NCBI RefSeq assembly: GCF_032854445.1
Contig: NC_088300.1
Coordinates: forward strand, 25,773,608-25,837,607
Source: Liolophura sinensis
Lineage: Eukaryota > Mollusca > Polyplacophora > Chitonida > Chitonidae
Direction: 5' to 3'
Length of the DNA: 64,000 bases
Position numbers and translations under genes: made by a program. The notes beneath the pieces are model-generated. The model ran no database searches. It had not been told where the DNA came from and saw only the letters and a program-made list of their open reading frames with translations. Within the stretch, counting starts at the first letter, position 1; each line of letters starts with the position of its first letter. Below are positions 1-64,000 of this stretch, one piece after another.

Positions 1-454
1 AGGTCACGTGGTTTAGCCGCCATATTGGATTTTATAGCAAATCGGTTAGACATCATCTTCACAGGAACCAGTGAACGAATGGTTCTAAAATTTCATATGT
101 AGGTCGACCGTTGCCAGCTACAATAGGCTTGTTAACATCATTCACTTGCGATAAAAACTCTGAAAGCTTGCCACTGATCGACGGTGTGGCGTCACAACTA
201 GTTTCGAAATCTAAATAGGTTTAGACTGACTCAGACTGGTGTGTTTCGGGTCGGTGATTCCGAATCTGGCTATTGTCTTTATGTCTGTCTTCTTAACCTT
301 TTGAGATATAAAAGCTAATTATAGTTGGGTAATTTCCATTATTAACTCCAAAACTATGGGAGGCAGCAATCTGAAACTTGTACCAATTTATAACCCACCA
401 ACATGCTCTTTCTGATCCGTGCCAACGAATTTGATTAATTGTTCTCTCGCCAGA

Positions 455-640
455 ATTGTTTAATTTATTTATTTATTTGATTGGTGTTTTACGCCGTAAT
501 CAAGAATATTTCACTTATCCGACAGCAGCCAGCATTATGGTAGGAGGAAAACGGGCAGAGCCCGGGGGAATCCACGATCATCCGTAGTTTGCTGGAAGAC
601 TTTCCCACAAGCGGCTGAAGCGTTCAAATGACACCACGTT
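455..640 (-). mobile_element. SINE family A copy, truncated
   Basis: The left end has TTTATTTATTTATTTGATTG, the reverse complement of the (AAAT)n tail. It is followed by the family core (GTGTTTTACGCCGTA, then GGGAGGAAA-like sequence and GCAGAGCCCGGGGG). The tRNA-like head is missing after about 620. CAGAATT occurs near both ends and may be a short target-site duplication. The limits are approximate. Confidence 0.8.
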
Positions 641-1703
641 TTTGCAGAATTAGATATTTAAGGCAATTACATTAAATTACATACAACATCTGCACAGATA
701 TGTGCTCTTTCAACTTTCTTAGTTCTCTGGTGGTTTGTGTTTAACCTCCTTTTGGGAATTTGCACTGTGATTATACCCTTTAAGAACTGCATGCCCTGTA
801 AACACAATGTTGGGCGGGATAAAATTTTCATGGACCATCACCCTGACCGAAGATGAAAAAAAATTCCAAACCTGGCTGACATTGATATAAGCTGTCCCAT
901 TCGAAAGCTTAAATGGCTGGATTACTATTTAAGGATGGGTTTCCAATGCTGGCTTGGACATATTACATTTCGGGCATTTTAGGGAATCGGTGGAGAGCAA
1001 AAATAAGGTAGGGTTCAAGTCTTTTTTTTTTTTTTTGTTTTTTTTTTTTTGTGAAATTGTCCGTGTGGAAGTCCATATGATCGAAGGTGGGTGTTACGGT
1101 AGGAACATCAAGCTTAGATTTGGGCAGCATTGCTATATGTAATCGTACAACCCATTCAGAAAATTTATGGACAGAGCAGCAGAGTGCATTAGGTCTAATA
1201 CTATAAACTTAGTCCAGCTGCCAACTCACTCCATGCTAAAGCAATAGGATTAACATCTATACCTTAAAAAAAAAAAAACGGTGTTGTCATTTAAACACTT
1301 CTAGCGAGAAAACTATTGATCGTAGCTGAAATCTATGGCAGGCTAAGGAAAAAGCATGTCTCTGGTTACAATTTGGTACAATTTTTACATTTATAGCTCC
1401 AATAGATTTTGAGTTACAGGTCATTTAAATTATGTAACTAAATTTCAGTTTTTTTCCATTATCTCAAACAGTTAGAAAGGTAGGCAAAAAATAAAAGCAG
1501 ATTTGGAATCAGTGGCTCAAAATACAACAGAATATGTTAAAAACAAATTAAAATTTCAAAACTAGTTGTAACATCACAACTTCGACCAATGGCAAGCTTC
1601 CACCAGAAGTCAATGATTTCTTCAAACATACTGTAACTAACAATGGTCTCCTTGCACATCAAATTTCAGAACAATCGTTTCGTGATTCTGGAGAAGATGT
1701 TTA

Positions 1704-1897
1704 TTTATTTGATTGGTGTTTTACATCGTAGTCAAGAACATTTCACTTATACGACAGCGGCCAGAATTATGGTTGGAGGAAACCAGGCAGAGCCCGGGGG
1801 AACCCACAACCATCTGCAGGTGACTGGCAGACCTTCCCACTTACTGTCGGAGAGGAAGCCAGCATGAACTAGATTTAAACTCACAGCGACTGTATAG
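1704..1897 (-). mobile_element. SINE family A copy with target-site duplication
   Basis: The family A core and (TTTATT) tail are flanked by an exact 11-bp direct repeat, GAAGATGTTTA, at 1693-1703 and 1898-1908. This shows the insertion happened here as one event. The tRNA-like head is cut off, so the copy was 5'-truncated on insertion. Confidence 0.88.
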
Positions 1898-2707
1898 GAA
1901 GATGTTTACACGATTTCATACAAAATGCAATATGACCACCAAACCACATGACATGAGAACAATCGGTGCACAACTTCAGGTTATTATGGAATAATACTGC
2001 AAAATTTCAAGTCTATTGGTCAGGCGGTCTAGGCTGTAGGTGGCACATAAAATTGAATAAATCATAATTATAATCTGAACGAAAACACTACGTATCCCAC
2101 AGGACTACCTGCATGGACTCCTAATTAAGCCATTTAACATTTTAACATGGCTACCAAATATAAAGTCTTTGTCATTAAGGTATTATCCAGTCAAGTCAAG
2201 AAGAGCAAGACATTTATCACATTTATAAGTGCAACCAACATTGTCATTTAAATGTTGCAGGACATACATAACTTCACATGAGTTATTCTGATACATGTAA
2301 CAAAGACATTTATCAACATATCACACAAATTAGATCTTGCCACAGCATGGAAGGGTTGTTTTCAGTTTCATGCTTTTTTCTCAATCCATCTGCAAACATG
2401 GAGAGTCCTGTAGCAAACTGAACTGCAAAAGCACACGGTTTACATCTTTGATTTCTCCAAGTGACAAGGTGCATACAATGTCATCTTTGGGGTTTAAGGA
2501 ATGGCAAATTAAAAATGCTGAGCCCACTCTGGTTTTACCGCATCTGTTTCTTTTCAGCGATTACATCACTGCTCAACTGTTAGTTTAGTGGTTTACTTTT
2601 CAGTTCAAAATAGATCGTCTAACTTAACAGTTCACCGTTCACTAAAGGCTGAAACTAAATAAGAAAACAGAAAAGTCACACTCAAGGGTAAGTAACTCTT
2701 TATCGTT

Positions 2708-3085
2708 CTACTGCGAACTGCTCTCGTCTTTTGTTGCCAGTTTTTTCTTCAGTCTTCTGAAAAATCCCGTGTCTTCTTCTTGGGTGACTTTAAGTCCCTC
2801 TGTAGACACAATGAGACTACAATCCTTAACAGGGATACCGACAGCTCCAGTAGTTATCACCCCTGATCGTGAATACATTGTTTTGTAATAGTTCGTGTTA
2901 ATTCGATGTAAACTTTCGTACATTCTGTCACATTCTTGAACGTTGACATTTGTCGCTTCGCCGTGCTTGAATGCCAGAACGACTTTCTCTCGCAAGACTA
3001 CCCCAAGATCTCTTCCAATTTTGCTTTTATCCAGCGGCCAGTCTTCACACAGTCGTAAGAAATTACGATATCTTGACGCCGCCAT
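2708..3085 (-). CDS. UQCC2: UQCC2, ubiquinol-cytochrome c reductase assembly factor 2
   Basis: This intact single-exon frame encodes 125 residues. UQCC2 (MNF1) is a small mitochondrial matrix/inner-membrane protein. With UQCC1 it helps synthesis and early assembly of cytochrome b for respiratory complex III. The recognisable core is the start MAASRYRNFLRLCEDWPLD, then a GRDLG motif and the block CDRMYESLHRINTNYYK, all close to the vertebrate protein in order and spacing; length also fits. The C-terminus is a basic tail with two lysine/arginine clusters. I chose the ATG at 3083-3085 because homology begins exactly there. An in-frame ATG at 3121 would add 12 unrelated residues. No introns are visible, whereas as I recall the vertebrate gene has several. 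The gene lies just beyond the 3' side of LMAN2 and on the same strand. Confidence 0.93.
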   Translation of the reverse strand: MAASRYRNFLRLCEDWPLDKSKIGRDLGVVLREKVVLAFKHGEATNVNVQECDRMYESLHRINTNYYKTMYSRSGVITTGAVGIPVKDCSLIVSTEGLKVTQEEDTGFFRRLKKKLATKDESSSQ

Positions 3086-6000
3086 TTTCGTGCCAAATCG
3101 TGCTTTAAACCCTCCGCACAAAGAAAACCCTATCTACTAAGGGAGGTTACTCCCTACTATGACACGCAGATTTGCCCACAAAGTATTGTTATAAATGCAT
3201 TTTATTTTCTGATACAAGATTTACAAAGTTGGAACAATGTTAACCGAATGAAATTAGCAAAACTGAAGAAATATTGCCTCATTCACAACTTCAGCTTACA
3301 TACAAGCGTATGTTGGTGTGATATAAAGTACAAAACTAACAAAAGCTCTGATAACAGTACCTGACCATTGTAAAGAAGATCAAACAAAACAAAGTTCCAC
3401 AATTTAACAATTTTTAAATGTAACACTGTTTCGGTCAGCAATCAGAACTAAAATGCAACACACTACAGTTAGCTAAATTAGTAAGGATTTATAACACCAT
3501 TCTGTATATACAATCAAGCACCAATCATTAATCATTTCATTCCTATAAACTTATTTCATAAGCCTAATGAATTAATTTATACTCTCTTTTAAATGAATAC
3601 TGCAGCTTTTATTAATACACCATAGGAGGGCACAGGTGATATCAATTTTGGACCACAGGCAATATAAAAAATCATGAACTAAGTCTACACCGGCATACAT
3701 ATGCACTAAATAATGCGTTTTCAAAAGTGCATTTTTAATCCTTGTCTTAAACAAGGATTACATTTACAACACTAGCACTAACGTCTCTAATCCCACCACC
3801 AGGACCCATTTGAAGTTCATACAACAACAAAATTGTAAAGTCAACTAGCACACAAAACCCACACTAAGGTATCAGTAATGCTATATGCCAATTATTAACA
3901 TTGGGTACTAGTGCTTAATTTATACACAGGTATACAGGACAGCTCATGAGTGACGGATTAAATAGCACGCTTACCTGTCAACTAATTGATATGATTGTAG
4001 CTAAAGTTCCTGAATGTCTTTTTGTGAAATTGAACATTCTTATACGTTACATGAGAATTTTGCACATAAAAACATACACATACTTGGAAACGCCTAAAAA
4101 GTTTAGTCATTGCAAAACAGCCACACAAAAAGTTTTTTCTGTCTGTTTTTGTAACGTTTTGTAATTGCAAGAAATTCATTTATGTGAATTCAAAAGTGCC
4201 ATACTTCATCATTTTGTGTGTCAACAATTTGGCACAGGCCAACAGACTCAAGGTGCATGGAAATATAAATATCAACTTTTGTACAAAAATCTCAAAATGT
4301 CTTCTTCTAACAACATCATCAACTTGCTAAATTGCGCCTTTCAAAATCGAAAAAATATGCGAGAAACCACAGAAGCCATTTGTTTTGTACAATTTCATAC
4401 AAGTTTAACGTAGACTTATTTCATTATAGGCACTATAGTAACTAAGATCTTCAGTTGTGTATTTACACAATAAACTAAAACTGTAAATCAGTTCAACTTT
4501 TACCTATTGAGATCACACTTTTTGAACTACTGGTACTGGTAATTTTTTAAAGTGTATTTCATCAAAATCTGGTGAAGATGACCTGTACTGTTTCTGTATA
4601 GAAAAAAAAAGAAACTAAAGACAAAATTTTTAAAAAAAATATTAGAAATAAAAAAATATAATAATACAGAATACAGATAGAGTGAGTGAGTGCTTGGGGT
4701 TTAACGTCATGCTTAACAATTTTTCAGTCATATGATGACGAGAATACAGAATTGTTATACATGTAAAATAATGCAGAGGAAGTCGTAAATGTAATGATGA
4801 CATATTTCATATTAGTACATATTGTTTGTTTCATCCAGGCTTTCTTTGCAGCATACAATATGAACTGTACACGCCATCAAATATGAAAGCATACTGACAC
4901 AGGGCATATGCTGGCTCACTGAGATTTGTACAAAATGTTTAGCTGATTTAGTGACGAAAATTTTAATTTTGAACACTGGTTCTGGATTACATAGATTTAG
5001 TACATCAGTATTAACATGTGTATACATGTAATTCTGGAACAATTTTCCTAATGACCTCCTACGCAAAGATTAAATATTATATAACACACAGTGTTGCTGA
5101 TATTTATCCAACCTATGATTCAACCCATCCTGTAGAATATTTCACTCATATATGACAGTTGTCAGGTTTAATGGTAGGGTAGATAACTGTACCTAGCCAT
5201 GTGCCTGACTATCCATCTAATATAGGAGTGCTACAGAGATTACCAGGCAATTTAAACGCTGACCACCATACATTAGAAAAGAATCAATGATACTGTAGAA
5301 CTCCACTTTGGCAATATTTGATGGAGAGATACTGTACACAAGGAATACATACATGCAGCTACGGGTTTCACATCAGTTTCCTTGCTGCAGTACCTATGAA
5401 TATATGATTGTTGTCATACAAAAAATAGCATGACTAATAGCACAATAAACACTTGGCTAATATCTACGCCAGAATTGAACAGACAAGATTACCAACACTA
5501 AAGTTTTCAAATGCACACAAGTGAAAATTCTGTGACATCAACATGAATACCTTAGGTAAATGTATTATGTGTGTACTAAATCAACTTTAATTTTATAGAA
5601 TTTTTCACCCAAGAAAATCTAAGGTGATTTTATAAAATAGTACTTGTACCAAAGGTCTGACATTCTGCCAAGCAATATGGTGTACATACATACTTCATAA
5701 AAATGAATGTTCACCACCTCCAATTTTATCTACAGCACAATTATCATACACTGCTTTCATTGTCTGAACTCAGAAATCAACTGAAACACACCCTAACCAT
5801 ACTAAAACCATTTACAAAAATAGCGGAGGCTTATGATTTATTATCATGAAACAGTGTATCAAAGTCATTGACAAAACATGACTTCCTTTATTACAAAAAA
5901 CAAACAGGTATTGTTGCCAAAAATCAGAACAAAACATACTATTACCTTAAAACAATATTTGGTATTTGATGTTTTCTACTCTCTCACATTTCTTGTGCAA

Positions 6001-6106
6001 ACTTTTTCCTTTTTTATTTAATTTCAACATGATACTGTTATGAATGATTATGGCTGAATACCACATCGTTGTGATTAAAGAAGGGATGATTTAATGATCA
6101 ATGTTA
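3086..6106 (-). other. Probable LMAN2 3' untranslated region plus UQCC2 promoter
   Basis: This 3-kb AT-rich stretch between the LMAN2 stop and the UQCC2 start has no supportable gene. On the minus strand an AATAAA signal (TTTATT on the plus strand) lies at 3201-3206, close to UQCC2. LMAN2 could therefore have a long 3' UTR running almost to its neighbour; that is inference. The few inserts are a SINE B tail fragment near 4680 and an old SINE A-like scrap near 5130-5290. Confidence 0.4.
4678..4755 (-). mobile_element. SINE family B 3'-end fragment
   Basis: GAGTGAGTGAGTGCTTGGGG followed by TTTAACGTC and CAATTTTTCAGTCATATGA is the reverse complement of the family B 3' end. Only about 75 bp remain, so it is a strongly 5'-truncated copy. 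Confidence 0.75.
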
Positions 6107-9100
6107 TTAATAGAATCGTTTGCGATTGTGTTGTTGTTTGTTTTGATACAAGACAAATCCAACCATTCCACACACTCCAACTCCAATGATGATTAAAATA
6201 ATAAGAAGTAGTAACTTCCACCCGGAGAAAGAACTTGTTTTTGTATCGTCCACCCGATCTGAAAAAAATTCGCAAACAATTAAGAAATCACTCATCTGAT
6301 ACCAGTTACATGAGTAGAGAGAGTTACATCTGTGTTATATTATGCATTAAAAAAAAGATCAATAGCATATCAATAGCATTATATCAATAGCATGCTTGTC
6401 ATAATGTAACATGTAATATTCAGAAGCCATCATAAGACAATAATATCACTCCTGGCTGATCTAAACATATCTTTTCTACAGACAGACTTCCTGTTAGCTG
6501 TCAGCTGAAGAGTTAGGCTCTGTAAGCACGATTTTGAAGTCTTGCTTTACATATTTATTGGATTGTTGCTGAACACCACAGTCTAAAATATTTCACACAT
6601 CCTCTCCGGTTGTATATGGGAAGGTCTGCCAGTTACCTGCGGCTGATTGTGGGTTTCCCCCGGGCTCTGCCCTGTTTCCTCCCACCATAATGCTGGACAC
6701 CGTCGTATAAGTGAAATATTCTTGAGTACGGCATAAAACACCAATCAAATAAATAAATAAAATATTTCTCATATAATATGGTAGTTAATTTTATGGGTGG
6801 AACTGAAAAATCCACAAGCGCTTGAACCATGGCTTATAACCATGTCATATATACAGGCAAAGATACAATGTATCAAACATATACACAGGATTTTCATATC
6901 TCTGACATCATCTACTTTATCGATCAATAAAATTTCACTAAAACTTTCATCACCTTATTCAGTAATGATTAGGCTTTCCGTTGGTATAAAATACACAGCA
7001 TGTTTCACTCTGTTTCCACCAGAATCACACGTTTTATACACAATGACAGCCACCACAGATGGCCCAGTCGAAAAGTTCCTATGGTGAGGCACACACTGGA
7101 CCCATATACATTTACTTTGACAAGAAACATCTAGTGACCCTAAAGGAACCTACAACCCTGAGGGACCCTTAAAACCCTGCGTGCTTTATGTTTACTTTGC
7201 CCAATACTTTCATTTCTAGCTCAATATGGCTTTTTATACACAATATGTTAAGGAAATGGAATAAAATAACTTTAATCTTGAAAAAAAAGAACTAATTGTT
7301 TATTTTTCTTCTGAAATATCTTTAACAAGAACCACCATTTGCTGGCCAAAGTGAGGCAACTTACCCCTTGCAGGTTCAGTATTTTGAGCAGATGGTAAAA
7401 TTTTGCTGTAATCTAATGGATCATCTTTCTGTAAAAATAAACACAAAGAGAGAGGGCTTAAAGTACCTGTATGTTCGACATTCCTTATTTCAATGAGTTG
7501 ATTTATGGGATTATAAAATATAGCACCCATTTTGGTTTGTTTTTTTATTTTTTGTTTTTTTCACTCTTTCTTTGATACATGAAGAACAATTTCAGAGAAA
7601 GAATTTTCAGACAAGACCATCCCGCACATGACCAGAGAGGCAATCAGCATAGAAAGGCTTTAGGAGGTTTCTTTGGAAGGTAGGATGATATCCTACTGGA
7701 AAAGGTAAACAACGACTTGCTTCATGCAACACTTACTTGATTTTCTGGAGCCTCCAGTTCATAAAGCTTTACAGAAATGATGTCATGGTTATCTGGCGAG
7801 GAAAAAAATATATACTCTGGATTTGGTCATCAGCAAAGCCTTCATTATAAGTACCTTATTTAAAGACATCCCGTAGTGTCACAGGATGTATTAAAACTAA
7901 TTCTGGTTCCTTCATGTATTCTTTTGATTAGTGATTTCCACGAGACTCGAGAATATTTCAATTACATGTCAGCAGGCAATGACAAACCTTCTGATGCCAG
8001 GCCGCACTCAAGTTCGCAGGCACATGACTGGCAGACAAATTGAATTGAATACGGCCATGAGACTTGAGAATGTTCCAATTATATGTCAGCAGGCAATGAC
8101 AAACCTTCTGATGCAAGGCCGTACCCAAGTTCACAGGCACATGACTGGCAGACAATTTAACTTGGATACGTCCATGAGACTCAAGAATATTCAAATTACA
8201 TGTCAGCAGGCAATGACAAACCTTCTGATGCATAGCCGTACCCAAGTTCGCAGGCACATGACTGGCAGGCAAATTGATTTGGATAGGGCCATGAGACTCG
8301 AGAATGTTCCAATTATATGTCAGCAGGCAATGACAAACGTTCTGGTGCCAGGCCGTACCCAAGTTCGCAGGCACATGACTGGCAGACAAATTGAATTGAA
8401 TACCACCATGAGGCTTGAGAATGTTCCAATTACATGTCAGCAGGCAATGACAAACCTTCTGATGCCAGGCCGTACCCAAGTTCGCAGGCACATGACTGGC
8501 AGACAATTTGGCTTGGATACAGCCATGAGACTCGAGAATGTTCCAATTATATGTCAGCAGGCAATGACAAACCTTCTGATGCCAGGCCGTACCCAAGTTC
8601 GCAGGCACATGACTGGCAGACAAATTGAACTGAATACGGCCATGAGACTTGAGAATGTTCCAATTACATGTCAGCAGGCAATGACAAACCTTCTGATGCC
8701 AGGCCGTGCCCAAGTTCGCAGGCACATGACTGGCAGACAAATTGACTTGGATACGGCCATGAGACTCGAGAATGTTCCAATTATATGTCAGCAGGCAATG
8801 ACAAACCTTCTGATGCAAGGCCGTACCCAAGTTCGCAGGCACATGACTGGCAGACAATTTGACTTGAATATGGCCATGAGAGTCGAGAATGTTCCAATTA
8901 TATGTCAGCAGGCAATGACAAACCTTCTGATGCCAGGCCGTACCCAAGTTTGCAGGTACATGACTGGCAGACAATTTGGCTTGGATACGGCCATGAGACA
9001 AAGAGAATGTTCCAATTATATGTCAGCAGGCAATGACAAACCTTCTGATGCCAGGCCGTACCCAAGTTCGCAGGTACATGACTGGCAGACAAATTGACTT

Positions 9101-12100
9101 GGATACGGCCATGAGACAAAGAGAATATTCCAATTATATGTCAGCAGGCAATGACAAACCTTCTGATGCCAGGCCGTACCCAAGTTCGCAGGCACATGAC
9201 TGGCAGACAATTTGACTTGGATACGGCCATGAGACAAAGAGAATATTCCAATTATATGTCAGCAGGCAATGACAAACCTTCTGATGCATAGCCGTACCCA
9301 AGTTCGCAGACACATGACTGGCAGACAATTTGACTTGGATACGGCCACGAGACAAAGAGAATATTCCAATTATATGTCAGCAGGCAATGACAAACCTTCT
9401 GATGCCAGGCCGTACCCAAGTTCGCAGGCACATGACTGGCAGACAAATTGACTTGAATACCACCATGAGACAAAGAGAATATTCCAACTATATGTCAGCA
9501 GGCAATGACAAACCTTCTGATGCCAGGCCGTACCCAAGTTCGCAGGCACATGACTGGCAGACAATTTGACTTGGATACGGCCATGAGACAAAGAGAATAT
9601 TCCAATTACATGTCAGCAGGTAATGACAAACCTTCTGATTGACGTCACTGCCTGCTGACGTATAATTGAAAAATTCTTGTTGAAGTGTTAGTGGTCTGTA
9701 GACAGGGAACCTTGATCATTTACAGATATATATATATATTTGAATGTACATATGGTAGTGCATTCTCAGAATATGGTAGCATGTTTATTAAATATTTTCA
9801 AAACAGTAATTATTTACAGATATACACCTAGGCCTGTACATATGGTATTATGTTCTCAGAATATTTTCAAAACACTTACTGGAAGATTATTTACAGATAA
9901 ACACACCATACATGTACATGTACACATAGTGTTATGTTCTTAGAATTTGGTAACATGTTTGTTTTCAAAACAGTTACTGGAACAGGGCAATTTAAGCTTT
10001 ATTTTAAATTACCTGCCAATTCTCCTGTTGCAGCTGATATTCCAAAAAAATATCCTGTTGGTAGTTTTACCCCAGTTGACGTGAAACACTCTTTCCATTC
10101 ACCATTCCCCTCAATATCTGTTGAAACCTACATGAGGGTAAAAACCACATACATTTTGAAGAAATGCACTGATTATTTTTCAATATGCAATTGCCTAAAA
10201 AAATTCAAGTTGAACAGTTGTTTCTCTGAATTGTCACTTCCAACATTATTTCAGCAATTCAGCTGGCTGGAACATTATTGGCCATTTTTTTGTGATGCTG
10301 CTTGACTGAACATCATGCTAAAGATACCAGACAATCCAACCTGTCAAGCTATTTGACTCCACGGGCCATTTTCTCAAGCAACTTAAGACTTAAATCATAA
10401 ATATCAAATCCCTAAAAAACCCAAACTCAGAACAGGAAAGAAATCAAACAGTGGATAGTACATTGTTTTTTTTTTGCAGTAAAGAATCAATGTACAAATT
10501 TTTAGCCTTCTAAAGCAAAACATTTTATTTGTAGACGTTTGAATTTTTGACTTTAAGACGTTTGATAAATATGGGCACTAAATACCAACTCCTCGGAGGG
10601 GATGATGGTCTTTGCTGTAAATCTTGAGTTACTGTATGATGTTTGGATTTAACATTATAAGATGGCTGCAGAGGGACAGTATAAACCAGCTTGTCTTTGA
10701 TGAATGTATACATGTATGTATGTCTGCTTGGGGTTTAATGTCGTACCAAACAATTTTTAGTCATATGGCGACGCAGAGCCATTAGGTGTGTGTGCATAGC
10801 CTGTGGTCTTCTTGTGGCAGGGACCGGCCTGGATAGCACAGTTGGTAGAGCGTCCGTTTCGGGACCGGTAGATCCAGGATCAATCCTTGGTCGAGTCACA
10901 CCTAAGACTTTAAAAGAGGAAGTTGTAACTTCCTCGCTTGGCGTTCAGCATGAAGGGGATAGTGCAACGACTGGTTGACCCGTATCAGTATAATGGCTCG
11001 GGCAGGGCGGCTTACTTGCCTTCGGTAAGTCGTCTCAGTGATGCAGCACTAAATAAAAGAGCGGTGGAAATCCGTCCTGCAACAAGGAGGCACAATTACA
11101 CGTGCATGCACCCTAATGATTCCTTCGTCGTCATATGACTGAAAAATTGTTGAGTACGACGTTAAACCCCAAGCACTCACTCACTCACTCTTGTGGCAGG
11201 ACGCCTCCATGTCGCCAAAATGATCAGTATCATGTGGGAGATACCAGTAATAACACTCTGCTTCCTTGCTTTAAATTCTCAGTGCTGAGGGCCAAAAAGG
11301 GCAGTGACAAGTACCATTTTTAAAGTCTTTCGTGTGACTCGACCTAGGTTTAATCCTGCGTCTCGTGACTTCAAGACCGACGCTCTAACCAAAAGGCCAC
11401 AGAAGCAGTCTGCTGTCAGCAGTCTACTTGATACATGGACAGTTTCCAGTCTACCATTACTACATTGTGATATCAGATGGCTATATACATTATGCTTTTA
11501 GGATAGAGACAGCAGCCAGCTTACGGTAAATGACCTAGAGTTTCGCTTGTGCTAGCACTGTGTGCGAGCCCGGCATATCGGGAGTCAGACAGGTGTTGCT
11601 GATGTATCAGAAGTTCACACAACACCGACTGGCTATATATCAAAACAAAGAGCATGTTTTATGATTACCAGTATGCAAATATGCCCAGGTGTCACCAGCC
11701 AGATGGTAAGATTATTTTTTTGCCTTTGGTCGGCAAAAATCATGCCATCAACGAGTATAGCAGACACGTAGAGATTTTGAGACAGGTGACTGTAAGTTTA
11801 AACATTGTTTGTGTCATCATCTGCTGGTAATTGGCAAGTAAGGATTTGCCCAGTGCTAAGTCCTGTAATAGCTTTGTATGTGAAGAGCTCTGCATGCATA
11901 TTAATGGATATCTGACATGCCACTCCACATGTGCAAAGGTACTGGGTGGTCAAGCTCAGCAATCTCCCAGGAGTTTTCTCCTGGATTCCCTTTCATCATA
12001 AAACGGCGATCATACAATAATCAAGGTGCACCTTTTGTGAAATAAACCTTTATGTACTAAATCCATCACAATTAAAACTGAGGAAAATGAACTGTTGGTG

Positions 12101-15100
12101 GCAGGAGCATAGACTAACAGCTCAATGAAGCGTGAGCTTGTGAATTTTATTCGAGGATTGTCCATATAATCCCCTGACCACCACCGATGCCCTCCCAAGG
12201 TACCCGGTCAGAAATAAGAACAATCAACGCAACAAATCCTGGGATACCAGATGGCTGGAGAGGACCAGTAACAGGCTTACATTAGTGTGTTATCATGGTA
12301 CCAGATTGCTAGAGAGGACCAGCAACAGGCTTACATTAGTGTGTTATCATGGTACCAGATGGCTAGAGAGGGTCAGGGACAGACTCACCTTTAGTGTCTT
12401 ATCATGGTACCAGATGGCTGGAGAGGACCAGTAACAGGCTTACAGTAGTGTGTTATCATAGAACCAGATGGCTAGAGAGGGTCAGGGACAGGCCCACCTT
12501 TAGTGTATTATCATGGTACCAGATTGCTAGAGAGGACCAGCAACAGGCTTACATTAGTGTGTTATCATGGTACCAGATTGCTAGAGAGGACCAGCAACAG
12601 GCTTACCTTTAGTGTATTATCATGGTACAATATGGCTAGAGAGGTCCAGCGACAGGCTTACTTTTAGTGTATTATCATGGTACAAGATGGCTAGAGAGGT
12701 CCAGCGACAGGCTTACCTTTAGTGTATTATCATGGTACCAGATTGCTAGAGAGGACCAGCGACAGGCTTACCTTTAGTGTATTATCATGGTACCAGACTG
12801 CTAGAGAGGACCAGCAACAGGCTTACCTTCAGTGTATTATCATGGTACTAGATGGCTAGAGAGAACCAGCAACAGGCCCACCTTTAGTGTATTATCATGG
12901 TAGAAGATTGCTAGAGAGGACTTGTGGCAGGCTTACCTTTAGTGTATTATCAAGGTACCAGATGACTAGAGAGGACCAGCAACAGGCTTACCTTTAGGGT
13001 ATTATCATGGTACCAGATGGCTAGAGAGGACCAGCGACAGGCTTACCTTTAGTGTATTATCATGGTACAAGATGGCTAGAGAGGTCCAGCAACAGGCTTA
13101 CCTTTAGTGTATTATCATGGTACAAGATGGCCAGAGGGGTCCAGCGACAGGCTTACCTTTAGTGTATTATCATGGTACCAGATTGCTAGAGAGGACCAGC
13201 GACAGGCTCACCTTTAGTGTATTATCATGGTACAAGATGGCTAGAGAGGTCCAGCGACAGGCTCACCTTTAGTGTATTATCATGGTACAAGATGGCTAGA
13301 GAGGTCCAGCGACAGGCTTACCTTTAGTGTATTATCATGGTACCGGACGGCTATAAACGTCTCCACATCTTTGTTCCTGAATGAAGATTCACAGCCATTG
13401 AGTTGGGTAAGGGTGCCATCCTGGTCATGATCATAGTGCACGGTACCATTACTCACCATAGCTGATATATAGGGGTGAGTGTGCTGTCAAGGAAACGCAA
13501 TGGTCAGTAGCAGTAAGAAAGGTATGCCATGACGTAGTAAACAATATAAAAAGTCACTTGAAAATTTTGTGCTGTTTGAATGATCAACTTCTGTCGTCTT
13601 GATCGCAGGATATCTCTGGACTTCGCTTGAACAAACACAGAGTGGAACTGATGGCATTTTTTTTCGCTGGTCAAAGCTAGATGTTACAAAAACTATGACC
13701 ACTGTACTTTACGAATGATCTACAATCAAGGAGAGACAAATGACTGTTTCAATACACCACCAATAATCATACAGTTTTAAAGTGAATGAGAGCAAAAATG
13801 TTTAACCAATGTACATTATGTAACAGAATACCTTTTAAGAGCCAGATCAAAATCTTGAAGTACTATCGTTGATTTTATAACCGAGATTTTCAAGGAGATC
13901 ATACAACCATAAATTTCATCCACGACTAACCTACCCAGTTTTCCTGATTCTGAGAGTTCTATTGATTTTAGAAAAGTGTTTTGAGGTTTACTTGGAAGAT
14001 GGGATGATACTCTACTGGGAAATTTAATGTTTAGGCACTAAAAATAGTATTTTGTGACATTTACTTGCCTCTAAAAATGCACTTTTGTGGGCGAAATTTT
14101 AGGTCGTTTAGGGGAACTCACCTGATGTGGTCCATTGTGATTGCTATAGGTATCCATGAATATAGCCAACCCACTGAAAAAGTCTTTGCTGCCAAATACT
14201 GGACCTGATTTATGAACAGAGAAAGGACAGCCACTGTAGACTTAGAAACAGTGATAATGACTATCTTAACACTACATGTATTTGGTAAAGCAAAGTGATC
14301 CAATAGCATGAAAAACAAAGTCACATAAATCATGTTCAATGGGTCCGGATTGAATCTACATAAAAGAAAGTCACATAAATCATGTTCAACAGGTTCGGAT
14401 TGAATCTACATAAAACAAAGTCACATAAATCATGTTCAACAGGTCCGGATTGAATCTACATAAAACAAAGTCACATAAATCATGTTCAACAGGTTCGGAT
14501 TGAATCTACATAAAACAAAGTCACATAAATCATGTTCAACAGGTTCGGATTGAATCTACATAAAACAAAGTCACATAAATCATGTTCAACAGGTTCGGAT
14601 TGAATCTACGTAAAACAAAGTCACATAAATGATGATCAACAGGTCCGGATTGAATCTACAAAAAAGAAAGTCACATATACCATGTTCAACAGGTGCGGAT
14701 TGAATCTACATAAAAGAAAGTCACACATATCATGTTCAACAAGTCCGGATTGAATCTACAAAAAAGAAAGTCACAATCATTTTCAATGGGTGCTGGATTG
14801 AATCTACAGACAATGAACAAACAACATCAGTATCTACTATAGCACAATTTTGAGTTTTAAATTCATAACAAAAAATTCATCACTAATAGACATTCTCTCT
14901 GTATGCTTTTTAACTGACACAAGGTTTTTTAAAGAATTTTAAATACTGGGCCGTGATACAGATGTAAACTTGAGCTTGAAACTTGAAGTTGCTCTAATGG
15001 TATCAATGCATATAAAAATAAACAGATTTGGGTAATTCCCATGTTCATAACTTTAACAATGTGAAACAGTGTACATTTAAATGTAATATATATATACATA

Positions 15101-17616
15101 TATATATACTATACTATACTATACTATACTATACTAGATATACATATATATATAAGGGAGTCATCATGAGAATCATATTCTCAGATTCGCGTTGAAGGTA
15201 AAGTCCAGCAATTGCTGTTGGTCAACTAGAGAACCCCTCATTACATTAAATATGCATAAGCTCAAATGATTACCTGGCTGCATTCTGTCTCTTGTGTACC
15301 ATATCGCAAACCCATCCCCAAACAGACTTTTCCCAGATCCATGAACCTTGAAATGGACATGAAGCTCCCAATTCCTGATGAAACAAGGCTGTAAAACAGA
15401 ATTATAGATCCACCATATCATAACTAAATATCACAAATTAATGTTTGGGGTAAAATTAATTAACACTTCACTCATACTGCAATAACACTTTTGGGGCAAT
15501 TCTGATGTTCGGCAGAATGCAGGAAATTACAAAACCGAAAATCTGTACTAAATCATTCAGCAACAATTTTACAGTGAAAATGTACAGTGCCCTTGATAAT
15601 CTCTCAGTTTTACACTACATGATACTATTTGCATAAGTATAACAGTATATGGTAATTTGTAACTCAAATTAGCTGTTTTTTTTCAAAATCCCCAGCATCC
15701 ACAGGAAACATAAAATCACTTAAACTCACCAAACTATTCCAAATACTTCCTTGTTGACTTTGTCTGTCAGACGTCAACCGTATAAAGTTATTTGTCACCA
15801 TTGTACTGCCATAGAAATCCCACAATGGCACATTCATCCCAGACCCTGAAAACAAATAGGGGCACAAATGTACTCTTCTCCCTAGAAGTATGCATGTAAA
15901 ACCATCAGCTCTGTTTGAAAGTGAAACAAAACCAACATCAGCAAAATGACCACTGAAAACAATAAGCAATACTACAAATTAACATACTATTTATTTAAAT
16001 TTTTTTCTTGACATGATTTTTATTCTCCTAATTTCCTGAAGTTTGATATGTAAATGGCTTTTATAGATCAAACTGACATTGTTGGATTCAAATGAAAGTG
16101 ATGTAACTCTTAATCAATTACTTTCAACCTGAAAAGTTTATTTGTGCTATGTGTACCTATATGCCCATAAACAAGCTCCCTTAATATTAAATACCATGTT
16201 TGGAGTAAAAACAAGGTTTGTGATGTACATGAAACCAAACGTATGTTGTAGATCTTAAACTTCAAACAATGAACTGCACATTTGTATTCTGTTTTTTATC
16301 ATTTTAATCCTGCCCCTATTTCTATGTCAGCGTAATCCTTTACGAAAACATGGAAAGTTTACTTCAGCTACATTCAAAACTATTTATTTATTTATTTATT
16401 TATTTGATTGGTGTTTTACGCCGTACTCAAGAATATTTCACTTATACGACGGCGGCCAGCATTATGGTGGGAGGAAACGGGGCAGAACCTGGGGGAAACT
16501 CACGACCATCCGCAGGTTGCTGTAGGACCTTCCCACATACTGCCGGAGAGGAAGCCAGCATGAGCTGGACTTGAACTCATAGCGACCTCATTTGTGAGAT
16601 ACTCCTGGGTCATTGAGCAGCGCTAGCGCACTAACCAACTGGGCCACGGAGGCCCCCCATTCAAAGCTACACACAATCTTGATTTCATTATAAGCAGAAT
16701 CGGCACTTTAGGAGTTCATGCAGATATTGACGAGACAGGGTGGGGATATCTACAGTATTTGCTAGACTGAATATTCATCTCGCATACCCAGGCCTGCTGG
16801 CTCAACAGCACCTGTAGTTAGTTCACAAGAGCCTCCACCCTGTTTTTTAACACTTGGGTTAACTCCTGAAATGCCGACTCATTAAAGGTTTATTAATAAT
16901 TACTGATAACAATTAGTGTGGATTTTGCCAAAAGGTCTCACATACACATGAAGGCACACTATTGGCTTTTCTCAGCTAGACAGACCGCGTGACTCGCAAT
17001 TTCCCGTTTACATCAAAGCTCCCATATTACAAACGATTGAAAAGCAGATAGTGCACCTAGCTCCACATACAGCACTGAAATTTAGGCCACAGCAAAATAG
17101 TTATTTTCACTGTATCAACAAATACCGTAAGTCAACAAGTTTTAATGTCCTTTGTACTTGTTACTCTGACGTTAAAGATTTAAAACGACTGATGGCCTGA
17201 ACACGCCCTCTTGAACTTGTACCAAACGAAGTATATTAATAAAAAATGCTTCAATTTATGTATTACCCATCTATTTTTTACCATTGAGACAGATCAACGC
17301 AGAAAATATACAATAAATATTGCTGAAAGATTATCCTGCCGCACTGTTTTCTAACAATAGCCATGATCAGTTCAAAAACCGGTACATCAAAGCAAGGTTA
17401 TCACTGGGTGCTCAGTTTTCGTGAAAGACACATCAGCATCCTTGTGGGTATAAACCAGGTATAAAGCTTACCCTGGTACGGTTTCACCAAAGAGTGTTCT
17501 CTCTTCAAATAATCATTGGTGTCGAACCCAGTTAACGCTGGACAAAAGTTGATCAAAACCAACACGAGAATCGCCAAAAACTTCGACAGAAAATTCTCCA
17601 TGTTGCCACCCGTCAT
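6107..17616 (-). CDS. LMAN2: LMAN2/VIP36-like L-type lectin, 9 exons
   Basis: Type I membrane lectin of the ER-Golgi system that binds high-mannose glycans on secretory cargo. Coding exons, in order: 17616-17472, 15845-15730, 15388-15274, 14204-14122, 13483-13322, 10127-10013, 7792-7737, 7428-7365, 6258-6107. All have GT-AG introns and matching phases, giving 335 residues. Residues 1-30 hold a hydrophobic signal peptide, about 35-265 the lectin domain, 301-323 one membrane span, and the cytosolic tail ends KRFY as in VIP36. Likely sugar and calcium ligands are conserved: Asp112, Asp143, Asn147, His172 and Asp175. Gly-Glu-Leu at 242-244 replaces the usual Gly-Asp-Leu. Cys184 and Cys221 should form the lectin disulfide. 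The ATG at 17601 has a better start context and is an alternative. The paralogue LMAN2L is possible. Three introns carry minisatellites. Confidence 0.95.
6597..6765 (+). mobile_element. SINE family A copy in 3' part of LMAN2 locus
   Basis: It lies in LMAN2 intron 8 and runs from CCTCTCCGG through CTCCCACCATAATGCTGG to an (AAAT)n tail. AAAATATTTC is repeated on both sides (near 6587 and 6762) as the likely target-site duplication. The tRNA-like head is absent. Confidence 0.85.
7640..7715 (+). repeat. Short copy of an unnamed dispersed repeat
   Basis: The segment around GAGGTTTCTTTGGAAGGTAG and GGATGATATCCTACTGG matches 13975-14025, 45240-45285 and, inverted, 31690-31750. Here it lies in LMAN2 intron 7, right beside exon 7. 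The family is described under the findings. Confidence 0.6.
7935..9648. repeat. 117/118-bp minisatellite array, about 14.5 copies
   Basis: The array lies in LMAN2 intron 6. Each unit contains ATGTCAGCAGGCAATGACAA and CACATGACTGGCAGACAA. The first units are 117 bp and start GAGACTCGAGAATGTTCC; those after about 8995 are 118 bp and start GAGACAAAGAGAAT. A period divisible by three keeps long frames open on both strands in the first part, and these are by-products rather than genes. The sequence after the last unit holds a reverse-complement copy of the array start. Confidence 0.95.
10725..11420 (-). mobile_element. Older tRNA-derived SINE, interrupted by a SINE B copy
   Basis: The left part (10727-10821) has the tail and core (TTGGGGTTTAATGTCGTACC, then AGTCATATGGCGACG). 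The right part (11201-11420) ends in the reverse complement of a tRNA-like head: read on the minus strand, GGTTAGAGCGTCGG is an A-box-like stretch followed by a degenerate B box. The two parts are separated by the intact SINE B at 10822-11188. Its head differs from that of family B, so it is a related subfamily. Confidence 0.7.
10822..11188 (+). mobile_element. Full-length SINE family B with tRNA-like head
   Basis: The copy starts with CCGGCCTGGATAGCACAGTT, GGTAGAGCG (A box) and a degenerate B box. The body contains CGGGCAGGGCGGCTTACTTG, and the copy ends in GTTAAACCCCAAGCACTCAC plus TCAC repeats. It is flanked by the 12-bp direct repeat TCTTGTGGCAGG (10810-10821 and 11189-11200). This is the best reference copy in the window. 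It sits in LMAN2 intron 5, inside an older SINE. Confidence 0.93.
12235..13349. repeat. 55-bp minisatellite overlapping LMAN2 exon 5 donor
   Basis: About 20 tandem units of 55 bp occur, each with a form of GTATTATCATGGTACCAGAT, GGCTAGAGAGGACCAGC and AACAGGCTTACCTTTAGT. The rightmost unit is the last 28 bp of LMAN2 exon 5 plus its splice donor. On the minus strand nearly every unit repeats CACTAAAG followed by GTAAGCCTGT or GTGAGCCTGT. The leftmost units are more diverged (AATGTAAG). The array fills the start of intron 5. Confidence 0.95.
13910..14115 (+). repeat. Unnamed dispersed repeat, longest copy
   Basis: The copy runs from GATTCTGAGAGTTCTATTGA through GGGATGATACTCTACTGGG to CTCTAAAAATGCACTTTTGT. 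Related sequence occurs at 7640-7715, 45235-45380 and, in reverse, 31620-31780. It ends against LMAN2 exon 4 in intron 4. No terminal repeats or coding capacity are seen. Confidence 0.65.
14320..14812. repeat. 50-bp minisatellite, about 10 copies
   Basis: Units of exactly 50 bp start GTCACATAAATCATGTTCAA and contain CGGATTGAATCTACATAAAA. Unit starts fall at 14320, 14370, 14420 and so on to 14770, with the last copies more diverged. The array lies in LMAN2 intron 3, about 115 bp from exon 4. Confidence 0.95.
15091..15152. repeat. AT and ACTAT microsatellite
   Basis: A core of about six ACTAT units is flanked on both sides by ATATAT tracts. It lies in LMAN2 intron 3, just beyond exon 3. Confidence 0.9.
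16383..16657 (-). mobile_element. Full-length SINE family A with target-site duplication
   Basis: This is the reference copy of family A. On the minus strand it begins GGGGGGCCTCCGTGGCCCAG, with GGTTAGTGCGCTAGCG as the A-box region and GAGTTCAAGTCCAGCTC as the B-box region. The core is GTTTCCTCCCACCATAATGC, and the tail is CAATCAAATAAATAAATAAA. The flanks carry CATTCAAAACTA and CATTCAAAGCTA (16371-16382 and 16658-16669). It lies in LMAN2 intron 1. Confidence 0.93.
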
Positions 17617-17670
17617 CTCTGCAATAGTCAAATCGGTATCTTCTTAGAGTTACCTGCCCTTGGGTGAAAC

Positions 17671-18195
17671 CTTTCCTTTCAAGAAACAAGATTTTTAACG
17701 CCTCCAATTGAAAAAGCACCTTTTAGAGCAATCTTTTGTACTGTATCTGGAGAATCAATAAGTGCATCTTAACTTACCAACATCCTTAAACCGTTTGTGT
17801 CTTCTTGTAACTGATCGCATGTTTCTAGTGGTATGAGTTCGAATCCGACTTATGCCATGGTATACATTGTAAAAAGAGAGGCATGTGATCTTGTGAGATT
17901 TTAGGTGCTAATATCCATACATGCTTAAATCAAAGAGATCGAATAATGGATACTTGAATGGAAATATTGGATGAAATCTTTCCTTTCAAGAAACAAGATT
18001 TTTAACGGCTCCAACAGAAAAAGCACCTTTTAGAACAACCTTTTGTATTGTATATGGAGAATCAATAAATGCATCTTAACTTACCAACATCCTTAAACTG
18101 TTTGTATCTCCTTGTAACTGATCGCATGTTTCTAGTGGTATGAGTTTGAATCCGACTTATGCCATAGTACAAATTTTAAAAAGAGGCATGTGAGT
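17671..18195. repeat. Direct duplication of about 220 bp, period about 305 bp
   Basis: The block from CCTTTCAAGAAACAAGATTT to the stretch near CCGACTTATGCCAT occurs at about 17671-17890 and again at 17976-18195, roughly 90% alike. The linking sequence (TGTGAGATTTTAGGTGCTAA and following, 17891-17975) reappears at 19520-19595. The second unit was therefore complete before the LINE sequence split it. Confidence 0.88.
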
Positions 18196-19518
18196 GGGTG
18201 AGTGAGTGAAAGTTTTAACATTGCTTTCAACTATATTTCAGTTTTATCGCGACAATAAAACGTCAAGCAGTCAATCTACTACAGATAAGTCATTTACTAG
18301 TCAGTCAAAAGGGCATCAGAAGTTACATAACAAACACAGATGGTAGTTTAAAATCACACCTTTCCTACCACACCAATGACAGAGAGAAAATCAAAAATAG
18401 TATCACTTTCTACAGAATTGAAAAGTTCTGCAAGAGGGTTCACGGGATAAAAAGAAGCTCGCGCAGGAACAAAATCGCCACAGTCAAGCAATATGTGCTT
18501 GACTGTGAAACGTTGATCTCAAGCAAAACAATGAGAAGCATCTTCTCCTTTCAACAAATACCCATGCGTAGCACGTGTGTGACCAATACGACACCGCCTC
18601 AAAAGAGCGGAGATGATGCCGTGAAAGGGAAGGTGATGAACGAACAAACCGACGAATATCATGCAGTTTGTTGGTTGTCCGGTTGAGCCTGAAACAAACG
18701 CTTGATATAGGAGCAAATAAGTGAATGCAAGTCCGAATATGGAACGTCAGTTTGGGTAGTAACGGAATGCAGAGCCGCCTTAGCGACTTCATCTGCAGCA
18801 GTATTCCCTGGGATACCCATATGCCCGGGCTACCAACAAAAGACAATGATAAAATCTCCATTAAGTCGTTTGTGCATCTCCCCGATAGATAGAATATCTG
18901 GATGTACAGGCCAACCAGCCCGAATTGCCTGGGGGCAGGAAAGGGAGTCAAAGCAGATGAGAAATATGCTACCTCTGAGCTCTGGGATGGACCGGAGTGC
19001 GCACAAAATCGCCTTGGCTTCCGCAGTAAATACAGATCAGGAATTTGGTAACCGAGTTGAAATGGTTCTGGGCCCAAGGCGAGCGGAATATATGTTGATA
19101 AAAAGGATACTTTGAACACATATTACTAAACTCCTGTCGGTATACTAGAGGGTTGGTGGAAGATTTCTTCAGGGAGGAGAGTGAGGTATCAATCTGAGGC
19201 TCAGGACATAACCACGTGGGTCTTCCTGGATGCGTACGTGGGCGATAGGATCCAGCCCAAGTCCAGCTACTTGCACATGCTCCTGGATGTGGATACCTAG
19301 TGGAAGACCAATGGATGGCCTCCGAGTATATGTCTTCAAACTCCGGATGGAAGACACAATCGAAGGCGGGGTTGGATGGATTGGCTCTAAGCTTGGCGAT
19401 ATACTGTAAGGGTAGTTTAGTTCTTCAAAGCTCCAGGGGAGGTTCGTTTGCCTCAACATACAGACTCTCCACAGGAGAGGTGCGGAAAGCACCTCAGCAC
19501 AACCGTAGGGCCTGGTGG
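18196..19518 (-). mobile_element. LINE remnant: RNase H and 3' region, decayed
   Basis: On the minus strand, 19030-18750 encodes a ribonuclease H-like segment. It has AEAKAILCAL, a DSLS block and PGHMGIPGN followed by an AAD-EVAKAA block, with an in-frame stop just before the PGH. Further on, RIGHTRATHGYLLKGED and FTVKHILLDCGDF match the C-terminus of LINE ORF2 proteins of the I/Jockey type that carry RNase H. Several frameshifts and stops make it non-functional. Its 3' end is the TCAC-rich end at 18196-18210. It sits inside the second unit of the local duplication, and a short GTGA may be the target-site duplication. Confidence 0.85.
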
Positions 19519-19794
19519 TGATCCTGTGAGATTTTAGGGGCTAAAATCCACACCTGCTTAAATCAGATTGATCGAATAATGGATGCTTGAATGAAAATAT
19601 TATTATTTATGTTTATTTGTTTATTATTAATGAATTTCAGTGTCATGACTGTTTTCCCATGGCTTGGAATAAATGAAAATGGGTGAATTGCCTGCATAAA
19701 GTTGGGAATGAACCTGCGCCTTGAATGCCTCATTGTTAGGAGTTGCGCATCTTACTCACCAACCACACCCCCTTCCTCAAAGGATGATATAATT

Positions 19795-19998
19795 CTGTTA
19801 TTGGTTTTTAACTAAATGCCCAAGAATGTTTCACATATATGATGGCGATCAGATTGATAGCTCGAGGAACTTACCACTGGCCTGACTTGAAGCCGAGTAG
19901 GGCAAAAAATTCATTTGAAATCACTGGTCAAGGGCCTGATTGTAACAGAAAGCCAGTGCTTTAATCATCTGAGCCAAATAGGCCCCTCTGCCTCGTAT
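19795..19998 (-). mobile_element. Diverged SINE A-like element
   Basis: TTGGTTTTTAACTAAATGCC, AAGAATGTTTCACATATATG and the end TGAGCCAAATAGGCCCC follow the family A layout, but the middle is strongly diverged. It is probably an old or sister-subfamily copy. Confidence 0.55.
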
Positions 19999-20389
19999 CC
20001 CTCAGATTAGTGGTAGATAAGTTACTGACAGAATTACCCGACATGCACATCTTAAACCCACCTTGCTGGACCTGGATTCTCATGTGACTATATCACAGCT
20101 ATCCTATTTCTTCCAATTTTGGGACACCTGGTCTACTCATTTTAGCCAATATATTTGTAATTGTAGAAAGAATATTGAGTTTCTTTTTTCTTACATGGTT
20201 AGACCATTTAAGTAACAACATACTCATATCTTTACTTTTTATATACTATTCTACATGTACTTTCAACACAACTATGTCCCAAAAAAGTACAACAATTAGG
20301 GTATAAAGGCCTATGCTATAAATGGATCCATGCTTGACCAAACATGAATTGAAAGCAGTGAGCATAAAATTTACTGTACAGCTATGCCC

Positions 20390-21310
20390 AGCTCCAAAAG
20401 GAGTGCCTCTGAAGTATCTGCGAAGCATTTCTGAAGTCCCCATGTGAAGCACTAATCAAGTACCTATGAAGTACCCACTTCAAAAGCGCTTCAGTAGAAG
20501 CGCCTTTGAAGCCCCCAAACCTGACCTCACTGAGGCAGAGGGAAGCACCCCAGAAGTGCATGCAAAAAATGCAAATGGTGCTTCTAGGGCGCTTCATGAA
20601 GTGCCTTTGGAGCACTATCAAGCTACTGTTAAATGCTACGCATGGGGAACCCCTCAGGAGCACCCTGGAAGCCTCTCTGGAGCACACAAGAAGCCCCTCT
20701 GGAGCTCCCTGGAAGTCTCTCTGGAGCGCACAACACCCCTGTCGAACGTACATGAATCACCTCTGGGGTTGCATGTACTTTTTGAATTTCCATTTCTTTC
20801 TTTTCCACTTTTGTCTTCAAGCTCTGGAACTTTTTTGTTCAGATTTCTTTAAAACATGGTGGAAGTCACCATCATGAAAGGTGTATGACAAGTTTTAATT
20901 CCATGTAGAGCAACTGTTTGTTTGCAGAGAAGTTGAACCCTGACGTTATACTATCACTTTCATGTTCACACTATCACTTTCATGCCCAAACATTTTAAGG
21001 GAGTACGGCTTTCTTCATTTTAAAATTATTAGATTTGTTCACATTTTATGGACAAGTGATGCAGTGAAATGTTATAGTACTGTTTTTAGTATAATTGTTG
21101 GAATCATTTTGTCATGAAAATAGTTATTATCAAGTTTGTGAAGTGCCTCTGAAGTACTGCTCTAAGGTGCTTTAAATGAAGCGCTGAGAAGCGCTTTCTA
21201 AGCGCCGGGGCTTCAGAGGAGCTCTTTAAACCTGTTTAGAAGCGCCTCTGAAGCTCCTGTAGAGTGCATTTGAAGCAAGGGGCTTCAGCTGGAGTGGGTG
21301 CTCTTTTTCC
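20390..21310. repeat. GAAGC-rich degenerate repeat region in two blocks
   Basis: Two blocks (20390-20760 and 21130-21310) are filled with variants of GAAGCGCCTCTGGAGC and GAAGTGCCTCTGAAGT, spaced roughly 15-20 bp, with many inverted forms (GCGCTTC). They flank a roughly 370-bp unrelated AT-rich centre. The base composition differs sharply from the surroundings. No protein is credible, although the skewed composition keeps several frames open. Confidence 0.7.
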
Positions 21311-22269
21311 GGTTGAGTGAGAGTTGAGGTTGAGTGCTCATCTGTATTGGTGAAATAGACTGATCTACCAATGGCTTGATACAGATTGTGAAATCAGTTC
21401 TGGCAGACGCCATCATGCAAAATCATTTACCTGTACATGTAATAATAAACACCAACAGATCAATTTAATTGAGATATATACAATAACTAATATCATCCTT
21501 AACTGATGACTTTTTTTTCTTAAATACATGTATTTATTTTAGAAGACTTGGAAGGATAAGTTAGAAAATTAAAGTCATTTGCTGTGGATGATTTTCATCA
21601 TAGTATATACCAGTTCATGTTAAAAGCCACACACAGCCCCACCACGGCATGAAGTGATGAAGTCACAGCAAACTGGGGTTAATTAGTTAATTTCAACTAT
21701 CAGATCATCAAACTTCTCTACAATCGATATTTAATTTAAAGGAAAAGACCTCTAAAAATTGAAGTAGTTATCACTAAGTAGACCACTTAAAACTATGCAT
21801 AAATACACTTTCATTATTTTCTTAGATTTTTGTGAAAAGGATTAAGGGCACTCAAACATCTGACTTCTAAGGTGGGCTTTATGGACCATTCTATCAGAGG
21901 TTAGGAACTTGAACTCAAAGTCACAGAAAGTATATCCAACTCTAATCCCAACACTGAACGTTGGAATAACTCTTTTTACCCATCAGTGAATGATAACTGA
22001 AATGACATTCCCCAAAATTCCTTCCTTCTGGTGAACATCAGGAAAAAAGGTGACGTGACATCAACAGTTCCTAGATACCGTCAGTATGGCTCATGAAGCC
22101 CACCTTAGAATTTAAATATTTGAATGCTCTCACACTCTCTCAACAAACATAAGTTCAGGTGAACACAACATATGCCCCAGCATTTGTTTGAAATGTATAA
22201 AAGAATACCAGCAGCACTGTGGTGAGTATAACCCCTGAGGGGAATCTTCATGGGTGTTAATAATGGGTA

Positions 22270-22850
22270 TGTGGATACCATGACAACTACTCAAGGGGAC
22301 AAATGTGTACACCACAAATGAAAACAATATGTGGAACACAGTTGGAGTTGTAGCCCGGACACGAAATCATTTCTATTTATATGGTATATATCAGGAAAAC
22401 TGCTACCCGCTTACCATGACAACCGCAAAAATGGACAAATGTAATGTATGACACATTGTCCTCTGTGTATCTATGTATCCACCAAAAATTAGAACTCTGC
22501 GTGTATATCAGGAAAACTGCAATCTGCTAGCAATAGCAACCGCACAAATGGACAAATGTGAGTCCTGTCACATCATCATCTGTGTATGTATGTATCCACC
22601 AAAAATTAAAACTCTGTGCAGAAAACAGCTGGAGTTATAGCCCAGACATGAAATCATATCTGTTTATATAGTATATATTTACCATGACAACCATGAATGT
22701 GGACAAATGTGAGTCGCGACACATCTTCATTTGTGTATCTATGCATCCACCAAAACTTGAAGCTCCATGTTAAAAACTGTCGGAGTCGTAGTCTGGACAC
22801 GAGTACAAAGAGACGGATGGATAAAATCACTATAATATAATACACTTCGC
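22270..22850. repeat. Degenerate 145-160-bp tandem repeat, about 3-4 copies
   Basis: Recurring parts include ACCATGACAACCG, GGACAAATGTG, CATC-TCTGTGTATCTATG, ATCCACCAAAAATTA and GGAGTTGTAGCCCGGACA. Copies begin near 22275, 22415, 22535 and 22680. The end (GACGGATGGATAAAATCACT, then TTCGCCTGTGGGTGGGGG) resembles the ends of repeats I remember from molluscs; this is not verified. Confidence 0.65.
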
Positions 22851-23900
22851 CTGTGGGTGGGGGTGCATAAAAAATAAATTAAAGTATTTTCACGCATAAC
22901 TTTCAGTTGTCTTTATGATGAACCTTACTTCATATTTTAGCATTCTTTTACTTTAACTGAACTCATACGGATGTCTCTATGATAAAATGTGAAATTTAGA
23001 AACTCCCAGACAGGAGTCCCTCTCACATATGGTTATAGTTATACCAGAAGAGATGCCTTCCACTATCATTTGGAATAAAACTCTTATTTTGAACATATAT
23101 TTACATAAACAAATACACAATTTCATATATATAGTGTATATATCTCTTCTGTAGAACAACAATACCTTTATTTACTAATTTATATACAACACAGCCCACC
23201 AGATAAAAGATATGCAGAGAGTAGACCTCTAGTGGCAATAAATTAGAAGATGGTCTCATTCAGCTGGAGCCGGTCATGACTCCAACTACGTACATACGAT
23301 TAAAACAATAAAATAAACAAAAGCTGTGGTTTTCCTCTAGATCGACATGGTTTCCTTGAACCATAAAAACTCACCACCACAAGTATACAGGATAATCAGC
23401 GATAGTTAATGTAACACAAAACATCAAATACATATACAACAATTCTCTTTTCAGCAAGTAGCAAGGGAAATAAACTATGGCATCTTCGTGATACAACTAT
23501 TTTGCAATCAACCACAGAAAAATGACACATTGGGATTCCCAAAATGGGTACTAGGAGGGGCATACTAGGGTTCGATGCACGTCCACCTTAAGCGACATGC
23601 AAAATGCTGGCGGCTATTCTGGACATTCAGCATTCTGCCCTGCTACTGGCCCTGGTCAACCATGCCCACCCCAATTTAGTACCTGTATTGTATATTAGGT
23701 CATTTCATATTCTAATTGTTTAATTCTTAATGTAGGCGAGTCAGTTGTGTACTAGGTTAGCATGGTGTCCCATTTACGACTGTTTTAATTGTATACATGT
23801 ATACATGTTTATTGATAAAGTAGTATGTGGTTTTGGCACAGGTACTTAGATGTTCCTGACAACTTGATTCTCAAATGCCTCAATCAGTTCATCTAGCAAC

Positions 23901-24195
23901 ACATGAGTGAGTGAGTGCGTGCTTGGGGTTTAACGTCGTACTCAACAATTTTTCAGTCATATGACGACGAAGGAATCCATGTACGTGTAATGTGCCTCCT
24001 TGTAGCAGGACAGCTTTCCACCGCTCTTTTATCTAGTGCTGCTTCACTGAGATGACTTACCGAAGGCAAATAAGCCGCCCCGCCCGAGCCATTATACTGA
24101 TACGGGTCAACCAGTCGTTGCACTATCCCCTTCATGCTGAACACCAAGCGAGGAAGTTACAACTTCCTCTTTTATAGTCTTAGGTGTAGCTACAC
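23901..24195 (-). mobile_element. SINE family B copy, head truncated
   Basis: The copy starts with GTGAGTGAGTGCGTGCTTGG and continues through CAATTTTTCAGTCATATGAC and CCGCCCCGCCCGAGCC to GAAGTTACAACTTCCTC. The tRNA-like head is lost after about 24190. It is about 90% similar to the copy at 10822 in reverse. Confidence 0.88.
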
Positions 24196-24468
24196 ATGAA
24201 CTCTTAACTTTTAATCAATGATTTGTACATATATACATATATATTTTATATCACCATGCTTGCTAATTGCAGACTGTTAAGTGGTTTAGATATATCCACT
24301 GCAAGTTATTAGAGATGTATATATCTAGTCTGACTGAAGACACCCACAAGGCACATAAGGTCATTCACAGACAAATAAGTTACACTTATCGTGCCTAAAT
24401 ATAAAAAGAAAGCCTGCTAAAGACAGCATTGGGTAATCAAGTGCTTACAATACACAATATAATGTTGC

Positions 24469-24597
24469 TATTGATTTATTTATTTATTTATTTGATTGGT
24501 GTTTTACACCGTACTCAAGAATATTTCACTTATATGATGGCAGCCAGCAATATGGTGGGAGGAAACCAGGCAGAGCCCAGTGGAAACCCACGACCAT
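24469..24597 (-). mobile_element. SINE family A copy, truncated, with target-site duplication
   Basis: (TTTA)n followed by TTGATTGGTGTTTTACACCG and the family core. TATAATGTTGC flanks it exactly (24458-24468 and 24598-24608). It stops within the core, so both the middle and the head were lost on insertion. Confidence 0.9.
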
Positions 24598-24626
24598 TAT
24601 AATGTTGCCAAGTTGAGGACCCTAAT

Positions 24627-24830
24627 TACTCAACCTTTTCGCATATGAAAGAGAAACTTAAAGTGCAATTTATGTACATTTGAAAGTTGATTTTGGAGAA
24701 CTACATTGATCGGATCCTCCAATTTCAGGGCTTCCCAAAAAGCGTAATTTTATCAGTCTACACAGAATATGCTTGAATAAACACTTTGCAAACATGCCCA
24801 CAGGTTGAAAAATTACAGTAGTAGTATTAA
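24627..24830 (-). mobile_element. MITE-like repeat, copy 1
   Basis: The copy starts TAATTACTCAACCTTTTCGC and ends, read inward from the right, TACTGTAATTTTTCAACCTG, giving imperfect inverted ends. The body matches 28681-28905 in the opposite orientation over about 200 bp. No coding capacity. Confidence 0.7.
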
Positions 24831-25707
24831 TAAACTGGATTTTCAGGTTGACAAAAACATGACTTCTACAAAAGTTACAATTGCACATTAGCACTCTAGC
24901 CATATATAAGTATGTACAGTGTGAAATAATTAGCTAACCAATATGAAATAAGTAGAGAACACTGAATAATTTTTAACATCTAAATCTGTCTCCATGCTTG
25001 TGGTATAAAGAGTACAAAAACATGATGACAGTAAAATCTTGAATAGGGGCAGAGGATATCTTCCTGATAATCAAAAACTCCATTACAAAATTTAAACATT
25101 TTTTTTTTAAATACACTGTATATATAAACTCCTGATCACATGCCTAAAGTCTAGTGCATGAGCTGTATCATATAAGTGGCCAGGATAATGCCAAATACAC
25201 ATTATCTTGATCAACTACAGAAAGGAATATTTCAATCTCCTTTATACATCTAATTGCATACTGGGTACATTTACCTTTGATCTCTAATAAATGCAATGGA
25301 TCACTTCTCAAAGACCTCTTCAGTGTATCAAAGTTAGGATACATACAGATGAAAAAAAAAAGTCCACATGATACTTTAAGCCCAAAAAGTAATTAAAGTA
25401 AAATGTAATTATGACTGGAGATAATAATAAAACTCCATAGCTAATTGGTAAAGACATACTACATAATAACTTACATCAACATTTTACAGATCTTTAAGGA
25501 AAAAAAAACAAAGTGAGCTGCAAAGTTGCCAGTGCTGTATCAACATGTAAGATGTGATGTTATTTCACTGAAGATTTAGCTTCTAGCAAACACCTGACAA
25601 AACTGGTCAGCACAGTCAACTTTACAACTACCCAAAAAATATTTAGACCATATATATCAGTTTGTCAAAATAATTTAAGATGCATTTGCAGAATTGGCAT
25701 GGTGAGT

Positions 25708-28184
25708 TCAATCAAACTCTGGAATGTCTTCATATGAATATCCAGTGTAGCCCTTATAAGCGTAACAGGCAAGTCTGACATGGTAGGCCCCAGGAATAAA
25801 CATGATAGACCCCAGTATCAGCAGGGGCCAGGTTCTGTCCGAATACTGTCAAAGAAGGTAAATGAAAGGCTTATAATCATCCTTGAATAAATAGGAAATA
25901 AATTCAAATAAGTATTGGTACAATTATTGTGTACCTATACATATGTACATAATACAATTTATGTAAATATGTGGGAAGAACCATAAATAATAAGATGAAC
26001 ATACTTTTTGGTGTAATGACTGATGTATTAAATCAAATGTTAGCTTCACCCGTGGAGCTAGTGCAAAGAAAGGAATATTATGGTAAACTGGGTCTGATGG
26101 TGGGAGAAAAAGGGAGATAATAAAAATGGAGATATCCANNNNNNNNNNNNNNNNNNNNNNNNNNNNNNNNNNNNNNNNNNNNNNNNNNNNNNNNNNNNNN
26201 NNNNNNNNNNNNNNNNNNNNNNNNNNNNNNNNNNNNNNNNNNNNNNNNNNNNNNNNNNNNNNNNNNNNNNNNNNNNNNNNNNNNNNNNNNNNNNNNNNNN
26301 NNNNNNNNNNNNNNNNNNNNNNNNNNNNNNNNNNNNNNAGAAGAAAGGAGATAATGTAAATGGAGACATCCAGATTCAGAGGTCTAAATGTCCGGTTAAT
26401 CGCGTCTTTTTAATACTCTCCAGCCGTATGTGGGAAGGTCTCTCAGCAACCTGCGGATTGTTGTGGATTTCTCCCAGTTTCCTCCCACCATTATGCTGCC
26501 CACTGTTGTATAAGTGAAATGTTCTTGCGCACGGCATAAAACAACAAATACTAAGTATCACAAAGCAGATGCCCTTAGTGAAGGTTTCAATGCATACAGT
26601 GTACTTGTAAAGGAAACAGGTATTGGGGATTCCATGTTTATAACTTCAATGATGTGAAACAATGTACATTTGTATTTCACTGAAAATTATTTTTGTGGCT
26701 ACATATACCTGTATCAGAATCCATTTTGATTCCTTTGACTTACAAGTGTCGTGACGATAATCAGATTAACATCAAAAGTAAAGACCTGCCAGCAAATGGG
26801 GGATTTTAGCCAGATTAATTGAATGACTCAGCAAAATATTTTGCATTTGCAAACTTCAGAACAAATAATTTTGTTCAGTCAGAAAAAATCACGTCAAAGC
26901 TTCACTGTGTTCTGACAACATTACCTGAGCCGGATGTAGCCCGATAGGAGAAGTGCTCCGACCACAATAAGAATGGTTCCTCCCAGGAAAAGCACTGTGG
27001 CGAGAATGATAGCTTTGTACGGTATCTTAGGTGGGGGCTTCTCAAACTGTGGATGCATAAAGGTCATGTCCAAACTGAATAAAATTATAGTCAAATTTCA
27101 CCAACAAACTTAAACCAGTACAGAATAAAATTGGATGCAATTTGAAAGTGTAATTCATAACATTTTGAAGACTAACATGCGCATATAAAATTACACGTCC
27201 AGATAAAATAACATTCTTGAAATATGACAAAACATGCGCACTGTCTGCAGTGGAACTTAGGTAAGTCTCTCCTCCTTCCAAAAGTACAAAAACAACATTT
27301 ATAAAACATACAATAAGAAATTTAGGCCAAGAAAACCTGTAAATTTAACACCAGTATATAGGTAAATAAAAATGCACATTCTTACAGGAATGATGCTTAT
27401 ATTGTTACATTAACAGTAAGGAAAAAAATCAACCGCAAAATGACACTTAAGATGGGTAATAATACAAATATATCATGAGTTAAATAATGCTCTGAATACA
27501 ATGAATGCAATTATAACAGAAAAATAAAGGGACTGACAATAAATTTAAAAAAAAACAGGACATTTTGCTGAAGCCTTCTGTAGTGTACGTGTTACGTGGA
27601 TAAAAAATATGTACAGATAGTGTGGGCTTGATCTACTGTAAATCTTTTTAACCTCTGAAGCACTTTTTTGGTGGAATTGGTGCATACAATAATTATGAAC
27701 CTGACAATAAAATGATATGTTTGTGTCACTTAAGATGCAAGCTTCATGAAAATGCAAATTATTTCACTCTCTTCATACCCTCCCCCCCCCCCCCCCCCCC
27801 ACCACACACACACATTGTATATTGGTAGCACAGATGGTTGAAAAGGTTTGAAGCGGTAGGGTATCCGAATAGTTTGGCTGCCCTTCTGATTCACAAAAAG
27901 CTGTCAGTTTCATTATTTAATACTAGTATATGTAAATAGCACCAAAATGTACAAATACATGTATTATCATTTGCGATAAAAACTTCCCACCCCTAAACCC
28001 TTTTGGCCGGTTTAAAATACCCTTGATCATGCCCTGATTGTTATTACATAAAGTTAAACAAGGAAATAATGCCTCATACTTGCAGGTCCACAAAGCCATC
28101 ACTGCCAACCCTTTCTAACCGATGGTATTTCACACCAGACGACCCGAACACACTTCGCTTTGGCATTGTTGATGTTGCTGTCAT
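25708..28184 (-). CDS. TMEM230: TMEM230, two-span vesicle membrane protein, 3 coding exons
   Basis: TMEM230 (C20orf30) is a small membrane protein of secretory and recycling vesicles. Coding exons are 28184-28080, 27046-26925 and 25845-25708, giving about 121 residues. The N-terminal part is soluble ([10 protein letters not shown], then [20 protein letters not shown]), followed by two membrane spans ([19 protein letters not shown] and [18 protein letters not shown]) and the C-terminal [16 protein letters not shown]. Every block matches the vertebrate protein in order. One oddity: exon 2 ends in phase 2 but exon 3 reads from phase 0, so a single base is missing at that junction. Alignment expects exactly one residue there. 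A consensus error is the simplest cause. The first coding exon begins at a splice acceptor (28252), with 68 bp of 5' UTR. An upstream non-coding exon probably ends at 29966. Confidence 0.94.
26105..26375. repeat. Tandem repeat around an assembly gap
   Basis: The bases before the gap (GGAGATAATAAAAATGGAGA, then TATCCA) recur after it as GGAGATAATGTAAATGGAGA, then CATCCA. The gap at 26139-26338 therefore probably falls in a minisatellite of unknown length, in TMEM230 intron 2. Confidence 0.65.
26139..26338. other. Assembly gap of 200 N
   Basis: These are undetermined bases. The round number suggests a placeholder rather than a measured size. Confidence 0.99.
26405..26553 (+). mobile_element. 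SINE family A copy, truncated
   Basis: Starts ACTCTCCAGCCGTATGTGGG and ends GCGCACGGCATAAAACAACA without the long AAAT tail. AATACT on both sides is a possible short target-site duplication. It lies in TMEM230 intron 2. Confidence 0.75.
27781..27822. repeat. Poly-C and CA tract
   Basis: A run of about 19 C is followed by ACCACACACACACACA. Such runs are prone to length error in sequencing. Confidence 0.9.
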
Positions 28185-28424
28185 GAACAGATAGTTAATT
28201 GCACTGACTTTACACCATCCCTTTTCGATAAACTGATCCAAGTATTAACTGTCTGAAAAAAGAAAGCATTGTTTTATCTTTAAACACAAAATCACTCTGA
28301 CCTTTCATTAACTTCTCTTTAAAGATGATATATTTGCAACTCACTCCACTGGTTCAATACGATGTCAATGCAGCAGCCATAAATGAATACACTCACATAT
28401 ACATGTAGGTTATTAGTGACCCAC

Positions 28425-28612
28425 GCCCTCTCACCAATGCTGTTGCTGTGAGTTCACGCCTTGCTTATGCTGGCTTCCTCTCTGGCCGTATGTGGGAGGG
28501 TCTGCCAGGCTCATGGGTTTCCCTGGGCTCTGCCCTTTCCTTCCACCATACTGGTGGTTGCCGTGAAATACTCTTGAGTATGGCGTAAACCAATCAGAAA
28601 AATAGATAAATA
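28425..28612 (+). mobile_element. SINE family A copy, diverged
   Basis: CTCACCAATGCTGTTGCTGT, GCTGGCTTCCTCTCTGGCCG and TCTTGAGTATGGCGTAAACC follow the family consensus, with several deletions. The 5' part of the tRNA-like head is missing. It lies upstream of the TMEM230 start codon, in the first intron. Confidence 0.78.
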
Positions 28613-28680
28613 CATACATATGTTTTCGACACCTAACATTCCCACTTTCATTGTCAATTTCAGACAATCAAATAAGTAAC

Positions 28681-28905
28681 TACTGTAATTTTTCAACCTT
28701 TTGGCATGTTTGCAAGGTGCTCATTTAAGCATATTGTGAAGGTATTATTCTGTGTAGACTGACAAAATTAGACTTTTTGTGAAGCCCTGAAAGTGGTCAA
28801 TCCAGCTATTGTAGTTTGTCTTCAAAATCTGAACTGTAAAAGTGCATAAATTGCTCTGAAAGTTGCTCTTTCATATGCGAAAATTGAGGAATTAGGGCAA
28901 CTAAG
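28681..28905 (+). mobile_element. MITE-like repeat, copy 2
   Basis: Starts TACTGTAATTTTTCAACCTT and ends GCGAAAATTGAGGAATTAGG. It is the inverse of 24627-24830, so the two copies flank the TMEM230 coding exons in opposite orientation. It lies in the first TMEM230 intron. Confidence 0.7.
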
Positions 28906-29966
28906 CTTAAAAACTCCAACACACAAGTTCAAAAGGCATACTGGCAGAATACAGAAACAGAACATATCACTTCCTCTGAGTGGCATGTGACATTCTAGGG
29001 GCGCTTCAACAGGGAGACATCATACAGGAATGACCAAAATGGGTACATGTATAGTAGCCATGAGTGAAAGTTAAGTCAATGCCCTGTCAAATGACAATAA
29101 TAATGTATATGTCACGGATGAAACAGCACAATGAGACGTTTCACATCATGCAGCAAATAATGTGGAAGCAGCGAAAGGAAACTTTGGATGTAATCCATTA
29201 TGCGTTCTAATATGTCATAGTCGCTGATGAAGTATATTCTTAGCCCAATTTTTCAAACAAAAACACCTGATCAACAACAGTCATTGCATGGTAGCTGCAC
29301 AGCTGATTTCATCACCATTATTTCAGTGAGCTAAACAAACTCCATAATTATGTAACATTCTGACATTTACCTTGTCATTACCCCCTGAATGAATGTCAGA
29401 AATATAAAATATGGAGGTAGAACATTTAACATGGTTGAAATATACAACTATTCGAAATGCTGTTGTAGACCAGAAATGTATTACATGAAATATATAGTCA
29501 TATAGACAACTTAATTAACTAATATGTAATGGGCAACTTTTTGTGTAATTACTACCAGCCTTGCTTAACAGTCTTGCCCTAGAGTTGTGCTCACAGGCAC
29601 ACGGTAACATAAAGCTGGTATGCAGTACTATACACTATATTGTCAGTATAATGCTTAGGCCTAAAAGTACCCAGCCCAAGTGTTGTCGTGTGCCTGTACA
29701 CGGAATGTACATGATCATGGGTTTAGTCTGAAGTTCGTATAGCAGCTATAGATCATCTTTAGCTTAACCCGTGTCACTCGGGACCTAAATTCCGTGATGT
29801 TCCCTGTCACAATAAAGCAAACGGCTATACAGATTCTGAAAGATCATACTAGGAAGTCAACCATATTTCCGAAACTGCAAGAACACCTCTTAGCTTTCTT
29901 TACCTCAGACAGATGGACAGTGGGCACCTGTTAGTGAGTGTCGGCAATTTGTAACAAATACTTACA

Positions 29967-30217
29967 TCCGTGGAAGCTTCTTGTTGTGGACAGACCCTCT
30001 CGATCTTTTAAAGTTGTCTCCCCTGTGAGAGCCTGCAGAAGAGAGGGCGTGTCAGAGTTTACCTTCGTTTTGAGCCACACGTGTATTTTTCGAAGCAGAC
30101 GAGGTTATGTTCTGCATCGATTGTTGTGTATACAAAGACACAGACTGAGTACCGGACGGATGGGAACGGACCTGGCAGGTTTAAACATTCACACATCAAC
30201 AGGTGGACGATAGTACC
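29967..30217. promoter_or_regulatory. Shared promoter region of TMEM230 and NAGK
   Basis: On the minus strand a strong donor (GGAT then GTAAGTATTT) puts the end of a non-coding TMEM230 first exon at 29966. On the plus strand the NAGK start codon is at 30218. The starts of transcription of both genes should fall within or near these 250 bp, which are richer in G+C than the flanks. No TATA box stands out. Inference from gene layout, not from a recognised promoter motif. Confidence 0.55.
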
Positions 30218-33200
30218 ATGACGACGGAAGAGTATTATGGAGGAATTGAAGGGTAAATAAAGCTGACACATAGCATAACTAATAAGAGGAAAAGCTAGTT
30301 TGACAGATCTGCTTAAGCCGCTCTTCTATTCTCAGTGGTTAAGGGATGTCCTCCAGAATAAACGTTGCCTACTGTATTCTGGTTTCAAACAACATTTATT
30401 CAATTATTGCCTGATCTTGTTCTTGTCATCGTCGAAAATAAGGGATGCGCATCGTTAAATGACTATTTTATTCACAAATTTCATTCTTTTTCTGTATTTC
30501 ATATTGTCATATAAAATTGAGTGCATCATCATAATTTCATATCATGTCCTTTGCAGTCTTTACAGGCTAGAACAGTTTGGATAGGTTGAATTAGTTAATT
30601 GTTCATTATGTAAATATAGGTTCACCTTAGCAGTATGTTTAGTGTACAAGTTCATACAATACCCTGACCAAGTTCACTGTGGGCAGATCGTAGTTGTATT
30701 ACATATTATTTAGTGGGTCTAGTGGTTAGCATGCTAGCACAACAAAATGTCCCACGAGCCGATCCCGCCAATGTGGTTGCTCTCAGTTTAATTCTAGCTC
30801 ATATTGGCTTCCTCTCTGATCACATGTGTTAGAGTCTGCCAGAATCCTGTTGATTTTCCTGGGTTTTACTCTGTCTTTGCCTGGTTTCCGTCCTCCATAG
30901 TGAAGGGGGCAGTCCTAGAAGTGAAATATTCTTTAGTATGGCGTGAAAATAAATCAAATTCTGTATGTGGTTGTTTCTTCATTAATCAGTGGAGCCACCC
31001 ATTCGAAGATGGTTCTTATGAAATCAGATGGCAGCATTGTGGCCTGGGCTGATGGACCAGCTACAAATCAGTGGGTAAGAATCTGTTCATTTGTTTAAAT
31101 TACATGCGTTAATTAAAGGATAGTCCTACTTAATTCTTAATCTTGTTAATATGAAGCTTAGGATATGTCCTAACATTTAAAGGTACAAAAAGGTGTCTTG
31201 GCTTTCTTCTTTGGGTATTAATATGGCTTTAGACTCCAGTTTTCCTATTTAAGGCCCCTAGTGGGCGGTAATTATGTTATTATTAGTCAGACCTGTAACA
31301 GCGTTGGTTGTGCTAAGTTGGTCCAGCTAAGGTGTTAAGTTCATTGTTGAGTTCATTTCCAAAAATTTCTGTTGACAGAAAGTATACATGTACATAAAAT
31401 AGAAGGATAAATAAGTATAAAATATGTCTCCTGTCCTTAAAACCATAATCTTCGTTAATGAGTTCGTTTTCACGTATACTTTTTCCATCATTTTAAATTA
31501 AAATAAAACTCTTATATCTTCAGTTTTGCCATACTTGAAATGAAAGTCCATTGCCTGTAGTGACATTCTCATGACAGCAGCAAGTTTTATTTCTGATTTC
31601 TGTTGATCACTGTGAAAAATTACCTAAAATTTTGCCCTGAAAAGTGCCTTTTTAGATTCAAATACCTGTCATAATGTATTAGTTTTTATTGCTGAAACTT
31701 ACATTTATCCAGAAGTATATTATCCTAACTTCCAAACAGATCTCAAGACCTTTCTATTAAAATCAATCAAATTCTCAGAATCTGGCAAAATGGGTACTTG
31801 TATAGTAGCCATAAGTGAAAGTTAAGTCAATTCCCTGTCAAATGACAATAATAATGTGATTATTAGACGAAAAACCATAATGATGTTGCAACAAGATCAA
31901 GATGAAGATCAATCAACAAATATTTCACATTACTATTATTTATATTAATTTTCTCTCTTCACTTCCAGCTCATTGTATTGATGAATGTCTCAAAAGAATT
32001 AATGACCTTGCAGTGGAAATAAAGAAAAAAGCTGGAACAGATGAAAATATTCCTTTGAAGGGACTGGTAAGGTTTTTGTTCCGTTCCCTAATCTTAAGAT
32101 TTTCACTATATTCAGTTAATAGTACATACTATGATGATATTGTAGTAAACTTATGATTTAGTTTATGAAAGTAGCATTTAAATTGCATATCATTGTCTGT
32201 CAGCTGTTAGTTTACCACCTATATGCCATTCTATTATCTACAGATTTGGTCCTCTTGAAAAGGAAAACTTTGATGACTCCCATTTTCTCCATTTGGCAAG
32301 AGGCAAAAAATCCTCCCATTCATTGAATTTAAGTTTACTTTGTTAATTGAATTGTGTTGTAAAGTTTTATTAATTTCCTTTACATGAAATATAATGTACA
32401 GTCAAGTTAACATTAGATATCACTGGGAAATCTTTGACAGCTCGTAGCAAAAATCACTATTGTTGTTACAAAAAAAAGGTTTGAAAATTAGACGTCCTCA
32501 TTGATTTTATAGTTCATAATTTACATGAGAAATTTCAACATCTGCTTCTGTAGCAATGTGTCTTCCATGCACATGGCTGATGTCCTTGCCAATGTCTGGA
32601 TTTGTCTGTATAGACATACGGCTGCAATATTGGGATGCAGAAGTTCACCTATCATTATTGACTTACATACCGGGATGTGTTGTGTCACTGCCCGCCCCTG
32701 TGTGCTCAGTCTGATCCCACTCTCTGCCGACTTCTCCCAGCTATTTGTTCGTGACAATGTCTGCTTGCTTAAAGCTCATACAGGGACATGATTGTAATAT
32801 CGAGGCGTTTCTCCCTCTCTCTCCTCTTTCCCTGTACAGGGTATGTCCATGAGTGGCGGAGACTCGGCCGAGTGCCAGGCCAAGATGACCAAAGCTATTC
32901 AGGAGAAGTACAAGACGCTCAGTGAAAGTTTTTAACGTCTGCAACGACACTTACGGAGCTCTTGCAACAGCCACTGATAAAGGTCTGCAGCCAGATGTTT
33001 TACATGTGGGATTTATGTCTGTTTTTTATATGCTCTGTTTGTGTTTATCTTTAACATATGTGTGTGTTTTGTTAGGGATTCTGTACAGTGATTTGTGTTT
33101 GTTTTGTTTCTTATAATAACTAATTGATATGTGTGATACCGATTATGGAAGAACAACTTTCATATTGGGAAATTTTCACAGATTGTAGTATGTTTTATAT

Positions 33201-36200
33201 AACTGTATGATATAATTAAATGAAAAATGTCATTTAATTAAAATATCAAAAGTTTTAAGTTGTAAGCGATCTTAAGTGAAAATGTACTGTCTGCTTAGTC
33301 CACGTAACATCTGTGTGTTAATTTGTTGTGTCAGTTGTAATATAATAACAGAACAATTTTCTGAAAATACACTATACATCTTGGCTGATGAGCTCTAACA
33401 TGTCTAAAGAAAAACAAATTTTGATACAAATGCAAGAAATGTGTTTGAAATTTGTACATTTGAATGACACAGCTGTTACCTTACGGAAGTTTTTAGATGC
33501 TGGTTACACAGTGGCAGTAAAAAGTCACTCTTTGAAATAATTAAGCAACATGTCACACAGTCATTACAGTGCAAGGTTTGTAAAGACAAAATGTAATTTA
33601 TGTCATGTTTTCTTTAGATAAAAACATCATTAAAAAAAGTAGCTACATTTCAAATTGATGTAGTTTATTTATCACCCTGTGAAGTATTTTTATTGTAGTT
33701 CATGTATGCAGTGTCATTTTGTAGGAAAATATCTCATTGTCAGCACAATTTGAGTATATACTATGCATGAAAAAAGTAAAGATGTGTTAAAGACTTTTTA
33801 TTTCGTCATCATAGACATTGTACATATATTAAATTACATGCTGACAAATAAGACAGTAGGTTATATCTTTAAATTTAAAAGTGGAATGCAAGTCATGGCA
33901 GGGACTTTCAACTTCTTTATGCCTCACATTAATGTGAAACCTGTATATTGCTGTAGATGTAAAGCCTTTTGCTCCATGTATTTTCTTAGGAGCAGTCTAT
34001 TGGTTACAGAAGCTTGGTTCAAACCTGGCCTTGGACAGAGACTTTGTAGATATCCACGCTCTCAATGATTTTCTGCCCATGGTGATAATTAGCTTGTTTG
34101 CACAGTTTAACGTTTGTTCAAGACCACTTATCTTTGCATATCGCCAGTGGCTTAATCTGGGGTCCCTGCAGTAAATCATAGACCTTAGGCAAGTTACTAT
34201 AATTAAATATATCTTTTTTTCTGTAGGTGGTATTGTCCTTATTGCCGGCACTGGTTCAAACTGTCAGCTGATCAATCCTGATGGGGGGCGGTCACCGAGT
34301 TGGAGGATGGGGTCATCTGATAGGGGATGAGGGATCGGGTGAGTTACCTCCCTCTTGGATTGAAGAGTTATTACATGTAATGCATGCTTACTGACATTAG
34401 AGAGACTTGGTTACATTGGAATGGTCTGTATTGCTGATAAAGAGGCATGTTTGGGGGAGAGGCATAGCTGGATGGATGTTTGCATGTACGTTGGATTCAA
34501 AATTTGAAATATGCTTCATGAATACTTTTAAAAGTCAACAAGGGGTCTCAGTGGTTAGCATGAAAATGCGGTGCAATGACCCAAGGGTCTCTCACCAATG
34601 CGGTAACATCTTCAGTACCGTATAAAACACCAGTTAAACAAAATAATTAATTAAATAGAGGTCAACAATCTAGGAAACAATCCAAAAACAAAACCTTTTT
34701 TGTGTAACTTTATTTGACTATATTTTTACCACACTGATCAAATAAATAAATAAATGACATGGTCTTAGTAGTTATATCTGTTGAGAAAGGAGAGAGTGAT
34801 AGAAAATACCACATGTTGAACGCTGTCCCTTACACCCTTTGATACTTTTGCAGCATTCTGGATTGTGCACAGAGCCTTAAAGATTTTATTTGATCATGAA
34901 GACAACTTGTTCCCATGCCAGTATGATGTGACATTTGTTCGCAAAACAATGTGCGAGCATTTTAATGTAAGTAAAACTGAATATGTCTTTGATAACGTGT
35001 AATCAGGATTTTATACTTTGGATTAAATGATCGTTGATAAATATAAACGCAAGAGTGTTAAATGAAGTGTTTATTTATAGTATTATATATATATATATAA
35101 TTATATATATATATATATATATATCTCTCTTAGTATTTATGGGTCATGCACAGAATTATTGTTTTGCCTCATGTCTGTACTATGGCATTCCAGTGCGTGC
35201 TACAAGTTGACACCATCATGATACGGGCAAAAATAATACTCACTACAGTGCTTATAAAAGGCAAAGTGATATCAAAGGAAACTTGTTTTGAAAATGTATC
35301 TTGAATGATTAATAATCATATTTCTTGGAGAGGCAGTGTATATGAATTACCGTGATTCTTCCAAGATCTCGGACAGAATTTGAGGCTTTACCACAGTGAG
35401 GCGTCCCTATGAGTGTTGGGGGTGTGAAATGGGGAAATGGGTAATCCTTTTCAGGGCTCACTCAACATCGAAGCTTCGCCTCCATATGTGGGAAGTTAAC
35501 ACTCGTCTCGGGCATTGATGTTCACAAGCTGTGAGCGCCAGGATTTTGATGACAATCTAACACTTCCGTAGACTTAACAGATCAGATAACTTGCAGCACA
35601 TTACAGTGCAAACACCCAATAAATGGTCAGTCTTTTGCAGTTTTCAACGGACCACTGAGCCCTGTATATGTGTGAATACACCTCCAAAACCAATCCAAAG
35701 TTTATGTTGTCAGAATCGCATCGGAATGAAAACATTTTCCTCTTGTCTAAAATTATGTTTATCGCCTGATAATAGGTCTCATTTGTTTTGGCTCACAAAA
35801 AGAGAAACAAAAGAATCATAATTTGAAAGATACCTATTTGGTCTTTACTAAAGATTTAACGAGAAATGTCGCCAAAAACCCAGCTGGGCACACCTTGGGG
35901 AGAGCTTTGTAAGAGAGTGACCGGGTGGGAAGGAAGAGGAGATGGGAAAATGGAAAACAGACTGGCAGCTTAACAGGAATTTAGAGGTTTTTAGTTACAG
36001 TACTGTGGATATGTAGAAAGTGTGAACATCGAGCATCCAATAACCCAAAGTCGACCGGATATATTAGGCACCTGACTCAGAGTCTCTATAATCCACAAGT
36101 TTGAGTTCACTGTGTTGGGAATACAGCTTGTCACACTCGATGAGTGGGAACCAGTACTGGCGTGTGTTTTTATGGAATGCATTTTGATTCCATGCATCAT

Positions 36201-39200
36201 CTGAATACCTGCTGGGATGGTCACTTCATTTACAATTCCAGTACAAAACCGGCTTTTGTGTATAAAATATTATGGAGAACTTATCAGGATTATATATGCT
36301 ATGGATTTTGATGAAATTTAGAATCATGGCCCGCTTCCTTTTCTGAGTTGTTCAGGTACAGTGAATATTTGTGACAAGAATTGAACGAAAATGTCTGCAC
36401 CAGTATGAAATAAGTGTTTAGTAGAGTTTAAACTGCAACCATAGTACCTGTGGTATACGTATACTCGGCCCATAATGAATGGCATTGGTCTGCTAAAATT
36501 CACCTGCATCGTCCAGTTGTTGATCAATGACTGATTGTAGAGAATAGGATAACCTTGCAGGCAATCATGCGTGACAGGTAGCAGGCACAGCTATACAGGT
36601 GATAGGTTGGGTAAGGGAGCTATAATCCGCTTAGTTTGTGTAAACACCAATCAGCCACCCCCTTCGGTGGTGCTCTCAGAAGTTTAAATACCTAGGCGTT
36701 GGGGTTGGGATATTTGAGACTGTCCGAATTTCTAGAGTGTCTGAAATTGTGGAAGAACTACGGTAAACATTATCGAGACTGTTTTGTTACTGTTTGGGAA
36801 CGTTGCTTATAATACTGTAGAACTCTGCATGAATTAAACTGTTATCTGCAGAAATGACAAGTTGTATATTTATGTTAATCAGGTACAAGATCAATTTGGT
36901 ATGTTGGATCATCTGTACACCAACTTTACCAAGTCTTTTTATGCCAGCATGGCAGTGAAATTAGCCAAAGGTAAGGCTATTACATTTTCTTCGGTATGCA
37001 TATATAAATTGTGAGTAAAAATTTGTTGACATAGAAAACTCTACAATTCAGTGATGACCTGAGCAAAACTTGAGGCCATCAAATTTAGTTCAGATGTGTT
37101 CAGTGTAATTTCAAAGACTCAAATTACAAAGATTGTTAGTATGAAATATTAAGAAAGTGCATAAATCATAAGAAAACAATCATCTATGTGTGTGAAATTA
37201 TGAATATTTGCATCATACAGTCATTTTTGTGGTGACATGGGCTCAATTTGAGGTCATTTATATTTTGAGCTCATAAAAAAAAGGGATTGACCAAACATAC
37301 TGACCAATTTAAAAATGTTTGTCCTTTTTAGAAACCTAAGTTTCTTCCTAAATATCTGATGTTAGACCCTTCCTCTTACCTTCGTAATTACAATACAGGC
37401 TGCTTTGTTCAGTTCAGTTATATTTGTGAGAGGTCAAGGGTCATGTGTGTACTTTGAACTAGATAAATAGAATGGTGGAACTGACATACATGACTTAATA
37501 AAACTTTCTTCAGACTTTTCATTTGTGGGAAACAGCGTGTTAAGTAGCATTTATTTCAAACTACATTTGTACTTGGCATGGAGTACAAAAGTACCTGTAT
37601 CTTTCAAGGCAATTTGTATTTCATTTGGTATGTTGACCTCGGCTTTATTTGTCTGTAAGTTATACACGCAGGTTATTAAGTATTGTTTGATAAAAATTGA
37701 AACATGGTAATGGAATGTTTTTGTGCTGTTCATACATATATGCATGTGTTGTTGTGTTAATTTTATTTTGTTTTACTTCCATGTTATTTCAGGAGCCTCA
37801 GAACTGAATGATCCATTGTGCAAACATATATTTGAGGAGACCGGAAAAATACTGGCACTTCACGTGCAAGCTGTATCTCAACATGCTGACGAGGTATTTA
37901 ATTGGTTACAGTTTGTGGCCCACGCAGACCGAATTGACTTAAGTCTTGTGTTAGCCACAGCCCATCATTCCCTGACCAGTGTGGTTTCAAGTTGACTTTA
38001 GAACTGCTGGTTTTGCTGTTGTTTTAATTTAGGATGTTTTGTAAAGTGCTCCAGGTACTAAGTTGTGGTGTAAGTAAAAAATCTTTGAGTAACACCCAGT
38101 AATGTAAACCACGGTGTATAGCCTTATAAAATGATTTATTACTACTGATTCGATTAGATCATGAATGACCAGGAGACAAGTAGGTGTAATATTTTTTGCA
38201 AAGGTAAGGGATATTAAATTTGGCCTGTCTGTCTATGGTCTGGTTTACATGGAATAGCTGCTCCGAATATTGACTGACTTTGACAGATCAAATTCGCAAA
38301 CACAGCTGGATCAGTGCATAAATTTTCCATGTATAAGGATTTTCTTGTCACTGATTGGTTGCTGGGTTTCAGAGCAAGATATTGTCTGATTTTTATAACA
38401 TTTTATGTGCAAATTTATTTTGTGGTCCTTCAGATCAGTATTTAAAACCTCCATGCTCCATGCATCAGTTTTACATATTTAGCATAAGATATATATTCTC
38501 TGAATTTGCATTTCTTTCTTTCGCTCTGTCCAGTCACTACTGAAGGGGCCGGGAGGGTTGAGTGTGGTATGTGTGGGATCTGTGTGGAAAAGCTGGGACC
38601 TGATGAAAGAAGGTAGGTGATAAACGCACTCGCCAAAATCGTTTTTCCTCCTCTAATACAGTGGCATAAATGCATGAGTGTGCATGTATACTTGAGGTTT
38701 TAAGTTGCACCTCATGAGTTTTAGTCATATGGCAAGGAGGAGTCATTAGGTGTGTGTACATACAGTGTCTTCTAATGGCTTCCTTATTGTATGTGGGTGG
38801 AAGGTTATAAATGTATAAGCTCGATGTGTTCAAGACCAGTAGCCTTGAACCAATGTTTCTGGGTTCAAATTGAATTTTTATAGGCTCAGGTGTGCCCTTA
38901 TAGCAGGGGGTAGGGGTTTGAAAACAATAAAATGATAATGTTTCATCTGACCCTGTTAACATTACATGTTCAGTTGACTGAAAAGATTGCAGAATATTTC
39001 ATTTTGACTGAAATTTAGTATATTCCAACTTCTTTATTCAGTCATCATGAGACTCAATGAACAAGTCAGTAAGAGCTTACAATGAACGAACAAGGGGGTG
39101 AAGTATTGAGAATTAAATTTTCTTCAGTCTTCAGAAAATCAGTTTCACAGCAGTCTGTCGGCATACCTGTTTGACACTAACCTGAATGTTTTAACATATA

Positions 39201-39487
39201 TTGTTAGCATGCATTGTTAAAGTGGCATAACATAAAACGAGAGTGATTTGAAAATTTTCTTTTTGCTAGTTTTCTGACCCTGTGTTTTTTTCCCTCTTCC
39301 AGGCTTTTTTAAGGCTCTAAAGCCAAGGAACGACCAAGATGTGAAGATTACTGAAATTAGTTTGTTGGAACTTCAGCAAAATGGGGCAGTGGGTGCGGCT
39401 GCCCTTGGGGCAAAGCATGCTGGGTATCAACTGCCTCTGGATTATAAGGCAAACTCAAAGACATTCTGCCATCATAAGTTTGACTGA
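30218..39487 (+). CDS. NAGK: N-acetyl-D-glucosamine kinase, 10 exons
   Basis: Cytosolic kinase that makes N-acetylglucosamine 6-phosphate from ATP and salvaged GlcNAc. Exons: 30218-30252, 30990-31074, 31969-32066, 32840-32982, 34227-34338, 34854-34966, 36883-36970, 37793-37893, 38534-38612, 39303-39487. All introns are GT-AG, and the corrected length of 345 residues matches the human enzyme. Motifs of the actin-like ATPase fold: YYGGIEGGATHS at the N-terminus (first phosphate loop), SGGD at 78-81, Asp109 in NDTYGALATA (likely catalytic base), GTGSN at 128-132, GGWGHLIGDEGS at 146-157, VCVGSVWKSWDLMKEG and GAAALGAKHAG near the end. The frame breaks three times: one base missing near 31974-31978, one extra T in 32929-32933 and one extra G in 34283-34288. 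Everything else is intact, so sequence error is likelier than a pseudogene. A possible poly(A) signal is at 40189-40194. Confidence 0.96.
30713..30960 (+). mobile_element. SINE family A-like element with tRNA-like head
   Basis: GGGTCTAGTGGTTAGCATGC resembles the tRNA-derived head. GCTCATATTGGCTTCCTCTC and TTCTTTAGTATGGCGTGAAA follow the family core, with a short A-rich end. It lies in NAGK intron 1, ending about 30 bp before exon 2. Confidence 0.72.
31620..31780 (-). repeat. Unnamed dispersed repeat, inverted copy
   Basis: Read on the minus strand it begins GATTCTGAGAATTTGATTGA and ends near AAAAAGGCACTTTTCAGGGC, parallel to 13910-14115 and 45235-45380. It lies in NAGK intron 2. Confidence 0.6.
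34540..34660 (+). mobile_element. SINE family A-like scrap with internal deletion
   Basis: GGGGTCTCAGTGGTTAGCAT (head), CTCTCACCAATGCGGTAAC and ACCGTATAAAACACCAGTTA (tail end) are joined with most of the core missing. It lies in NAGK intron 5. Confidence 0.65.
35083..35124. repeat. AT microsatellite
   Basis: (AT)n with one TAAT break, in NAGK intron 6. Confidence 0.95.
38690..38800 (-). mobile_element. SINE B-related 3' fragment
   Basis: CTTGAGGTTTTAAGTTGCAC, TTTTAGTCATATGGCAAGGA and TCATTAGGTGTGTGTACATA resemble the element at 10725 more than the typical family B copies. It lies in NAGK intron 9. Confidence 0.6.
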
Positions 39488-40284
39488 TTCCTTTATAAAA
39501 GACTATTAAGTCTTGACTTAATTTTTTCCAGACCTTTCCATTAATACATTCGCAAATCTGCTTGTAATTGATACATTGATTACACATTAGCTCACATTTC
39601 TTGCGTGATGTCTTGGTAATACAAGATACCCATGCAAGCAATCTGTTTTAAAGATTGTGGAACAGATTTTTTATTTGTTTTATTTTACACAAAGTTCTTG
39701 GGTATTTTGTGCAAAATCATTTAGGTCTACTGAACTGAATTATATTGTTTAAAATTTGTAAGTATATCCAGCATTTGTAAGTACAAATATATCCGGACTT
39801 TTTATGGCAATGTTGTTGTTTGTTCAGTCATGACTGATATGCAAATGGTTGTTAGGTGTCTTTGTATGAATACGTAATTCACATGCATTTTTTATGTACA
39901 TATAACTAAATATTGTGTGAATTTAACAACTGTTGTATCACATCTTTGCTCAAGGAAGGAATATTGATTTATACCCTGAAACTGTGAAGATAAAATACAT
40001 CTTGAAACTGTTTTTCAACAGTTCCATTTAGCAAGTAATGCAGGACCTAATCTTACTGTAAGTCTTCAATCTTTTCGACCTTTAAAGCACTTTTTTCAGT
40101 AGAATCTAGGATTACATATGTTATGAAAATGATGCTAAAATGATTTGTTTTTCTCTTTATTTACTAACATACTTCAAATTTTGATAAGAATAAATCATGT
40201 GAAATATTTTGCATCAAGAACAAAGAAACAGCATTCCATATGAGTCACCACGATATGATTATAATTCTGTCCAAGCCACGTTAA

Positions 40285-40400
40285 ACCCGAGTCATTCTTT
40301 CCATATGCCCGGTTTCCTTCCGCCATAATGCTGGCTGTCTTCATGCAAGTGAAATATTCTTGATTACGACGTAAAACTCCAATTACACAAATAAAATAGA
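40285..40400 (+). mobile_element. SINE family A scrap
   Basis: CCCGGTTTCCTTCCGCCATA, ATGCTGGCTGTC and TCTTGATTACGACGTAAAAC, then an A-rich tail. Head and first half of the core are missing. Confidence 0.75.
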
Positions 40401-40800
40401 TGAAATCCTTCCAAATGGTTTGATGCTCAAAATGTTTGTCCTTTTCGTAAAATTGTAACGTTACTGGTACATATTTTTTAACATTTGTATGAATCTGTTT
40501 GTTAATGTACAACAACAGTGATGCACAATGTTATAGATTAATACATACATGTATGAAGAAAAAGCACTCCTATACTGAAGGTTGTAATTTAATTTGGCAG
40601 CAAAGGTTGTAAGGATTAATCCTTACACATGTGGATATTTACATGTACATTCAAGTCTACACACATTCAAGAGAGCACAAAGATCATGTCATGGATTATC
40701 ATTATGGCCCTGTCGTCAAATATAGTTATTTTAGTGGGCAAACGAGGTTATGCTTGGATCAGTTGCTAAAATCCAAGGCATAACGTTTTATTTCTATGTT

Positions 40801-40803
<3 letters not shown>

Positions 40804-40857
<54 letters not shown>
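40804..40857. repeat. AT microsatellite
   Basis: About 27 uninterrupted TA units. The open frame it creates reads Tyr-Ile repeats and is not a gene. Confidence 0.97.
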
Positions 40858-40865
<8 letters not shown>

Positions 40866-41373
40866 TGCACATGTATTAGGTGTTTGAAATATAAATCAGT
40901 TTTTATTGCCAAATTCAAAAATAAGCTGTTTCCTTTGGGGGCTTTGGAACAATTGCATGCATTAGAAACTTTTTTTAATGGTGCTGTATATGATTTCTCT
41001 CCCTCCAACTTTTTTCGTGGGAGCATTTTTGTGTGTGCCTACAATGCCTCCACCCCCACCCTCAAATGGTTCAGGTGTTCTTGATTAGTCTTCATTTGGA
41101 AATACATGTGCTTTGCTTACTCACAGTATGTGTTTAATAAGAATCATTTTTCTAGTGACTGCATGATCTATTTGTTTAAGTTTTACATCATTATAAAATG
41201 AAGGTGTTGGTATCATAAAACATATTTAATTTTGTAGAATATTATTATATATGATGGTCTACTGTAATAAAGTATACAGTGGCAAATAGGCTTGTACATA
41301 TTGCATCTATTCATATATATCGAATAAAACGTTGTTAATTGTTATACATAGATTTCTATTTTTTTTAAAAAGA

Positions 41374-41418
41374 CTATTTCACTTACATGACTGCGGCCAG
41401 CATTATAGTGGGAGGAAA
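41374..41418 (-). mobile_element. SINE family A scrap
   Basis: CTATTTCACTTACATGACTG, CGGCCAGCATTATAGTGGG and AGGAAAC match the family core. The minisatellite begins immediately afterwards. Confidence 0.7.
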
Positions 41419-42066
41419 CTATCAGTATGTTGTTCTAGTGGGACAGCAGGATACTATTCTAGTAAGGCATCAAGCTGTTGTGGTCAGGCAGCAATCTGTT
41501 CTAGTGAGGCAGCAAGCTGTTGGGGACAGGTAGCACTCTGTTATAGTATGGCATCAAGCTGATGTGGTCAGGCAGCACTCTGTTCTAGTGAGGCAGCAAG
41601 TTGTTGTGGTCAGGCAGCACTCTGTTCTAGTGGGGCATCAAACTGTTGTGGTCAGGCAGCACTCTGTTCTAGTGAGGCAGCAAGTTGTTGTGGTCAGGCA
41701 GCACTCTGTTCTAGTGGGGCATCAAGCTGTTGTGGTCAGGCAGCACTCTGTTCTATTGAGGCAGCAAGTTGTTGTGGTCAGGCAGCACTCTGTTCTAGTG
41801 AGGCATCAAGCTGTTGTAGTCAGGCAGCACTCTGTTCTAGTAAGGCATCAAGCTGTTCCAGTGGGCCAACGTACTGTTCTAGTGAGGCATCAAGCTGTTC
41901 CAGTGGGCCAACATGCTATTCTAGTGAGGCATCAAGCTATTCCAGTGGGCCAACGTGCTTTTCTAGTGAGGCAGCAAGCTGTTCTGCTCTGAGGCAGGTT
42001 GCCGTCCTAGTGAGGTAACAGGTTGTTCTTAATGAGGCAGCTTATTCTAATAAGGCAGCATGCTGT
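41419..42066. repeat. Minisatellite, 42-bp unit built from two 21-bp halves
   Basis: Units read GTTCTAGTGAGGCAGCAAGC then TGTTGTGGTCAGGCAGCACTC. About 15 copies occur, with variant units (CCAGTGGGCCAAC) at the right. Because 42 is a multiple of three, a 142-residue frame stays open; it is a repeat by-product. It ends about 430 bp before the SPATA24 start codon. Confidence 0.92.
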
Positions 42067-42493
42067 TCACGAGATTTGGCTATACACAACTATTTTGTGT
42101 ATCTGTCGGTGACACTGAGGAGGACTCCACAGTAAGGCTGAACGTTCCGTGGCGTCACAAGCTAACGTACAAACCGTAATTCGGGTGGACTTTGTGACCA
42201 TTAAAAACTCATTTTCATTCTGTTTCCAAACACTGAAGGTCTATCAGAGTTGGCCAGGGTCCGTGAGTAATCACTGACTGCCACCATTTAAATTATTAGA
42301 GAAAAAGGACGCAAATCTCATTTTATTCATTTCAAGATGTCCTTCCATGTTTCAAAAAAATGTTCGTGAAAAAAGGAACCAAATCCTAGGCCTGCGCACA
42401 GGAAGATCATGGTTAAGATTGAGAACGGCTGACTTTTAAAGGGAGACAACTCTGTTCCCCTCGCAACCGACCGACGCGAACTGGCTGGTGAAA

Positions 42494-45400
42494 ATGGACT
42501 GGGAGTCGGATGACGAGCAAGCACGGCCGTTTGATTGTGAAAAGTATGATACAGCGACTTCTGATTCTGCTGGAGCATCTACTCCAACCCACGTAATTGT
42601 GCAAAGGCAGCTTAATGACGTCATTCTTTCACAGAGAGCTGCTGTAGAGCGCATAAAAAATGATGTAAGTTTGGAGAATGACGCCAATGCAACAACAACG
42701 ACAGGCGCGCGTGACTTATCACCAGCTGTGTAATCAATGCTTACTAAACAAGAGGTAGCTTGTTCTATAGCTATGATCTGTCCATTTTCATGTGCAAATG
42801 AGATATCGACACCTTAAACTCGAGTGAAAAATTGAGCATCATTCAAATTTCAGTTATTTATTTAGAAATCTGTAATGATTATTGACCTGTGACCAACTTA
42901 ATAGGTTCTGAAAATTTTACGCGTCCTGATCGTCTGTACTTTTGCATTCCTTGAGGCATTTATTGTACATTGTTACTTCCATTTTAAAGAAAGCAGAAGT
43001 GAAAAATATTGTCTTTATTCTTTCAGACCACAATCTGTCTTAAGGAGAAGTTCATTCCCAGAGAATTGTACAATGAGACCGTGAGAAATTTTGAGGTGAG
43101 ATGGTGTACTTGGTTTTTAATATTGTCTGCATAAATTACCACCATTTTGCTTTACAATATAGTTCATTAAGCAACAGTTAAGCGGGATGTGGCTTAACGA
43201 TAAAGCCGGTGCACGACTCAACCATGAGGCACAAAGGATACAGGTTCATTTCTTGCCTTGAGCACAGTGGAAATTGCTAAATGTAGATTGGCTGCTCTCA
43301 TGAATTATTTGTGGGGATTTGGTGTTATTGAAAAGCTCTTGAGTGTGTCATAACCAAAAATCAAATAATTGTGAATAAATGGATATGCTACAGTATTAAT
43401 ATTGTCATTATATATACCAATACATGTCTCAAAGAATACATTTATGAATTCATTTTATAAGACTTCTGTATGAATTAATTATATATGCCTTGTTATTTTG
43501 CTAGATGGGTAGCTGATTCAGACACAAATCAATGCTTAACATTAATGATAGGTAAAGTAATACTTTTGTGTATTGTGATGGAGTTCTTTTTTCATTTATA
43601 GGCAGAAAAGCGTGACAAGTTTGTGTCAAGAGAAGATTATAAAAACATAAAAAGACAGCTTCAGGTACCACAAAGAATACATTGATTTATAATAGTGATT
43701 TTAGCAACTTATTTCACAATTCAGGTGAGAAAAATGTTGTTTTAACATACTACAGACGTTTTTCCTTTGAGAAGTGGTGCTATACACTCATTGCCAGCAT
43801 GGACAGTGAATATTTATATTTTGTTGTTCTTATTGATTGTGGTGCCTTGGTTACTAACATCAGTTACATGGTAAACCAATATTGCCACCTATATCATTGT
43901 AAACAAGTTTGAACGCCACTCATGGGAAAGTTTTCAGTAACTTGTCAAATACTGGTGGTTTACATCACCACTCTGGATTCCAACTGTCACCAGTGACCTG
44001 TGAAATTAACTCCTTCATCTCATGGATACATGTATAAGTGAAAATTCTTCAGTATGGTATTTAACAACAATTTATCAAATAAAGAGTTATTGGAAGAAAG
44101 AAGAGCATTTTGAAGCGTCTTTTTTTTGCAGGGCTATTCCATACCCTTTTACTTAAGTAAAACATCTTAGGATGTGGCCCTAACTTCACAACCGTAATCC
44201 TAACTTCACCAATGTGTCACTGTCATTCTCTTGACAGGAGCAACAGTTGGACAATGCCAAAACAAAAGCCGCACTTCAAGATGTCACAGAAAAACTAGAG
44301 TTTGCTCAAGGCAAGATAGAAATGTTGACCAAGCAAATAGAGAGAGAGAAGGCAGCTTATCAAAAATCGTAAGTGAAAGTTAAAGCTCATGAATACATTT
44401 CTCAGATCTTTGCCTAAAATTTACTGTTAGTGAATAGGGAAGTCAGTGGTCATTATAATGTATTTTCTGCCAGTTATCTCTCTTTTAGTGGTGTATAAGT
44501 CATATCATGTCTCTTGCCGAGCAAAAGTAGGCTAATGTTGGGCTCGTAATATTTCTTTCTACAGGAAGTGGTATATAGATAATGATGATAGATTATGGGA
44601 ACATGAAAGTTTAAACATTATACTGGTGTTTACCAGGGTGCCCATTCATGAACCTGATAATTCTAAAGTGCATCATGAAACCCCTTTAAGTCAATCTACG
44701 GGTAGGTTTATAGATAGATTCTCAGACAGAATGAAAAGAGTTGGCAAAATATTCTTTATTATTGGTGCATGGTCTTCATATTCTTTCAGGTTCAGTTTAC
44801 TTAAAGTGAAGACCATCAAAGAATCTACCAAAAATGTGGCATTAGAAACCAAATGTTCAGGTACAGTAAAAGTCTGCTTAACAGTATCAATTTTCTCTCA
44901 TTATTAAATTCACATTTACACATGTGTTCAGAAAGAATTTTTTGTAAAGGGAAAAAACTGAATAACTCCATTTTGACTGGATGTGCAAAAAATATCTTTC
45001 AAAGTAATGTTTCTTAAGCATCTTGTTAGTATGACTTTGAGGAGTGGGTTATTTGAACATGGTGGCATGTTTCTTGAAAACTTTAAAAGTATTGAATTTA
45101 AATGCTAAATCTGCATGACAAAAAATTGTTCATTATATATACCACTATTTATAAAATAAAATATTTTGTTCTAATGTTTTGTCCATGAGTAAGTTACTCT
45201 TTTTAGCTGACTATGAAGTTTTGTTGGTCTTACCAAAATATTGAGGTTTGTTAGAAGACAGGATGGTATTCCAACAGGAAAAAGTACAATGTAAGTTTCT
45301 GCACCAAAAGTACTATGGCATAGCCTTCATTTGCCTCTAAAAATGCACTTTCTCAGGCGAATTTGTAGGTCAAATACCTTACATATATATCTGTGAAAAA

Positions 45401-45727
45401 TTTGCATAACTTGATTTTGGAAATCACGTGTTCTTTCATATGATTAACATTGCTTTTTGTTTGTTTTGTTGGGTTTTTTTTTTCAAATTAGAAGTGGAGA
45501 AAAAGAAGAAACAGCAAGAAAATATTCTGGAATCGAAGGATAAAGAGATCGAAAGTTTGGAGAAAAGACTAAAAGCGCAGGATGATATTTATAAAAAACA
45601 GCTTGGGGAGATGAGTGTAAAGCTACAGCAAGAACTGTACATTGCCAAGACTTTAGACGATAAAGGCTCATCTAGAGGGGGTAAAAGCTCCAAGTCTGTT
45701 CCCAGTTCCAAGTCAAGAAAATTGTGA
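42494..45727 (+). CDS. SPATA24: SPATA24-like coiled-coil protein, 6 exons
   Basis: Exons 42494-42664, 43027-43095, 43602-43664, 44238-44368, 44790-44860 and 45492-45727 join in phase to 246 residues. Residues 1-30 are acidic and probably disordered. Then come LNDVILSQRAAVERI, KFVSREDYKNIKRQL and LEFAQGKIEMLTKQIEREKA, which line up with mammalian SPATA24. A long charged coiled coil runs from about 60 to 215, and the C-terminus is Ser/Lys-rich (SSRGGKSSKSVPSSKSRK). SPATA24 (T6441/TIPT) is testis-enriched in mammals and reported to bind TBP-type factors; a role here is unknown. The start ATG has the context AAAATGG and homology begins soon after. Coiled-coil proteins align loosely, so the name is somewhat less certain than for NAGK. 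A poly(A) signal is possible at 46029-46034. Confidence 0.87.
43175..43378 (+). mobile_element. Old tRNA-derived SINE, family A relative
   Basis: GGGATGTGGCTTAACGATAA and GGATACAGGTTCATTTC look like A-box and B-box regions of a tRNA-like head. GCTCTTGAGTGTGTCATAAC followed by AATCAAAT is a worn family A 3' end. It lies in SPATA24 intron 2. Confidence 0.6.
43975..44087 (+). mobile_element. Diverged SINE family A 3' end
   Basis: ATAAGTGAAAATTCTTCAGT, then ATGGTATTTAACAACAA and TCAAATAAA, follow the family tail. It lies in SPATA24 intron 3. Confidence 0.55.
45235..45380 (+). repeat. Unnamed dispersed repeat, copy in SPATA24 intron 5
   Basis: TTGAGGTTTGTTAGAAGACA, GGATGGTATTCCAACAGG and CCTCTAAAAATGCACTTTCT match 13975-14110 in the same order. 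It ends about 110 bp before exon 6. Confidence 0.65.
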
Positions 45728-48700
45728 TGACGCGAAGTACATTGATTAGAGCAGAATGTTTCATAAATGCCGTAAAGCAGCAAGTTAAGGCGACTTTAAA
45801 ATGCTGCTTAAGTCTCTTATATTAAAGTAATCATTTAGTGATCCCTAAATGAATTGGCTGGGCATAGAAGACGTGTGGAAAATGATGCCCTTTATTGTCA
45901 CATCCAGGACATACGAACAATAATTCTGCTTTGACTGTCTTTTTCATCGGTTAAAAATCAACATTTATGCAATTTTTGAAGTGAAAAATTTCCAGTATTA
46001 AAGGTATTTCTCTCAATAGCTTGAATTGAATAAACAGATAACGTGTTTATAAATGAAATGCATGATTGTAAAAAAATATAGTTATGTTGGAATGCTAGTT
46101 TAGTTACGAATGAATTTAAATAACAGGAGGTACACACACAAATTATACAAACATTTAAAATCGGCAGAACACAGAAAATTAGTGGATTTGCTTATTCATG
46201 TTCTTTTTTTTTTGTACTGATACCTGTGATATTCAAGCTTGAATGTACCTATCAATTATATATACCACTCATACTGTATTTGTAAAATTCCACAAGATCT
46301 GCTGCCATGGTTTAACATTGCATAAAGTATTCAGGTTCATACATTCTTTGACTTTAGCATTACTTTGGGATGAAAGTTTTGATGAAATGTGAAGCAGATG
46401 TATGTAGCCATGATAAATTTGCCAGAAAATATACATATATATATATATATTTTTTAATGAAATTTCGATGTGTGAGAATGGTCTTTTGCTGCATTTCGTG
46501 AGAAAGGTTTAATGAAACGTGAAATAAATTTACATAGCCATGGTATAGTTGTATGTATCTATATTTATCACAAATATGATTGCCTGCCTTGTGTCAATAT
46601 ATTTTAGTTTAAAAAAGGCTTGTTTTCATTGTTTTCTTTAAGAAATGTCCGGTTTGACACCAATTAAAGACGACTTAAGTGATGAAAGTCAGAAATATTG
46701 TCTTTTCCAAATGAACCGGTAAAATTTATGTAGTGCTACTGACATAGGTGCATATGTATAAGGGACCTATCGGTAGAACGAACGGCCTGGGTATGCCCAT
46801 GAGAGTCATAGTTTTGGCTTGTAACATGGAAACCTGCTGACTTGAATATCCTATATAAATCGCTTGTGGGATTGTTATTGTGTCACAAGTGCTGAGGCTA
46901 CATCCATGGATATACCATGCATTCTACATGCATTGTTTGCATACGCAGTCAAAATATACATAGCAGGTGTTGTACAGTTAGTCCGTTTATAATTTATTGA
47001 TATGGCTAATGGAAATATTGAGGTCTTGGCATAACTGTTTCAGTTTGAAGAAAGCGAAGCAAAACTGTATCTGACTTCATGCAAGCTCTTTTACGTTGAG
47101 AAACCATTGTTAAATTGAATTTGAGGTATACTGTGTATGGAAATTTCCAGCTATGTGTCGGCATTAAGTTTGGATCTATGTCTACATTGTCAGGATATGA
47201 ATAACGATGTCCTTTCATTTGATCTTGGCAGAGATCTTACATACAGTACAAAGCATTATCGTGCAATGGATCGGGGTTCAGTGTGGAAACATTTAATAAT
47301 TGATATTAACGTACGAGGCATTTTTCATGACGTGGGGGAGTTTGTCAGTAACTTGCCAAAGATCGGTGTTTCATCTAACCTCCATCATAAAATGCTTGCG
47401 CCCGGAAACAATAGAATCGATACATTGTTCTCTTCAGTGACTATTTAATCAGTAAACTTTCTCGCTTCATGGTGAGATCGAGAAGAGGCGGGTGCGTGTC
47501 AATTTCTTGACCAACAACAGACCGTGGTCATTGTATATATCCATATATCTCTAAACATGGTGTTGACCAGAAATATTTGCCTGTTTACGTATGGTCTCCG
47601 TATAATATCGTTCTACAATTCTTCGCGTGCATGCAAATAACACCGACTACGGCACTTTCAGTTACATGTAGGCTAACTGTGACAGGATGGTCCTACATGT
47701 TTTATTCATTCATTTTGACTTGCAAAGTGCATTTAACTCACTTTCATTAAATGACAAGCGGACAAGTATGTTTTCTTTTCTTTTTTATACATACATTTAT
47801 TTAACAGTGCTGACGGGATTAATTGGTCTGCATGTGCCGTGTATAGTATGGCGCGACGATTACATGATATGAGTGTTAATGATAAGGGTGTATAATAGAT
47901 AAGTATATAAAGGATATATATATAAAGCAACTTTCACAAAACACTCAGAATTTGCTGGGGTCGTGTAACAAAACTTGACAAATAAATGAATATATATATA
48001 TATAATGAAGTCTTAAACAGCGAGATAGTTAACAGTCTCTACAGATTATATATAGTGGATATCTTATCCAAAGCAGGTACACGTGCATATAAGCATATAT
48101 ATGTGAATCTGTATATACAAATATTAAATGTATATTTACACTTGTATGGCATCCTGTAAAGTGTGGAACACAAATTAAAACCATGAATTAAATTACACAT
48201 GAAGAATTGGCAATAAAAGGGTGTTCTTAAAATCACGAGAGAAAAAAGATACACTTGGTAGCACTATATATAACTGCTTTACAACACTGCTATGCGCTTG
48301 CGTTTGGACGGAGAGAACCACTGACTAGAAACTTGCTTTTACAAAAAATAAATAAATACTGGGCTGGCATTGACTATAGCGCCTCTGTATATACACTCAA
48401 CTTCTTTCATCAACACCACTGCCAAATGTCTTTCTTTTCCAAACTCAACTGTCTTCACGCTAGCTCGTGATAGCTCGCTATATTGATCAGTTTAAGATAC
48501 AATCGGACGAGTCGTTTACTAATTCATATAATTTCTCCTGCATTTAATCCAATTCTGATGCGGACCGAATAGACCTAGGCTATACTTATTCGTCGCTATA
48601 TCATTTTCAAATCTTTGATCTCCATTGTGATATGTTAGAGAGTAAATAAATTCTTCAAAGCGTAGTAATATAGATGAAAGCGACTGTTTTCTTTGCCTTG

Positions 48701-48897
48701 TAGGCCAAATCTAAGGAGACTTCTCTGTCCATTAGGAAACTTCTTCCTCGTAAATCACAGCCCCTCTTGAAGATCTCGACAATTCGTTTTTACTTATAAA
48801 GAATGAGATAACTCCGGTCTCATGCAAATACTGTCTTTAGCCCCCATTTTTTTAGTCCTTTTCAAGATGGCGGCAGATTATCCTTAGTTTTCGGACC
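45728..48897. other. Intergenic sequence between SPATA24 and T-box gene
   Basis: SPATA24 and the T-box gene converge here, so both 3' UTRs should lie in this stretch. AATAAA at 46029-46034 may serve SPATA24. The rest is AT-rich with small AT repeats (46433-46452, 47993-48004). A 103-codon frame at 47137-47448 has no recognisable family and no neighbouring exons. I see nothing else. Confidence 0.55.
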
Positions 48898-51800
48898 TCA
48901 CAAGGATAGACGGAGCGGTAGCCTCACTTGGTTGGCGTCGAAGGGTCGTAAGTAAGGGTTGTAAGGGGTGATCATCGGTGAGGATGGAAAGTAAAATGGT
49001 GATGGTGAGGAATGGTGGAATGGTAAATGAGGCGGTGGATACCACATTAATGGGGTTTGTACCATAGGGGAGGGCGCTGCCACTGAAATCGGGTTAGGGT
49101 GGGGTTTGGACTCTGTGGCCTCCTTTTTCTCTTCTGTAATAGAAAAATCAGTTGCAATCATTGATTCGTTATCCTGTGCACACTTATAAGCCCACATATT
49201 TCTAAATACACAATCGGGCGTGTATGTTTATGAGGTTACCCTTTTTTCAGTCATGATCACGTTTTTATCAATCTTGCGTTTTGCCTGTATTTGTAACTTG
49301 AACGAAAACAGAAGCCTTACTTGACACAAATACATCATCATGGTACTGGACCAAGAAATTATTTTTTTAGAAAATTGTATATGGCGTTTCTTATCAAAAG
49401 CGTTTATGTAACTCGTCGTGAGTTAAGTTACACATTTACTAACCTGCATTCTGTGCGTTGAAGAGTTTTCTCAGACATCTTGCTCGTGGAGGGGCCTCTC
49501 TGTGAAACAAAAGAAACCCGATGTTTAGTTAAAGATGATTTTAACACATGATGCTCTTACTGCCCATAGATTGATGGCTTGTGCATGAGTTTGTTTTGTG
49601 TATGATGAGGCTACAGTAGGCTCTATTATGAACAGTTTTCCAGCCAACCGACATTTGCCCTCCAATGCAGCATATCTTTATACACAAATGACTCACTATG
49701 TAAATCTAACAGTGCTTTAATATAGAGAGTACTGCATGAATATACATCAAGATTTCTAACACGTGTTTCTCTTGTTCTTGCGTTTTCCTACTAAAATGAA
49801 ATTATTTCAGTGAATGAAACTAGACATCTATACCTTCTGTTCTGGCATTTTTTTTTTTGTTCGAGCGTTTTCATACTAAAATGAAATTATTTTTGTGGAA
49901 ACAGATATTCGTATACTAATCGTCAATCACAAAAGGACGTACCAGGTCATTCATCTTTCCATTTCACAGCATTCCAGTTCAAATGGTACATTTTTGTTAC
50001 AGCTAATTTAAGCACAATGTATAGTTGGCGAATTACAATATGTTTTTACACAAGTTTATATCTTTCACACAGCGAAATGTCAGATGTCACAGTCGCCATG
50101 TTTTTAGCCACGTATTGATAAGTTTAGCGTTCACACATTGGCTTGTGTGACTGATCCTTTTGACAACGGTTGTAGTCTGCTAATCAAATGTCCATTGTGT
50201 GAAAATCGCTCTCTAATTAGCTGTATTATTGTTCCATGTGACAGTCCAACAGGTGTGTACAGGGAACAAAAGACAGCTGTCGGTGACTTGCAGCTTTACC
50301 TAAATATGTTCATGCAAAGTGCGTATGATTAACGGATTAAATACAGAAAGAGAACATTGGTTTTGACTTGCCTGATTATGGACTGTGTACGTTTGATTAA
50401 TACATACAAATTGCTGATTGTGATTTGCGGAGCACGTTGGAAATGCATCGTTTACAATTTTTCAGAAAAATAATTTCAATATTTGCTATTCTTAGAGCAA
50501 AAAACAGGGTTTACATCTATATACTCCCTTCTCGGACATCTCTTTGGCTGTGTTGTTTGGTGTGTAACTGGGAAAGAAAATACACCGCGGAAGTAAATAA
50601 AATTTGGTTTAGAATTGAGCACGTCAGACAGAAAATTGAAATCGTTTAACGTGAAGGAGGTCGATTATATATCGGGTTTTGTGTAGAGAAGAACTGAACT
50701 TACGACGAGGATTCCCGATAAGGTTTGGCGAACGGATTGTTCATGATTTTCATCACGGTGACAGCTTTGTTCTTGTACGCTGTCACGGCTATGAAGGACG
50801 TCTCCGGCAGGTTGAAGATGTGCGTTGGGCACGTTGTGATGTCTTGGATACCAGGACTTCCTTTCACGATATGGATACGCGTCATGTATTTCTGCATAGA
50901 GCGCAGAAATATCTGCAAACGACAATTGATATAATTTTATACTATATATACCCAACTTCATGCACGTACTGCAACAATAGTAAAAGTCGAGTAATATTTC
51001 CGTTACTGTGTTTATAATATAAACTCAAGGTGCTCGTTAATAGTATTTTATTTTGCATTACGTACTGGGACAATGAGCAAACAAACCCAATGACTGTCAG
51101 TTGCTTGACTTTCTGATTGACCTGTATATACTGTAGAATAATCTGTGTATCCAAACAAAATAATGTTATGGTTTTGTTGGCAACAATTACAATTATTTCG
51201 ATAATACGTACACTAGGAATAACAAGTGGTCTCTGTTTACTTAAAATGCATCGAAAGTGTTCACCACTATAATTGGACTTTATCACATTGTAGGCAACTG
51301 TCAAATTTAAAAATTCTATTGAGATTTGCGCCAGTTAGACGCCTGATGGTGCAAGTTCCGGTATAGGATCGAGGAAATACATATCCATCCATAAATTAAC
51401 TTTAATTTGGACATTATAACTTTTTCTTTTATTAAAAGAAAAAAATCAAATTACCTTATTTGAGGTCCTATCAGCTGTGTTTGTTAGTTTCACCGAAGCA
51501 AAATTGATGTTTCCTTTCATCCAGAACGACCCAGGCTTTGGTGAGTCAGCGTGGATGACTGGCGGGTTGGTTGTTATGGTTTCAGCCACGCCCACTGGAG
51601 CCCATTGTTTATTGACGTATTTATAACAACTATCGTCAACTTGTACTACTTCAAGGTAAAAACTGTACAACTCAGTCGGGAGCAAACCTTGGACTGAAAT
51701 GGTTACATATGGGAACATCCTCCTGTGAAAATAAAATAGGCCTGTTTTAGTTGGATAACAACATCTTAAATGCATTAAACACATGTACTACTAATGCATT

Positions 51801-52618
51801 TCACATAAAAATCATCTCTGTAGTTACCAACAAACAGGTGATCAAGAGCATTTTTCTGTTATAATTAAACACCTCAGTTTAGTGTTGGTAAATGTATAGA
51901 ATTAAATCTTTGACAAACGACGCCTTCTCTGAGTCAAACCTATTCACGAATTCCATCATAACAGCCGTTATTAATTAAATCCAAAATAAAAGCTGTTTTC
52001 CAAAGGCAGGTGCGCGCGTTAATGAAGTAATGGATTAACCACAAAGAAGTATGAAATTGTGAAACAAATAATCACCTTCCAGACTTGTTGATTATCATTT
52101 CTGTGCCGGTGTGGTTGAAAGCGTTCCACAGGTGACCATCTTGAAGTGTGACAGAGACCCCCTCGAGCGTTCGTCCGATGGGTGGCACCGGATATCCCAG
52201 GGCAGGCATGAGCGGCACAGGTGTCAAGGGAGATATTCCACCTGGGTGAGGAGATAACAGCTGTGGGGAAGGGTCTCTCTTAGTCCCGTCCGTCGAGTCT
52301 ATTGAAGAGTTCAAGCTCGGCGGACTGTGTTCGAAAGAGTTTTTCGCCAGCCACTGTATCACGTGACTGTGTTGACTGTCGTCTGCTAGTCGAGGCCGTT
52401 TGCTGGGTTCTTCCTCCACATCTTCCAACTTTTTCTTTCTACTTACTAAAACATCTTCTTTCGTTGGAGAATGTGATGTGTCCTCAGAACTGCTTCCTGA
52501 TTTCGTCAAGTCCAGAGCCTCAGTCTTCAAAGAGAAAAGAGCACCGATTTTTTCAAAACATGTAGGCCCTAAATCGCAAGTGAAATTAAATTAACACGAA
52601 ATGCGTAATTAAGAACCT

Positions 52619-52704
<86 letters not shown>

Positions 52705-53850
52705 TGTTCAGCAGTTGCTTGTTTTTAAACTTACGAAATCAACCCATTAGTATATTTACAAAGAGAAGAAATACTAGGCCTACAGAACGTGGCTAGATTT
52801 TCCCTTTAATCTAACAGAAAAACATCCGCACACTCATAACAAAATATGGACAAATATGGAAATGCCTTTTTTATGGTCGAAACAATTCCTGAGTCAAATA
52901 TATATTTTCTTAAATGATGATAGGTCTACCCTAAAATAATGACTGCTAAGAAGCACGTTGTACAAAAGACCTACATGAGACGTGAATGGTTTTAATATAC
53001 GATACTTAGGTACAGCTGTCTGTTTGCCCTTTGTTAAGAATAATACACTCGAAGGACTGGTTGGAACAAACCTCTCACCAGACTGAACACCTGTCAGTAA
53101 ACACGAGCGCACCAGGTGCATGCCTGGCAGTACAAAGTCGTGCTCTCCCCAAAAGCCACTCTTGATCACTTGGAATTTTTCAACACTTCTTGACTAAAAT
53201 GACCCAATAGTCAATATTCCCGTCAGAATGTCAGTCATAAGAGCAGAGAGAAATACAATTACAATTTTACAAAGAAAATCATAAAGCTAAAAAAATCACG
53301 CCGAATCAGTGCTTGTTGGCTAACATTATTCTATAATGAACGTTTCTGTCAGACTGCAAGAGTAGGCCTAATCTGAACTTTAAGAAATTCACCATGAACC
53401 ACTACGTGTTTGTGAAACTTACATTTGTGAACTCCATGCTTCATATACATTTTTAAATCAACACTTACAATAAAGGTATACTATTTTATTCTGTTTTTTT
53501 TAGTTTTATACTATCAGATGTAAACTTGAAAGGCCCCTGTTTTTCTTCTCCAAAAAAATAGAGAACCAGGAAATGGCAATTTATCGGAAGGCGATATTTG
53601 ACAGTTTTCAAAACATTCAAATTTGATCATAAAACACACATCAATTTTGGCGTCCAAATAACTTCCGAGTCTAAGTAACTGTGAAATTAAATGATATCAA
53701 ATTGGCAAGAGCGTTGATATCTCCTTTATATTACATGCACAGCGCCCAAATAATTGAATTCTGCGGACAAGTATTGAAGAAATGTATTTCAAAAAGCTGC
53801 ACAATTGACTGCACTGAAAATGAAAACAAACCTCATACCTGACAAGCCAT
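48898..53850 (-). CDS. Divergent T-box transcription factor, 6 exons
   Basis: Exons 53850-53839, 52524-52076, 51722-51455, 50912-50704, 49499-49444 and 49133-48898 join with GT-AG introns and matching phases to 409 residues. The first exon encodes only MACQ. Residues 30-50 have two basic clusters (SRKKK and KRPR), a probable nuclear localisation signal. The T-box DNA-binding domain runs from about 127 to 312: LWNAFNHTGTEMIINKSGRR, MFPYVTISVQGL, YKYVNKQWAPVG, FWMKGNINFASVKLTN, FIAVTAYKN and NPFAKPYRE. The C-terminus (about 340-400) is rich in Pro, Ser, His and Tyr. Divergence from usual T-boxes includes Lys290 in place of Gln in VTAYQN and Pro307-Tyr308 where Gly-Phe is common. I cannot assign Brachyury, Tbx2/3, Tbx6 or another class with confidence, so no symbol is given. 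It should bind T-half-site DNA in the nucleus. Confidence 0.92.
52620..52702. repeat. AC/AT compound microsatellite
   Basis: About 22 AC units are followed by about 19 AT units, in intron 1 of the T-box gene near exon 2. Confidence 0.97.
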
Positions 53851-54633
53851 CCTTAGTATTATCCGATCTCAGCTGAATGACGTACGGCGTTCTTTGTTGT
53901 AAATATGGTGGTAAATAAAAGTTTTTCTCTTCAGTTAGTATTCTTAAATGTTGGTTCTAAGGATACTCAAGTATTGTCTTGTGTGAAGCATGTGCTTAAT
54001 GGTACAACCTGTCTGAACTGTACTTGTCGGGCTTCTGGATAAATTGTCAAAACGTGAGTTTGCTTTATAAGCGCGTGGCTTGCACATATAGCCTCATTGG
54101 ATCACGTGAAACTGACACTTGATTAGTTGAGAAATTGACACTCTGGGGGCTTCTCCGTCACAACTGGGGGATGATCGGTGCTGCCTGCTGGGCTGGAGAA
54201 CGGTGACAGCGAAGGTGTGGAAAGCCAGTCTACAGGCGTAAATAGTTCCCGACTGTGCGAGAACACGTGTGACTCGACCTGAGTGAAAGCGACAAGCCCC
54301 TAACAAGGTTTTGGGAGAGGCTGTTTCATTTCATGTAATTTACACCTTGTGGCTCGAACTGACAACAAAGCTTGGTGACAGCATTCGGCAACCATTCTCT
54401 ATACCCGGAGATTAGCGTATCTACAACAATCTATTGTGTCAAAGAGCGCAACAGGTAGCACGGACTGCTTGACCAGTAGCAATTGTTTCACAGTAGTACT
54501 CATCCAACTCTGTGATTTCACCACTCACACTACTGACAGAGTAACACCAAAAAACTACACGTCAATTGTCCGACAGCTGTCTTCCAACTGCTCTTCACAA
54601 AAATCGTGAAGTTTTAACATCACTGACACCTGC

Positions 54634-55077
54634 TCGAAAAATACTTCAATTTGTGCTGATTGTGAACAATTTCGTGCAAAATATGACATTCTTTGGTGTA
54701 TACTGAAGTAGAGACTTTTATTGCACGGGCAAATACGCATTTCAAGTATACTAAATAATATTTCACGAGGAACTGCACGAAAAACAATTCAATTCGCGTG
54801 GTGCATTGGTAATTGCTCTATGTGTTCTACTCTGGGAAAAGCAAAGGGTTTAATTCACCCTCATTAAGTGCAAATTACACCACGGTGTAATACTGATTTT
54901 ATTTGATAAAATCTGAGTCATATAGGTATCACATCCATTTCGCTTCTTGACCGTAACCTGGCTGGGTATAAGTAAGTATATTAACAAACTTTAAATGGTA
55001 TGTTATATGGACAAATAGTTTATAATTGTATTTCTGTCTTTTTTGTATGTTTACTTGAGGCTTATTATTGGTTTCTT
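54634..55077 (+). repeat. Left arm of large inverted repeat
   Basis: About 444 bp, pairing with 56760-57207. Matching parts include ATTCGCGTGGTGCATTGGTA, GGGAAAAGCAAAGGGTTTAA and GTAACCTGGCTGGGTATAAG. Similarity is roughly 90% or more by eye and fades just outside these limits. Confidence 0.9.
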
Positions 55078-56031
55078 CACCATATTGAGTGGATCATGAC
55101 ACATATCTCCTAACGTTCCATGCAGCAGCATACCTGTCCCAGGGCCAACTTATTCATTCCCATTTGCTTAACCCCAAGACAAAAAGTGCCAAGATGTCCA
55201 AGTCTTACACACCTAACCCATCTCGATCTTAAAACCTATCTAGATGTTTGCAAGCCTAAATGCCTAAATCAAAATCGCCTGACAATGAGGCAACGCCATA
55301 TAAGTCACTCTTAAGGCAAAAAGGGTTTTGGGGGTGAATCACAAAGCCTGTTCAGAGTCAAGCTAATGGAAACCTCTTTGGCTTCTTGATGGAACGATTT
55401 GACTAGAATCTTATCCAGTTTCTTTGCAAAGGTGCTTTATGGGAAATATTCAGATGCTCAATGATATTTGAAACCTTTGAAAAGATGAAGCAAGGAACGA
55501 CCCTGTTACCATTTTTTGCGCTTGTTTTTTTATGGCAGTCTTGTTCACGTCTTACAAAAATAGCTTCATTTACCTTCGTATTTGTAACGGACACATATAG
55601 GGACCTTATCAAGATAAAAACTCTATCCATGAACGCGTAATTTACGCGAAAAGTTACGAAAACTTGATCAATGAAGTTTTGTGAAAGTGACCTCAGGGGC
55701 TATAAGGCATGAGATCCCTATATGACCGGAGTTGGGGTTTTGGGATTGAGGTGAAAATGGGGTGGCGCGGTCAGCGGAAAAAATAAGAAAAGTATAAATC
55801 ACGAATTTATCCGCAGATGCAGCCAACAGGTGTAGGTTGAAATATACAGCTAATTTACTTCCACTTTTATCTTGTAATATACACGGACTGACCTGGGAAC
55901 AGATGCCTTTGAGAAGCAACTATGGCAAGCCGTTCCTATTTTTATTTCTGTATGTATGTACATAAAATTGTTTTCTATATAAGTGGAAATATTGTGTACA
56001 TATGTTGATGTGTACAAATCATTTTGGCACG

Positions 56032-56035
<4 letters not shown>

Positions 56036-56118
<83 letters not shown>
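56036..56118. repeat. AT microsatellite inside the inverted-repeat spacer
   Basis: About 41 uninterrupted AT units. Frames reading Tyr-Ile repeats on both strands are by-products. Confidence 0.97.
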
Positions 56119-56122
<4 letters not shown>

Positions 56123-56759
56123 ATGTTTAAAAGTTTATTATACATATATGGATTATGCAAACCGTTTTGATATCTACTTTTGCATATATACAATTGTTTT
56201 ATACCTATCTGGAAGGTAAAATAAATTTTTATTTGCTATATTAACATGCATGTATACTGGCTAAATTTCTCAGTCGATCCATATTTTTCTTATTATGTGG
56301 AAAAAACAAAAACAATTGGCCTGTGCATTAGGCGTCCGTGGTTCTCTCCAGCCGTTCAGAAGTAGGTCCAAAAACTAATATTGCAAGAAATACTCCCAAA
56401 GTATTTATTTATTCATTCTGGCCGTGAAGTCATTCTGGTCGACTAATTATTGGTTTATCAGACAAAGAGTATTAAGGATAACCAACCCGTATACAAGTAA
56501 TGTCTTCACTTTAGGATGGATTTTCAGATAAAGGCTCTTTTCTCCATGACTAAAATATCCCAAATGCGCAGCACCAAATTTTGGTCGTGTGTACAGTTCC
56601 AGTATATTACAAATGCAGTATTGGAATAAACAATTTTTGTTGTGCTTAAATTGATAGGAAAGTACATTTCTGCTGAATTCAGAATTTTATTCACTGTAAA
56701 TCTAAAAATATACTCAAAACCATATGGAAATATGGAAACCTTACAGGTGACATGATGAT

Positions 56760-57207
56760 GAAACCAATAATAAGCCTCAAACAAACATACAAAAAAAGAG
56801 ACAGAAATACAATCATAAACTATTTGTCCATATAACATACCATTCAGAGTTTGTTAATATACTTACTTATACCCAGCCAGGTTACGGTCAAGAAGCGAAA
56901 TGGATGTGACACCTATATGACTCAGATTTGTATCAAATAAAATCAGTATTGCACCGTGGTGTAATTTGCACTTAATGAGGGTAAATTAAACCCTTTGCTT
57001 TTCCCAGAGTAGAACACATAGAGCTATTACCAATGCACCACGCGAATTGAAGTGTTTTTCGTGCAGTTCCTCGTGAAATATTATTTAGTATACTTGAAAT
57101 GTGTATTTGCCCGTGCACTAAAAGCCACTACTTCAGTATACACCAAAGAATGTAATATTTTGCACGAAATTGTTCAAAATCAGCACAAAGTGAGGTATTT
57201 TTTATCA
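56760..57207 (-). repeat. Right arm of large inverted repeat
   Basis: Reverse complement of 54634-55077. The spacer between the arms is about 1.68 kb. The 95-codon frame at 57052-57339 starts in this arm; its counterpart in the left arm is shifted and cut, which argues against a gene. Confidence 0.9.
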
Positions 57208-58059
57208 TATTTTTTTACCGAAGGAAACAAGTATAAGCACATAGGATTACACATATCAGTCACAAACGATTACGCAGCCATATCAATCAAAACCAGATGC
57301 GCACGTTACAAACGAGACAATATCCCAGAAAACATGTGAAACGATCGCTGGTATATATTATAAATTTGACAGTTATACAAATTGTGTCATTTTAGCAGTG
57401 TAAAACATTTGTTGATGTAATTTGCATAACTCTGTATATACGCAGATATCCCAGCATAAATATCTTTTATTAGATAATATCATAAGTACATTGTATAAAG
57501 TTACAGCTATCGAGGGCATGTTACCGCAAAAATCAAACCCTTCGTTCTTCATTTCCCAGAATGCACCAATGGCGCAATTGCCTGTAAGTAAAGACACATC
57601 CGATCAGCTGGATGTTTCCAAGCATTTATGCGCCAATGTACATTTAGGGGGAATCACAAAAAGAGCATAGCGCTTTCTGTTCATCTACTTCTGATAAATT
57701 AACACAATGGTGATAAATGACATAATTCACATAACAACAACAACAAAAAATAACCAAATAATCGACAGGCAGTGGCAATGCCTCATCATTGTTTTAAATT
57801 AGGAGTAGAAGCTAAAATCTCTTATATCCTTATACATAGCCCTTATACACTTTCCGTCATATGTATAAAACAAGCTGGGTTTACAGCGAAACATCATTTT
57901 GCCACAAGTCCAAGAAGCAATCATGAGGTTTATAGAGACCACTTTTGAAATAATACTACTAACTTCTGTTTTGGAAAAATAATGAAGGTAATTTTGAAAA
58001 ACAAATCGACCACTTTTAGAAGCAAGTTCCACGTCTGGAAACAAATTAACGAATTAGGA

Positions 58060-58200
58060 TACAAGTGATTGTTTTATTTCAAAATTGGTAAATTTGTTTT
58101 TTAAAACAGAAACTTATTTCAAAACTGGTCAATGTTTATTTCAAAAGTTGGTTCTATTTCAAATCTGGCTGGTATTTCAAAACTTGTTTCTACAATGTTC
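58060..58200. repeat. Degenerate repeat of TTTATTTCAAAACTGGT type
   Basis: Five to six loosely spaced copies (TTATTTCAAAACTGGTCAAT, TTTATTTCAAAAGTTGGTTC, TATTTCAAATCTGGCTGG and others), about 20-24 bp apart. Confidence 0.75.
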
Positions 58201-58494
58201 TAACTCATATCCGGCAGCGACTTAGAAGGAGGTTTTGTCTTGTACAATCAATGTCGTGGTTTTCTCCAGCCCCGACTTTCCCGCCACCCGTGTAAACGAG
58301 GGACGGATTCAAAATTTAAAACCTCTTCACAATGCTTAGTTTTGATACTGGAAGTTGAAATTTGGACAAATTCGTCTTAAGACAATTTTAATGAGCTGGA
58401 CAAAATTTTGATTTCTACAGCCGAAAAATATGCTTTTAAGAACGAATATTTCAAATTTCGACTTTAGTCTGAAATGACCTGGTGCAATCGGCTC

Positions 58495-58590
58495 CTCGTA
58501 GGTCTCTGTCTTGCATGTATTTAGAGATGAAATACTCATGATTGAGACGTAAATCACTAATAAACCACATAAATAAATAAATCTTTAAAA
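58495..58590 (+). mobile_element. Worn SINE family A 3' end
   Basis: AGATGAAATACTCATGATTG, then AGACGTAAATCACTAATAAA and a tail of AAATAAATAAA, resembles the last 90 bp of the family. Confidence 0.55.
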
Positions 58591-59500
58591 TGTAGTTGAT
58601 GGAAAAGAATCGCCCAAGTCGTTGTGGATGGGCTCACATGAACAGTTAGACAAACCTCATTTTATGTAAACTGACGAGAATAGATTTTACCAGCTATACG
58701 TGTGATCACTTGTCGACTAACACATTTTGTCGTCAATGCTCTGCTTTCACTCTGTGTTTTCTTTTATAATGAACATTGCTGTAAAACTGTCTTTTTTGAG
58801 TTATGTGCGAATAAATTACTCAGTTATTTACAGAAATAGTGCAAGAAGAAATTACATGATGTTTGTCTGAAAACATGTGGGGTAAGTCACGAGCGTGGAA
58901 TAAATTTGAGTTTGATGCCTTCCTTTGCTCTAAGCACGAGCTCTGGTACTATGGTAACGGGATGCGACTCGTCAAGCACAATCTTGAACCTATAAACATC
59001 AAAGCAGAATCTTTTATTAAATGCGGTATACGTACTTGTATTTTGCAAATAAATTTATCGTTATTTGGCTTATGTTAAATCAAACGGATTTGTTTTAAGA
59101 GCCAGATTATTAAACATGCACCTCTCATCGAGCAGATATTTGTAGATATTCACTGCTGGGGCCAATTTCACAAAGCCATTTCTGACTTAAGTCAAAATTT
59201 GAAATACATTATTAAAGCTTAGTTTCGGGATTAACACCTTAACATTTTGTCCACCTTATCAATGTTATATTAAGAGAAACATGTCCAAATTTCAACTTTC
59301 AGTACCAGAAACCAAGCATCATAAAGAGTATTAAAATTTTGGCATTTAGTCGGAAACGGCTTTGTGGAATCGAACACAGGTCATTCCACACAAAAGATTT
59401 TGGGATAACTGTAACTATCAAGACAATGCATTTTTGACATGTATATCATATACATATTAAACAGGATGTACCGGGGATTTTTGGCAAAAATTCAATACTT

Positions 59501-59853
59501 GAGTAAGTGAGTGCTTGGAGTCGTAGTTAACAATTTTTCAGTCATATGACGACGAAGGAATCATTAGAGCGCATGTAATGCGCCTCCTTGTTGCAGGATG
59601 GATTTCCACCGCTCTTTTATCTAGTGCTGCCTCACTGAGACGACTTACCGAAGGCAAGTAAGCGGCCCCGCCCGAGCCATTATACTAATACGGGTCAACC
59701 AGTCGTTGCACCATCCCCTTCATGCTCAAAAGCCAAGCGAGGAAGTTACAACTTCCTCTTCTAAGGTCTTAGGTGTGACCCGACCCACGTTTGGCCTTGG
59801 ATCTACCGCCCCCCGCAGCGCACGCTCTACCAACTGTGCTATTGAGGCCGGCT
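59501..59853 (-). mobile_element. Near full-length SINE family B copy
   Basis: From AGTAAGTGAGTGCTTGGAGT through GACGACTTACCGAAGGCAAG and GAAGTTACAACTTCCTCTTC to CTACCAACTGTGCTATTGAG then GCCGGC, the reverse of the tRNA-like head. Compared with the copy at 10822, a few bases of the tail end are lost and the B-box region is altered. Confidence 0.9.
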
Positions 59854-60479
59854 TCCATAATTGATAAGCAAATCAAATTTCTCTCTTTACCAAGAATAGT
59901 TCAAATTATGTGCCTTTCAATAATTTTCAGACTCGTACTTGAATTATTTATAGTGCAAGTTTGAAAAAGTTATAATGCGAACCCTCATGAAGTTTGGGAA
60001 CTTAATAGCCCGTTTCCAACGTTAACACGTTCATAGACGAGGCTGACAATTTGTAAAAGGTAATTATTTGGGCTTTTCTAAAATAATGATAAAAATTCTA
60101 GAGCATTTGCGTTCATCGACTTTTTGTGCCAAAAACCTTCGGTATTGCATGTATAATCCACAATCGTTTTGTGGAAAGGGACCCTACCCAACAGAATCAC
60201 TCACAAGTCTTACACTTGGAAAGAATTGCACTCACTTTTTGACAATTCGGCATATAACCACTTTTTCTTCGTTAAACGCAAAGTTCTGTCCTATACAATT
60301 TCTGAAATTTAAGAACACATGCATGGATGTTATCTCGTGATGCTCACAATAATCCTAGGTCATTAAAAGTTCCAAACCAAGCAGTTCAAATTATGTGCTT
60401 TTGCTTAAACCACTGTTATCAAGGTGACACCCAGAGGCCTCGCTTGTGTTTGAGAGGCCTTAAATTTACATCGTCTAAT

Positions 60480-60735
60480 TTTTTTTATTTATTTATTGTT
60501 TTGATTGGTGTTTTACGCCGTACTCAGGAATATTTCACTTATATGACGACGGCCAGCATTAAGGTAGGAGGAAACCCACCACCATCCGCAGGTTTATGAC
60601 AGACCTTCCCACGTACGGCCGGAGAGGAAACCAGCATGAGCTAGACTTGAACTCACACCGACCGCACTGACGAGAGACTCTTGGGTAATTGCGCCCCGCT
60701 GGCGTCCTAACCCCCTCCGCCACGTCCCGCTCCCT
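60480..60735 (-). mobile_element. SINE family A copy with head
   Basis: TTTATTTATTGTTTTGATTG, GGTGTTTTACGCCGTACTCA and GAGGAAACCAGCATGAGCTA lead to the worn tRNA-like head around 60670-60735 (TGGCGTCCTAACCCCCTCCG). The middle has a deletion. Confidence 0.85.
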
Positions 60736-61461
60736 CTCAAATTTTAACCACGAGGCTAAGATGGGATGGATCTTGGAGATTTAGTGACTTCTCAGCACCA
60801 CTACATGGACATTAACGTATAAGTAAATGGATAATCAATTGCAGTCTGACGTCAACTGAAAGCCTAATGTGAGCATGGCACATCTGGGTCTTAAGGCACG
60901 TGTTCTATTCTCAAGCACTGGTACTACCAGTCAGAGAGAATTATCGCACGTTTGAGCAGTTCATTTATGACACATGAGACTTAACATGGACCCAGACGTA
61001 GTGTCAAGTCGAAATCTTCAAAAAAAAATGTACAGAAAAAAATAAAACTGAGCTGTCGCCAAAAGTCACCAGTGATGAAACATAGAAATAAATCGCCATT
61101 TATTTTACACTGTCACGTGTACATTACCAGTTCTGTGCACGTGTTCGCATGCGTACTCAAAACATCTGCCACAATGCCGTATCCAAGTAAGACAACCTAT
61201 AGCTCTCGCTAACAGTCTAGGTGCGCGTGTACCGGAAACGAGCATTTAAAGGGATGACTGTCATATTAACGCTTATAACAACTCATGTATTTAAAAGCTA
61301 AAGTGTACTGGTGGGATACCGGAAGAGTTATAACGTGTATGGCAAATTAGATATGGTTTATCTATGGCATTTCTGTAGCTATGTATTGGCCGAGTTGGCG
61401 TTAACATCAAATAGGCACACCACAAACAAATAACTGCCATCGTAATCGACGAAGCAAGTTT

Positions 61462-61715
61462 ATGTTTCTTTATTTATATTAGATTGGAGTTTTACGCCAT
61501 ACTCGAGAATATTTCACATGCGGCCACTATCATGGTTGAAAGGAGCCGGGCAGAGGGGGGAACCCACGGCCATCCGCAGTTTGCTGCAAGACCTTCCCAC
61601 GTACAACTGGAGAGGAAGCCTGCATGAGCTGGACTTGAACTCACAGCAATCCCATTGGTGAGAGGCACCTGGGTTATTGTGCTGTGCTAGCACGCTAACC
61701 TCTCGGTCACGGAAG
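61462..61715 (-). mobile_element. SINE family A copy with head
   Basis: TTTCTTTATTTATATTAGAT, then GGAGTTTTACGCCATACTCG, the core with deletions, and the head (GCTAGCACGCTAACCTCTCG, then GTCACGGA). AAGTTTATGT before and AAGGTTATGT after may be the target-site duplication. Confidence 0.85.
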
Positions 61716-62158
61716 GTCTGGAAGGTTATGTGTAAATATCGCTCTCCATTCCATGCACATTTAAAATTGTTACTGTTTCGTCAGAATTTTTCTGATTTTG
61801 GGCGTCATTTGTTGTTAGGACTTGTTTGCCTCATTAACTCGATCGGGCCTGTCAGCTTTATAGTTTTCGCCACAATATCTCACGAAGGTTCACACATTGC
61901 TGGATTCACCACAGCTATCATCCGATGACTTATTTATGCCACCACTTAGATGATATCTTGATTGCCCTATCCACGTGGCACACACGTTGCAAGTGCAATC
62001 CTGGTCTTTGAAAATGAATTTGTAGATTCCCTTCTGTCTCCCTGATTTAGGGGCCTTGATGATAAAACGCGGTCGACGGCGAGCGGACACACAAAAACAC
62101 TTGTGTTGTATGAAGTTTCTTTCCAACAAAAGTCTTGTCATATTTGAACAACTCTATC

Positions 62159-62290
62159 TTGTGTTGAATTAACACAAGGTCTTCTGTTCAAAGAATTGAA
62201 CACAAGGTGCGTCGGATGTTACACACAATATAACAAAGGTTTTTGTTATACCAAAACAAGTGAGGTAGATATGCATAAATAACCTCATTC
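62159..62290. repeat. Cluster of short perfect palindromes
   Basis: Five hairpin-forming sequences in 130 bp: 62159-62177 (TTGTGTT/AACACAA), 62186-62201 (GTTCAA/TTGAAC), 62217-62235 (TGTTA/TAACA), 62230-62249 (ATAACAAA/TTTGTTAT) and 62261-62287 (TGAGGT/ACCTCA). The third and fourth overlap and are alternatives. Confidence 0.8.
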
Positions 62291-62884
62291 TGGTTCAACA
62301 CAAGTTTGTGTTTCATTATTTTATATGTTTACATGTACTTCACATTTATTTCAAATGAAAGACAGCACCTGACTAATGTTTATGTCCACTGAAAGACTAC
62401 CGTTCAAAATATCTTAAACCGGCATTAAATATTTTTTTAGATTTTTTTTAACCCAGTACAAATTTAATGAAACTTCGTCTTGACACAGCTTCAGAACGTC
62501 ACTATTATCTAGAGCAGGGTGACGTCACGCTTACTCTAGCTATAATTTACAAGGAACTGGAGCGACGCAGTTTAAATAGCCTGGCTGCAGATGCACGGCC
62601 TCGTTCAGGAGCGAGCCTTCGGAAGGGATATGGTGGTGATTTTTAAACGTTTACAAAAAATTACAATAGGACTGTGGTACAGCTAGATTCACGCTCAATT
62701 CTGAAACAGACAGAAATTATTCTAGGCACTACTGAGGCTGATGTAGGCATTCGACTACCGCTGGATTTTATTCTTCAATTTTGTAGCGATGGCTTCTAAG
62801 ATGAGAGCAGTGCTGACCTAGCTATTGCGGATGTTGTTACAATCAGTGGTGACACAAAATTCCTTAATAAAACAACTCACAAAA

Positions 62885-63062
62885 AACAATCGGTAGTGAA
62901 ATAGAAAGCGCCTAGTAACGAAATAAAACCACTAGTGAAATAAAAATTAACCAGTTATGAAATGCCAGTCCTGAAGTAAAGAACAACCAGTTGTGACATA
63001 AAATGAGATTTTTTCATTACTGGCTGATTTTGCTGGTTTTTATTTCACTACTGGGTTCTCCT
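62885..63062. repeat. Degenerate repeat of CCAGTTGTGAAATAAA type with inverted end
   Basis: Units such as CACTAGTGAAATAAAAATTA and ACCAGTTATGAAATGCCAG recur about every 20 bp. The right end (TGGTTTTTATTTCACTACTG) is in the opposite orientation. Related to the repeat at 58060-58200. Confidence 0.75.
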
Positions 63063-64000
63063 TTAGCGGTGAGATGAATTTATTGCACCGAGTATTTTAC
63101 AAAGTGAATCAATTTTCCATTTCCAGTGAAACGAAAGTTCAAAAAGTTGAAGCTGTTACATGGGCGTTAACGTCCGCGTTCAACACCCGTTCACGCCCGT
63201 AGTACGAGATTGCATAAAATTTCACGAGATTTCACAGCATGTCATGAATTTTTAAGAGACTTTGGGAGATTTCACGAGATGTGAAGATTTCATAAGGTAT
63301 TCCGAAATTTTGTGTGTCTCATTTCGCATACGTGTCTTGTGCGTTCCTCTTCGGCGAATGCTTTCTTTGTCAGGAGTGGTAGTTTTGTGTAAGCGATTTT
63401 GTGTATTATTTGATTCTTGCCCCTGTATTGTAATCTGAGGAACTGGTAATAAATGCTACAAAATTCCGAAACAAATTTTTTGCCGAAGGTATAACATATT
63501 TCATTTCCGCTGTTTGTGCAGTGTATCAATAACACAGTGATTGCTGAGAAATCAATGTGACTAGAGTGACTTCCGAGTGAACTGCAACGTCCGAACTGCG
63601 AACTCGCTGTACGATTTGCACATACTATGGGTCTATAGTCAGTAATCAAAGAAGTTGAGAAATAATGAAACGCCGTTTTCACGTCCAAGATATTACTTAA
63701 TATGTTTAGTATCTAACTCGAAATGAGTTGATTTCTTAAATCTTGCTTCAACTTCGCTGTTTGTATTATACATGTATAATATGATAATATAATATGCAGG
63801 AAACCAAGAATAAAGTACATGCACTGACGACAAAATATGAAGAGTTGGGAGAGGATGTTTTACAAGTTGAGTAATGTATCGCCTGGTCCTTATAATGAAC
63901 AAGAAATGTAAGTAACTTCGTCTTGCATAATACAAATCACAAAAGAAGAAAGTGTGAATAATTTGAAACAATCTAATGGATGGGCTGCGATTTTCATCAA

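What the first reader, a model, noticed from the sequence alone, without database searches (positions are those of the whole stretch)
12235..13483. Minisatellite made from the end of an exon and its splice donor
Each 55-bp unit carries, on the minus strand, the last roughly 27 bases of LMAN2 exon 5, the donor GTAAGCC or GTGAGCC, and about 28 bases of intron. About 20 copies therefore follow the true donor at 13322, most with a near-perfect donor. Use of a downstream copy would add 55n bases and soon meet a stop (TGA in the first unit), giving a lectin domain without a membrane anchor, or a transcript for decay. How the spliceosome keeps to the first copy is a real question, and copy number may vary between individuals.
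Basis: partly seen in the sequence, partly recalled or inferred. Interest (0 to 1): 0.75.

Follow-up and report, generated by a model that had tools for sequence, protein, structure and literature searches.

The report
Tandem repeat duplicating a splice site
In a chiton gene for a cargo-sorting lectin, the end of one exon and its splice signal have been copied nearly twenty times into the following intron; this is a known kind of repeat, seen before in amphioxus and people, and known rules of exon recognition predict that cells mostly use the first copy.

Summary
On the minus strand an intact LMAN2/VIP36 gene has exon 5 (13483..13322) followed by a 55-bp array (12245-13353, 20.2 copies). All 20 donor positions keep GT. 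Of the 19 downstream copies, 9 match the true donor over 9 nt, 12 score about as well or better, and 5 are clearly weakened. All 19 read-through extensions meet a stop. The genome is the chiton Liolophura japonica (scaffold count and one scaffold length match exactly).

It is a donor-straddling ('mirage') minisatellite, a kind described in amphioxus Adh3 and globins and matched in layout by the human CBS VNTR and IFI6 minisatellite. How the first copy is kept has a good printed answer: in minigenes with long flanking introns, the upstream of two identical donors was used exclusively; this exon has 638- and 3194-nt introns. Donor columns are no more conserved than the rest of the unit, so I see no sign that decoys are selected for. 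The genome is rich in minisatellites (24 arrays in 200 sampled kb), and I found a second clear case, in an ankyrin exon. Junction use and copy-number variation could not be tested here.

The parts
13322..13483 (-). LMAN2 exon 5 (162 nt, phase 0 at both ends); its last 23-32 nt are the first, coding copy of the repeat
   Evidence: gapless VIP36 alignment across the exon 5/6 joint
13320..13321 (-). true donor GT (AAAG|GTAAGCC)
12245..13353 (-). 55-bp minisatellite, 20.2 copies, spanning the exon 5/intron 5 boundary; 19 decoy donors with first base of GT at 13266, 13211, 13156, 13101, 13046, 12991, 12936, 12881, 12826, 12771, 12716, 12661, 12606, 12552, 12497, 12443, 12388, 12334, 12280
   Evidence: TRF; donors
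13280..13282 (-). in-frame TGA met by every downstream-donor extension (codon 14 after the exon)
   Evidence: position counted from its output
10013..10127 (-). LMAN2 exon 6, the natural partner of the exon 5 donor; its acceptor lies about 2.1 kb past the array
6107..17601 (-). LMAN2 coding region, 9 exons: 17601..17472, 15845..15730, 15388..15274, 14204..14122, 13483..13322, 10127..10013, 7792..7737, 7428..7365, 6258..6107; lectin domain, hydrophobic segment and KRFY tail
   Evidence: its script ended exon 7 one base short (7738), which I corrected by hand to 7737 for the protein used; the corrected join was not re-run in a script

Best explanation
A short stretch straddling the exon 5 donor of an intact LMAN2 (VIP36) gene was tandemly duplicated and expanded to about 20 copies, giving a 'mirage' minisatellite in intron 5. 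The expansion is a DNA-level accident in a genome rich in minisatellites. The gene tolerates it because exon 5 is recognised across the exon: the donor nearest the exon's own acceptor, copy 1, is paired and used, and the downstream copies are passive decoys removed with the intron. Shown: structure, coding frame, donor strengths, stops, rarity of such sites in the window, gene integrity, a second case in this genome. Inferred: that copy 1 is used in vivo, that exon definition is the reason, and that slippage was the origin.
For: Array and donors. Joining 13322 to 10127 aligns to the solved VIP36 chain with no gap across the joint, E 3.4e-101 for the protein. All 19 extensions and all 19 mini-exon readings stop, so among these only copy 1 gives VIP36. 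Flanking introns are 638 and 3194 nt, the exon-definition regime in which minigenes with identical donors (365-nt introns) used the upstream donor exclusively and in which the human survey leans the same way (PMC9225289, Results part 1). No sign of selection on the decoys: donor columns +1..+5 hold 7 variants and 27 of 55 circular 5-column windows hold as few or fewer. A 13-base pair picked by eye at the array's two ends matches at 10 of 13; pairs this alike 55 nt apart occur at 178 places of the minus strand outside the array (of 63,653 places in all), so it is suggestive of slippage between short repeats, no more. Minisatellite load: 24 arrays, 17.5 kb, 8.75% of 200 kb sampled on C6. Second case: ankyrin exon with a 31-bp, 14.7-copy array starting 23 nt inside the exon.
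Against: No RNA evidence was available. The human survey found about 60% downstream preference when strength was not controlled and only 60% upstream preference when it was; the 'exclusive' result is for five minigenes with two donors, not twenty. More CBS repeats are reported to go with lower CBS activity (PMC5188458 passage), and IFI6 is reported to use two downstream repeat units as donors (PMC4526556 passage), so such decoys are not always silent. The exon-definition rule rests on human data.
Confidence: 0.8

Rival explanations
1. Copy-number rheostat: some U1 binding and splicing at the decoys diverts transcripts to decay, so array length tunes LMAN2 level, as reported associations suggest for the CBS VNTR.
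For: 12 of 19 decoys score about as well as the true donor or better; every extension gives a premature stop with exon joints downstream; CBS precedent, more repeats with lower activity (PMC5188458 passage).
Against: Donor columns are not specially conserved; minigenes used the upstream donor exclusively; amphioxus mirages are said not to disturb regular splicing.
Confidence: 0.12
2. Each unit works as a cassette mini-exon (acceptor CTCTCTAG, 28-29 nt, donor), so the array is a string of poison exons.
For: AG is kept before 18 of 19 mini-exons and all 19 readings stop.
Against: Unit acceptors score 2.9-6.8 against 5.6-10.0 for six of the gene's eight real acceptors (recalled matrix); 8.9% of 7,071 AG sites in the window score at least 5.22 and 21.7% at least 2.87; neighbouring units would leave 26-nt introns.
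Confidence: 0.04
3. Local RNA folding hides the copies and exposes only the first donor.
For: With 120 nt on each side the true donor costs 1.91 kcal/mol to open, less than any of the 12 strong decoys (2.82 or more).
Against: With 60 nt on each side it costs 4.53 and 9 of the 12 strong decoys cost less; the result depends on the window chosen.
Confidence: 0.04

Closest known systems
'Mirage' minisatellites of amphioxus (Adh3; globins BflGb6 and BflGb9)
   Same: [quoted passage not shown] Adh3 units of 10-72 bp; a BflGb9 duplicate of the 3' boundary of exon 2 (PMC3087553 passages; the original Adh3 paper was not held).
   Different: Here a chiton, 19 extra copies, donor side; instability and regular splicing not tested.
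Human CBS 31-bp VNTR, c.1444_1467+7(16_21)
   Same: By its notation the unit is the last 24 coding bases of an exon plus 7 intronic bases, 16-21 copies (PMC2630376 passages; the split is my reading of the notation).
   Different: Different gene, unit and origin; polymorphism is known there and untested here.
Human IFI6 (G1P3, 6-16) minisatellite with multiple splice donors
   Same: Repeat units that each offer a donor (title of Turri et al. 1995 seen in reference lists; passage in PMC4526556; original not held).
   Different: There two downstream units are reported in use as donors; here downstream use would give stops.
Intron gain by tandem duplication of AGGT (Rogers model)
   Same: Duplication of a stretch holding AG|GT (PMC4974935 passages).
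   Different: Here the intron's acceptor is about 2.1 kb beyond the array; no new intron is evident.

Membership tests
Mirage (boundary-spanning) minisatellite | Tandem repeat that spans an exon-intron boundary of a real gene | tested here: met
Mirage (boundary-spanning) minisatellite | Units carry copies of the AG/GT splice signal | tested here: met
   20 of 20 positions keep GT; 15 of 20 score 8.5 or more
Mirage (boundary-spanning) minisatellite | Regular splicing is kept at the authentic boundary | not testable with these tools
   no RNA data; protein homology favours it
Mirage (boundary-spanning) minisatellite | Length instability between haplotypes or cells | not testable with these tools
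   one copy of the locus found in the assembly
CBS-type donor VNTR affecting gene activity | Copy number linked to gene activity | not testable with these tools
   needs genotypes and expression
AGGT tandem-duplication intron gain | New intron whose GT and AG both come from the duplicated stretch | tested here: not met
   by the gene model intron 5 ends at 10128; the array ends at 12245
LMAN2/VIP36 | L-type lectin domain closer to VIP36 than to ERGIC-53 | tested here: met
   VIP36 3.4e-101 against 1.1e-42 for the best ERGIC-53 chain; Pfam Lectin_leg-like 2e-96. VIPL (LMAN2L) was not among the solved chains, so it was not compared.

The most novel reading that the evidence does not exclude
Boundary-spanning minisatellites are a genome-wide habit of this chiton: minisatellites arise or persist preferentially at splice donors, many genes carry strings of decoy donors, and their unstable copy number supplies heritable variation in splicing and raw material for new exons and introns.
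Probability: 0.15. Interest if true: 0.7.

Novelty: new member of a known kind. Interest (0 to 1): 0.38.

Why it matters
It gives a natural test, with 20 near-identical competing donors in one intron, of the rule that exon-defined splicing takes the donor nearest the exon's acceptor. It also carries boundary-spanning minisatellites, which I found in print for amphioxus and people, into a mollusc with a public HiFi assembly and RNA-seq from five tissues. The second case (ankyrin exon) and the count of tandem donors suggest a genome where the question can be asked at more than one locus.

Tried and rejected
Selection on the decoy donors: no sign, their columns are no more conserved than the rest of the unit. 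RNA structure as the selector: inconclusive, depends on window size. Cassette mini-exons: weak acceptors. LMAN2 duplicate or pseudogene: rejected; the three matches in the genome are exons 4, 5 and 6 of this locus (best candidates only) and the gene is intact. Amphioxus as host: considered after and rejected by mitochondrial gene order (COX3-ND3-ND2-COX1-COX2-ATP6 on one strand; ND1, ND6, CYTB, ND4L, ND4 on the other; genes other than COX1 named by eye, and that this order is molluscan is recalled) and by the assembly match. The other LMAN2 intron arrays (50 bp, intron 3; 117 bp, intron 6) are not visibly exon-derived: longest word shared with any exon 9 nt.

Census of tandem donors (AGGTRAG three times, repeats 28-58 nt apart): 3544 + 3976 matches against 1896 + 1185 for the same pattern read backwards, a ratio of 2.4, while the single motifs occur 55 and 47 times in 237 kb outside arrays. 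This leans towards the novel case. But the places listed (the start of C1 only) are mostly overlapping triples of a few arrays, and three further control patterns did not complete (and repeats of the first), so I do not claim enrichment. A chance estimate of 592-2201 arrays founded across a donor without selection rests on an assumed 5-8 introns per gene and on a sample of one scaffold.

Literature searches showed no chiton or other mollusc case in the titles and abstract openings listed; several lists were cut, searches returned nothing, probably because of my wording, and the library lacks most subscription papers.

Full report
The window lies on contig C6 of a 609,464,459-base, 632-contig genome. 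The published assembly of the chiton Liolophura japonica (GCA_032854445.1) has 632 scaffolds and 609,495,693 bases, 31,234 more than here. Its scaffold_1 is 96,433,062 bases, exactly the length of C1; scaffold_2 and scaffold_6 are 82,493,220 and 36,638,032 against 82,489,547 (C6) and 36,632,598 (C10) (PMC11068029, abstract and passages). The mitochondrial gene order fits a mollusc (recalled). The assembly used HiFi reads of 8.3 kb mean length at 14-fold coverage, so a 1.1-kb array is within reach of single reads.

On the minus strand there is a complete nine-exon gene. Its 331-residue protein matches the VIP36 lectin domain at 3.4e-101 and ERGIC-53 at 1.1e-42, and Pfam Lectin_leg-like at 2e-96 over residues 31-254. 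No second copy was found in the genome (best candidates only). Exon 5 (13483..13322) ends CTAAAG|GTAAGCC. Joined to exon 6 (10127) it aligns to VIP36 without a gap across the joint.

The array covers 12245-13353 with 20.2 units of 55 bp. All 20 donor positions keep GT. By a recalled human-like matrix the true donor scores 11.19; of the 19 downstream copies 9 are identical to it over 9 nt, 12 score 11.0 or more, 14 score 8.5 or more, and 5 score below 8, all five in the distal half. The U1 snRNA of this genome holds ATACTTACCTG at its 5' end, and the computed U1 duplex is -9.5 kcal/mol for the true donor and its identical copies and -4.3 to -4.5 for the five weak ones. In the 64-kb window 15 of 7,580 GT sites score at least as high as the true donor, and 11 of these are in the array. 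Local donor strength therefore cannot explain a preference for copy 1.

Consequences of using another copy: all 19 extensions reach TGA at codon 14 after the exon, and all 19 hypothetical single mini-exons stop too. The truncated protein would end inside the lectin domain, before the membrane segment. Exon joints remain downstream of the stop, so decay is expected from the established rule (inferred).

Is it under selection? Among 19 units, 76 of 1,045 cells vary and 26 of 55 columns never vary. The GT is among the invariant columns, but the five donor columns +1..+5 carry 7 variants and 27 of 55 circular windows of five columns carry as few or fewer. This argues against a maintained function for the decoys. 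Units show no gradient by distance (mean 6.4 differences; means for lags 1 to 7 are 5.5-7.1); one pair is identical, and four distal units share a junction shortened by one base (AAT|GT or ACT|GT).

Origin: the exon matches the unit consensus over its last 23 bases, then more weakly to 32 nt; the exact 23-mer recurs in 4 of 19 downstream units. The array's two ends carry a 13-base pair, picked by eye, that matches at 10 of 13; this is compatible with slippage between short repeats but is not strong evidence. Minisatellites are common here: 24 arrays of at least 4 copies and period 20-200 in 20 stretches of 10 kb from C6, in 10 of the 20 stretches, 8.75% of the bases. Two other LMAN2 introns carry arrays with no visible exon sequence. 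None of the other 27 arrays checked has a strong donor in most units, so the LMAN2 array is unusual in that respect, as expected if it was founded on a real donor.

A second case: I fetched seven of the eight or nine donor-bearing clusters among the places listed, all in the first 1.4 Mb of C1. One (L038) begins inside a coding exon with ankyrin repeats (open for 118 codons up to the donor; Pfam Ank_4, 2.4e-07). The exon is L038:198-499; its last 23 nt and about 8 nt of intron are repeated 14.7 times (31 bp), giving 10 further AG|GTGAGT sites in the array and one just beyond it, and read-through stops 11 codons on. In the other six no exon was recognised: open frames ending at the first listed donor are at most 43 codons, three of the longest gave no Pfam match, and in one of the six (L040) the array began outside the fetched stretch. 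So 1 of 7 is clear. The genome count of tandem donors is given under Tried and rejected; its controls were not completed.

What is known: boundary-spanning tandem repeats are called mirages in amphioxus; in Adh3 units are 10-72 bp, length and somatic instability are reported, and RT-PCR suggests that regular splicing is not disturbed (PMC3087553 passages). The human CBS VNTR is written c.1444_1467+7(16_21), the same layout by its notation (PMC2630376 passages), with more repeats reported to lower CBS activity (PMC5188458 passage). The human IFI6 minisatellite offers several donors and two downstream units are reported in use (PMC4526556 passage). I did not read the original papers on Adh3, CBS or IFI6. 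For donor choice, five minigenes with two identical donors and 365-nt introns used the upstream donor exclusively; in the human survey with near-equal donors the upstream one was preferred in 60% of events overall, with long introns leaning upstream and short introns downstream (PMC9225289, Results part 1). Exon 5 here has 638- and 3194-nt introns.

The proposed puzzle has a good existing answer that RNA data already public could confirm. I score interest 0.38, mostly for the number of intact decoys, a phylum for which the papers I could search showed no case, and the second case in the same genome.

Noticed in passing
L038 (G000:C1:829400-830600), 477-927: A second donor-straddling minisatellite: 31-bp unit, 14.7 copies, starting in the last 23 nt of an ankyrin exon; a diverged copy of the exon end with a donor lies just beyond the array (GT at 986).
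   Followed up: partly
L039 (G000:C1:1328300-1329800), 772-1033: A 52-bp unit repeated 5 times in which a pyrimidine stretch and AG abut GTAAG (CCCCTTTTATAG|GTAAG), which looks like recursive-splicing sites in tandem (the resemblance is recalled).
   Followed up: no
window 7938-9639: A 117-bp array (14.5 copies) in LMAN2 intron 6; 117 is a multiple of 3 and one minus-strand frame stays open for 354 codons. A piece gave only a sub-threshold Pfam match.
   Followed up: partly
window 14312-14808 and 41457-41984: Two more minisatellites (50 bp in LMAN2 intron 3; 42/84 bp elsewhere) with no donor of 8.5 or more in the parts scored (41457-41938 for the second).
   Followed up: partly
G000:C10 about 30.034-30.099 Mb, and C627: 32 U1 snRNA matches over the cut-off in this stretch of C10, mostly about 1.97 kb apart, and 4 more on C627.
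   Followed up: no
G000:C99 (108,685 bases): Seven COX1 copies about 15.5 kb apart, probably the circular mitochondrial genome unrolled by the assembler.
   Followed up: no
window 2711-3085, minus strand: An open frame matching the complex III assembly factor UQCC2/CBP6 family (Pfam PF20180, 9.4e-19).
   Followed up: partly
window 26139-26338: A 200-base run of N, an assembly gap or masked stretch.
   Followed up: no
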